Source: an uncultured Gammaproteobacteria bacterium (GTDB taxonomy: Bacteria; Pseudomonadota; Gammaproteobacteria; Arenicellales; JAANXG01). From it: a stretch of DNA of 39,399 nucleotides. The number at the start of each line of letters is the position of its first letter. Within the stretch, counting starts at the first letter, position 1. The DNA lies in contig CAMYIN010000105.1 of assembly GCA_947258495.1 (NCBI GenBank), forward strand, positions 1 to 39,399, in the 5' to 3' direction. The position numbers and the translations under genes are program-made. A model generated the notes under the pieces. The model saw only the letters and a list, made by a program, of their open reading frames with translations. It was not told the origin of the DNA and did not search any database. Positions 1-39,399 of this stretch are shown here, piece after piece.

Positions 1-603
1 GAAGGGGTACGGGTTCTCGGGATGGAAAGGCGTCAAGGCACCTGGCGCGTGCAGACGTCGGCCGATCCGTGGGAGGCGCCGGTGCTGATCAATTGTGCCG
101 GCGCCTGGGGCGACGGTGTCGCGGCCCTGCTGGGCGAGCCGGTGCCGCTGGAGGCCCACGCCCCGATGCTCATGATCACCGCCCGCATGCCGCTTTTTAT
201 GAAACCGGTGGTCGGCGCGCAGGGACGCACACTGTCGCTCAAGCAGTTCGCGAACGGCACCGTATTGATCGGTGGCGGTGTCAGGGGGAACGCAGTTCGA
301 ATGACCAACACCGCAAGCCTCGAATTGAGAGGGCTCTCAGTTAACGCGCGAACGGCGGCGCAAATCTTACCGATCATGCGCGGCGCAAGGATCGTGCGCT
401 GCTGGGGGGGGATCGAGGGATTCATGCCGGATGGGATTCCGGTTATCGGACCCAGTCAACAGGAAGGAGCTTTTCATGCGTTTGGGTTTTCCGCGCACGG
501 ATTTCAGTTGGGTCCTGTCGTCGGGAGTATTATAGCCGACTTGGTGACGACGGGTGTGACGGAACATCCTATCGGTCCCTTTGAAATTGGCCGATTCAAT
601 TGA
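1..603 (+). CDS. FAD-dependent oxidoreductase, DAO family (C-terminal part)
   Basis: This is the C-terminal ~200 residues of a flavin amine oxidase of the D-amino-acid/glycine/sarcosine oxidase family. The reading frame is open to the left edge, so the ATG at 22 is probably internal and the FAD-binding Rossmann GxGxxG is off-window. What is visible: INCAGAWGD, the usual end of the FAD domain in DAO proteins; a substrate-domain beta region; and the C-terminal flavin-contacting block CWGGIEGFMPDGIPVIGP followed by GFSAHGFQLGPVVG. The family oxidises amines or amino acids with FAD and oxygen or a quinone-linked acceptor; the substrate cannot be read from this fragment. It resembles sarcosine oxidase beta or HcnC-like subunits more than DadA, but that is a guess. 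Confidence 0.85.
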   Translation, partial: EGVRVLGMERRQGTWRVQTSADPWEAPVLINCAGAWGDGVAALLGEPVPLEAHAPMLMITARMPLFMKPVVGAQGRTLSLKQFANGTVLIGGGVRGNAVRMTNTASLELRGLSVNARTAAQILPIMRGARIVRCWGGIEGFMPDGIPVIGPSQQEGAFHAFGFSAHGFQLGPVVGSIIADLVTTGVTEHPIGPFEIGRFN

Positions 604-712
604 ACGCGGCAATCCAGGCCAGACAAAGCGTACGTTGATAGTAGGGAGCTCTGATCAACGAAGAGATTACCTACACAGTGCATCTGCATAACTAATTGAA
701 CTATGGAGACAA

Positions 713-826
713 ATGAAAATCGCGCTTTTCGTTTTTTGTTGCTTAGAAGCATTCATGGATGACATTCAGAGTTTCCATAAGAATAAACAGTTCACTGCCC
801 CGGCGGCTGGAGGACATGCCCGATGA
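713..826 (+). CDS. possible 37-aa leader ORF upstream of crotonase gene
   Basis: A short frame starts at ATG 713 behind a GGAG (705-708) and stops at TGA 824-826, overlapping the ATG of the downstream crotonase gene as ATGA. The peptide begins MKIALFVFCCLEAF, short and hydrophobic. The overlap could allow translational coupling, but no homologue is recognised and the frame may be chance. Nothing else was seen in the 604-822 gap. Confidence 0.2.
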   Translation: MKIALFVFCCLEAFMDDIQSFHKNKQFTAPAAGGHAR

Positions 827-1668
827 AGTTCCGTACCGTGTTATACGAAGCCCGGGATCGGGTCGCCACGATCACGCTGAATCGGCCCGACAGGCGCAAC
901 GCCATCAACGTAACTATGCCGGAAGAAATTGCCGCTGCGTTTGCGCACGCGGAGCAGGACGATGCGGTGCACGCGGTCGTACTCACCGGCGCCGGCAAAG
1001 GGTTCTGTGCGGGGTACGATGTGAAGGAATTTGCCGAATCCGTGGGCGAGAATCCCGTGATTCAGGACATGCCCTGGGATCCGATGATCGATTACCGGTT
1101 CATGAGCCGGTGTACCCACAACTTCATGTCGATCTGGCGATGTCACAAGCCCGTGATTGCGAAGCTCCACGGTGACGCCGTGGCCGGCGGCAGCGACATC
1201 GCGCTCTGCTGCGACATCATCGTCATGAACGAGAACGCGCGCATCGGCTACCCGCCGTCCCGCGTGTGGGGCTGCCCGACCACGGCGATGTGGGTGTACC
1301 GACTCGGCATCGAAAAGGCCAAGCAGATGCTGTTTACGGGGGATCTGATCTCCGGGAGGCAGGCCGAAGCCCAGGGGCTTGTGTACAAGGCGGTGCCGCT
1401 CGACGTGCTCGACGACAGCGTCGATCGACTGGTCAGCCGCATCAAAGGGGTGCCCAAGAATCAACTCATGATGACGAAGATGCTGGTGAACCAGGTCTAC
1501 GAGAACATGGGGCTTTCCAGCTCACAGACGCTTGCCACGCTGTTCGATGGCATGGCGCGTCACGGCCCGGAGGGAGTGGCTTTCAAGCAACGCGTGGAAG
1601 ACATTGGTTTCAAGCACGCGGTTGCCGAGCGCGATTCGGGTGCGCCCATTCCGGGCAGCAAGAGATAG
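823..1668 (+). CDS. enoyl-CoA hydratase/isomerase family (crotonase)
   Basis: A 281-aa crotonase-fold protein acting on acyl-CoA thioesters in the cytoplasm. The N-terminus has the family block ITLNRPDRRNAIN. GAGKGFCAGYDVKEF (about residues 57-71) is the first oxyanion-hole region, and HGDAVAGGSDIALCCD (about 117-132) supplies the second oxyanion-hole glycine and the helix of the classic signature. The glutamates used by canonical hydratases are not clearly both present (SDIALCCDI, then PPSRVWG), so it may be a crotonase of other specificity. GGAGG at about 810 precedes ATG 823. It appears to stand alone, 220 bp after the oxidoreductase. Confidence 0.88.
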   Translation: MKFRTVLYEARDRVATITLNRPDRRNAINVTMPEEIAAAFAHAEQDDAVHAVVLTGAGKGFCAGYDVKEFAESVGENPVIQDMPWDPMIDYRFMSRCTHNFMSIWRCHKPVIAKLHGDAVAGGSDIALCCDIIVMNENARIGYPPSRVWGCPTTAMWVYRLGIEKAKQMLFTGDLISGRQAEAQGLVYKAVPLDVLDDSVDRLVSRIKGVPKNQLMMTKMLVNQVYENMGLSSSQTLATLFDGMARHGPEGVAFKQRVEDIGFKHAVAERDSGAPIPGSKR

Positions 1669-1767
1669 GCGCTCGATGCGGGGCGGATTACTTCTAATTC
1701 TTTGTGGTCGCACGGGTGCGCCGATAACGCCGCACCGCAGCCAGGTCCAGCCTGCTCGATTCCAGTA

Positions 1768-2433
1768 ATGACGAGCCGCACTCAGGGCAGAGATGTCGTT
1801 CTGGGCACGCTGTTGTGGGCCGCAACGTTGACCGTGGCGGCCGACGATTGGCCCGCACCGCAAACGCAGGAAGTGTTCAGCGCTTCGCGCGAGCATTTCG
1901 TCAGGGTCATTCCCGGCGAGAGCGTCGGCGACACGTTTGGATTTGCCGGAGAAAAGCGAGGCAAGTATGCGGCGGCCGAATTCTATCATCGCCATCAGGA
2001 TCGTTCTTACAGACTGGTCGCCGAGGCGGTGCTGCTCAATCCGGTCGCGCCGGTCGAGTTCTTGGTCTCCGACGACGGGCGGCTTGCGACCGTCGATAAC
2101 TGGCACAACCTCGGACACGGAATAGTCGTGGCGATATACGACCCGCGTGGAAAGCTTGTCCGCTCTTACCGGTTGCGCGAGCTGTTCCAAGACGAGGAAA
2201 TCGCGCATTTCGATCGCAGCGCGTCTTCGATTCGATGGCGGAACGGTCCCGTTTACATCCGGCAGGACCAAAAGACGCTGTTGATCACCGTTAAACGCGG
2301 GGGAGATATTGTTTTCGGTCTGGAGACGGGTCGCTTTAAGTACTGTGAATACAAGGACCAGACATATCGGTGTCGAATCGCAAATCAACCGAGGCAGTGG
2401 ATGCCGAACCATTCAGTACAACTAACCCGTTGA
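1768..2433 (+). CDS. secreted hypothetical protein
   Basis: A 221-aa protein with a probable signal peptide: after MTSRTQGRD comes a hydrophobic run VVLGTLLWAATLTV ending in an Ala-rich site (AADD). ATG 1768 is chosen over an upstream in-frame TTG-type start at 1702 because it places the hydrophobic segment at the N-terminus. The mature part is rich in beta-strand-like stretches (FLVSDDGRLATVDNW, VVAIYDPRGKLVRSY), which suggest a beta-propeller or similar periplasmic fold. Two cysteines (YCEYKDQTYRC) near the C-terminus could form a disulfide. No family is recognised. Its last residues (HSVQLTR) look like read-through into non-coding DNA. Confidence 0.7.
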   Translation: MTSRTQGRDVVLGTLLWAATLTVAADDWPAPQTQEVFSASREHFVRVIPGESVGDTFGFAGEKRGKYAAAEFYHRHQDRSYRLVAEAVLLNPVAPVEFLVSDDGRLATVDNWHNLGHGIVVAIYDPRGKLVRSYRLRELFQDEEIAHFDRSASSIRWRNGPVYIRQDQKTLLITVKRGGDIVFGLETGRFKYCEYKDQTYRCRIANQPRQWMPNHSVQLTR

Positions 2434-2773
2434 AGCGAAACTCGAGAGATGCAGGGGACGGTATATGCAACTCGAAGAGAAGTACTGAAGTCGGTGACGA
2501 ATAAGACGCATTTGGCACCGATCCCTGAAGCGCTGTTCGGAATCAGGGAGACGATTCCAAGATCTAGGTGTTGCCCCGGCTCCAGGGCGCTGCTGCGGGA
2601 ACGTGCCCGATTTCGACGCAATGAGCAGGTTTGGTATACTGCCTTACTCATACATCCACGCTAGCTGTTTGTCTTTCACGCCTCCGGCTTCGATCTGGCT
2701 TTCTCTCAATGTATTCCGAATAGTCCGGCGGGTTTGAGCGCAATGCGGCGGCGCTATGAGCACGGAGAAATCA
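2434..2773. other. intergenic stretch, no gene seen
   Basis: A 340-bp gap between the secreted hypothetical protein and the FKBP gene. Short frames here show no recognisable protein. The only signal is a candidate promoter near 2635. Confidence 0.5.
2612..2640 (+). promoter_or_regulatory. candidate sigma70 promoter (extended -10) for FKBP gene
   Basis: TATACT at 2635-2640 is preceded by TGG, an extended -10 element. TTCGAC at 2612-2617 lies 17 bp upstream but is a weak -35. It sits about 135 bp before the FKBP start. Confidence 0.35.
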
Positions 2774-3202
2774 ATGAGTAAAGCAAAAGCAGGTGACACC
2801 GTTCGTGTCCACTACACCGGAAAACTGGACGACGACACCCAGTTTGACAGTTCCAGCGGGCGCGATCCGCTCGAATTCGGCATCGGTAACGGGCAGGTGC
2901 TTCCCGGTTTCGAGAATGCCGTCGAGGGCATGACTGTCGGCGAGAATAAATCCGTACGCATCGAGGCCGAAGACGGTTACGGCCCGCATCACGAACAGCT
3001 GATTCAGGAAGTGCCCAAAAGCGTCCTGCCGGAGGATCTGACACCGGAGCAGGGCATGCAGTTGCAGGCCCGCGACGCCGAAGGCAACGTCACCAGTATG
3101 ACCGTAACCGAGGTCTCGGAAGAATCCATTACCGTGGATGCCAATCATCCGCTCGCCGGCAAGGCGCTCAACTTCGATATCGAATTGGTGGAAATCGTAT
3201 AG
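2774..3202 (+). CDS. FKBP-type peptidyl-prolyl cis-trans isomerase (SlyD/SlpA-like)
   Basis: A 142-aa cytoplasmic prolyl isomerase and folding helper. The FKBP blocks are VRVHYTGKLDDDTQFDSS at the start, PLEFGIGNGQVLPGFENAVEGM (positions about 36-57, carrying the active-site V/L-P-G-F core) and, at the end, HPLAGKALNFDIELVEI. The central IF (insert-in-flap) domain, about residues 70-120, makes it SlyD/SlpA-like. It lacks the His/Cys-rich metal-binding tail of SlyD, so it is closer to SlpA. GGAG at 2764-2767 fits ATG 2774 better than ATG 2756. It converges with the large cyclase gene on the other strand. Confidence 0.93.
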   Translation: MSKAKAGDTVRVHYTGKLDDDTQFDSSSGRDPLEFGIGNGQVLPGFENAVEGMTVGENKSVRIEAEDGYGPHHEQLIQEVPKSVLPEDLTPEQGMQLQARDAEGNVTSMTVTEVSEESITVDANHPLAGKALNFDIELVEIV

Positions 3203-3280
3203 TCGAAACAACGAGGTCGGCGACAAACGATGATGCTGCCCGTTCTAAGTTGTCACCGACCCCATGTATCGCGTCATGTA

Positions 3281-6200
3281 TCACGGGACCAGGTCAGCGA
3301 GCAGGGTCTTGGCATCCATGAGGTCGCCGGTATCATGGCCCTCCGCGAACCAATCGTAGATCGGCGCCAGTTGCTCCCGCGATTCCCTGCGCTTTCCTTG
3401 ACCGCGCCACAGGCGGCTGAGGCTCGTGACCGACCGCAGCTCGAACAGCCTGGCTTCCTGTTGACGCGATATTTCGATCGCCCGTTTGAAAATATTTTCC
3501 GCCGCGGCCGCTTCCGTGCTTGCCATGGCCAGCAGCAATTCTCCTTTCAAGCGGTGGGCTTCGGACTCCCATCTGCGCTCGCCCGTTCTCTCGACCACAT
3601 CCAACGCCTCGTTTACGACATCGAGGCCTTTTTCGATCTGATCCACGAAGCAATACGCATCGGCAAGAATTACAAGTTGAAACGACAGGCGTTGGACGCC
3701 GGCCTGCCGCACCGCGTCTAAGCCGACCTGCATCCTCGAAATACCTTCATTGGTCTGACCCTGCTTCGCCAGCGCCCAGCCTTGCAGCATATCGGCCATG
3801 GCGGAAAAATGGGGGAACCCTTCCTTGGCGCACAAAGCGGACAGTGTCTCGGCCTGCGCGGCAACCAACCGGGGTTCCCGACGGAAAAGAAACACGGAGG
3901 TCGAAAAGCTCAGCGCCAACGCCAGGGTGAACGGATGTCCCAGTTTGTTTGCGAGGGCAACGCCTTCCGCAGCGAGGTCTCGCGCCCGGTCCAGATGGCC
4001 AAGCAGGCACAGCGTCAGCGCCCCTATGATTCGAGCACACACACCCGGATCGTGCCCGCCATACAGAAAAGCGTAGGAACGGTGCTTATCGAAATCGTAA
4101 AGGGCCATTCCCTTCTCGATGTGCTCGAGCACCGGCCTTAACTCATCGCACGTGAAACGGCTGGTCCACGCCGCATGATGCGCCTCGAGGAGTAAACCGT
4201 CGTCCAACTGTTGCCCGGCGAACACCAGCAGCTCCTCCGCGAGCATACAAGCCTCGTCTATTTCTCCCGTATGCAGTTTGGTAAACCAAAGCCCCCAGGT
4301 GACGGGAAACCGATGCGCCGTCTCTCCGATCTTGTCGCACAATTCCCTTGACCGGATGTAGGTGTCCACGACTTCGTGTGCGGAAAACCCTTTTATGGCT
4401 AAAAGCGCTGGCCCGAGACCCACGCGCAATTTCAGTTCCGTCACGTCTCGCTCACGAGACGCTTGCTGCCTCTCCAGCAGCTGCAAGCCCCGGTTGAAGT
4501 GGCTCACCGCCTCCGCATTCGCCGAACGCCGTGAAGCGAGTTCGCCCGATCGCTGCCAATAGGCAAGCGCGCTGCCGGCGTCGCCGGCCGTTTCGAAGTG
4601 ATAGGCGAGGATTTCAGGTTCGGTGACCGCCGTATCGGGAAAATGCTCTTCCAACGCCTGCGCGATGCGACGATGATATTTCTGCCTCGTGGTCTTCAGC
4701 AACGATTCGTATGCGGCGTCCCGGACCAGGGCATGCTTGAATTCGTAGCCGACATGCGATGGAAGACCGCGACGATAGATCAGGTTCGATTCTATGAGCC
4801 CATGCAGTGCCTGGTCCAGTTCGTCGGCAGACAGGGGAGTGATGGCCGCCAGTAATTCGTGGCTGAAGCTTCGACCGATGACCGACGCCAGTTGCACCAC
4901 GTCCTTTGTCGGCCCCAGCCGGTCAAGACGCTCCATGAGGGAATCCTGAAGGGACGTCGGTATCGAAAGTTCTCCCAATGTTCCCGTCAACACGTAGCGG
5001 CCGTCGGATTCCCGCAGCATGCCGGATTCGATCACCGTCTTGGTGAGCTCTTCGACGTACAACGGCACGCCGTCGGTTTCGGCAACGATCCGATCGCGGA
5101 CTTCATCCGGCAGCGATTTGTCGTCGGCAACTTTCGCCAGCATCGCCATGCTTTCCTTGCGGGTAAGGTGGTTGAGCCGCAATGTGGTGACATGGGAATA
5201 ATCCTCCCAGGGAGATTGAAATTCGGGACGAAACGTGACGAGAAGGAAAAAACGGTCCTTTCGCAAGCGCTCGATGAGCAAACCGATCAAATCCAGGGTG
5301 GATGGGTCGATCCAGTGCGCATCCTCTACAACCATGAATATAGGATCTCGTTGGGCCATGGCCGCGACGATCGCCATCAGCGTCTCCTGGAGCTTCTTTT
5401 TCAGTTCTTCGGGACTCAAGCTCGGAGCCCCGTGGCCTGCCAACGGAGACAGCGACAGCAGTGACGCCAGCACCGGTGCAAATTGCTCCTTCGGGAGCCG
5501 CAGGGTATGCAGCACCGTTTCTAGTTTGTCGAGCTTTTGCTGCGTGGTGTCATGATTGACAAAACGAAGGGCGCGCTCGAGTTGGTCGACGACGGGATAG
5601 AAAGCGCTGTTGCGATGAAAGGGCGAGCAGAAATACAGCACCCGATTGCGCAATTCGTCGTTCAGGCGTTCTTGAAGATCGCGGACCATGCGCGATTTAC
5701 CGATACCGGCTTCGCCGGAGAGGAGCACGACCTGGGCCTCTCCCTCTTTCGCCTGCGCCCAGCGTTTCAAAAGCATGCCGATTTCTTCCGCGCGACCGAC
5801 GAGCGGCGTCATCCGCAGCCGGGTACGCCCTTGTGAACGGTCGAGGGAGCCGCGCTCCTCCCGCACGCGGTAGACCCCGACGGGTCGCGAGATGCCCTTG
5901 AGCGTGCGCGGGCCAAGGGCATCGAGTTCGAACAGGCCCTCGACCAGGCGCCGGGTGGCGTCACCGACGACCACGGTGTTGGGCTCGGCGAGCGACTGCA
6001 AACGCGCGGCAATGTTCGGCGTCTCGCCGACGATGGCGTTCTCTTCAATCCGCTCGCCGCTGCCTACGTCGCCGGCCACGACCAGACCGGTCGTAATGCC
6101 AACGCGAACGGATAAGTCAACCCCGGGCGGTGCGATGGTCGCTTGCGGATCTTGAAACGCCGCCACGATGCCAAGACCCGCCCGCAGCGCCCGGTAGGCG

Positions 6201-6613
6201 TCGTCCTCGTGCGCCCGAGGATAGCCAAAATACACCAGGATACCGTCCCCCATGTATTTGGCGATGTGACCGTCCAGCCGATTGACCACGTCGCCGCAGA
6301 CTTCCTGGTACCGCGTGAGCAATTCGCGCAGTTCCTCTGGGTCGAGCCGCTCCGAGAGCTCCGTCGAGCCTACGAGATCGCAGAACATCACCGTGACCTG
6401 GCGACGCTCTGCCGCGGTTTTGCGTGCTACCTGCTGCTTCGGCTTATTTTCAAAACCGACATTCTCGACGGCCGTACCGCACGCGTCGCAAAAGAGCGCA
6501 TCGCCCGGCAACGGCGCCTTGCAATGTCCGCAGACCCGTTCCAGGCGCACGCCACAGCCGGCGCAGAACTTGGCGTCGGGACGATTTTCGCGCTCGCACT
6601 CCAGACATTGCAT
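3281..6613 (-). CDS. adenylate/guanylate cyclase with zinc ribbons, AAA/STAND ATPase and TPRs
   Basis: A 1110-aa multidomain signalling protein. Residues 1-55 hold two zinc ribbons (CLEC...CAGC, CGHC...CDAC). About 70-245 is a class III nucleotidyl cyclase domain: VTVMFCDLVGSTELS carries the first metal Asp and YMGDGILVYFG the second. About 268-600 is an ATPase module of the LuxR/STAND-like type, with Walker A GEAGIGKS and Walker B FMVVEDAHWID. The rest is helical TPR-like repeats for protein interaction. The architecture is common among soluble proteobacterial cyclases; the ligand is unknown. It lies 32 bp after the membrane cyclase gene on the same strand, so the two probably share a transcript. 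ATG 6613 begins MQCLECE. Confidence 0.92.
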   Translation of the reverse strand: MQCLECERENRPDAKFCAGCGVRLERVCGHCKAPLPGDALFCDACGTAVENVGFENKPKQQVARKTAAERRQVTVMFCDLVGSTELSERLDPEELRELLTRYQEVCGDVVNRLDGHIAKYMGDGILVYFGYPRAHEDDAYRALRAGLGIVAAFQDPQATIAPPGVDLSVRVGITTGLVVAGDVGSGERIEENAIVGETPNIAARLQSLAEPNTVVVGDATRRLVEGLFELDALGPRTLKGISRPVGVYRVREERGSLDRSQGRTRLRMTPLVGRAEEIGMLLKRWAQAKEGEAQVVLLSGEAGIGKSRMVRDLQERLNDELRNRVLYFCSPFHRNSAFYPVVDQLERALRFVNHDTTQQKLDKLETVLHTLRLPKEQFAPVLASLLSLSPLAGHGAPSLSPEELKKKLQETLMAIVAAMAQRDPIFMVVEDAHWIDPSTLDLIGLLIERLRKDRFFLLVTFRPEFQSPWEDYSHVTTLRLNHLTRKESMAMLAKVADDKSLPDEVRDRIVAETDGVPLYVEELTKTVIESGMLRESDGRYVLTGTLGELSIPTSLQDSLMERLDRLGPTKDVVQLASVIGRSFSHELLAAITPLSADELDQALHGLIESNLIYRRGLPSHVGYEFKHALVRDAAYESLLKTTRQKYHRRIAQALEEHFPDTAVTEPEILAYHFETAGDAGSALAYWQRSGELASRRSANAEAVSHFNRGLQLLERQQASRERDVTELKLRVGLGPALLAIKGFSAHEVVDTYIRSRELCDKIGETAHRFPVTWGLWFTKLHTGEIDEACMLAEELLVFAGQQLDDGLLLEAHHAAWTSRFTCDELRPVLEHIEKGMALYDFDKHRSYAFLYGGHDPGVCARIIGALTLCLLGHLDRARDLAAEGVALANKLGHPFTLALALSFSTSVFLFRREPRLVAAQAETLSALCAKEGFPHFSAMADMLQGWALAKQGQTNEGISRMQVGLDAVRQAGVQRLSFQLVILADAYCFVDQIEKGLDVVNEALDVVERTGERRWESEAHRLKGELLLAMASTEAAAAENIFKRAIEISRQQEARLFELRSVTSLSRLWRGQGKRRESREQLAPIYDWFAEGHDTGDLMDAKTLLADLVP

Positions 6614-6645
6614 CGAAGTGACTCGACCCGCCGCGAGCGTCGATC

Positions 6646-7764
6646 TCAGCCCGATCCGTCGAGGACGGCTCGTCGTTCATCGACGAGCTTTTCTATATTA
6701 AAGGCTTTGATCGCCCGCCACACGCCCTTGAGCTGCAACTCGCCGATACAGCTGGCCTCGACGAAGTTCTCGACGTCAACATAGGCCTTTTGACTGATCA
6801 GAATCTGGCCGTTTTTGGCTTCGCCGCATAGCCGCGCTGCGAGATTCACGGGATTGCCGATGGCCGTGTAGTCGTGGCGATCCTCGGAGCCGATCACGCC
6901 GAGCGTGGCGTGCCCGCTGGCGATCCCTATGCCGAAACCCAGCTCGTAGCCGCGCCTCTCCCAATCCCGGTTCAGATCCTGGAATTCCTGACGCATGTCG
7001 ATCGCCAGTCGCACGGCTTCGAGCACCGGTTGGTCGCAGGTGATGGGATCGTTGAAGACCACCATCAGGCCGTCACCGGCCCGGTGGTGTATCGTTCCCC
7101 CGTGACTCACCACCAGGCGTCCGAGGTGTTCGTGGTAGGTCTGCAGCACACCCATGACCTCTTCGGGTTCGACGCCGTCCGAGAAGGCGGTGAAGCCCCG
7201 CAGATCACAGAACACCGCGGCGATGAAACGGCGATGGCTCTCGAGCAGATATTCTTTCCCCTCCTTGGTAATGAGCTCGGCCAGCTCCGGAGCCAGAAAC
7301 CGCTTCAATCGGGCCAGCCCGGAGATCTCGGCCACCTGATCGGCAACGCGCTGCTCAAGCGTGATGTTCAGTCGCGCGACGGTATCGTAAAGACCTCTCA
7401 GCAAGGCGTGTTGATTGAGAAAGGCTGCAATAATCAACACGATATAACCCAACACCAGAATGAGCGCGTTGTAGTAGGTGTAGAGCGTGCCCGCGATAAT
7501 GACAAAACCCGCGAGTCCTAAATAGAAAGGCGTCTTTCGACCGTGCTGGGAACGATCCCGTGACAGACCGTACACGGCCAGCGCCGCGAACACCCACATC
7601 AGGACGGCTTGCCAGTGGGGGTTGATCTCGAATTCCGCCACACCCGCGGCACTCAATATGACCTTGGCGTAGCAAACGGTAAGCGACAAAGCGGGACCGA
7701 CAAAAGCCAACCACCCGAAGCGGGTGACGGACGCCCCAGCTGAGCGCACCATAGCGTCTGCCAT
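6646..7764 (-). CDS. membrane-anchored adenylate/guanylate cyclase
   Basis: A 372-aa class III cyclase with an N-terminal membrane region of about four hydrophobic segments (LAFVGPALSLTVCYA; AVLMWVFAALAVYGL; FYLGLAGFVIIAGTLY; ALILVLGYIVLIIAAFL). A short helical linker follows (LEQRVADQVAEISGL), then the catalytic domain. Metal-binding motifs are AVFCDLRGFTAFSD and HRAGDGLMVVFNDP. GIASGHATLGVIGSEDR and YTAIGNPVNLAARLC are the typical later blocks. Its product is cAMP or cGMP from ATP or GTP; specificity is not settled. The frame is open up to 7938, but the extra 58 residues are not protein-like, so ATG 7764 (MADAMVRS) is preferred. It is probably first in an operon with the large cyclase. Confidence 0.9.
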   Translation of the reverse strand: MADAMVRSAGASVTRFGWLAFVGPALSLTVCYAKVILSAAGVAEFEINPHWQAVLMWVFAALAVYGLSRDRSQHGRKTPFYLGLAGFVIIAGTLYTYYNALILVLGYIVLIIAAFLNQHALLRGLYDTVARLNITLEQRVADQVAEISGLARLKRFLAPELAELITKEGKEYLLESHRRFIAAVFCDLRGFTAFSDGVEPEEVMGVLQTYHEHLGRLVVSHGGTIHHRAGDGLMVVFNDPITCDQPVLEAVRLAIDMRQEFQDLNRDWERRGYELGFGIGIASGHATLGVIGSEDRHDYTAIGNPVNLAARLCGEAKNGQILISQKAYVDVENFVEASCIGELQLKGVWRAIKAFNIEKLVDERRAVLDGSG

Positions 7765-8199
7765 ATCGCTTGTAAGCCTCGCGGTTGCCGTGACGGCGTT
7801 ATCGGGAACACATTTTGCTTGCGCACATCCGCGTCCCGATAACGTGCCAAGTATAAAGAAACTGTTGTCCGGGCGAAACGCGGTTTCGGGCTGCCCGGCA
7901 GTCCTGCGGATCTTGATGTCGGGGCCGCATTCAAACAAACGAGTGCCAAGCTGTAGATGGAGTTTGAGCGCGGTCTAACGTTGAATGCCGTATCCCGACT
8001 GGGGACAAGATTAGCCACAGGCCGCAGAGGAGGTCATCGCGTTGATGCCCTGACCGTGAGATTACGGGTGCGGCACGTGAAGCGCTATTTCCGGGTACCG
8101 CAGAGACGGTTTGTGGCCATAGCTCGCGGTGGGTGCAGAAGTTCGAGCAGACCCCGGCGCACAGGGAATCAAGTACACTGTCCTTTTTTCGGAAACGAC
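7765..8199. other. divergent intergenic region
   Basis: A 435-bp region between two divergent genes (membrane cyclase, DUF2236 protein) that must hold both promoters. The frames that run into it on both sides do not look like protein. No clear operator, terminator or RNA was recognised. Confidence 0.4.
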
Positions 8200-9072
8200 A
8201 TGCCTATCGGTCCACCACCCGAGGCCGGCGACCTCGATCGCTTCAGGCGGTATCTGCAAGAACTGGGCAAAGACATTGAGCCGGGTTCGGGTTTTTTCTC
8301 GCCCGAATCCGTGTTCTGGCGGGTGAGCCGCGAACCGACGCTGCTGCTTGCGGGGATGCGAGCGCTGTTGCTGCAGATCGCACACCCCAAGGTGGCGCAG
8401 GCAGTGGCGGATCACAGCCGCTATCGGGAGGATCCCTTCGGCCGCGGCACGCGCACGTTTACCGCCGTCTACCGTCTCGTGTTCGGCAGTCGGGAGGAGG
8501 CGATCGCCGCCGCCTGCCGGGTGCGCGCGGTGCATAATCGCGTCTGCGGCCGTGTGAACGACCCGTTGCCGCCCGGCGTGGACCCGCGCTACGACGCCAA
8601 CGATCCGGAACTGCTGTTTTGGGTTGCGGCGACGCTGCTGGATTCCGCCGTCGTCGCCTACGACCTGTTCAACGCGCCTTTAACTGCAGTTGAGAAGGAA
8701 CGGTTCTATGGGCAGGCGAAACGATTCGGACAGTTGTTCGGGATAGCGGAGCAGCGCTACCCCGAAGGCTGGGAAGATTTTCAACACTGGTGGCGACAGA
8801 CGCTGACTGGCGACACACTGATCGTGACCGACACGGCGCGTCGCGTCTACCGCGGTCTGCTGTCCGGCACCTGGTCGACGCGGGTGCTCGCACCGTTCAA
8901 CTACTCCATGGCCGCCATGCTGTTGCCCGAACCGATCGCAGACCAATTCGGCATGCGGACCGGTTCGCCGGCCCGCATGACTTTCCATGCGGTGGTAGGA
9001 ATTACGCGCACCCTGGTTCGAGCGCTGCCGCAGAGGCTGCGCGGCGTACCCGCGGCCCGCCGCCGCGAGTAA
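8200..9072 (+). CDS. DUF2236 / MpaB-type oxygenase family protein
   Basis: A 290-aa protein of the DUF2236 family (rubber oxygenase/latex-clearing and MpaB-like, mostly heme-linked oxygenases). Family signs: SVFWRVSREPTLLLAGMRALLLQIAHPKVAQ, with the conserved helix and HP, then VADHSRYREDPFGRGTRT and an N-DP block (VCGRVNDPLPPGVDPRYDANDPELLFWV). ATG 8200 is preferred over the upstream frame from 7957, whose 81 extra residues are Arg-rich and not family-like. Function in this organism is unknown; oxidation of a hydrophobic substrate is the usual assumption. It is a single gene. Confidence 0.85.
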   Translation: MPIGPPPEAGDLDRFRRYLQELGKDIEPGSGFFSPESVFWRVSREPTLLLAGMRALLLQIAHPKVAQAVADHSRYREDPFGRGTRTFTAVYRLVFGSREEAIAAACRVRAVHNRVCGRVNDPLPPGVDPRYDANDPELLFWVAATLLDSAVVAYDLFNAPLTAVEKERFYGQAKRFGQLFGIAEQRYPEGWEDFQHWWRQTLTGDTLIVTDTARRVYRGLLSGTWSTRVLAPFNYSMAAMLLPEPIADQFGMRTGSPARMTFHAVVGITRTLVRALPQRLRGVPAARRRE

Positions 9073-9280
9073 GGACACGATTTCCCGGGACTTCGTCGAT
9101 ATTGTTCGGCGTGGCGATCCTAGATACGTGGTGCACAGTTTCCGTGCGTACCACGGGCCTGTCGCTTCCAATCTGGAAACGCGATCAGAGTGATTACGGA
9201 TTAATGGGTATCCGAGATCTGTGAGTAAGCTAACGCTCGAGGAAAGGCGTAAGATTGTTAACTCAGGTGGCCATGGGCCT

Positions 9281-9308
9281 CATATGATGGTATACTTTGC
9301 ATCATATG
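9281..9308 (+). promoter_or_regulatory. promoter and palindromic operator of Res-Xre operon
   Basis: CATATGATG at 9281-9289 and CATCATATG at 9300-9308 form a perfect 9-bp inverted repeat with a 10-bp spacer. The spacer holds TATACT (9291-9296), preceded by TGG, an extended -10. A dimeric regulator bound here would block polymerase, as expected for autoregulation by a toxin-antitoxin complex. It lies 22 bp before the antitoxin ATG. Confidence 0.7.
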
Positions 9309-9329
9309 AACTAATCCGGTTTAGGTACG

Positions 9330-9767
9330 ATGGTTAGAGCCCAGGACATTGCAGAAGTACTCGGAGGCCCCAAGACGTTGGGTCGCCGCATTCATTCCAT
9401 GATGGACCTCGACGACGCGGTGGCGAACGGTATTCCGCGTCCCGCCTTCGACGCCCTGGTGGCGCGCATCTCCGAGGAGTTGGACGAAGTTACGCGCGTC
9501 GGCCTTCGCTATCGCATCATCCCGCGCGCCACCTATCAGCGCTCGCGGACTCTCAACACCCAGCACAGCGAGACGGCCGAGCGCCTGGCGCGGATCTACG
9601 CCATGGTCCAGGCCGCCTGGGAGGACCCGGGCGCGGCGCGCCGATTTCTCATGACCCCGCATCCGGAACTCAAGGGCAAAACGCCGCTCGATGCGGCGCT
9701 CACCGAGATCGGCGGACGGCAGGTGGAGGAGATCCTTGAGCGCGCGAAAGCCGGCCTCCCCGTTTAA
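9330..9767 (+). CDS. Xre/MbcA/ParS-type antitoxin of Res-Xre module
   Basis: A 145-aa antitoxin. The N-terminus (AQDIAEVLGGPKTLGRRI) is the Xre-like HTH region seen in Res-Xre antitoxins, and the C-terminal half is the DUF2384/MbcA-ParS toxin-binding domain: ETAERLARIYAMVQAAWED, then RRFLMTPHPELKGKTPLDAAL and EIGGRQVEEILERA. In known systems it neutralises the RES toxin and represses its own promoter; the palindrome at 9281-9308 fits that role. The gene overlaps the toxin start by 32 nt, so translation is likely coupled. Confidence 0.9.
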   Translation: MVRAQDIAEVLGGPKTLGRRIHSMMDLDDAVANGIPRPAFDALVARISEELDEVTRVGLRYRIIPRATYQRSRTLNTQHSETAERLARIYAMVQAAWEDPGAARRFLMTPHPELKGKTPLDAALTEIGGRQVEEILERAKAGLPV

Positions 9768-10227
9768 GGGTACGCTGTCGGCATTTCGCATCGCCCACGC
9801 CGACTATCCGATTTTCGATGGCGGTGGAGCGTACAAATACGGCAGCCGCTGGTGTACGCCGGGCCGCTACATCGTCCACACCGCATCCACCTATTCGCTC
9901 GCGGTGCTCGAAAACGTCGTCCACTGGCGCTTATCGGCGCTGCCCCCGAGCCAGCACTTCATCCGCATCACCATACCCGAGGCGGTCTCGCGCATCGCGC
10001 TGCGCGCCGACGAGCTATCCGGCTGGAGCGATTACCCCTACGGCCCCAGCCAGGAGTACGGCGACGATTGGTACGACCGGCGCGCCAGCGCGGTGCTCAT
10101 CGTGCCCTCGGTGGTGTCGCCCTTCGAACCCAACGTGCTGTTGAACCAGCGTCACGAGGAATTCAGGCGCATTAAGGCGACGGATCCGGCGCCGGCCGTC
10201 TTGGACGAACGCCTGTTCGTTCAATAA
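9736..10227 (+). CDS. RES-domain toxin
   Basis: A 163-aa RES-domain protein, the toxin of a Res-Xre pair. Characterised RES toxins degrade or consume NAD+. The sequence holds the family's conserved polar residues: the Arg in FRIAHADYP, then GAYKYGSRWCTPG, HTASTYSLAVLENVVHW with the conserved Glu, and DWYDRRASAVLIVPS near the end. The start is taken as TTG 9736 because AGGTGGAGGAG lies just upstream and the product begins beside the RES fold; an ATG at 9691 would add Arg-rich, unlikely residues. A degraded second copy lies at 14888-15175. Confidence 0.88.
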   Translation: MSARKPASPFKGTLSAFRIAHADYPIFDGGGAYKYGSRWCTPGRYIVHTASTYSLAVLENVVHWRLSALPPSQHFIRITIPEAVSRIALRADELSGWSDYPYGPSQEYGDDWYDRRASAVLIVPSVVSPFEPNVLLNQRHEEFRRIKATDPAPAVLDERLFVQ

Positions 10228-10234
10228 AAATGTA

Positions 10235-10296
10235 AAATGGGGATAGATTTATTGTTAGCAGATTTGTCATTATCAAAAATAGATCTATTCCCATTT
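10235..10296. repeat. REP-like inverted repeat
   Basis: Arms at 10235-10253 (AAATGGGGATAGATTTATT) and 10277-10296 (AAATAGATCTATTCCCATTT) are imperfectly complementary. It belongs to the GGGGACAGATTTAT-like family scattered in this window. A similar half-site lies at 14868-14887, just before the RES pseudogene. Confidence 0.6.
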
Positions 10297-10341
10297 CCAA
10301 GTTTTACTGGCGTTGGTTGTCTCGAATTGAGGTAAGTGGTC

Positions 10342-11331
10342 ATGCCCATGGCACAGGTCATCCACAAACAGGGGCCGCCCGAGGTCATGTGCTGGCAGGA
10401 GTGGCCCGTGGCCGATCTGGGTCCAGGCGAGGTCCGCGTCCGCCACACGGCCATCGGCGTTAATTTCGCCGATACCTACCACCGTGCCGGTATCTCCCAT
10501 CCGTGGCCCGTTCCTCCGCTTCCCTGTGTGATTGGCTTCGAGGCAGCGGGGCGTGTCGAGGACGTAGGCGTCGATGTCACGGCCTTCCGGGTCGGCGATC
10601 GTGTTGCCTACGGACTACCGCCGCTGGGATCGTATTCGGAGCTGCGAAACTATCCGGTGGATAAGCTGCTCCGTCTCCCGGCGCAACTGGACGACAAGGA
10701 GGTCGCAGCGCTGCTGATGAAAGGCATGACCGCACAGTATCTGTTGTACAGGACGTATCAGGTACAATCCGGCGATACCATCGTGGTGCATGCCGCCGCG
10801 GGCGGGATGGGGTCGATTCTTTGCCGATGGGCAAAAGCCATGGGCGCACAGATCGTCGGTACTGTAAGTACCGACGAGAAGGCCGAGGCCGCGCGCGCGG
10901 CGGGATGTGATTTCCCCGTGGTCCGTGCTAAAGAGGATTTTGTGGCCAAGGTGCGTGAAGTCACCGACGGGGAGGGCGCCGCGGTAGTCTACGAGGCTAT
11001 CGGCAAAGACACGCTTCAAAAGTCGCTGGATTGTCTCCGGCCTATGGGTGTGTGTGCGGCGTACGGACACGTATCGGGTCCGCCCGATCCCATCGATATC
11101 ATTCAAGATCTAGGCGCGCGAGGTTCTCTGTTTATTACTCGACCCGCAATCATGCATTATCTGGCCAAACGGTCGGATCTCGAGTGGGCGGCGCGCGATC
11201 TGTTCAAGGCTATCGCCGACGGTATTCTGGAGGCGAATATCAACTCGGAGTACGCACTTGAAGACGCGGTGCAAGCACACCGGGCGATTGAAAGCGGAAC
11301 TACGTTGGGCGCGACAGTTTTGATCCCCTGA
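10342..11331 (+). CDS. NADPH:quinone oxidoreductase (zinc-less MDR family)
   Basis: A 329-aa quinone reductase/zeta-crystallin-type enzyme, which passes electrons from NADPH to quinones in the cytoplasm. Typical blocks: RHTAIGVNFADTYHRAG, then CVIGFEAAGRVEDVG and VGDRVAY. The NADPH-binding segment VVHAAAGGMGSILCRWAKA carries the AAxGGxG motif, followed by ARAAGCD and YEAIGKDTL. There are no structural or catalytic zinc ligands. GAGG at 10329-10332 fits ATG 10342; a GTG at 10336 is in frame but too close. It sits between the toxin-antitoxin pair and the GHKL cassette and may be ordinary cargo. Confidence 0.93.
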   Translation: MPMAQVIHKQGPPEVMCWQEWPVADLGPGEVRVRHTAIGVNFADTYHRAGISHPWPVPPLPCVIGFEAAGRVEDVGVDVTAFRVGDRVAYGLPPLGSYSELRNYPVDKLLRLPAQLDDKEVAALLMKGMTAQYLLYRTYQVQSGDTIVVHAAAGGMGSILCRWAKAMGAQIVGTVSTDEKAEAARAAGCDFPVVRAKEDFVAKVREVTDGEGAAVVYEAIGKDTLQKSLDCLRPMGVCAAYGHVSGPPDPIDIIQDLGARGSLFITRPAIMHYLAKRSDLEWAARDLFKAIADGILEANINSEYALEDAVQAHRAIESGTTLGATVLIP

Positions 11332-11394
11332 GCTTACGGATATCATTCATCGAATGGGAAAATAGTTCTCCTTTTTGTCTTTTTCGCCGCCACA

Positions 11395-13302
11395 ATGACT
11401 GATTCTCCCACCTGGAGATTTCGTCGGATGCAGCCCGGGGAGATGAACATCGACCCGATCGAGGCCGAGTTTTTCTCCACCGAGGCGCTCGGCAGCTTGG
11501 CGGACGCGCTGGTGCGGGAGGCCATTCAGAACTCCCTCGACGCCAGACTCCCCGGCGAACAACTCACGATCCGCATCTCTTTTCCGCAGGCGGGCGAGGT
11601 CTTGAACGGTGAGTCCAAGGTTCCGTATCTGGCGGGTCTGTGGGGGCATCTCAACGCCAACCGGAGCGGCCTCACGGATTTGCCTTCGTCGTCCGAGTTG
11701 CTGAACTACGTCGTCATCGAAGACTTCGGCACGCGTGGCCTGCAGGGCGATCCGTCGCAAAGCGAAGACGTCGAACTCGACGCCGCCGCGGCGAGAAACG
11801 ACTTCTATTATTTCTGGCGCAATGTCGGCCGTTCCCGCAAACACGCCGCGGAACTGGGCCGCTGGGGCCTGGGAAAAACGGTGTTTTCGGCGGCCTCGCG
11901 CATCAACGCCTTTTTCGGTTTGTCGATTCGGGCCGACGACCGGCGACGCGTGCTGATGGGCCAGGCGGTGCTGAAGATCCATAAGCTGCGAGACCAGCGT
12001 TTTTATCCCTATGGGTATTTCGGGCGCTTCGACAATGGATTCGCGCTGCCGCTCGAAGACGCGGCGCACGTGCAGCGCTTCCGCCGCGATTTTCTGATCT
12101 CGCGAAGCGACGAACCCGGCCTGTCGGTGATCATACCGTTCCCCGTCGCCGAGCTCACGCCGCAGGCGGTGCTCGCCTCGATCATCCGGCACTACTTTAT
12201 TCCCATTATTTCTGGCGATATCTCGGCGGAAATCGTGCACGACGGCAAAACGGAATTTCTGGATGCACGGACTTTGGACCGATATATCACACGGGACTCC
12301 CGGGAAGACGCGCCCCAGCTGGGACGGTTGTTGGAACTGGCGCGCTGGGGCGTGCAGTTACCGCGCGAGCAGTACGCGCGCCTGAACCCGCCGTCCGCCG
12401 CTCGGGCGCCGCGATGGAACGACGACTGCATCGCCGCCGATGCCCTGGGGCCATTGCGCGGCCGCTTCAACGCCGGTCGGCCCATTGCAGTGAGCGTGCC
12501 GGTTTGGGTGAAGCCGGCCGCGGCGGAGCCCGTGCTGTCGCAGTTCGACGTCTACCTGGAGCGCGACGACGCCCTCGGCAGCGCGGAGGAGCATTTCGTC
12601 CGCGACGGCATCACCATCGCCGGCGTGCGGGCGGCGATGCAGAAAGGCATGCGGGTGCTGGTGCTGGTCCGCGACCAGCCGCTGTCGGAGCTGCTGGGAG
12701 ACTCCGAAAATCCGGCGCACACCGAGTGGCAGGAGCGTTCCCCGAAATTCAAGGATCGCTATCGCCACGGTCCTTTTACTCTTCGCTACGTAAAGAACGT
12801 CCCGCGTGAGATAGTGCGGGCGATGACACGGCCAACGGAGGATCGGGACTTTGATTTGTTGCGCCACGTCTTTGCCCTGGACATTCCTACCGAGCAGTCG
12901 GTCGTGGATCCGAAAAAAGGCCGGGAGGACAAGCCGGGAACCGAGGACACCGGCGAAGCGATGAGCGTCGAGACCGTGGGCGTGGATCGCTTTTTTCAGC
13001 TGCAAAAACTGCACGGCGGTTTCCGCCTCGCAGGCAACGGTGACGGCAGGGCGATGCCGCGCAATGCGGCGGTTTGGGTGGCGTACGACGTGCGGCGGGG
13101 CAATCCCTTCATCCAGTACCAGCGGCCGGACTTCGAGTTGGACAAACCGCCCATCGTCATCGAAAGCGAACATGCGGAGATCACGCGGCGCGGCGGCAAT
13201 CTGCTGGTAATCGACATTCGGGACCCGCATTTCCGCGTGACCGTTGAGGGATTCGATGTGCGCCGCGACATCCGCGTGCGTGTCGAGGCGTCCGCCCTGT
13301 GA
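11395..13302 (+). CDS. GHKL-type ATPase, first gene of three-gene cassette
   Basis: A 635-aa protein with the Bergerat (GHKL) ATP-binding signature. The N box is LVREAIQNSLDAR (E42, N46, D49). G1 is IEDFGTRGL (D110, G112, G115). A glycine loop GRWGLGKT (155-162) matches the lid motif. This pattern is seen in MORC/Hsp90/MutL-like ATPases and in ATPases of restriction-type systems, not in histidine kinases, since no HisKA or periplasmic part exists. The C-terminal ~450 residues match nothing I recognise. Its stop overlaps the next gene as GTGA (13299-13302). A role as the motor or switch of a conflict system is inferred from architecture and operon only. Confidence 0.75.
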   Translation: MTDSPTWRFRRMQPGEMNIDPIEAEFFSTEALGSLADALVREAIQNSLDARLPGEQLTIRISFPQAGEVLNGESKVPYLAGLWGHLNANRSGLTDLPSSSELLNYVVIEDFGTRGLQGDPSQSEDVELDAAAARNDFYYFWRNVGRSRKHAAELGRWGLGKTVFSAASRINAFFGLSIRADDRRRVLMGQAVLKIHKLRDQRFYPYGYFGRFDNGFALPLEDAAHVQRFRRDFLISRSDEPGLSVIIPFPVAELTPQAVLASIIRHYFIPIISGDISAEIVHDGKTEFLDARTLDRYITRDSREDAPQLGRLLELARWGVQLPREQYARLNPPSAARAPRWNDDCIAADALGPLRGRFNAGRPIAVSVPVWVKPAAAEPVLSQFDVYLERDDALGSAEEHFVRDGITIAGVRAAMQKGMRVLVLVRDQPLSELLGDSENPAHTEWQERSPKFKDRYRHGPFTLRYVKNVPREIVRAMTRPTEDRDFDLLRHVFALDIPTEQSVVDPKKGREDKPGTEDTGEAMSVETVGVDRFFQLQKLHGGFRLAGNGDGRAMPRNAAVWVAYDVRRGNPFIQYQRPDFELDKPPIVIESEHAEITRRGGNLLVIDIRDPHFRVTVEGFDVRRDIRVRVEASAL

Positions 13303-14075
13303 TTCGACGCCTCAACTACACGGGCCGCAGGAAGATCCCCCGCTCGGCGGTGACGATTCGGTTGCTGCCTGCGGACGATGCCGGGTATGCGTTTGCCGCC
13401 GACCTCGACCTGGCGCCGTTGGGCTTCCCCAAGGACTCCAGCGTCTTCGTCGAGGCCTACAACTCGGCTTCGTACATGCGGTTCGCCTTCGGAACCATTG
13501 GCAAACCCCGCGACCCGGATGACCTGCGCTTGACGGACGTTACCTCGCGGCCGCTGCCGAAGTTCCGCGTAAAAGTGGTTGATCAATCCAGGCGCCACGG
13601 ATTGTTGCTCGGCGTGGCCGACAAGCTCATACCGCTGCGCCCGCGTGAGGACGTAGACAACAGGCAATCGTTGCTGCCGGTCGATTTCTGCGATCTGGGG
13701 GATCGTGTCTGGCGCTTGGAGCTGAGCGACTGGCCGGTGCTGGAGCTGAACAACCGCGTCGACGCCATCGGCGAGGCCGCACGTACAGGAGATGCGTTTC
13801 TGGCGCTGGTTTATCCCGAGATACTGCGCCACATTCTCCACGAAATCCTGATCGTTCTCGAGGAGACCGATGTCGGCTTTGACGACGGCGAATGGACCAG
13901 TCTGTGGTTGCGTTTCGTGGGCGCGCTTCCGGGCGTGACCGAGCCCCCGAGCGGTGTGGGCGATGCCGGGATGGCGAGGCGGCGTGAATGGATAGAAGAG
14001 GCGGTGCTGGGTTTTTGCCGATCCAGGCGGGCGCGGCAGCGGTTTGCGAAGGCGCTGCGCAAGGAATCGAGCTGA
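13299..14075 (+). CDS. hypothetical protein, second gene of GHKL cassette
   Basis: A 258-aa protein of unknown family. It starts at GTG 13299, overlapping the ATPase stop by 4 nt, and its own stop overlaps the next ATG (TGATG), so the three genes should be translated together. The N-terminal half looks beta-rich (RSAVTIRLLPADDAGY, SVFVEAYNSASYMRFAFG), the C-terminal part helical and Arg-rich (RREWIEEAVLGFCRSRRARQ). No nuclease, methylase or helicase motif was found. It could be an adaptor or target-recognition subunit of the ATPase (inference). Confidence 0.7.
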   Translation: MIRRLNYTGRRKIPRSAVTIRLLPADDAGYAFAADLDLAPLGFPKDSSVFVEAYNSASYMRFAFGTIGKPRDPDDLRLTDVTSRPLPKFRVKVVDQSRRHGLLLGVADKLIPLRPREDVDNRQSLLPVDFCDLGDRVWRLELSDWPVLELNNRVDAIGEAARTGDAFLALVYPEILRHILHEILIVLEETDVGFDDGEWTSLWLRFVGALPGVTEPPSGVGDAGMARRREWIEEAVLGFCRSRRARQRFAKALRKESS

Positions 14076-14797
14076 TGGCGGAACTCGTGCGCGCGCTCGA
14101 TAGTGCGGGGATCGAGCGGTTCCGGAAATATCTGTCCGGCCTGCGGGGAAACAAGCGCGGCGACCCGCCGCGGGGGTTGTTGGAAGACCCTCGCCATACC
14201 TCTGAATTGTCGGTCGACGTGTCGATCGAGCGGCGCGATTTTCCACATAGGCTGGCGCTGGGAGAATACCTGTGCGAGATACTTGCGCCGTTGCCCGCGG
14301 AAGACACGGATCGGAACCAGGGATTGTGGACCTGGCTGTCGCTGTTTCTGTTCGATCAAGTCTGCCCGGCGGATCCCGACGGTGCCCGACGGCCGGGTCA
14401 GGACTATCGCCACATTCCCGAATTCAGTTTCCGGTACCGGCACCGGCATCTGTTGTTCGGGCCCTATCAGGTGTTTCGTCGGCACGGCATCGATTCGACG
14501 CTGTTGCTGTCGGGACCACTGCACCGGGAAAGCACGATCTATCACGAAATAGCTGGACGGCAGGACTTGATCGCGAACCTCGGAGTCGTCAACGCTGCGA
14601 CCAGGCTGTACCTCGACGAAGACAGCCGCTCCCCGAAGCCGGGTTCACAAGCCGCGTCAGTCCGCGGTGGTTCAGTTCGGCGTTTTGTTCGCGTGTTGCA
14701 GCAACTCGACGTGAACTACGACATCTACGGCATGTCGGGCGCCGATATTCTCAGCCTACTTCCGAGCGAATTCGATCAATGGACTAACAACGGCTAG
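14075..14797 (+). CDS. hypothetical protein, possibly DUF6339-like, third gene of GHKL cassette
   Basis: A 240-aa protein beginning MAELVRALD at ATG 14075 inside the TGATG overlap. It is helical, with aromatic-rich blocks (LWTWLSLFLFDQVCP; HRHLLFGPYQVFRRHG). Length, composition and its place after a GHKL ATPase remind me of DUF6339-type proteins seen in restriction-like loci, but this is from memory and weak. No catalytic motif is evident. An ATG at 13988 in the same frame is rejected because it lies inside the previous gene and gives a low-quality N-terminus. Confidence 0.65.
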   Translation: MAELVRALDSAGIERFRKYLSGLRGNKRGDPPRGLLEDPRHTSELSVDVSIERRDFPHRLALGEYLCEILAPLPAEDTDRNQGLWTWLSLFLFDQVCPADPDGARRPGQDYRHIPEFSFRYRHRHLLFGPYQVFRRHGIDSTLLLSGPLHRESTIYHEIAGRQDLIANLGVVNAATRLYLDEDSRSPKPGSQAASVRGGSVRRFVRVLQQLDVNYDIYGMSGADILSLLPSEFDQWTNNG

Positions 14798-14867
14798 AGG
14801 TGGTGCGATACATGCGCGTCGAGATGTTTCTGAATTAAGGAGTCCGTTTGATTTTTAAAACGTAATG

Positions 14868-14887
14868 AACAGAACTATCCCCATTAT
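14868..14887. repeat. half-site of REP-like repeat
   Basis: AACAGAACTATCCCCATTAT resembles the right arm of the repeat at 10277-10296. It lies directly before the RES pseudogene. Confidence 0.35.
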
Positions 14888-15175
14888 GGTACCCATATTT
14901 TCCACACCGCCTCCCCCTATTCGCTGGTGGTCCTCGAAAACGTCGTGCGGTGACGCTTGTCGGTGCTGCCCGCCGAGGAGATTCCCGGGTGGAGCGATTA
15001 CCCCTACGATCCCAGCCAAGAGTACGGCGACGATTGGTACGACCGGCGCGCCAGCGCGGTGTTCATCTTCCCCTCGGTAGTGTCACCTTTCGAATCCAAC
15101 GTATTTTTGAACCAGCGTCACGGGGAATTGTGGCGCATCACGGCGACGGATGCGGTGCCGGCCGTATTGATTGGT
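14888..15175 (+). pseudogene. degraded RES-domain toxin, second copy
   Basis: The frame reads like the toxin at 9736-10227: FHTASPYSLVVLENVV, then a TGA where the intact gene has TGG (VVHW), then RLSVLP. An in-frame loss of about 20 codons follows, then a well-conserved end (GWSDYPYDPSQEYGDDWYD, RRASAVFIFPSVVSPFE, FLNQRH). The first third, including the conserved Arg, is gone. The DNA is still very similar to the intact copy, so duplication was fairly recent. No antitoxin remnant was seen before it. Confidence 0.85.
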
Positions 15176-15183
15176 AACGTGGA

Positions 15184-15599
15184 TCAATCGTATCCGACTA
15201 GAAAAGCTAGAAAGTGTGCAGGGGGGAACAGCGCGACGAGCAGAACAACCCAGTAAAAGGGTCTTAATGTTCGATGTAGACGATGCCGCCGGATCTTGAC
15301 CATCGCAAGGATCCAGATCACCAGCAGACCCAGTAACAGTGCGGGAAGAATAAGCGGGGCTGCCCAGGCGTCGAAGTCGCTCAGATTCATCGTGCCGTGG
15401 TAGACGACAACCAAGCCAAACAGGACGACGACTAGAAGAATGCGCCCAATGATCGCGCCAGGATTTTTCTTGATCGCTGATTCTGCGCTCCGGCACAGGC
15501 CGGTCCGGATTGCGAAGATGACGACAAGCGCGATAGCGCCGAGCGACCAGTATTACTGGAGGATCGTCAGTAGAGACCATTCGGCGCTTATTTTTCTTT
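15184..15599 (-). pseudogene. small membrane protein gene, interrupted
   Basis: Reading leftward from 15599, one frame codes for hydrophobic segments (LGAIALVVIFAI; ILLVVVLFGLVVVYHG; PLILPALLLGLLVIWILAM; FYWVVLLVALFPPAHFLAFLVG), about four membrane helices. The frame is cut by a TAA at 15553-15555, with protein-like sequence (AEWSLLTILQ) before it and no start codon visible. Either the gene is decayed or a shorter version starts at TTG 15414. The family is not recognised. It ends against the RES remnant. Confidence 0.5.
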
Positions 15600-15751
15600 C
15601 TACCGGCGCATTGAATCAACGATCAAGGAATTACCATATTGATTCTAGCAGGTGATCAAACTCAGGCGGATGCGACGGGATGGTGTGGTCACTGCGACCG
15701 TAGATCAATACGCCGTTAAAAAAATCTGTCCCAGTTTTGCGCCGCGTCGGA

Positions 15752-16534
15752 CTATCGGATCCTGCTCATATCGATTGTGTAAAGCAATCTTGTGGCCGGA
15801 GCGCCTTGGGGTTGCGCCGCGGCTGCTGTTGACAGCCGGTTTATTTCAATTATTTCGCTGCGCAGTTTCGATGCGTACAATTCAAGCTGTTGCTTACGCG
15901 CGGCGTCCGTCGCGGTGCGTAATTCATTCTCGACCCCATCCAGCTCTTTTCGCACCATTTCCAGTTCTCGTTCCAATACCGGCTTTACGTCGACCGCGAA
16001 GCCGTAGGCTACCTCGTCAGCGGGCAGATCGCATTCCCCCTCGTCCCAGAGCCGTTTCGCGATCGGCGTCCGAACGGCGGCAACGACGTTAAAAAACAGC
16101 GTCTCATCCCTAGGCACGCGGTTCGTTTCCATCAGCGTTTTGATGCTTTCGCCCATGAAGCGTGAAGAATCGGGAAATGAGACGTCTTCGTAACCCGCGG
16201 TGTTGCAGTGGTGCGCGACGAAAAGCCAGTCGTGGATAATGTACGCCGGTGCTAGCCCCCAGGGGGAATAACCGGGAATGGACCAGAAAATGCGCGGGAT
16301 TGAACCGCCGTCCGTATACATCGGTTTCGGTTCGATGACGCGGTCGCCGGCGGCCGTTTTGAAACGCAGCGGATTGGTCTGGTTGGGTACAAAGAGGAAC
16401 CGGTCCGGTTCGAGCCAGCGTATTTCGAGTACACCCGTGAACTCACCGGTCTCAGCATTATCATATGCTATGTGTGCCCAACACCCGCTCAACACAAAGG
16501 AAGCTACTATTGTCGCTAGCTTGCAATGCATCAT
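15752..16534 (-). CDS. DUF1353-like lipoprotein with C-terminal coiled coil
   Basis: A 260-aa predicted lipoprotein. MMHCKLATIVASFVLSGC is a short signal peptide ending in a lipobox (LSGC), which decides the start at 16534 or 16531 rather than the longer frame from 16627. The central part has the DUF1353 look (YTDGGSIPRIFWSIPG, then PAYIIHDWLF), a family found in phage and bacterial genomes and suspected to be hydrolase-like. About residues 195-245 are a charged heptad-like helix (ERELEMVRKELDGVENELR). It is transcribed away from the SIR2-TIR gene. Membrane-anchored DUF1353 proteins with a coiled coil are unusual to me. Confidence 0.8.
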   Translation of the reverse strand: MMHCKLATIVASFVLSGCWAHIAYDNAETGEFTGVLEIRWLEPDRFLFVPNQTNPLRFKTAAGDRVIEPKPMYTDGGSIPRIFWSIPGYSPWGLAPAYIIHDWLFVAHHCNTAGYEDVSFPDSSRFMGESIKTLMETNRVPRDETLFFNVVAAVRTPIAKRLWDEGECDLPADEVAYGFAVDVKPVLERELEMVRKELDGVENELRTATDAARKQQLELYASKLRSEIIEINRLSTAAAAQPQGAPATRLLYTIDMSRIR

Positions 16535-16974
16535 CAGTATCCTACAATCGTGTTGAACCACCGGACGGGTCACAATGCAGGACATTGAGTATAACTGTTG
16601 CAAGTAGCGCCCACCAATGGCTGTCATTGCCGTATCGCTTTAATCCGCGCACCGTGAGCATCGGTACTGTACACGCCGATCATCGTCAGAATAATAAGGG
16701 ACAAACCAGGCTTTGCGGTAGCGGGCTCGCGCGGACGATAGTCGAAAACCGATGCTATTGCGGTTTACCGGATTCCTTTTCCATGTGCCACTGATCGAAT
16801 ATTCATGGATTAGAAGTAGCGTGTTTGACCTGGATCAAACATTTTAGAATGTCAATGCCATTAGATATTGGCACTAATTCGTCACCAATCTGTACACAGC
16901 GTTAGTCGTTAGGGAGAACGAATTCAACTCTATTTCAAAGCTTAAGATTCGAGGGTAGATTTAAGGATGGCAAT
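16535..16974. other. divergent AT-rich intergenic region
   Basis: 440 bp between the lipoprotein (minus) and SIR2-TIR (plus) genes, clearly richer in A/T than the flanks. It holds the FNR/CRP-like box at 16825-16838. No protein-like frame is seen. Confidence 0.5.
16825..16867 (+). promoter_or_regulatory. candidate FNR/CRP-family box and promoter of SIR2-TIR gene
   Basis: TTGACCTGGATCAA (16825-16838) matches the FNR consensus TTGATN4ATCAA at 9 of 10 positions. A -10-like TAGATA at 16862-16867 places a start near 16874, putting the box centre at about -42, the class II activator position. The gene begins at 16975. Confidence 0.4.
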
Positions 16975-18474
16975 ATGCACGGTTTTATTGAGGACGGTGC
17001 TTGGGATAACCTGCTACGCGAGATTCGCAAGAAGCGCTGCACACCGATTGTAGGGCCCCGAGTCGCGGAACACTTACTCGGCTCTCGCGCCGAAATAGCG
17101 GAGCGATGGGCAGATACGTATAAATACCCTCTAGATCCTAAGGATCGAAGCAATCTACGGCAAGTCGCTCAGTACGTTGAAGTCAAAAGAAGACGACGCG
17201 TACTTATAGATGAGCTCGTTGACTATTTATGTCGAGCGTTGCAAGAACGATATGGTGATATTCTCTCGGAGGTACAGCGCGAGGCGGAACCTAGTGAGCA
17301 GCTGCTTAACGCACTTATTAATGAGGTCGTCATTAACAAACAAAAAAGGGATCCTTATGACCCACATCTCATACTGGCAGAGCTTAAGCAGAACATATAT
17401 GTAACGGCGGCCTTTGGTAATCTGCTCGGCAGCGCTTTCGCTCAGAGCAAAATAGATCATGTGGTCGAGGCGTGTAATTGGAAGCGAGAAAGGGAATTTC
17501 AGAGCGTGTTCGACACAGATCCAAATTACAATCCCGATGAAAATCGTCCCCTGGTGTACCATTTGTTTGGGCGCATAAACGAATGCGATTCTTTGGTACT
17601 AACAGAAGATGATTACTTTGATTTTTTGATCTCAGTCTGCACAGAGACCGAACTTATTCCCACCAAGGTCTGGAAAGCTCTAACTGACACGTCTTTGTTC
17701 TTTGTTGGATTTAGAATCACGGATTGGGAATTTCGCGTGTTGCTCCGGCTTATTTCCAGCAGAGAATCAAAAGAAAAACTGAAAGACTTCGAGCATGTTG
17801 CCGTACAAGTTGATCCTAGCGCAGATGACTTTAAAAGTCCTGAGACAGTTCGAGAGTATCTGGGTAATTATTTTGGCGAACAGCTTTATGCGGTCAACAT
17901 TTATTGGGGGGAAATCGGCGATTTCATGCGCGAACTCAAGGCTCATTTAGATCAACCGTCAATTATGCCGGCGAAAGCCGGAGACCGACCAACCGCGCCG
18001 ATCAAGTTAGAGCAGCCTATCGATCTTGTTTACTCGTACGCGCATGGCGATGAAGATTTGATAAACGAATTGGATAAGCACCTGAGCACTCTAAAAGAAA
18101 AGGGCTGGATCCGTACTTGGCATGATCGCAGCATCAGGGGGGGCGAAAAGTGGGAGCAAGAAATCAACGAGAACTTCGATAAGGCCAAGATCATTCTGTT
18201 ACTGGTAAGCGCGGATTTTTTGTCGTCGGACTTTATCAGAATAAAAGAACTACCCCGTGCAATGGAAAGACATGAGAAAAATGAAGCATGCGTGATCCCG
18301 GTCATCTTGCGTGAATGCGATTGGGAGGAACATATCATCGGTCAACTCGAGGCATTGCCCAAGAGCGGTACGGCGATAACCTCCTGGGCAAACCGAGATG
18401 AAGCGTTCAAGCAGGTGGCGGAAGGAATTCGAGAGGTTATCGAGCGAATGGCAAGAGAGGATCACGCCGTGTAA
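16975..18474 (+). CDS. SIR2-like domain / TIR domain fusion, candidate defence effector
   Basis: A 499-aa cytoplasmic protein. Residues about 1-320 resemble SIR2-like (SIR2_2) domains of defence proteins: CTPIVGPRVAEHLLG as the nucleotide loop, LVYHLFGRINECDSLVLT followed by DYFDFL, and SLFFVGFRITDWEFRVLL. Residues about 349-465 form a TIR domain (IDLVYSYAHGDEDLINEL; WIRTWHDRSIRGG; IILLLVSADFLSSDF; CVIPVILRECDW). TIR domains of this kind cleave NAD+ or make cyclic signals; the likely catalytic Glu is E425 in IKELPRAMERHE. The SIR2 catalytic Asn and His positions look substituted (VTAAFGN; HLFG). AAGGA at 16963 sets the start. It precedes the STAND gene by 116 bp. Confidence 0.82.
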   Translation: MHGFIEDGAWDNLLREIRKKRCTPIVGPRVAEHLLGSRAEIAERWADTYKYPLDPKDRSNLRQVAQYVEVKRRRRVLIDELVDYLCRALQERYGDILSEVQREAEPSEQLLNALINEVVINKQKRDPYDPHLILAELKQNIYVTAAFGNLLGSAFAQSKIDHVVEACNWKREREFQSVFDTDPNYNPDENRPLVYHLFGRINECDSLVLTEDDYFDFLISVCTETELIPTKVWKALTDTSLFFVGFRITDWEFRVLLRLISSRESKEKLKDFEHVAVQVDPSADDFKSPETVREYLGNYFGEQLYAVNIYWGEIGDFMRELKAHLDQPSIMPAKAGDRPTAPIKLEQPIDLVYSYAHGDEDLINELDKHLSTLKEKGWIRTWHDRSIRGGEKWEQEINENFDKAKIILLLVSADFLSSDFIRIKELPRAMERHEKNEACVIPVILRECDWEEHIIGQLEALPKSGTAITSWANRDEAFKQVAEGIREVIERMAREDHAV

Positions 18475-18590
18475 TGAGACATCCAGCGCGCAAATCGGGA
18501 TGAGTCTATCGCGCTCAACCGGGGACGCTAGTTAAACCAGCTCGTCAATTATTGCAGGCACCTTACTCTACGTGGGTTTAGTGAGAACAT

Positions 18591-21218
18591 ATGCCGGATA
18601 GAACAGACACGCCTTACGTTGGGCCTCGAGCGTTTGTGCCGGGCGAGATACTTTACGGGCGAGACCCTGATGCCCGGGCATTGCTCGATCTGTTGATTGC
18701 AAATCGGATAGTGGTGCTTTATTCCCCTTCCGGTGCCGGCAAGACGTCCTTACTTCAGGCAAAGCTTGTTCCGACTCTCGAGGACGAGGAAAATCTCTCG
18801 GTCCTGCCCATTATGCGGGTGACGCATCCGAAGGCATTTCTCGAGGACCCGCGCAAATACAATCGGTATCTGTTCAGCGCATTATTGCATCTCGACTTGG
18901 ATTCGAATGATGGCCTTGGTGTACCTGATGAAGATCTAGCTCAATGGACGATGTCTGCTTATATGAAGCGGCGCGTGCCTGAATCAGAAAATACGGTGAT
19001 GATCTTCGATCAATTTGAAGAGATTCTGACCCGGGATCCTACAGACACGGATGACAAGCGAGAATTTTTTGAGCAAGTCGGCGAAACCTTACGTAACCAC
19101 CATCTTTGGGCAGTGTTCTCACTCCGAGAAGAATACCTGGGCGGATTCAAACCGTATCATGATGCCATACCGACGCGTTTCAGAAACACATTTCGTCTTA
19201 ACTTTCTTGAAAAGGGTGCTGCATTGGAGGCAATCCAGCGACCGGCGCGTGACTTCGGTGTAGATTTCGTCGATGCTGCTGCGCAGGCACTCGTCGATGA
19301 TCTGCGCTTGGTGCAGGTTTCTCGTCCTGACGGAGCACCCGAAACAAAGCTTGGACCCACGGTAGAGCCGGTCCAGATTCAAGTTGTCTGTCGCAATATA
19401 TGGGAGACTCCGCGATCCGATCATAACAAGATCACTATCGACGATTTCAAGGCTGTGAGTGTAGATAAGGCCTTGGCAGCTTACTACGCAAACGCCGTCA
19501 AAAGTGTCGCAGATGCGCACAAAGTAGAAGAGCGGTTTGTTCGGGAATGGGTCGATGAAAATCTCATTTCGGAGCGTGGAATCCGACTGCCGGTATTACA
19601 AGAACCGAACACGAGCAGGGGTCTGGATAACGACGTTATATCGGCATTGATTAACGAGTACGTCGTTCGGGAAGAAACACGTCACGGCGCTACGTGGTAT
19701 GAACTCACCCATGATCGAATGATCGAACCCATCCAAACTAACAATATCGCGTGGAAAGAAAGTAAATTGGCGCCATTTCAACGACAAGCGCAGGCATGGC
19801 AGCGGTCCGACCGTCCCGATCAACTATTATTGCGTGGAGGCGCGCTCAAAAGCGCTAACGCGGTTAAATCGAACTACACGCTTACTAAAACGGAGGAGAA
19901 ATTTCTGATATCGAGCGATGTGCAACAGAAGAAAAGGAGATTGCACAGCGCATTAGTATTTGGTTCCCCAGGAGTTGTGTTATTTGTGTCGGGATTTCTG
20001 TGGTATTCGTCGGAACAGGATAAATTCGAAACGGAGCAAGAAACTAAAGTGAAGTACGAGTTCATCCTACAGCAGGAGGCTTTGCATCAAACCGCCGGAA
20101 TGTTGATGCTTTCAAGCGAAGATGACGTCTCGACGGTGGGTTTCGATTCCACCAGCGGACGGTTGGTAACGGGCGGCAAGACTGGGCAGGTTAGAGTTTG
20201 GGATGTCACTGATCGAGCAAGGCCAAACTTCAGCATGACTAGTGAAGTGCCTGTTGACTATCAATGGACTTTGAGCGGCGACGTATACGAACTTGCATTT
20301 GCTCCGAGGAGCAATCGGGTAATAGCTGTTGTACGCGACAAAGATCGCAATAGTGCTGTCAAACTCTTTTCTGATATCACTAATCGAGACGTGGAACCCA
20401 GAAATCTGGTTTCCCTGGAGGGCGACGTCCTTTCGCTATCATTCAGTCCCGATGGCCGTTGGTTGGCTACCGCGACGAATACGGGTTCTGTCGTTCACCT
20501 CCACGATACTTCTGATCCGACCACCGAGCCTAGTCTTGTGGAAGAGACGGCTGTTGTCGAGACGCTTGCTTTCAGCCCCGATGGACGCTGGTTGGCGACG
20601 GCGACAGGTACCGGTTCTGTTGTACATCTCCGCGACATGTCCGATCTGACTGGGAAGGCGACTGTGGTGCAAGAAAAAGGTATTGTAAGGTCCTTGGCCT
20701 TCAGCCCCGATGGCCGTTGGCTGGCTACGGCGACGGACGCGGAGGATTTTTTCAATCTCCACGACATGTCCGATCCAACCGTGAAACCGGCAGTTGTGCA
20801 CCGGAAAGGCGTTATCACGTCCTTGGCTTTCAGTCCCGATGGTTGTTTTCTGGCCACAGCTATTCAAGATATACCAAGCAACGATAGTTCCATCAGTCTC
20901 TACAAAATGGGTTATCGTTCCGACTCGTCATCCGGGAAATGTGTCTCTTCCGGGACCGTTCCCTCATCAGATCCAATCTTTTCGCAGCGCGTGGCGACTA
21001 CAAGAATAACAACGACAGTCTTCAGTCCCGATGGGCGTTGGTTGGCGGCGATGATACCGGGTGAACATCGCGTCAAATTATGGAAAACGAACGATATGAA
21101 TCTTGAAAGTGGGCCCAATCTTTCGGGTAGTGGAGAGATTGAAGGATTGGCCTTCAGTTTTGACGGTAAAATGCTCGCGATTGCACAAGGGGGTGTACGC
21201 CTTTTCGTGCTGAAGTAG
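18591..21218 (+). CDS. nSTAND-type NTPase with transmembrane segment and WD40 repeats
   Basis: An 875-aa protein. It opens with YVGPRAFVPGEILYGRD, the entry to nSTAND1 domains. Walker A is SPSGAGKTSLL (about residue 44), Walker B VMIFDQFEEIL (about 136), and SLREEYLGGF follows as in STAND NTPases. A winged-helix-like part (WYELTHDRMIEPI) comes next, then one hydrophobic segment near 455-475 (VFGSPGVVLFVSGFLWY). The last ~370 residues are WD40 blades with FSPDGRWLATAT repeated; four begin exactly 129 nt apart (20442, 20571, 20700, 20829). STAND proteins switch by ATP-driven oligomerisation when the repeats sense a trigger. With the upstream SIR2-TIR gene it likely forms a sensor-effector pair (inference). 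Confidence 0.88.
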   Translation: MPDRTDTPYVGPRAFVPGEILYGRDPDARALLDLLIANRIVVLYSPSGAGKTSLLQAKLVPTLEDEENLSVLPIMRVTHPKAFLEDPRKYNRYLFSALLHLDLDSNDGLGVPDEDLAQWTMSAYMKRRVPESENTVMIFDQFEEILTRDPTDTDDKREFFEQVGETLRNHHLWAVFSLREEYLGGFKPYHDAIPTRFRNTFRLNFLEKGAALEAIQRPARDFGVDFVDAAAQALVDDLRLVQVSRPDGAPETKLGPTVEPVQIQVVCRNIWETPRSDHNKITIDDFKAVSVDKALAAYYANAVKSVADAHKVEERFVREWVDENLISERGIRLPVLQEPNTSRGLDNDVISALINEYVVREETRHGATWYELTHDRMIEPIQTNNIAWKESKLAPFQRQAQAWQRSDRPDQLLLRGGALKSANAVKSNYTLTKTEEKFLISSDVQQKKRRLHSALVFGSPGVVLFVSGFLWYSSEQDKFETEQETKVKYEFILQQEALHQTAGMLMLSSEDDVSTVGFDSTSGRLVTGGKTGQVRVWDVTDRARPNFSMTSEVPVDYQWTLSGDVYELAFAPRSNRVIAVVRDKDRNSAVKLFSDITNRDVEPRNLVSLEGDVLSLSFSPDGRWLATATNTGSVVHLHDTSDPTTEPSLVEETAVVETLAFSPDGRWLATATGTGSVVHLRDMSDLTGKATVVQEKGIVRSLAFSPDGRWLATATDAEDFFNLHDMSDPTVKPAVVHRKGVITSLAFSPDGCFLATAIQDIPSNDSSISLYKMGYRSDSSSGKCVSSGTVPSSDPIFSQRVATTRITTTVFSPDGRWLAAMIPGEHRVKLWKTNDMNLESGPNLSGSGEIEGLAFSFDGKMLAIAQGGVRLFVLK
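20442..20957 (+). repeat. 129-bp tandem WD40-coding repeats
   Basis: Four units within the STAND gene begin with TTCAG(T/C)CCCGATGG at 20442, 20571, 20700 and 20829, an exact 129-nt (43-aa) period with high DNA identity in the first ~40 bases. A fifth, out-of-period copy begins at 21021. This points to recent unit amplification. Confidence 0.8.
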
Positions 21219-21281
21219 AAACCAAGGACTCGGGAATTGCTGCAATGACTAGATAGCTTGCCCAACGAGGATTGATTCGCC

Positions 21282-21674
21282 ATGAAAGCTTGGCCGCTAG
21301 CATTACTTGTTCTTCTCTCAATGGTACCCGCAGTTAAAGCGTACGGTGTGTCTTGCGGTATAAATGAGTTCCGTGCTCAGTACTATCACGGAGATAATTT
21401 CACTGATTTTGACCATGAAAAGTGCGAATCTTCCATTAACACCTATATTCGGCGAGGATCCGTAATATGGAGGGGCTCTTTTCAGTTCAACAGCGGACAG
21501 CATACCTTCACCGCAAGAGCCCAAGATGGGCGCATCGGAGTTCGTGTCGATGGGAGAACCATCATTGATGGTTCTGGCTTTTTGGAGGGGCCTCTTTATG
21601 TAAGGGGCGGTTATCATGAGATTATAGTGCGTTTTTACGGCGGCCAGGGTGAGGTTTCTGTTAACTGGCGGTAG
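21282..21674 (+). CDS. secreted PA14-like domain protein
   Basis: A 130-aa protein with a clear signal peptide (MKAWPLALLVLLSMVPAVKA). The mature part resembles a small PA14 beta-barrel: RAQYYHGDNF, then WRGSFQFNSGQHTFTARAQD, GRIGVRVDGRTIIDG and YHEIIVRFYGGQGEVSVNW. PA14 domains often bind carbohydrates outside the cell. Three Cys may pair (SCG, HEKCES). GAGGA lies about 11 bp before ATG 21282. It follows the STAND gene by 63 bp in the same low-GC segment; whether it is part of that module is unknown. Confidence 0.78.
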   Translation: MKAWPLALLVLLSMVPAVKAYGVSCGINEFRAQYYHGDNFTDFDHEKCESSINTYIRRGSVIWRGSFQFNSGQHTFTARAQDGRIGVRVDGRTIIDGSGFLEGPLYVRGGYHEIIVRFYGGQGEVSVNWR

Positions 21675-21724
21675 CTGAAAATGTCACGCTTTCCCTCAGG
21701 AAAGGAACAAAAATAGAGAAAAAT

Positions 21725-21787
21725 GGGGGACAGATATATTTTCAGGATTGCGACGGGGTAATGGATGAGGTAATGGGACAGATTTTT
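21725..21787. repeat. GGGGACAG-type repeat, two half sites
   Basis: GGGGGACAGATATATTTT near 21725 and GGGACAGATTTTTC near 21775 are two direct, slightly changed half sites of the dispersed repeat. They lead directly into the multi-hairpin element. Confidence 0.5.
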
Positions 21788-21959
21788 CGCGGAACAAAAC
21801 CCCGTGCGTGAGCATGGGGATGGACGCGATGCCCGCACGGTATCGTGCGGGCCACGGATGAGGTCGGATGCGGCTCTGCCGACAGACGGCCGAGTCCAGT
21901 GTATCCCGGCGTAGCCGGGATGATTCCCCGCGCATGAGCGCGGGGAGATTCAATTTTCA
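21788..21959. repeat. multi-hairpin element, copy A
   Basis: A 172-bp element made of four stem-loops: CCCCGTGC-GTGA-GCATGGGG (about 21800-21819), GCCCGCACG-GTAT-CGTGCGGGC (21831-21852), ATCCCGGC-GTA-GCCGGGAT (21903-21921) and CCCCGCGC-ATGA-GCGCGGGG (21926-21945). An inverted copy lies at 34410-34580. Both borders (CGCGGAAC and CAATTTTC) are shared. Confidence 0.85.
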
Positions 21960-21994
21960 AGAAACGAACCTATCCACTTTTCGCCTTATCGCTA

Positions 21995-22756
21995 CTAGCC
22001 TCGGCCGATGTATGGCATTCGGGTCGCCATTATCGTCATGAACTGAACGTTGGTGTCGAGCGGTAGCGACGCCATCTGCAGAACCGCCTGAGCGACGTGC
22101 TCGACATCCATGACCGGTTCCGCGGCGAGCTGGCCGTTCGCCTGAAGCACCCCTTTGGGCATGTTTTTGGTCATCGGAGTTGCAGCGTTTCCAATGTCGA
22201 TTTGACTACATGCGATATTGTCGTCGCGGCAGTCGAGCGAAATCGACTTGGTGAGCCCGGTAATGGCGTGCTTTGTTGCCGTGTACGGCGCCGAAAAGGG
22301 TCGCGGCGTGTGCGCCGAAATAGAGCCGTTATTAATGATCCGGCCTCCTCTGGGGGTTTGCGTTTTCATAATGCGGATCGCTTGCTGAGCACAAAGAAAT
22401 GCGCCGGTGAGATTGGTGTCGACGGTGTTTTGCCATTGTTCGAAAGTCAATTCCTCCATCGGAACCGCCGGAGTGAACAGTCCGGCGTTGTTGAACAGCA
22501 GGTCGAGCCGGCCGAACGTTTTTTCGGCCTGCGCAAACAAACTCTTTACCTCGTCAGGATTGCCGACGTTGCAGGGTGCGCACAAAAAACGAGTCGAATA
22601 TTCGCCGGCTAGAGCAGCGGTTTCCTGCAGCGGCTCCGGACGGCGGCCGCTGAGCACCACCGAATAACGGTTCCTTGCCAGCGCCAGGCTCACCGCCCGG
22701 CCGATTCCGGTCCCGGCGCCGGTTACCAGCGCGACTTTGGTATTAATTTCCACCAT
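21995..22756 (-). CDS. short-chain dehydrogenase/reductase
   Basis: A 253-aa classical SDR using NAD(P)H to oxidise or reduce an alcohol/carbonyl. TGAGTGIG (about residues 15-22) is the cofactor loop and SGRR suggests NADP preference. NNAG is conserved. The catalytic Ser lies in NNGSISAHT and the YxxxK pair in YTATKHA. The substrate is not predictable. The start ATG 22756 has no clear ribosome site, and a REP-like hairpin begins just upstream (22774). The gene is isolated in a repeat-rich region; the upstream YbjQ gene is on the same strand. Confidence 0.92.
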
Positions 22757-22773
22757 AACATTAACCGAAATAA

Positions 22774-22817
22774 GGGGACGGATTTATTTTTCCCATTCCG
22801 AAAAATAAATCTGCCCC
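22774..22817. repeat. REP-like hairpin
   Basis: GGGGACGGATTTATTTTTC and GAAAAATAAATCTGCCCC form a near-perfect 18-bp stem around a 7-base loop. It lies between the YbjQ and SDR genes (both minus) and could end transcription of the former. Confidence 0.75.
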
Positions 22818-22841
22818 GTTTGATCTCGTTTGATCTGTTCT

Positions 22842-23162
22842 TCATTTTACGGTCACGGCCGTTCCGCTGACGCTGACCATCAGCATCCCACCTTGAGAAC
22901 CGACCGTTTCGTAATCGATGTCGATACCGACGATCGCGTTTGCGCCCGACTCCGTCGCCTGCTGGGACATTTCCTCAAATGCAATGGTGCGCGCCTTTTT
23001 CAATTCTTCTTCGTAGGCCGCCGACCTCCCGCCGACGATATCGCGGATACTTGCAAATATATCTTTGAATATATTTGCCCCTAAGATCGCCTCACCTGTC
23101 ACGACCCCATGGTATTTCGTAATGGTCTTACCTTGAATACTGGGTGTGGTTGAATGGATCAT
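22842..23162 (-). CDS. YbjQ/UPF0145 (DUF74) family protein
   Basis: A 106-aa protein of the YbjQ family, small soluble pentameric proteins often labelled heavy-metal-binding, with no proven role. Family blocks: [30 protein letters not shown], given here as [11 protein letters not shown] and [12 protein letters not shown], then [22 protein letters not shown] and the glycine-rich end. The length is normal (about 105). It is followed by the REP-like hairpin and the SDR gene on the same strand. Confidence 0.93.
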
Positions 23163-23356
23163 GATCTGTTTCTTTTCCTGTCGGTTTTTCTTGATAAGCA
23201 GACGACGAACGACACGTTAACGCAGCGGCCGTCAACATGGCAACTCGTCGGGATTTTCAGGATTGCCTTCGCGTAATCCGCCGGCGGCCGTCGATCTCCG
23301 AAACGCAACCCACCAATCGTTGCGGACAGCATACGTTCTATTAGTGGTTGCGCCTC

Positions 23357-25246
23357 TTACTCCGGCAGCCCGGCCTGCCGCAGCGCGTTCAAAAATCGTC
23401 GCATCACGGCCTCATCTCGGAATTGGCGCGCCTTGGCCAGATGCGAACCGCTTATATCGGGATTCATTAGCTGGACCTGCGTGATCTCCCACTCGGCATC
23501 TTCGGTCCGTCCGAGCTCCACGTAGCTGGCGGCCAGGAACAAGCGTGGATAGGTTACCACTTCGTTCCGCTCCAGCGCCTGTCGCAGATAACGAACCGCT
23601 GTTTCGTACTCGCCTTTCAAGTAGTAGGCGCGACCGAGGTTGTAGGGGTAGTCCCAGGTGTAAAAGGGATTCAGTTTCATGGCCTTGTGGATAAGGTCAA
23701 TGGCTTCGTCCGCGCGACCTAGCCGGCTGTTTATTAACGCGAGCAGGCCGTAGCCGTCTGCGTAGTTCGGCGCAAGCGTAACCGCCTGTTGCACGGTGGC
23801 CAGGGCCTGGTCCCACTCTCTGCGCTGCATATGGGTATATCCCAGGGCCCAAAAGGTCTGGGGCAGGGACTGGTCCAGTTCGACGCCCTTGCGCGCCAGC
23901 TCCAAAGCGCGATTCAGGTCCTCCACAGGTCTGTCGGCCCAACCTCGCGCATAGCTGAACACCAGGGTCACCGCATAGGCGCCGTAGGCCCGACCGAACG
24001 TGGGATCAATACCGATCGCCCTTCGGTAAAATTCCTGGGCCATCAGGTTGTCCTGTTTTGTGGATCCCTTGTAGCTTTCCTGGCCGCGCAAAAACAGATC
24101 GTAGGCCTCGAAGTTGCGTGTGGGTCTGGTGAGTAATTGGAGTTGTTGTTCGCCGCCGAGTTTTTCCATTAACGCAGCTGTGATCTTGCGAGTGATTTCA
24201 TCCTGTAGCGAGAAAATATCGCCCTGTTCACGATCATAGCGTTGCGCCTAAAGTTGGGTGCCGTCACCGGCGTCAGCGAGGTGCGTGGTAATACGCACGC
24301 GCGTACCCGATTTGCGGATACTGCCCTGAAGAACATACTGAACGCCAAGAGCTTTGCCGACTTTCTCCAATTTCACCGCTTTGCCCTTGTAAGTGAACGA
24401 GGAATTTCGATTAATGACCCGAAGATTCGATACTCTCGAGAGATCGGTGATGATGTCCTCACTGAATCCATCGCTGAAGTAGTCCTGTGTCGGGTCACCG
24501 CTCATGTTCGCGAACGGCAGCACGGCGATGGACGGCTTCTCGGGTACCGGGTCGGATACGTTTTCGACCGACGCCGGTTCAAGCTCGGGGGCCTGGCGCG
24601 TCATATAGACGACAGATGCGACAGCGAATATCGCCACGAGCGCCGCCGGGATTACGGTCCTTCTCCAGGTAGTATGGCTGCGGCCGGCCCCGGCGTACTC
24701 CGTTGCGGCGGCCTCGGGCCGCATGCGTACGCGGTAGACCTGTATCGGCTCGGCGATATTTTTGACTTGTCGAGCGCCGAGGTCAGCGAACTCCGAAGTG
24801 GCCTTGCCCTTGACCTGATCGAATACGGAACGCGACACGCAGATGCCCCCAGGTTCCGCCAGCCCTTCCAGGCGCGCCGCGATATTGACCCCATCGCCGT
24901 AGATGTCGCCGTCCTCGAGAACGATGTCGCCTGAATTGATCCCGACGCGGTATATGATTCGTTGGGCTTCGGGTTGCTGGGCCTCGCGCTCCGGCATGGC
25001 CAACTGAATCGTAACAGCACAGCGAAAAGCGTCTACAACGCTTGGAAACTCCACCAGCAGGCCGTCACCCGTGGATTTGACGATTCTTCCGTGGTACGCG
25101 GCGATGGTCGGATCAATCAGTTCTTTGCGGTGCAGATGCTGGCGTGCGAGCGTGCCTTCCTCGTCCTTCGCAATCAGGCGACTGTAACCGACCATGTCGC
25201 TGACCAGGATTGCAGCGAGGCGACGTTGCGTGCCTGGCGCTTCCAC
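23357..25246 (-). pseudogene. adenylate cyclase with TolB-like and TPR domains, split by one TAG
   Basis: A single frame of about 630 codons interrupted by TAG at 24250-24248. The N-terminal part is a class III cyclase (LVSDMVGYSRLI; STGDGLLVEFPSV; GDGVNIAARLEGLAEPGG). A membrane helix (ALVAIFAVASVVYM) follows, then a TolB/FlgO-like domain (SIAVLPFANMSGDPTQDYFSDG) and, after the stop, TPRs. Relatives read LWAERYDREQGDIF across the break; here it is L-stop-AQRYDREQGDIF, so TGG became TAG. The start is taken as GTG 25246 behind GGAG; a TTG at 25261 is less good. A second start at 24169 could yield only the TPR part. Either a pseudogene or an assembly error. Confidence 0.85.
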
Positions 25247-25311
25247 GGGAGCTCCTGTCAAAACAAGCTCTTTGTCTTTAGGTGGGTCATCTATTCTACC
25301 GCTGCGCGTAG

Positions 25312-25332
25312 AATAAGGGGACAGATTTATTC
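25312..25332. repeat. REP-like half site
   Basis: AATAAGGGGACAGATTTATT, one arm of the dispersed repeat, upstream of the broken cyclase gene and beside the end of the propeller pseudogene. Confidence 0.6.
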
Positions 25333-25345
25333 TTGAACAGTAATT

Positions 25346-26107
25346 CTAGTCCCGTCGTAGTTCACCGCGCTTGCTGCAATTCGTCCAGGGACTCGTGAAT
25401 GGAAATTCCAACAGGCCCTCTGCGGTCGCGATCCACGCGGTGGTTGTGCCGTCGCGTAGGACTTCGATAGCGTCCGTGGGTAGCTTGGCAGGTCATCGAC
25501 GTACTATTCTTGAGCCGCGTTTCAGATACAGGCCGCCGCTCCGCACGCCCCAGGTCAAGTCGGATACGTCGGGGTCGAGTGCTTCGTGCGGTTTGGTAGC
25601 CAACGCACGCAACCGACGCTCCTTGAGCGCGGCCGCCAGCAGTTCGCTGCTCCGCTGTTGTGACGGGTTGGCGTCGGCGAGCTCACTTTCTGCAGTGGAC
25701 TTGTCGAAGTCGACCACGCTGTGATCGCGTTTGCGCACCAGCCACAGCCGCCCGGTGTGCGACGGATCCTGGATGAGCGTCGTCAGTTCGCCCAGAAAGA
25801 ATCCACCGGCGGAATCCTATTGCCGGGAACCTTCCACTGTTGCGCAGCGCCCAGAAGATCCGACCATCGTACTCGAGGTCTCGCACGTCCCGCCATTGCG
25901 TTCCCGCCAGTACGGGTGCTGTCGTCGGCCGCAGCACCATTTCGCGCGCGGCCAAAGTCGTTTTTTCCGAACACCAGTATCGTGCTCGACCGAGTGCCAG
26001 CAGCTCGTCGCGCGCGGACACGCTGCGCAGCTGATGGACGTCGGTGACCTCGGCCATCGTCGACCACGTACCTCGATCCAGGTCGAGCACGGCCAAGGAT
26101 GCACCGC
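25346..26107 (-). pseudogene. decayed beta-propeller protein fragment
   Basis: Protein-like sequence runs leftward from about 26107 (LAVLDLDRGTWSTMAEV; DLEYDGRIFWALRNSGRF). A frameshift near 25800 moves it to GGFFLGELTTLIQDPSHT and GRLWLVRKRDHSVVDFDKS. It reaches a TGA near 25498 and continues in frame with TTAWIATAEGLLEF to a TAG at 25346. The W-x-A/G-T-x-x-G-L pattern suggests regulator-propeller-type repeats. No start codon is seen. The family call is tentative. Confidence 0.5.
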
Positions 26108-26185
26108 GTAACGCGGACAGATTTGTTTTTTCTTGCCTTCGAAACCTAAATGTGCCCTGTTTTTACGGCGTCGTCGTCACAGAGT

Positions 26186-26226
26186 TTGATCTGCATCAAT
26201 TTCCTGTCCGCGCGAGGACACATAAT
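26186..26226 (+). promoter_or_regulatory. FNR/Anr-type box with -10 element
   Basis: TTGATCTGCATCAA (26186-26199) is a perfect match to the FNR consensus TTGATN4ATCAA. CATAAT at 26221-26226 is a good -10 and would start RNA near 26233, so the box centre is at about -41, the class II activation site. The next plausible gene downstream is at 26470. Confidence 0.6.
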
Positions 26227-26469
26227 CTGCCGTACTGATTCGGGATTATTGGCTGTACACGCAGCGATTTCCCGTCCCCGTAATAGCATGGAGCGTACAC
26301 GCCGCATCTGCCGGATCGTCGTACAAAGACGCGGATCCCCAGCCGCGTACGCAAAGTCTTACGACGAAAAAGCTTAAATGCGCGTCAGGGGGATGATGTT
26401 GCACTTACGTACTACACGTGAGTGCGCACACGTAGACGGAAGTTTCTGAATCCCGTTAGGAGAACCGTC
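26200..26469 (+). other. leader or small RNA region after FNR-type promoter
   Basis: About 240 bp between the predicted start (about 26233) and the next gene. A 29-codon Arg-rich frame (ATG 26288 to TAA 26377, MERTRRICRIVVQRRGS) lacks a ribosome site. The stretch may be a long 5' leader or a separate small RNA; nothing more can be supported. Confidence 0.3.
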
Positions 26470-26667
26470 ATGAGCGATAAAGAAAAGACCGACTTATCGG
26501 AAGAGGAAGTAGTCGATGTCAGTAAGCTTAGTGATGAGCAGAAAAGTGCATTTTGTCTGGTGCCATGCCCGACAATGGTACAGGGAAATAGATGCAGTGG
26601 GGTCTGTGGCAAACGCAAGGTCCATCCCGGCAGACATCAGTGTTTCGCGGGGCACAGTTGGTCATAG
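26470..26667 (+). CDS. small Cys-rich hypothetical protein
   Basis: A 65-aa protein starting at ATG 26470 behind a good AGGAG. The first half is acidic (KEKTDLSEEEVVDVSKLSDE); the second holds five Cys and two His in FCLVPCP, RCSGVCGKRKVHPGRHQCFAGH, the kind of spacing that binds zinc or an Fe-S centre. The family is not recognised. An FNR-type promoter lies 270 bp upstream, and a perfect 14-bp inverted repeat that could act as terminator lies just after it. Confidence 0.6.
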   Translation: MSDKEKTDLSEEEVVDVSKLSDEQKSAFCLVPCPTMVQGNRCSGVCGKRKVHPGRHQCFAGHSWS

Positions 26668-26690
26668 GATGACGCCCTGCTAACCAGCAA

Positions 26691-26728
26691 GGGGACAGAT
26701 TTAAACAGGCGAAGTTAAATCTGTCCCC
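26691..26728. terminator. REP-like perfect hairpin, possible bidirectional terminator
   Basis: GGGGACAGATTTAA (26691-26704) and TTAAATCTGTCCCC (26715-26728) are perfectly complementary with a 10-base loop. It sits between convergent genes, and a T-rich run (26744-26750) follows on the plus strand. It is also a member of the dispersed repeat family. Confidence 0.6.
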
Positions 26729-26738
26729 ATTTATGCAG

Positions 26739-27170
26739 CTATTTTTTTATTACCTCGTCGATGATTTCGTGGACCTCTTTCTCCAGGGCTTCTGAGGGCG
26801 TCACGATGACTTCCCGGTCGGCGATGTTGGTGGTGTATCGCTGCGCCGGCGCGCTGCGCTGATAGGCTTCCCGCAGGTGGTCGGTAATGCGCTCCAGCCG
26901 AATGGGATTGACGCCGTGTTCCTCTACCAGGGTCTTGAAGTTGCTGGTGTGGCCGTCATGAATCCAGGCGAGTCCGAACTTCTTCGGCGGTTTACCGATG
27001 AACACGTAGGCGGCGTGTTCGGCGGGAACGATTTCCAAGCGTTCTGACGTTTCTGCAATGAGTTCCTTGAGTTGATCGGCCACCTCTTGCAGCCGCGCGT
27101 TCGCGTAGTTGTCGGCGGAAAGCGGTGGATGCTCCTCACGGCTCCCAAAGATATTACCCAAGATGCCCAT
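26739..27170 (-). CDS. hypothetical cytoplasmic protein
   Basis: A 143-aa protein beginning MGILGNIFGSREEHPP at ATG 27170, chosen because GGAGGTG lies 6 bases before it; a longer frame from 27236 has no such site. It is a mixed helix/strand protein (VADQLKELIAETSERLEIVPAEHAAYVFIG, quoted in part: RLEIVPAEHAAYVF; KKFGLAWIHDG) with a charged helical end (EKEVHEIIDEVIKK). No signal peptide, membrane segment or known motif. Nothing links it to its neighbours except convergence with the Cys-rich gene. Confidence 0.7.
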   Translation of the reverse strand: MGILGNIFGSREEHPPLSADNYANARLQEVADQLKELIAETSERLEIVPAEHAAYVFIGKPPKKFGLAWIHDGHTSNFKTLVEEHGVNPIRLERITDHLREAYQRSAPAQRYTTNIADREVIVTPSEALEKEVHEIIDEVIKK

Positions 27171-27309
27171 GACTTCACCTCCGGCTATTCTTTTAAGTGG
27201 GTTAACTACTGAAACATTGCCATCGGCTGTTGTCAATGCGCAATGCGGCGGGGAGATAATCTCAGTAGCGCGTTTGGTTTTAAGGATGGTCGGCGCGGCT
27301 CGCGCACCG

Positions 27310-27560
27310 AATTTATGGGTGTCCAGCAGAATTGCCGGCCTTTTTTGTCGGTGTCCAGCAGAATTGTCCCTCGCAAATTTCTCGACATTTTCGTAGGTGT
27401 CCGGAATTGTCCTTCCTCCGGAATTGTCCCGCCCTCCAGAATTGGTCCATCTTTGTGGATGCCCAAAATTGTCTCTTACATTTTATGGGTGTCCAAAAAT
27501 GTCGTTTTTCTGGATGTCCCAAATTGTCGGCTTCCCAAATTGTCGGCTTGGGCGAACCGG
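27310..27560. repeat. degenerate GGTGTCC-AATTGTC repeat array
   Basis: About nine imperfect direct copies of GGTGTCC(n)AAATTGTC occur with irregular spacing of 17-45 bp, for example at about 27318, 27348, 27393, 27414, 27470, 27488, 27513 and 27533. The array fills the gap before the AddB-like gene. Copies vary too much, and spacing is too irregular, for a CRISPR. Confidence 0.7.
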
Positions 27561-27574
27561 GGATAGAATAAATA

Positions 27575-30268
27575 GTGCACCACGTTCGACCATCGGTAAT
27601 ACGCCACACCTTTCTCGTTACCGGCGTCCTGGCGCGGCGCGAGGCGCTGTACGAAGCGGTGCGCAGCAGTGCGCACGGACGGCAGATCCTGGGCCCCGCG
27701 CAGCTCGCCGCGCGCCTGGCGGGCGGGTTCGCACAACCCATAGATCGCGACGCGCTCCTCGACGCCGTCGATCGGTGTCTCACCGACGCCACGCTGGACA
27801 TCGGCGATCTGGCAGCGATTCGCGACCTTCCCGGCAGCGTGCGCGCCGCCGCACAGACACTGTCGCGGGTGTGGAACGCGGGCATCGATCTGGCGGTGCG
27901 CGCGGGGAAAGCGGACTCGCCGAGGCTGGCCGAACTCGCCAGGCTGGAGGCGGCGGTCCTGCAACACCTGCCCGCGGCGCAGTTTCGCCCGCAGGATCTC
28001 GCGCACCGCGCCCTCGATCGGCGGCAGCTGGCCCCGCGTCTGCTCGGAGCCGTCACCCTGGCCGGAATGCCGGACCTCGATCCCGTATGGCGGCCATTGC
28101 TCAGGGCGCTCGGTGAGGTCGTGCCGATGACCTGGCGATTGGGACACTTTCGCCGGCCCGCTTGGGTGGACGGCGACTCGATCGAGTTCGACGATGCGGC
28201 GGCCAACACACCCGAACTGTTGCGGGTGTCCTGCGCCAACCCGCGGCACGAGGCCCTCGAGGCGCTGCGCTGGGCGCGTGCGCTCATCGCGAGCGGCGCC
28301 GCGCGTCCCGAGGAGATCGCGATCGCGGCGCCGGCCAACGCCGAATGGGACGAACATATCGCGGCCATGGCCGACGACGCAAACCTGCCGCTCGCGTTCG
28401 TCCACGGGCGCCCGGCACTGAACACCCCGGACGGTCAGACCTGCGCTGCGTTGGCGGAGGTGTTGCTGAACGGCCTGAGTCGCTCGCGCGTGGAACGTGT
28501 TTTAACGTCGATCCGCGGCGCCACCGACGCGACGCGGGGCATTCCCGGTAACTGGCAGCGCATCCTCCCGCGCGACGCACCCTTGTTGCACGCGCAGCAG
28601 TGGCGCGGGGTGATCGAGGGCACGACCGAATGGCCCGAAGGACGGAATTTCGGCGCCACCCTGGAAGCGCTCATCGACCTGCTCGATCGCGGCGCCGAGG
28701 CCGCGTCCGAGGCCGGGGAACGCCTGCTGGCCGGGCGCGCGCGCGCCGTCTGGCGCAAGGCGTTGAAAGAAGGACCGGCGCGGGCCCTTGCGGTGTCCTT
28801 GGCCGGCGTTCGGGTCGAAGAACAAGCGGATCCCGTGACCTCGATCGTGTGGTGCGCGGCCGCCGAGGTCGCGTCCTGTCCCAGACCCTACGTCCGTCTG
28901 CTTGGTCTCACCAGCCGGGGTTGGCCGCGCACGCAAAGCGAGGACCCGCTGCTGCCGGCGCACATCGTCGATCCTGGGGAACTCGATCCGGTTCCGGTGC
29001 CGGAGCGCGATCGGCGCGACTTCCGCACTGCCGCGGCGGCGTCCTCGCGGCAGGTCGTGCTGTCCCGTTTCCGACGCGACGCCGAAGGCAGGCAAGCGGG
29101 GGAGAGTGCGCTGCTGCGCGAGCTGCGCGTGGAGCGCGGCGAGGGCTACCTGCGCCGCGAGCGCATACCGGAACACGCGGCGAGCGAAGCCGACCGCCTG
29201 CTCGCCAGGCCCGACGAATTTGCCGCCGACCCCGTCGCCACCCACGCGGTACGCTGCTGGAAGAACTGGCACACGCCCAAACTCACGCCCCACGACGGCC
29301 GCATCCGGGCGCAGCATCCGATACTGGTTCGCATACTGCAGGAACGGTTCTCGGCGACGCGCTTGCGTCGTCTGGTGCGTGACCCGCTGGGCTTCGTCTG
29401 GCGCTACGGCTTGCATTGGCAGGCGCCGGCGGAAGACGAAGAGCCCCTGGGGCTCGATAGTGCGGCGTTCGGCAGCCTTACCCATCGGGTCCTGGAACTG
29501 GCCGTGAACGCCTTGGAGGCCGCGGGAGGTCTGGCCGACGCCGACGCCGCGCAGATCGCGGCCGCTACCGTGGCCGCCGTCGACCGGGCCGCCGACGAGT
29601 ACGAACGGACGCAACCGGTACCGCCGCGCCTGCTGTGGCGGCGCACGCTCACCGAGGTCCGGGATCTGGCACGGACCGCGCTCGCCTGGGACGATGCGCC
29701 CCTGCCGGGGCAGCGGAGTTTTGCCGAGATCGAATTCGGATACGTCGAGGCGACGGCGAGAAGCGGCTGGCCGTGGGACCCCGGGGCCGCGGTGGAGATT
29801 CCGGGAACGGGACTATTGATCAGCGGCACCATCGATCGCCTGGATCTGTCGGCGGACGGCGCCGTCGCGCGCGTGACCGACTACAAGACCGGCAAGGTGC
29901 CCGGAAACAACGTGCAGGTGAACGGGGGCGAGGAATTACAGCGCTGCCTGTATGCCTTTGCCGTGCAGGCGTTGCTCGGAACGGGCGTCGCGGTGGCGGC
30001 GCGGCTGCTGTATGCGCGCGACGGCGGCCGATTGCTCGACCTTGCCGATCCACAGAAGGTCCTCGATGACGTCGCGCATTACTTCGTCGCCGCGCGCGAT
30101 CACCTGCGCGTGGGGCGCGCGCTGGTGGGGCCGGACAGCGGTCGGCGCGACGACGATCCGCTCACTTTTGCGCTACCGGGCAACGCCAAGGAAAACTATT
30201 TGGTAACCAAGGCGGCTGAGGCCCAGTCCGCGATGGCTCCGCTGCCGGAACTGTGGGAGATGCCGTGA
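27575..30268 (+). CDS. AddB-like PD-(D/E)XK nuclease / inactive-helicase subunit
   Basis: An 897-aa partner of an AddA-like helicase in double-strand-break processing. The N-terminal part is helicase-like but lacks a Walker A lysine motif (FLVTGVLARREALYEAV), as in several AddB-type proteins outside Firmicutes. The C-terminal nuclease is clear: LVRDPLGFVWRYGL, FGSLTHRVLELAV, FAEIEFGYV, GTIDRLDLSADG, then VTDYKTGKVPGNN with the catalytic D and K, and EELQRCLYAFAVQ with the QxxxY-like motif. It starts at GTG 27575, immediately after the degenerate repeat array, and overlaps the helicase gene by GTGA. Confidence 0.87.
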   Translation: MHHVRPSVIRHTFLVTGVLARREALYEAVRSSAHGRQILGPAQLAARLAGGFAQPIDRDALLDAVDRCLTDATLDIGDLAAIRDLPGSVRAAAQTLSRVWNAGIDLAVRAGKADSPRLAELARLEAAVLQHLPAAQFRPQDLAHRALDRRQLAPRLLGAVTLAGMPDLDPVWRPLLRALGEVVPMTWRLGHFRRPAWVDGDSIEFDDAAANTPELLRVSCANPRHEALEALRWARALIASGAARPEEIAIAAPANAEWDEHIAAMADDANLPLAFVHGRPALNTPDGQTCAALAEVLLNGLSRSRVERVLTSIRGATDATRGIPGNWQRILPRDAPLLHAQQWRGVIEGTTEWPEGRNFGATLEALIDLLDRGAEAASEAGERLLAGRARAVWRKALKEGPARALAVSLAGVRVEEQADPVTSIVWCAAAEVASCPRPYVRLLGLTSRGWPRTQSEDPLLPAHIVDPGELDPVPVPERDRRDFRTAAAASSRQVVLSRFRRDAEGRQAGESALLRELRVERGEGYLRRERIPEHAASEADRLLARPDEFAADPVATHAVRCWKNWHTPKLTPHDGRIRAQHPILVRILQERFSATRLRRLVRDPLGFVWRYGLHWQAPAEDEEPLGLDSAAFGSLTHRVLELAVNALEAAGGLADADAAQIAAATVAAVDRAADEYERTQPVPPRLLWRRTLTEVRDLARTALAWDDAPLPGQRSFAEIEFGYVEATARSGWPWDPGAAVEIPGTGLLISGTIDRLDLSADGAVARVTDYKTGKVPGNNVQVNGGEELQRCLYAFAVQALLGTGVAVAARLLYARDGGRLLDLADPQKVLDDVAHYFVAARDHLRVGRALVGPDSGRRDDDPLTFALPGNAKENYLVTKAAEAQSAMAPLPELWEMP

Positions 30269-33200
30269 CGGAACTTCCCGACGCCGCGGCGCGCCGGCGC
30301 GCTTTATGCGATCACGACGCCACCCTGCTGGTGGAAGCGGGCGCCGGTTCGGGAAAGACGGCCGTCATGGCCGGTCGCGCGGTATTACTGCTGGCGAAGG
30401 GTGAGCATCCCGGTCACATCGCCGCAATTACCTTCACCGAGCTCGCCGCGGGACAGCTTTTCACCACCATCTGCGAATACCTCGACACGCTGCTTGCGGG
30501 GGAGCTCCCGGTCGGGCTGGATCTGGCGCTGGCGGACGGTTTGAACGACGGCGAACGCCGCAATCTGGCCGCGGCGCGGCAATCCATCGCCGAGCTCACC
30601 GCCACCACCATCCACGGCTTCTGTCAGCAGTTGATCCGGCCCTACCCGGTCGAAGCCGGGCTCGACCCGGGGGCGAAGATCATGGACGAGTCCGAGGCCG
30701 TGCTCGCCTGGCAGGACATCGTCAACGATTTTCTGCGACGGCGCCTCGAGGTCGAGACCGACGACACCGCGCTGGCCGCCTACGTGGTCGCGGCCGGCCC
30801 CGCCGCGCCGCAGCGCATCGAAACGCTGGCGACGTTTCTGCGCCGCTACCGAAGCGCGCGCGCGGCGCCGGTGGACTACGAGGCAAAGGCCCTGCATGCG
30901 CTGGAGACCGCGGTCGATCGGTTCGTGTCCTGGGTGGACGACCGCGAGTACGAAGAGGAGACCACCTCCGCGCTCGCCGGGTCGTTGCGCAAGCTCGCCG
31001 GGCGATACAGCGAGAATTTGGTCAACGGTTGCCGCGATCCCCGCGTGTTGATGGCTTTGGCCCTCGACCCGCCGCAGTGCGTCGCCCACACCAAAGGCAT
31101 GACCTGGCGTTCGTGGAATCGAAAAGGCAAGTGGCAGGACGCCGCCGCCGCCGCGGGCCGGTCGAGGGCCGAAGGGGCCCGGCTGTCGGACGAGGGCACG
31201 GCGCTGTACCAAGACGTGGGTGCGGCGTGGATTCGCCTCCAGGGAATGCTCGACGCCGCGGCTTTCCGGTTGTTGGCCGACGACGTGCAGGAACTGTTGG
31301 AAGACTACGCGCGCTACAAGCGCGATGCGGCGCTGATCGATTTCGACGACTTGTTGCACCACGCCCGCCGCCTGCTGCGTGATCACGATGCGGTGCGCGA
31401 CGCCCTCGCGGAGCGCTACCGGCGCGTGCTGGTGGACGAGTTTCAGGATACCGATCCGTTGCAGGTGGAGATACTCTGGCGTCTGTGCGGCGAGGGTGCG
31501 CGCGACGCCGACTGGCGGCAACGCGCGCTGCGGCCGGGGGCGTTGTTCTGCGTGGGGGACCCGAAGCAGGCCATTTATCGCTTCCGCGGCGCGGACGTAG
31601 ACACCTATGTGGCCGCGCGCGAGGCCATCGCGGGTCAGTTCCCGGACAACGTCCTGGAGATCACCGCGAACTTCCGCTCGCTGGCGCCGATACTGGAATG
31701 GGTCAACGACCGCTTCGCGCAGCCCTTGAACGCGGCGGGACAGCCGGGATTTCAGAGTCTGTCGCCGACGAAATACGCGGTCGACGACGCGCCCGGTGTG
31801 GCGCGCGTGGAGGTCGATGTGGACGCCGACGGTAGTTCGCACGACGACGTCCGCGAAGCGGAGGCCGCGGCGGTGGCGGCGCTGTGCCGTCGGTTGATCG
31901 GGAGCCATCGCCTGCAGGCTCGATGCGGCGAAGACGCTAGCGTGCGCGCCGGCGACATCGCCCTGCTGGCGCCCACGGGCACGCAGCTGTGGCGTTACGA
32001 ACGCGCCCTCGAGCACCTCGACATCCCGGTGGCGACGCAGGCGGGGAAGGGCTTTTTTCGGCGCCAGGAGATTCAGGACCTGATTGCCGTCACCCGCGCC
32101 CTGGCGGATGCCCGCGACACGGTCGCGCTGGGGGCGTTGCTGCGCGGGCCGCTGGTGGGACTCACCGAAGAGGAACTCCTCGATATCGTCGCCGCGCTGC
32201 CGCGGCCGCACGGCACCGAGCGCATGCCGCGGTTGAGCATGCGCACCGATCCGGGCGACGTCGACCACGCGCCCGCGGCCCACACCCTCGCGGTATTGCG
32301 GGGCCTGGCGGCACAGGCGCACAAGACCGCGCCGTTTCCGCTGCTGGCCGCGGCGGTGGAAGAACTGCGTGTGCGTCCCATCTTGACCCGGCGCCATCCG
32401 GGCAGCGCCGAACGGGCGTTGGCAAACGTAGATCTGTTTCTGGAAATGGCCCGTCCCTACGCAGCGCGAGGTTTACGCGCCTTCGCCGTGGCCATGCGCA
32501 AGAAATGGGAGGATGCCGAGTCGCAGGTCGAAGGGCGCCCCGACGCCGAAGAACAGGCGGTCCACCTCATCACCATGCACTCGGCCAAGGGCCTGCAATG
32601 GCCCATCGTCATTCCGGTGAATACGGTCACGGCGCAGAAAGCAGTGTCGGGATTCGTGCACCGGCGCTCCAGCGACGAGATCTTTTATAAACTCGGTCCG
32701 GTGCCGCATGCGAGCTATACCCATATGCTGGAGGAAGAAAAGGCGCATCGACTGCGGGAACAGGTGCGCCTGCTCTACGTCGCCTGCACCCGCGCCGAGG
32801 AGTTGTTGCTCCTGCCGCGGTTGCCGACGGGTAAGTCCGCGTGGCTGGAAGCGGTCGAGCTGGAACTCGACGCGCTGCCGGTGTTCGATGGCAGCAGGTT
32901 GGAGGAAACGCTCCCGAAGCGTGCGCCGGACGGTGTCAACACCCAGGAGGTGCACGCGTTTGCGCGCGAAGCGGAAGCTATGCGTGCGGCGAAGTCGGTG
33001 ATCGAATGGCGACGACCCAGTCGCCACGAGCTTGCGGACCCCGAGGTCGAGGCGCGAGAGTCGGCGACACAGGTGTTCGCGGCGGCGGACGAAGTGCGGC
33101 CGGCGGTAGAGGGGGGGACAATGCGCGGCAACCTGCTTCACAAACTCGTGGAGGAAGTGCTGAGCGGAGAATCGGAAGCGGACGCCGCCGCCCTCGAGGC

Positions 33201-33603
33201 GCGTGCGCTGGAGTTGCTTTATCAAGTCGGAGCAACGCCCGCGGCCGATCCGGCGACCGGCGCCGCGCCCGAGGAACTGGCGCGGACCGTGATGCGAACA
33301 CTGGAACTGCCGCAGGTGCGCGCCTTGCGCGATCGTTTGCAACCCGAGCTTCCGCTCTACGCCTGTACCGCGGGAGAGGCAGGTGTCGAGGTCGCCACCT
33401 CCGGCATTGCCGACGCCGTCGCCCTCGATCCGTGCGGCAGCATCGAGGTGATCGTCGATTGGAAAAGCGACGTGGCCCCGTCCGCAGCGCAGCGCCAACG
33501 TTACCGCGCGCAGGTCCGCGACTACCTAAGCGCGACCGGCGCCGCCAAGGGAATCATCGTCTACATGACGCTCGGCCAGGTCGACGAAATCGAAGACGAT
33601 TAA
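30265..33603 (+). CDS. AddA-like UvrD/Rep helicase-nuclease
   Basis: A 1112-aa SF1A helicase with a RecB-type nuclease domain. Motif I is EAGAGSGKTAVMAGR, motif II VLVDEFQDTDPLQ, motif III FCVGDPKQAIYRFRGAD, motif IV EITANFRSL, motif V LITMHSAKGLQWPIVI, motif VI RLLYVACTRAEELLLLP. The C-terminal end has RGNLLHKLVEEVL, SGIADAVALD and IVDWKSDVAP, the nuclease D and DxK, followed by YRAQVRDYLSA. With the AddB-like protein it should unwind and trim DNA ends for RecA, and also degrade foreign linear DNA. GTG 30265 overlaps the previous stop (GTGA), with GGAG at 30256. Confidence 0.92.
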   Translation: MTELPDAAARRRALCDHDATLLVEAGAGSGKTAVMAGRAVLLLAKGEHPGHIAAITFTELAAGQLFTTICEYLDTLLAGELPVGLDLALADGLNDGERRNLAAARQSIAELTATTIHGFCQQLIRPYPVEAGLDPGAKIMDESEAVLAWQDIVNDFLRRRLEVETDDTALAAYVVAAGPAAPQRIETLATFLRRYRSARAAPVDYEAKALHALETAVDRFVSWVDDREYEEETTSALAGSLRKLAGRYSENLVNGCRDPRVLMALALDPPQCVAHTKGMTWRSWNRKGKWQDAAAAAGRSRAEGARLSDEGTALYQDVGAAWIRLQGMLDAAAFRLLADDVQELLEDYARYKRDAALIDFDDLLHHARRLLRDHDAVRDALAERYRRVLVDEFQDTDPLQVEILWRLCGEGARDADWRQRALRPGALFCVGDPKQAIYRFRGADVDTYVAAREAIAGQFPDNVLEITANFRSLAPILEWVNDRFAQPLNAAGQPGFQSLSPTKYAVDDAPGVARVEVDVDADGSSHDDVREAEAAAVAALCRRLIGSHRLQARCGEDASVRAGDIALLAPTGTQLWRYERALEHLDIPVATQAGKGFFRRQEIQDLIAVTRALADARDTVALGALLRGPLVGLTEEELLDIVAALPRPHGTERMPRLSMRTDPGDVDHAPAAHTLAVLRGLAAQAHKTAPFPLLAAAVEELRVRPILTRRHPGSAERALANVDLFLEMARPYAARGLRAFAVAMRKKWEDAESQVEGRPDAEEQAVHLITMHSAKGLQWPIVIPVNTVTAQKAVSGFVHRRSSDEIFYKLGPVPHASYTHMLEEEKAHRLREQVRLLYVACTRAEELLLLPRLPTGKSAWLEAVELELDALPVFDGSRLEETLPKRAPDGVNTQEVHAFAREAEAMRAAKSVIEWRRPSRHELADPEVEARESATQVFAAADEVRPAVEGGTMRGNLLHKLVEEVLSGESEADAAALEARALELLYQVGATPAADPATGAAPEELARTVMRTLELPQVRALRDRLQPELPLYACTAGEAGVEVATSGIADAVALDPCGSIEVIVDWKSDVAPSAAQRQRYRAQVRDYLSATGAAKGIIVYMTLGQVDEIEDD

Positions 33604-34013
33604 GAGAAATCAGAAAACGGAGAAAACGGGGACGGATTTATTTTTGGACTCGAACAATAATTCTGTCCACTTTTCAACACCATCCAGTGCGCTTCGCGGC
33701 CGCGCGAATGTCTGCGTTTGCGCTCAACACCCGTCGAGCTGGTGCAATTTCTGTCTCATGCCGAGGAATTATCTGCGGGTTTGTGGTCCAAAAAGATTGA
33801 GGACCGATTTAGGTTTGCGGTAGGGATAAGTCTTCAATTCGCCCAATCTGGCATCGGGGATCAACAGCTTAGAACATGTGGAATTCCGAGATTATGCACA
33901 GCGAATCCGCGGGCACGCCCATATGGCTTTTGACACAGCGATTCGGATACTCGCGGATCTGTGGGCAATTCAACGCATGTCTTGATCTTTGAGGACAAAG
34001 GAGGAGAGTAGTC
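33604..34013. other. intergenic stretch with REP-like half site
   Basis: 410 bp without a convincing gene. GGGGACGGATTTATTTTT at 33628-33645 and TTCTGTCCAC near 33661 are parts of the dispersed repeat. The rest shows nothing recognisable. Confidence 0.5.
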
Positions 34014-34382
34014 ATGCAAGCGAAAAGCCTGGGTTTTCTGGCTGTAATCACGGTATTTTTGATCGCTTCACCGACAAAGGCGGAAGAAACATTGAGCGGG
34101 AGCCAAATTAAAGACACCATCGTTGGGAAGACGCTCAAATGGAAAAAAAGGGGCAGTGATCCCGTACAAATCGAGTACAAGGCGGACGGCAAGTTGAACG
34201 GTTTCGTTCCGGGCCACGGTCGGTCGGACGAAGGTAAATGGTGGGTCGAAGGAGATAATTTCTGCCGCCAATGGAGTCGATGGCGTAACGGCAAAAAATC
34301 ATGCACCGTATGGACGAGGGAAGGGAATAAGGTTAAAGCCCACAAGGAAGGAAAATTCACGGGATGGTCTGCCGGGATCTAG
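34014..34382 (+). CDS. small secreted protein, DUF995-like
   Basis: A 122-aa protein with a signal peptide (LGFLAVITVFLIASPTKA) and a mature basic domain: LSGSQIKDTIVGKTLKW, EYKADGKLNGFVPG, EGKWWVEGDNFCRQWSRW and KSCTVWTREGNKV. This layout (LSGxxI...GKT, KADG, GxWWVEGDxxCRxW) is like DUF995-type periplasmic proteins, whose function is unclear. Two Cys likely pair. AGGAGGAGAG precedes ATG 34014. It stands alone between two repeat tracts. Confidence 0.78.
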   Translation: MQAKSLGFLAVITVFLIASPTKAEETLSGSQIKDTIVGKTLKWKKRGSDPVQIEYKADGKLNGFVPGHGRSDEGKWWVEGDNFCRQWSRWRNGKKSCTVWTREGNKVKAHKEGKFTGWSAGI

Positions 34383-34409
34383 CCACACAACGGGTCTATT
34401 TTTAGACTC

Positions 34410-34580
34410 GAAAATTGAATCTCTCCGCGCTTACGCGCGCGGAATCATCCCGGCGTTGCCGGGATACACTGGGCTCGGCCGGCCGTCGGGAAAGCCGCGT
34501 CCGGCCTCGTCCGTGGCCCGCACGATACCGTGCGGGCATCGCGTCCATCCCCGTGCTCACGCACGGGGTTTAGTTCCGCG
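34410..34580. repeat. multi-hairpin element, copy B (inverted)
   Basis: A reverse-orientation copy of the element at 21788-21959. Hairpins: ATCCCGGC-GTT-GCCGGGAT (34447-34465), GCCCGCACG-ATAC-CGTGCGGGC (34516-34537), CCCCGTGC-TCAC-GCACGGGG (34549-34568), and a less regular first stem (about 34424-34442). It is bounded by GAAAATTGAAT and GTTCCGCG and flanked by GGGTCTATTTTT and ATAAATCCGTCC, repeat-family traces. It ends just past the histidine kinase stop. Confidence 0.85.
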
Positions 34581-34597
34581 ATAAATCCGTCCGCTTT

Positions 34598-36676
34598 TCA
34601 GTGGGCCGGTGGGAAGGCGACGCGGAACTCGGCGCCGGGTTCGCGATTGGCGACGTCTACGCGGCCGTTCATGGCCTGCGCCAGTTGGTGGACCAACGCC
34701 AGTCCGATTCCGGTGCCGACGGTTTCGCGCGTCAGTTCGTTCTCGGTACGGTAGAACAGGCGGAAGATCTTTTTCATCTGATCCTTCTCCACCCCGAGTC
34801 CGTAATCGCGCACGGCGAACAGGACGCTGCCGTCGTGTTGCCGGCGACAGGTGACGTCGATGGCCTTGGTTTCGGCTTTGGCGGAGAACTTGATGGCGTT
34901 GTCCACCAGATTGATGAAGATCTGGGTGAAGTAATCCAGGTCGGCCTGGATGACCGAGCGTGCGGTGTCGCCGTCGCAGTCGAGACGTAGATCGAATCCA
35001 GCGCGTTCGACCTGTGCACCGATCTTCGATTGGAGGTGGTCCATCAGCGTGTCGGCGGTGAAGGACTTCAACTCGACCTTGAGATCGTTGCGCGACATCC
35101 GCGCGAGCTGCAGCACATTCGCGATCAGCCGCGATAGCCGCTCACTTTCGTCGTGGATGTACGCGTAATAGGTTTTCTTCTTTTCCTCGTCCGCCCAACC
35201 CTCGCGAAGTATCTCCCCGTACATGCGGATGGAGGTGAGGGGGGTCTTCAGTTCGTGGCTGACTGCGGAGACGAAGTCCTGCTGCTGCCTGGCGAGGGTG
35301 ATTTGTCCCACCCCAAGCCGATACATGAGATAGAATCCGCCGCAAAGGACAATAAACAGAATGACCGCCGTCCAGGTGATCACCGTGCCGCCGGGCCCCG
35401 CGGGCAGATGTCTGACGCTGAAAATGAGCGACATATCGTTGAGCGGCGCGGTCAAGCGTGTTTGGTACAGCAAAGCGCCCTGCAATTCCTCCGCGCTCGA
35501 AAGATAAGCGCGGGATTCGCGACCGCCGAACGCCGACAACACGTCGCCGGCGAAGGCGACGACCAGATCGCTGACCCGGGCCAGGGCCGTTTCGCGAAAC
35601 GCGGACTCGATCACGCCTTGCAAGAACGCCCGGGATTCGATCAGCGCCCCCTGGGTGTAGCGTATCCCGTCGCGCCAGACCTTGCGGAACAAAACCAAAT
35701 GGCCGCTGCCCAGGAGGCTCAACGAAAACGCGTCGATCTCACTTTCGAACATGCTGACGCGGTACCCGGGCTCCGCCGGCGCCTGCGCGGACGGTGCTGT
35801 TCCGGAGGCCTCCGCCCGTTGTTCCGGCATCGCGCTCCGCTCCTTGCGCAGGCTTCGTTTGTCGCGCGGCAAGCTGCCGGGTCGACTCGCGCTGTCGGAC
35901 AGGTCGTCGCGCGATTCACGCTGATAGCGCGGGTCCAGCTTCAGATCTTCGACCCGGCCCAGGGCGCGCGCGACCGTTGATTTTTGCGCCGCCTTTTTCT
36001 CCCGCTCTTCGCTGAGCCGATCGAAGGCGGCCTGCTCCGGGGCCGCTTCCTCCAGCGACGCAGCGCGCGCGCCGGGGTCCTCGTCGAGACTCGATTCCAA
36101 CTGCTCCCGTTCCGCTGTTTCGGTCGCGGGCGCCTGCACGTAGGACGCCGCGGCGCCGGCATTCGGCGCCCGGGATCGGCGAATCTCCACCAGACGGTTC
36201 TCCGCCAGGATCTGATGGATGCGTTGCTGCAGGCTTCGGCGTTGTTCCAGTTCACGGCCGGTAATGCCGTAGCTGGAAGGCTGCACGCCTGCTTCGGGCA
36301 GCAACGGGGTGCTGAATTCGCCGCCGGCGTCGACCTGGAAATAGCCGATCAGTCCGGGAACCGCCGACGCCGCCGGGTAGGCCGACAGCGGTGACCGCTG
36401 TACGAAGCTTGCGGACGGATCGCCCGCGACCACTAGGAACGCGTAGTCGGCAAAAGCGCGCGCTTCTTCCGTATTGACGAGTTCGTTGATGCGACGGTCG
36501 ATACGGGTCGAAAGTTCCTCCGCCATCACGCGGTAGCGGTGAAACGCTTCCCATTTCAATTGACTGTAGGCGTGGTAGATCAGGATCGTGGTGGGAACCG
36601 CCAGGGCGAGGAAAAACAGCACCAGCCATAGGCGCAGGCGCCTCGCGTGCAAGCCGGCCAGGGAGGCAGGCGGCAT
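34598..36676 (-). CDS. sensor histidine kinase with large extracytoplasmic domain
   Basis: A 692-aa membrane kinase. Helix 1 (LWLVLFFLALAVPTTILIY) is near residue 14 and helix 2 (TWTAVILFIVLCGGFYLMY) near 430, leaving a ~390-residue periplasmic part with a charged, Glu/Arg/Ala-rich middle. No HAMP is obvious; a short linker leads to HisKA (SHELKTPLTSIRMYGEIL, phospho-His about residue 474) and HATPase_c (NLVDNAIKFS, VRDYGLGVEKD, GTGIGLALVHQ). The ATG at 36676 overlaps the regulator stop (TAATG), so the pair is cotranscribed. Extra upstream codons to 36826 are inside the regulator gene. It divergently faces the PspA operon. Confidence 0.92.
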   Translation of the reverse strand: MPPASLAGLHARRLRLWLVLFFLALAVPTTILIYHAYSQLKWEAFHRYRVMAEELSTRIDRRINELVNTEEARAFADYAFLVVAGDPSASFVQRSPLSAYPAASAVPGLIGYFQVDAGGEFSTPLLPEAGVQPSSYGITGRELEQRRSLQQRIHQILAENRLVEIRRSRAPNAGAAASYVQAPATETAEREQLESSLDEDPGARAASLEEAAPEQAAFDRLSEEREKKAAQKSTVARALGRVEDLKLDPRYQRESRDDLSDSASRPGSLPRDKRSLRKERSAMPEQRAEASGTAPSAQAPAEPGYRVSMFESEIDAFSLSLLGSGHLVLFRKVWRDGIRYTQGALIESRAFLQGVIESAFRETALARVSDLVVAFAGDVLSAFGGRESRAYLSSAEELQGALLYQTRLTAPLNDMSLIFSVRHLPAGPGGTVITWTAVILFIVLCGGFYLMYRLGVGQITLARQQQDFVSAVSHELKTPLTSIRMYGEILREGWADEEKKKTYYAYIHDESERLSRLIANVLQLARMSRNDLKVELKSFTADTLMDHLQSKIGAQVERAGFDLRLDCDGDTARSVIQADLDYFTQIFINLVDNAIKFSAKAETKAIDVTCRRQHDGSVLFAVRDYGLGVEKDQMKKIFRLFYRTENELTRETVGTGIGLALVHQLAQAMNGRVDVANREPGAEFRVAFPPAH

Positions 36677-37380
36677 TATTCCGCCACCAGCAACCGATAA
36701 CCGGCCCCGCGCACCGTGATCAGATGACGAGGTTGGGACGGGTCCGGTTCGAGCTTGCGCCGCAGCTTGGCGATATGAATGTCGACGGTGCGGGTCTCGA
36801 TGCCGAGGTCCTTGGCGTACCCCCACAACTTGTTCAACAGCTCGTCCCGCGGCACGGGCCGGTCGGAATTCAGCTTCAGGTACTGCAGGATCTCGATTTC
36901 GCGGCGGGTGAAAGCCACTTTCTCCGCGCCCCGCTGCCCGCAGAGATTGCGCGTGTCGATCTCGACGTCTTCACCGAGTCGAATGCGGTGGTCCATTTCC
37001 ATACCGATGCGGGTACGGCGCAAGACCGCGCGAATCCTGAGCACCAGCTGGGCCACGGAGAACGGCTTGGATACGTAATCGTCCGCGCCGAGCGAGAGAC
37101 CTGCAATCACGTCCTCGTCGCCGCTCTTGGCGGTGAGCATGATGATCGCCTGCTCGCGGTCGTCGGCGCGAATGCGCTCGCAGATCTCGAAGCCGTCCAG
37201 CCCCGGGAGCATGACGTCGAGGAGGATCAGATCGAATCTGCCGCTCACGGCCTTTTGCAGTCCGCTGGGCCCGTCGGCGGCGTCGTCGACGTCGTAGCCG
37301 TGGTACACCAGCACGTCCTTCAGTCCCGTGCGAATGGCGGTTTCGTCTTCGACAATGAGGATGCGAATTTTGCGCGACAT
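36676..37380 (-). CDS. OmpR-family response regulator
   Basis: A 234-aa two-domain regulator. The receiver begins KIRILIVEDETAIRTGL with the acidic pair, and has the phospho-Asp in LILLDVMLPGLDGFE and the Lys in YVSKPFS. The C-terminal winged helix has TRREIEILQYLKLN, LLNKLWGYAKDLG and RTVDIHIAKLRRKLE, then ITVRGAGYRLL. It is partner of the overlapping kinase gene. ATG 37380 (MSRKIRIL) is preferred to the frame from 37458. GTAAA repeats 11 bp apart at 37420-37435 may be its own binding site in the divergent promoter. Confidence 0.94.
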   Translation of the reverse strand: MSRKIRILIVEDETAIRTGLKDVLVYHGYDVDDAADGPSGLQKAVSGRFDLILLDVMLPGLDGFEICERIRADDREQAIIMLTAKSGDEDVIAGLSLGADDYVSKPFSVAQLVLRIRAVLRRTRIGMEMDHRIRLGEDVEIDTRNLCGQRGAEKVAFTRREIEILQYLKLNSDRPVPRDELLNKLWGYAKDLGIETRTVDIHIAKLRRKLEPDPSQPRHLITVRGAGYRLLVAE

Positions 37381-37537
37381 GCTGCTTACGAGCCTAGCAG
37401 TTCGACCCGGACTCGGCACGTAAAAGTTTTGTAAACCGGCGTGCCGAAGTTTTACCAAAGCCTGCCTACAAGGGTACTTCGGTCCTGCCTACACTGATGG
37501 CACGATTCACCCGGTAAACAAACAGGAGGTATGCACC
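37381..37537. promoter_or_regulatory. divergent promoter region with OmpR-type direct repeats
   Basis: GTAAA at 37420-37424 and 37431-37435 has the 11-bp spacing typical of OmpR/PhoB boxes; TTTAC at 37451-37455 is a reverse copy. CCTGCCTACA is repeated at 37461 and 37484. CGGCACG/CGTGCCG (37414, 37440) is an inverted repeat. The region serves the regulator (minus) and PspA-like (plus) genes. Confidence 0.45.
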
Positions 37538-38074
37538 ATGGCTTTGATCTCACGCGTCTCGCGCTTGTTCCGGGCCGATCTCCATGCCGTCCTCGATCGC
37601 ATCGAGGAACCCGACGTTCTGCTGAAGCAGGCGGTTCGGGAAATGGAGGAGGACATCGGCCGCGACGAAAAGCGCGTCAAGCTGTTGACCCACGAACACG
37701 GCCGACTGGGTGCACGCCTGGTCGATATCGATCGATCGTTCGCGCAGCTCGAGGAAGAAATGGATATCTGTTTTGCTTCCCAAAAGGACGATCTGGCGCG
37801 TTCCATAATTCGGCGCAAGTTGGAGGCGCAACAGACGCAGACGGTGCTCGCAAAGAAACGCGAGCAGGTCGCGGATGCGCTGGCGGAGCTCAAACAGCGC
37901 CTGCAGGAACATCGCACCCGCCTGACCTCGATGCAGCAGAAGCTCGAGTTGTTGGCGGAGGACGGCTCCCAGGGGCGGGACGACGAGTTTTCGACCGCGC
38001 CGGATATCAAGGTGCGCGAGGAAGACGTCGAGGTCGCGTTTCTGCGCGAGAAGCAAAAGCGGGGGCGGTCATGA
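37538..38074 (+). CDS. PspA/IM30-family protein
   Basis: A 178-aa, almost wholly helical protein of the PspA/IM30 family (ESCRT-III-like membrane-repair coats). It begins MALISRVSRLFRADLHAVLDRIEEPD, in part shown as ISRVSRLFRADLHAVLD, the typical amphipathic start, then long coiled coil (QAVREMEEDIGRDEKRV; IIRRKLEAQQTQTVLAKK; ALAELKQRLQEHRTRL). It is shorter than classic PspA (about 222). AGGAGGT precedes ATG 37538. Its stop overlaps the next start as ATGA, and it diverges from the kinase/regulator pair, which probably controls it. Confidence 0.88.
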   Translation: MALISRVSRLFRADLHAVLDRIEEPDVLLKQAVREMEEDIGRDEKRVKLLTHEHGRLGARLVDIDRSFAQLEEEMDICFASQKDDLARSIIRRKLEAQQTQTVLAKKREQVADALAELKQRLQEHRTRLTSMQQKLELLAEDGSQGRDDEFSTAPDIKVREEDVEVAFLREKQKRGRS

Positions 38075-38640
38075 AAGGGCCTACCTTTATGGAAGGCGCG
38101 GGAGTGGCGTTCGCTCTCAGCGTCTCGGCGGCCGCGCTCTTTTCCGTACTGCTGCTGTTCGTCACCGGCGGCCTTGCACTGCGCGCCGTCGTCTCGGGCA
38201 TCGGTTTCGCGTACGTCGCCTATTTGCTGGCCCGCAGCGGCGAGCGTGTCGGCCGCGTCAGCGCCGTCGCCGGATGGCTCCTTCTGAGCGGCGCGACCTG
38301 GGTCATGGCGCCGCCGTTGCCGCTGTTCCTTGCGCTGCACATAGGCGGAGTCTGGCTTATTCGATCCTTGTATTACCACGCTGGTGTGTTGTCGGCGTTG
38401 GTGGACGCGGCGCTCGGCGTGTTGGGGTTCGCCGCCGCGCTGTGGGCCGGTATCCAGAGCAACAGCCTGTTCCTCAGCGTCTGGTGTTTTTTCCTGGTCC
38501 AGGCCCTGTTCGTTGTCATCCCCGTCGACTGGCGCCGATCCAGGTCGACGCCCCGTTCCATTCCGAGCCACGACGATAGCTTCGAGCACGCGCACAGAGC
38601 GGCGGAAGCCGCGGTGCGCCGCTTGTCCACAATTCGTTAA
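38071..38640 (+). CDS. polytopic membrane protein of PspA operon
   Basis: A 189-aa inner-membrane protein with about five or six hydrophobic segments (GVAFALSVSAAALFSVLLLFV, in part SAAALFSVLLLFV; AVVSGIGFAYVAYLL; AVAGWLLLSGATWVM; LVDAALGVLGFAAALWAG; VWCFFLVQALFVVIPV) and a short charged C-terminus. ATG 38071 overlaps the PspA stop. No family is recognised; it may serve as the membrane partner of the PspA-like protein (inference). Confidence 0.8.
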   Translation: MKGPTFMEGAGVAFALSVSAAALFSVLLLFVTGGLALRAVVSGIGFAYVAYLLARSGERVGRVSAVAGWLLLSGATWVMAPPLPLFLALHIGGVWLIRSLYYHAGVLSALVDAALGVLGFAAALWAGIQSNSLFLSVWCFFLVQALFVVIPVDWRRSRSTPRSIPSHDDSFEHAHRAAEAAVRRLSTIR

Positions 38641-38660
38641 ACCCGCAGGAGGGCATGAAG

Positions 38661-39399
38661 ATGAAATCAACTGTCATTGCATTGGCTTTATTCGCGTTTA
38701 CCGCGGCACTGGTGGCGTTCTACCCGTCGCAACAGGGCCACGCCACCAACGACACCATCGACCCCCTGGTCGAGCCGATACCCGGGCAGGCCGCCAAGAT
38801 CGACGTCGTCTTCGTCTTGGACACCACCGGCAGCATGAGCGGCTTGATCGAGGCGGCGAAGGAAAAGATCTGGTCGATCGCCTCGAGCATGACGTCGGCG
38901 CAGCAGGCCCCGGAGATCCGCATGGGGCTGGTGGCGTATCGGGATCGGGGCGACGATTACGTGACGCGGGTTGTGGATTTGTCTTACGACTTGGACACCG
39001 TGTACGCGACGCTCATGGATTTCCGGGCCGCCGGCGGCGGCGACGGGCCGGAGAGCGTGAATCTTGCGCTCCACGACGCGATCCACAAGATCTCCTGGAG
39101 CCAGGACCCGAATGTCTACAAGGTGGTCTTCCTGGTCGGCGACGCGCCGCCGCACATGGATTATCAGGACGAGGTACGGTATCCGGAGCTACTACGGACG
39201 GCCGTTCAAAGCGGCATCGTCGTCAACACGATTCAGTGCGGGAACAATCGTCGCACGCTCCGCAGCTGGCGCCGGATGGCGCAATTGGGCGGGGGCCGCT
39301 ATTTGCAGGTGGGGCAGGGCGGCAGCGCAGTGGCGATCTCGACGCCGTTCGACAAAGAGCTCGCGGCGTTGTCCGCAAGACTGGACGACACGCGAATCT
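38661..39399 (+). CDS. secreted VWA-domain protein (partial, runs off edge)
   Basis: The N-terminal 246 codons of a von Willebrand factor A protein. A signal peptide (KSTVIALALFAFTAALVAFY) is followed by VDVVFVLDTTGSMSGLIEAA-like sequence; the MIDAS DxTGSMS is intact (FVLDTTGSMSG), with later metal ligands in GGGDGPESVN and VFLVGDAPPHMD. VWA domains bind partner proteins through a metal ion, here in the periplasm or at the surface. AGGAGGG at 38647 fits ATG 38661 rather than ATG 38655. It is third in the PspA operon, 20 bp after the membrane gene. Confidence 0.9.
   Translation, partial: MKSTVIALALFAFTAALVAFYPSQQGHATNDTIDPLVEPIPGQAAKIDVVFVLDTTGSMSGLIEAAKEKIWSIASSMTSAQQAPEIRMGLVAYRDRGDDYVTRVVDLSYDLDTVYATLMDFRAAGGGDGPESVNLALHDAIHKISWSQDPNVYKVVFLVGDAPPHMDYQDEVRYPELLRTAVQSGIVVNTIQCGNNRRTLRSWRRMAQLGGGRYLQVGQGGSAVAISTPFDKELAALSARLDDTRI

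Follow-up and report, generated by a model that had tools for sequence, protein, structure and literature searches.

We analysed a stretch of 39,399 nucleotides (the window) from an uncultured gammaproteobacterium, contig CAMYIN010000105.1. Three open reading frames lie in tandem on its forward strand, followed by a short RES remnant:

11395-13302, + strand: gene A, ATG start, 635 aa, GHKL ATPase with a paraMORC2-type ExxxH motif
13299-14075, + strand: gene B, GTG start, 258 aa, predicted beta-sandwich with a helical C-terminus; slot kept in 29 loci
14075-14797, + strand: gene C, ATG start, 240 aa, DUF6339-like slot with a confidently predicted fold
14901-15169, + strand: RES fragment, a direct repeat of 9875-10203 at 84-87% identity (blastn of the window against itself); context, outside the machine

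The B start overlaps the A stop in GTGA at 13299-13302, and the C start overlaps the B stop in TGATG at 14073-14077. The frames are intact across 11395-14797, as expected of the overlapping three-gene cassette described in a sequence-only reading of this DNA. That reading had also placed the cassette in an island between a Res-Xre pair and a RES relic, and both flanks were recovered, the Xre-RES pair at 9330-10227 by Pfam and the relic by self-comparison of the window. The segment between the RES repeats holds a quinone-reductase-like gene and the trio. The small controller gene (73-80 aa) proposed upstream of the trio is missing from the window; a small upstream gene of 73-80 aa occurs in 14 loci (one duplicate record counted).

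Gene A carries the ATP- and Mg-binding motifs of the GHKL superfamily in order, together with residues that are invariant among its relatives:

11518-11541, + strand: GHKL motif I, E42-D49 (EAIQNSLD); E42, Q45 and D49 in 29/29 relatives, N46 in 28/29
11722-11742, + strand: GHKL motif II region, D110-L116 (DFGTRGL); D110, G115 and L116 in 29/29
11857-11877, + strand: GHKL glycine box, residues 155-161 (GRWGLGK); G155, G158 and G160 in 29/29
12601-12603, + strand: R403, invariant in 29/29
12706-12720, + strand: ExxxH motif, E438-H442; E438 and H442 each in 29/29

Motif I corresponds to KELVENSLDA of Escherichia coli MutL, and R403 is possibly a catalytic residue of an S5 domain. Pfam and PDB profile searches with the window protein alone returned no GHKL match. 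A profile built from 29 A relatives aligned co-linearly with E. coli HtpG (E = 4e-4, spanning the three motifs) and with MutL (E = 0.003, motif I), and unrelated and shuffled controls gave E values of 0.16 or worse. By these sequence comparisons A is a member of the GHKL superfamily of the MutL/Hsp90 type, bearing out the earlier assignment from E42/N46/D49, motif II and the glycine box. The ExxxH motif, which follows the GHKL domain of A, is the published signature of the paraMORC2 family (PMC2292703). All, or nearly all, of the 29 relatives retain the catalytic residues of A, and invariant catalytic residues are confined to A among the trio proteins of these loci.

Genes B and C resisted identification by direct search. 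Pfam and NCBIfam searches of A, B and C gave nothing at E <= 1, PDB sequence-profile searches of the three gave no credible match (only proline-rich or designed proteins), and no nuclease was recognised in any of them. Two features of B and C stand out:

13323-13649, + strand: FN3/Ig-like beta-sandwich of B, residues 9-117; AlphaFold2 pLDDT about 74-92 across most of it
14327-14329, + strand: W85 of C, invariant in 29/29

The predicted sandwich of B resembles GH2 Ig-like domains and FN3 domains (VIA-align Z 7-9) in an AlphaFold2 model that is poor outside residues 10-115, and because of that poor model the helical half is left uninterpreted. The mainly helical model of C is confident (pLDDT 85, pTM 0.84). 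Foldseek and VIA-align found no counterpart for it in PDB or BFVD, an absence of match that is no proof of a new fold, and no conserved polar residue appears in C in the alignment of relatives. The suggestion that C is DUF6339-like was upheld through its relatives: the window protein does not match the DUF6339 Pfam model (PF19866), the C protein of an Arthrobacter trio (the L010 slot) matches it at 3.9e-34, and an Enterococcus C protein reaches 16.1 bits, under the cut-off of 23.2. Profiles of C built from the two clades recognise each other at E = 1e-4 (cross-controls 0.12-0.29), and those of B at E = 1e-3.

In 29 loci from several phyla, plasmids and viral contigs, A, B and C follow one another in this order, and neighbouring genes either overlap or stand apart by <=21 bp. 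The distance matrices of A, B and C are correlated (Mantel 0.93-0.96), a level reached in none of 2000 permutations. Among four congeneric copies from four species, dN/dS is 0.07-0.21 for all three genes at dS of 0.46-1.06, and all three are under purifying selection between congeners. The shared order, the conserved catalytic residues of A and the low dN/dS show that the arrangement is not due to chance.

The trio is also one horizontally mobile functional unit. Within the genus, 4 of the 6 species sampled carry it, whereas it was not found in any of 35 species sampled across the remaining family and order. The four congeneric species share only the trio, in different surroundings, indicating that it moves as a unit: by blastn, the common stretch is 11391-14787 only, besides one distant 502-bp match. 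In the comparison made to reconstruct an empty site, the quinone-reductase gene was the sole feature in common with the congeners examined, which gave no clean site; orthologues of this gene (76-83%) occur without an adjoining trio. More widely, of 273 further genomes from the class 10 have an A-like gene, and of 397 further genomes from the phylum 4 have a C-like gene; the trio is chromosomal in many hosts. Viral contigs gave no match when scanned with profiles of C or with close profiles of A, broader A profiles recovered a few relatives there, and annotated phage genomes gave no match.

We found a C5-cytosine methylase in 16 of the 29 trio loci, and relatives beside such methylases often have Vsr, EcoRII-C or Z1/DUF4420 as well. 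In nine sampled genomes, 7 of 16 methylases are no more than 5 kb away from the trio, as compared to 0.07 expected (P = 1e-12). Vsr and C5-methylase genes are the commonest identified neighbours (Pfam counts: DNA_methylase 7+10, Vsr 4+7, EcoRII-C 1+4). In L036 a C5-methylase, Vsr, Z1 and DUF4420 precede A-B-C on one strand, the setting described for paraMORCs (PMC2292703). The trios of L037-L039 accompany modification-like genes of another kind. In L038 and L039, a PAPS-reductase-like gene, a cysteine desulfurase and GmrSD_N stand together with A-B-C in a sulfur-modification-like operon, which may by analogy be compared with phosphorothioation. The PAPS-like and DUF262 proteins of L037-L039 had no PDB match, and the third protein is a general cysteine desulfurase matching DndA and SspA as well. 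Plasmid copies of the trio adjoin AIPR or Shedu. The cassette had been read as an accessory element of a restriction-like locus, and this agrees with the finding that its relatives adjoin restriction endonucleases, Vsr and C5-methylases much more often than chance would give. Neighbourhood and profile searches yielded neither a trio confined to housekeeping surroundings nor a match to a known metabolic or structural complex.

The branch that includes the window differs. A search of the five branch genomes for methylases of the C5 class (PF00145) found none, either in the window's own genome (74% complete) or in those of L002-L005. In the A tree the methylase-free branch is nested among methylase-linked relatives. 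The restriction-modification neighbourhood of those relatives is not found around the window or congener trios. The visible flanks of L002-L004 hold ordinary metabolic genes, e.g. glucose-6-phosphate dehydrogenase, and within the genus only the window copy has defence-like neighbours. Use of the L038 sulfur-modification-like genes by the window branch was rejected: no homologue was found in the genus or in the L005 genome, with G183, G046 and G003 as positive controls.

Because trio relatives adjoin DNA-methylating genes in many unrelated bacteria, the trio is probably directed against viruses, and from this context a defence function appears likely. The mobile unit seems rather more probably than otherwise a restriction-type defence module, here methylase-free. 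A would dimerise upon ATP binding and close on DNA like MutL, Hsp90 or MORC, and the chances that it acts as such an ATP-gated DNA clamp are about even. B and C may be non-catalytic subunits that recognise DNA or partners. Closure of A on DNA lacking the correct mark could then activate a nuclease encoded in the locus (in relatives, one of the Vsr, EcoRII-C, DUF4420 or DUF262 types); alternatively, closure itself could trap the DNA and block its replication or expression. In the window branch, where the trio contains no recognised nuclease and the genomes yielded no C5-methylase, the machine may by itself trap DNA, sensing foreign DNA by a cue besides missing 5mC, or it may borrow an unlinked nuclease; we give a stand-alone mode in this branch an equal chance of being right or wrong. 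A self-sufficient, methylase-independent defence, in which the paraMORC-type ATPase needs only a beta-sandwich adaptor and a third subunit with a new fold to form a minimal prokaryotic MORC-like DNA trap without a self-mark, is a tentative proposal that we consider doubtful as a whole. The ordinary metabolic flanks of L002-L004 and the failure to recognise a nuclease in A, B or C weigh against a defence module. A search of the open-access literature, with preprints outside its scope, found no phage or plasmid-restriction assay of the trio.

The likeness of A to MutL and Hsp90, and the prevalence of Vsr and C5-methylase beside the trio, would also suit a MutL-like accessory of Vsr repair that mends T:G mismatches from 5-methylcytosine deamination and so serves genome maintenance, not defence. 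This is unlikely, given that the trio is under purifying selection even though the genomes of the window branch and L005 have no C5-methylase, that the L037-L039 trios keep company with other modification-like genes, and that plasmid copies sit beside AIPR or Shedu. A functionless leftover in the window, after loss of a linked methylase, would explain why a methylase-free branch sits inside methylase-linked relatives, and the relative L042 combines a broken A with a genome lacking a C5-methylase. In the window, however, all three frames are open and the ATPase residues intact, the low dN/dS extends over four species, and the trait is common to five branch genomes; decay is therefore quite improbable.

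Equally improbable is a selfish addiction module that stabilises mobile DNA, like some restriction-modification and toxin-antitoxin systems. Copies on plasmids and in viral contigs and the RES-Xre toxin-antitoxin pair adjoining the window trio fit such a role, whereas the size and polarity are unlike those of toxin-antitoxin genes, the three genes are co-inherited with no recognisable toxin, and many hosts carry the trio on the chromosome. The metabolic neighbours of L002-L004 could point to an ordinary housekeeping or chaperone complex to which foreign DNA is irrelevant, an explanation made very improbable by the sporadic presence of A-like and C-like genes, the exchange between sites and the strong tie to DNA-modification genes.

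Eukaryotic GHKL/MORC-type ATPases act in the silencing of genes and viruses. A role in restriction was predicted in 2008 for the bacterial forerunners of these enzymes. Here an ATPase and two constant partners from unassigned families travel together, in some loci beside DNA-modification genes of at least two kinds and in others without a C5-methylase, indicating that the ATPase module is separable from methylase and nuclease. The three small genes make it testable whether such a module traps DNA on its own or acts as a switch for nucleases, and the methylase-free branch raises the testable question of how self and foreign DNA are discriminated.

A type II restriction-modification system comes with a cognate DNA methyltransferase, encoded in the locus itself or elsewhere in the genome, and none of the C5 class was detected in the window's genome. 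The HEF_HK/Response_reg_2 elements (PMC8011034) place a GHKL protein and a partner gene beside C5-methylases and Vsr, as do the trio relatives, but they consist of two genes and are histidine-kinase-like, with Pfam HATPase matches, and the window genes match none of those models. VcSduA, a GHKL-Shedu (paraMORC3) protein, shares the GHKL ATPase, and its phage defence is lost on mutating the ATPase glutamate (PMC12137116). It is a single protein with a C-terminal PD-(D/E)xK nuclease domain, whereas A has two companion genes and no PD-(D/E)xK or DUF4263 match at its C-terminus (Pfam, E <= 1). ParaMORC2, as described in the passages covered of Iyer, Abhiman and Aravind 2008 (PMC2292703), has GHKL motifs and ExxxH in common with A, and its setting of DCM, Vsr, Z1 helicase, RE-fold DUF4420 and AIPR recurs in trio relatives. 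B and C are unmentioned in those passages, the setting described there includes a helicase that most trio loci lack, and in the window branch a methylase and a recognised nuclease are both lacking.

Among named systems PDC-M33 of PADLOC comes closest; itself only a predicted candidate, it has three genes in an order identical to that of the window trio. A literature search found no published paper on PDC-M33 or DUF6339. The PDC-M33A model matches window A at 1.4e-12, with the best stretch at residues 106-300, and the PDC-M33B and PDC-M33C models do not match window B and C at E <= 1. A, B and C of the Arthrobacter trio L010 all match the PDC-M33 models; C of L008 and L045, and B and C of L041, do not. 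The clade of window A is separate from the PDC-M33 members and well supported in the tree. We file the window trio as a sister clade of PDC-M33 and not as a member, with B and C linked by profile-profile comparison only. A function for the trio would assign a role to DUF6339, and the window branch would add a clade missed by the PADLOC models tested.

The three genes that the sequence-only reading had described as an overlapping cassette lie in intact, coupled frames, and the GHKL residues that it had named were found in place in the first protein. The observation as a whole is confirmed, and its interpretation is supported within the reach of computation. The genes of this trio are:

11395-13302, forward strand: gene A, GHKL ATPase of 635 aa, intact
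13299-14075, forward strand: gene B, 258 aa, intact, with a GTGA junction to A
14075-14797, forward strand: gene C, 240 aa, intact, with a TGATG junction to B

Gene A encodes a GHKL ATPase. General family libraries gave no match to it, and its single PADLOC match was the candidate PDC-M33A. Relatives were gathered on similarity alone, with bacterial genomes, plasmids, and viral contigs as the sources. A profile built from 29 A sequences aligned to all three ATP-binding motifs of E. coli HtpG (E 4e-4) and to motif I of MutL (E 0.003), as compared to 0.16 or worse for unrelated and shuffled control proteins. Residues E42, Q45, D49, D110, G115, G155, G158, G160, R403, E438, and H442 are present in 29/29 proteins and N46 in 28/29. 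A resembles paraMORC2, one GHKL family found in restriction-modification loci, in that E438xxxH442 corresponds to the ExxxH signature given for that family by Iyer, Abhiman and Aravind (2008, PMC2292703).

The trio is one unit. All 29 loci have the order A-B-C, the adjacent genes either overlapping or lying at most 21 bp apart (a few of the long overlaps may reflect misplaced starts), and the pairwise distances of the three proteins correlate at 0.93-0.96, a level reached in none of 2000 permutations. The loci fall into two clades, that of the window and another containing the PADLOC PDC-M33 proteins and DUF6339. Profile-profile comparison between the clades gave E values of 1e-3 for B and 1e-4 for C (swapped controls 0.12 and 0.29), which supports their homology. 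At the most distant loci (L036, L038, and L039) the B and C slots are held by proteins of similar size, among which C of L036 and B of L038 and L039 are recognizable relatives and B of L036 is not. Immediately 5′ of A in 14 loci, one of them a duplicate record, is a conserved gene of 73-80 aa with no assigned family (for example L010:4714-4941, L043:12476-12697, L045:3-221, and L048:5869-6099); it is absent from the window and is possibly a fourth component or a controller.

The AlphaFold2 model of C is mainly helical and confident (pLDDT 85, pTM 0.84), and Foldseek matched it to no PDB structure and no viral model. For B, the model is confident in the N-terminal part alone, where residues 10-115 or so form an FN3/Ig-like beta-sandwich (Z 7-9), a fold that carries little information on function. 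Among the B and C positions compared over the 29 loci only tryptophans are near-invariant (C W85 in 29/29, B W203 in 27/29). In A, by contrast, the ATPase residues are conserved, and from this pattern we infer that A is the catalytic protein and that B and C serve for binding.

The trio is tied to DNA modification. The Pfam families that recur most often within 5 kb are C5-cytosine methylase (7 neighbours for the window's clade and 10 for the other) and Vsr (4 and 7), followed by EcoRII-C (1 and 4); 16 of the 29 fetched stretches contain a C5-methylase. In nine genomes picked by searching for A or C, whatever their methylase content, the trio has 7 of the 16 C5-methylases within 5 kb of it versus 0.07 expected (P 1e-12), where separate genes in fragmented matches were tallied by us. 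Annotated plasmids, inspected by eye, show the same pattern, namely those of Arthrobacter (dcm, Vsr, a type II endonuclease, and Shedu), Paenarthrobacter, Deinococcus, two Priestia, Planococcus (AlwI-type), and Enterococcus (AIPR). At L036:3546-12651, C5-methylase, Vsr, Z1, and DUF4420 genes precede A, B, and C on a single strand, tying the trio to the Z1 systems described in the 2008 paper (PMC2292703) and linking DUF6339-like genes with Z1-type restriction systems. In L038 (179-8125) and L039 (5026-13246) the trio-like genes belong to one operon together with a PAPS-reductase-like gene, a cysteine desulfurase gene, and a GmrSD_N gene, and in L037 (2-2391) a PAPS-like gene, the sole sulfur-type gene seen there, adjoins the A-like gene. 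This combination recalls phosphorothioate systems, to which it may be related, and may represent a new sulfur-modification restriction system. Because the DNA-modification genes found with the trio are of more than one kind, a module that acts on modified versus unmodified DNA fits better than one tied to 5mC repair.

The window, its congeners L002-L004, and L005 group together with support, and none of these five genomes yielded a C5-methylase; the sulfur-type genes of L038 are also absent from this branch. Completeness is 74% for the window genome, 97% for G664 (matched to L003), 96% for G666 (matched to L004), and 90% for G667 (matched to L002). Barring a miss caused by incompleteness in all five, the branch cannot depend on 5mC from a classical C5 enzyme. 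Another locus, L042:8971-11006, has intact B and C, an A shortened to 112 aa, and a Vsr fragment close by, in a genome with no C5-methylase; it is probably a decaying copy.

The trio is mobile. It occurs in 4 of 6 sampled species of the window's genus and was seen in none of 35 genomes from elsewhere in the family and order. The window matches its congeners at ∼80% identity over 11391-14787, the sole stretch shared at the trio; one further match, of 502 bp to L004, lies elsewhere in the window. The gene directly 5′ of the window trio has orthologues (83% and 76%) in two congeners where no trio adjoins, and L003 and L004 have a downstream gene in common, so these two may share one site. Values of dN/dS of 0.07-0.21 indicate that all three genes are kept functional. 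In G666, dozens of scattered sites are 80-90% identical to the last 50 residues of the 954-aa protein at L004:9611-12475, indicating that the end of this gene enters a dispersed repeat.

The trio is preceded by a quinone-reductase-like gene and a RES-Xre toxin-antitoxin pair, and is followed by a RES fragment copying part of the upstream RES gene. The resulting direct repeat (9875-10203 and 14901-15169, 84-87%) flanks the quinone-reductase gene and the trio and may be a trace of how this segment was joined. Beyond it, a single protein (16975-18474) combines two domains, SIR2 (Thoeris ThsA-like, 3.7e-7) and TIR (Thoeris ThsB-like, 1.6e-53), and is followed by an nSTAND1-WD40 protein (18591-21218), possibly a Thoeris-like or STAND-controlled NAD-depleting pair. 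A 186-bp inverted repeat (21776-21961 and 34407-34592, 89%), which recurs in congener L068 (83-85%), resembles a small dispersed element. Overlapping AddB-like PD-(D/E)XK and AddA-like UvrD helicase-nuclease genes occupy 27575-33603.

In the best-supported model, A, B, and C would form a complex in which A acts as a clamp, closing on DNA upon ATP binding, while B and C aid in choosing or holding the DNA. At methylase-linked loci, unmarked DNA would be passed to a locus-encoded nuclease or cut by an unrecognized activity. In the methylase-free branch the trio would act solo, trapping DNA or borrowing a nuclease. Its function is probably defence. Computation shows that A is an ATPase and that the trio is a single mobile unit linked to DNA modification, whereas the complex, the clamp, the defence role, and the solo action are inferred. 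Built on a paraMORC2-type ATPase, the trio is a clade sister to PDC-M33, and the methylase-free branch is its unexpected part. Systems of the PDC-M33 kind are known as candidates, for which a check of open-access papers other than preprints gave no functional test. The nearest tested precedent is VcSduA, a GHKL-Shedu fusion whose phage defence needs the ATPase glutamate (PMC12137116).

Follow-up and report, generated by a model that had tools for sequence, protein, structure and literature searches.

Palindrome-associated transposable elements (PATEs) have been described in archaea, in some cyanobacteria, and in Salmonella (PMC4853749). The PATEs of Haloquadratum walsbyi, as far as their published account goes (Dyall-Smith 2011, PMC3119063), are too short to encode a transposase, carry mutually similar palindromes near their ends, have a short target oligonucleotide on the left, and show neither terminal inverted repeats nor target duplication. 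Their palindromes are invaded by other mobile elements, and in haloarchaea deletion of the core between the similar end palindromes yields a 52-bp terminal-only form (PMC3119063). In IS608, the model IS200/IS605 element, insertion occurs 3' of TTAC, which is kept on the left, the right end is TCAA, and the guide tetranucleotides AAAG and GAAT are located 5' of the end hairpins (PMC5934647). A PATE-like sequence of Halanaerobium hydrogeniformans combines the left-end hairpin and the right end of an IS605 element without a transposase (PMC7290912). REPs and BIMEs are dispersed hairpins presumed to be mobilized by Y1 transposases; GTAG and CGTC are the defining tags of REPs (PMC3733652).

The element described here occurs twice, in opposite orientations, in a 39,399-nt contig of an uncultured gammaproteobacterium of the order Arenicellales (CAMYIN010000105.1, assembly GCA_947258495.1); this whole stretch of DNA is referred to as the window. 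The host genome (G000) is a 3.18-Mb draft that is 74% complete. With a probability of roughly 0.82, the element represents a nonautonomous PATE, a transposase-less IS200/IS605 derivative moved in trans by a Y1 IS200-type TnpA. Its borders and insertion sites are read from the sequences themselves, and from these we infer the enzyme and the movement. The relevant features of the window are the following:

21783..21786, + strand: TTTT, a variant of TTTA, target tetranucleotide left of copy 1 (flank tally, sequence)
21787..21953, + strand: element copy 1, 167 bp, TCGCGG...GATTCAA (flank tally of 64 left and 47 right ends, joined flanks)
21796..21799, + strand: AAAA immediately 5' of H1, putative left guide (sequence; compare AAAG in the IS608 layout, PMC5934647)
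21800..21819, + strand: H1, left subterminal hairpin CCCCGTGC/GCATGGGG (fold, pair count for helix 2)
21831..21852, + strand: H2, core hairpin GCCCGCACG/CGTGCGGGC (fold, pair count)
21853..21901, + strand: H3, long and irregular core hairpin (fold, pair count)
21904..21920, + strand: H4, core hairpin TCCCGGC/GCCGGGA (fold, pair count)
21922..21925, + strand: GATT immediately 5' of H5, putative right guide (sequence; compare GAAT in the IS608 layout, PMC5934647)
21926..21945, + strand: H5, right subterminal hairpin CCCCGCGC/GCGCGGGG, resembling H1 in sequence and terminator-like with a T-rich tail (fold, pair count)
21950..21953, + strand: TCAA at the right border, the same letters as in the IS608 right cleavage site (flank tally; PMC5934647)
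34415..34581, - strand: element copy 2, 167 bp (BLAST, inverted-arm comparison, joined flanks)
34423..34442, - strand: H5 of copy 2 (offset from copy 1, both being 167 bp; fold)
34549..34568, - strand: H1 of copy 2 (offset from copy 1, both being 167 bp; fold)
34582..34585, - strand: TTTA, target tetranucleotide left of copy 2 (sequence, joined flanks)
10239, 21726, 22774, 25317, 26113, and 33628, + strand, and 22801 and 26711, - strand: GGGGACAGATTTATTTTC-like repeats

Self-comparison of the window revealed inverted arms at 21776-21961 and 34407-34592 with 89% complementarity, and the two copies are 90% identical by BLAST, which confirms the two inverted copies with shared ends reported in a preliminary description made from the window sequence alone. 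That description envisaged a 172-bp element of four hairpins; the structured block stands, but refinement of the borders from many copies gives a length of 167 bp (21787-21953 on the + strand and 34415-34581 on the - strand) and the fold consists of five hairpins, namely, H1 (enclosed by an outer CGCG/CGCG stem), H2, H3 (which is irregular), H4, and H5. H1 (CCCCGTGC GTGA GCAYGGGG), which starts 13 nt inside the left end, and H5 (CCCCGCGC ATGA GCGCGGGG), which stops 8 nt inside the right end, are alike in sequence. The RNA folding z-score of copy 1 relative to shuffled sequences is -7.55, and the two strands of copy 2 score -6.38 and -6.64; in each case, 0 of 200 shuffles folded as well.

The borders were examined next; a profile search of 135 loci returned 76 distinct hits. 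In the 64 left flanks, positions -4 to -1 before TCGCGG are T in 59, T in 56, T in 56, and A in 51, with nothing conserved farther out. Exact TTTA is found in 41 of these flanks, compared to a background of 676 of the 386214 positions (0.18%) in the same loci, and the other 23 differ from it. Among the 47 right ends, TCAA is nearly fixed and the adjacent T is present in 38, so that the right end reads TTCAA. With TTTA kept on the left and TTCAA on the right, the unit is the 167 bp between TTTA and the base past TTCAA. Its ends, TCGCGG and ATTCAA, are not inverted, i.e., terminal inverted repeats are absent.

When the flanks of the window copies are joined, those of both copies match GGGGACAGATTTATTTTC at 16 of 18 positions, best on the equal-offset diagonal; single flanks match at just 6 to 9 positions, and the best of 1000 shuffles reached 14. 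No target duplication was found at these two copies, with the exact cut ambiguous by about one base. Each copy thus landed in a GGGGACAGATTTATTTTC-like repeat, 3' of the TTTA of that repeat, and, apart from that one-base ambiguity, the insertion neither added nor removed a base. This explains the GGGGACAG traces beside both copies. The repeat traces mentioned in the preliminary description are real neighbors: when up to 3 mismatches are allowed, GGGGACAGATTTATTTTC is matched 8 times in the window, where 0.00 matches are expected. The GGGGACAGATTTATTTTC-like repeats are probably the terminal inverted repeats of a RAYT-like (TIRYT) element: they fit the GGGGWSAS motif described in terminal inverted repeats at RAYT-like genes (PMC3733652), and in one host locus (L063) they are found on both sides of an intact Y1 gene. 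At the solo locus L044 of genome G001, the orthologous region of G003 is too diverged for reading the junction.

Several other features of the window deserve mention. Upstream of copy 1, on the + strand, there is a gene with SIR2-like and TIR domains (16975-18474), followed by one for an nSTAND1 NTPase with WD40 repeats (18591-21218); these look like immunity or signaling genes. A 205-nt direct repeat (9999-10203 and 14965-15169, 87% identity) is preceded by a further matching stretch of 71 nt (at 9875 and 14901). A PD-(D/E)XK nuclease gene adjoins a UvrD-type helicase gene at 27575-33603 (+), a pair that resembles a two-subunit repair nuclease.

The element features compared match the published description of PATEs. 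As in H. walsbyi (PMC3119063), the unit is too short for a transposase and has no gene of its own, its near-end palindromes resemble each other, terminal inverted repeats are absent, a short oligonucleotide is kept on the left (TTTA, exact in 41 of 64 cases), there is no duplication (at the two window copies), core-deleted forms exist, and a palindrome is apparently invaded by another mobile element. In addition, the end palindromes are related to those of an IS200/IS605 element, at both ends in locus L065 and at the right end in L060 (see below). The present element differs from the H. walsbyi PATEs, as these are described in that source, in belonging to Gammaproteobacteria, in its sizes (167 bp and 41-42 bp), in its TTTA/TTCAA borders, in the three extra core hairpins, and in the invader of the end hairpin, apparently a group II intron instead of a small mobile repeat. 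Like IS608 (PMC5934647), its insertion is 3' of a tetranucleotide that stays on the left, and it has TCAA on the right and short stretches 5' of each end hairpin, but these are TTTA rather than TTAC and AAAA/GATT rather than AAAG/GAAT, and it carries neither tnpA nor tnpB. The H. hydrogeniformans sequence, which likewise lacks a transposase, is reported as a single copy of ~271 nt that retains part of tnpB (PMC7290912). Searches of the open-access literature (subscription papers fall outside it) brought up no report of this element family, which appears to be new to that literature.

The PATE reading is supported by dispersed copies at unrelated sites that form one fixed unit with exact ends, by conserved short stretches that precede each end hairpin on its 5' side, and by derivatives without the core between two similar end hairpins. 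Mechanistically, a Y1 (HUH) IS200-type TnpA supplied in trans would bind H1 and H5 on one strand, excise that single strand, and reinsert it 3' of TTTA, with AAAA and GATT serving as guides like AAAG and GAAT in IS608. It is by analogy that TTTA, TCAA, AAAA, and GATT can be proposed as cleavage sites and guides. Two suggestions of the preliminary description are supported: the nonautonomous mobile element and, as a class of mechanism, mobilization by a Y1 transposase elsewhere in the genome.

The two window copies are far from the only ones, contrary to what the preliminary description named as a ground for refutation, as the host genome yielded at least 51 element matches (with 40 of 54 candidates scored and some matches being short pieces of one copy). 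By class, G000 has 28 near-complete (full) copies, 3 solo forms, 4 left pieces, and 3 right pieces; G003 has 14 full copies and 2 pieces of each end; G001 has 1 full copy, 5 solos, and 2 left pieces; G002 has 2 full copies and 2 solos; G004 has 2 full copies; and G005 has 1 (these classes leave out 4 secondary opposite-strand hits and one weak hit in G007). The element is present in all five other species of the genus examined (G001 to G005). Among the first 60 relatives, including the host, matches came from 7 genomes: all six members of the genus and, with one weak 38-nt match, G007. The left hairpin was found in 6 of the 13 genomes of the family and the solo-type pattern in 5 of the 109 genomes of the order, every one of them from the host genus. 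With up to 3 mismatches, the left end was detected in 1 of 369 genomes of the class, the host itself, and in 0 of the 368 others, a pattern that distant relatives could escape. A scan of the named genome collection revealed one more carrier, the distant Gammaproteobacteria bacterium RBG_16_51_14 (G109), whose 15 pattern matches comprise 3 full copies and 12 solos. In two of its three full copies (L157:1344-1534 and L158:1346-1534), H1 and the closing CGCG stem are separated by an additional hairpin of ~22 nt. Elsewhere, two copies in the same orientation lie ~350 bp apart (L021:1505-1671 and 2025-2170). Phage and plasmid sequences gave no element match, and viral contigs gave none by pattern.

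The solo unit of 41-42 nt retains the left end, has a single hairpin, and finishes with a GATTCAA-type right end. Exact TTTA precedes 9 of the 10 solos of the host (3), G001 (5), and G002 (2), and solos are located at separate, mostly TTTA-type sites. They outnumber full copies in G001 (5 to 1) and G109 (12 to 3). Some solos of G109 join an H1-like arm to an H5-like arm, and at the fusion in all five G001 solos, the 3' arm has remained H1-type, as if they were derived from one founder. Further deletions, of single hairpins, were observed at L023, L024, L079, and L129. A solo would arise by deletion between H1 and H5 and might afterwards move alone. That the solo form is itself mobile, spreading with one hairpin as both ends, is a tentative idea that is somewhat less probable than its opposite; the alternative is that solos were made in place, site by site, by core deletion of full copies.

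Y1 genes were sought as the source of the enzyme, giving 18 rows in the genus genomes and 8 in G109 (L076, which overlaps L073, was left out). The preliminary description had proposed looking for such a gene flanked by the ends of the element; within the pattern thresholds, none of the 25 Y1 loci scanned has them. Flanks were aligned for three IS200-type loci, L065, L060, and L064, while L059, cut at a contig end, stayed outside the comparison. In L065 (genome G005), the left end gives a 40-nt ungapped alignment to the element, which 1 of 2000 shuffles and 2 of 2000 random hairpins score as well, and the right hairpin matches an H5 variant with a GTAA loop at 16 of 16 positions (controls, 0/2000); against the consensus H5, the controls are 11/2000 and 34/2000. 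The GTAA-loop variant occurs naturally, at L002, L005, L010, and L058. The host locus L060 is an N-terminally truncated relative whose right hairpin matches this variant at 18 of 18 positions (0/2000; 2/2000 and 11/2000 for the consensus H5) and whose left end is absent. By flank alignment, the ends of L064 do not match the element. The L065 TnpA belongs to NF033573 (NCBIfam, IS200/IS605 family transposase), with 90.9 bits against a cutoff of 55. The right tail of this IS200, TATCTATG, differs from that of the element, AGATTCAA, so L065 can be considered a candidate helper and not the parent copy. A BLAST search of the L065 insertion sequence against plasmids found no match, so its borders are not fixed. 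No IS200-type tnpA was found in the incomplete drafts of G001, G002, and G003, although G003 is rich in copies. Given the resemblance of the end hairpins to H1 and H5, the likeliest enzyme source would be the IS200 that is whole in G005 and truncated in the host.

The preliminary description also considered a REP/BIME-type unit spread by a RAYT (TnpA_REP). The hairpins and their dispersal are as expected for such a unit, and G109 and every one of the six genus genomes have RAYT-type Y1 genes, but the 41-42-nt solo has no GTAG or CGTC tag on either strand, the element is, at 167 bp with a TTTA target, longer than the 20-40-bp REPs described in PMC3733652, and its ends were not seen at RAYT genes, as the local ones are flanked by unrelated GGGG-type repeats of their own and 0 of the 25 Y1 loci carried the element's ends in the pattern scan. 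Origin as a REP or BIME is therefore unlikely. A miniature inverted-repeat element (MITE) of a DDE transposon would similarly be short, dispersed, and devoid of genes; however, the noninverted ends TCGCGG and ATTCAA and the lack of target duplication at the two window copies make it the least credible of the alternatives.

Another possibility, a duplicated functional structured RNA (an sRNA or guide scaffold), draws on the strong folding, on the core hairpins retained in G109, and on covariation. The latter is slight when only close copies are compared (2 of 40 pairs in 38 copies) and becomes moderate with distant ones included: in 13 sequences, 9 of 55 pairs show two-sided changes (16 cells; mean of the shuffles, 7.0), a number that falls to 5 or fewer when the partners are slid. 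Clear exchanges occur in H5, such as CCCTGTGC/GCACAGGG in G109. These changes fit a need for hairpins, either as single-stranded DNA or as RNA, and nothing in them singles out RNA. No Rfam family was matched at the gathering score; the one weak match cited in its favor, of copy 1 to sot0042 (25 bits against a cutoff of 88), as well as those to BTH_s1 and HgcC at relaxed scores, is absent from nine other copy loci (L033, L034, L035, L036, L040, L047, L058, L010, and L020), so that subthreshold matches differ between copies. Moreover, solos dispense with the entire core, the copies vary like decaying insertions, and there is no promoter-like site near copy 1. A TnpB guide (omega) RNA was rejected, with TnpB (PF07282) in 0 of the 6 genus genomes, compared to 6 of 14 control genomes, and no Rfam match at the gathering score; IscB (PF14239) was found in 0 of the 6 genus genomes and, likewise, in none of the control genomes. 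Since the pairing is explained by the need for DNA end hairpins, the RNA reading put forward in the preliminary description is not supported and seems very improbable.

At the landing sites, a terminator-like hairpin (stem of at least 8) is found directly upstream in 13 of 64 element flanks. Among intergenic TTTA controls, 4 of 74 have one (p 0.0095), and the figure for all controls is 35 of 548. Insertion sites differ between species. Orthologues of the sensor-kinase gene beside copy 2 are present in G001, G003, and G005, with no element match at those loci. In tblastn searches with element-masked flanks, only 2 of the 37 G000 loci (L004 and L017) share a close neighbor gene, at high identity, with an element locus of another genome; two further locus pairs are distant paralogues (L009/L048 at 25% and L011/L128 at 38%). 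In the L004 and L017 pairs, the element keeps its side and direction relative to the gene, though not its distance, which makes common descent of these two possible. A few insertions may thus be old and inherited.

At L010:1-109, L020:1663-1771, and L119:1140-1197, the element breaks off after GGGGAGAT of H5 and runs into GTGTGCCGGGCATG...; the contig start of L011 is perhaps a fourth case. This sequence is a group II intron 5' end: 42 plasmid records contain matches to L010:1-107, and the one inspected has ltrA downstream. All the H5-intron junctions are located at contig ends. The right hairpin seems to be a homing site of this intron.

The current analysis adds a high-copy PATE family in Gammaproteobacteria, in which one genome set shows the TTTA target, the left and right borders, an IS200 that is a candidate helper, and a single-hairpin form without the core. 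It also accounts for three odd neighbors of the element: the GGGGACAG traces, which mark where it landed; the terminator-like hairpins that directly precede TTTA; and the group II introns found within the right hairpin. This family offers a clean test case for the minimal DNA required by a Y1 single-strand transposase, and the solo form, if indeed mobile alone, would be among the smallest transposing DNA units.
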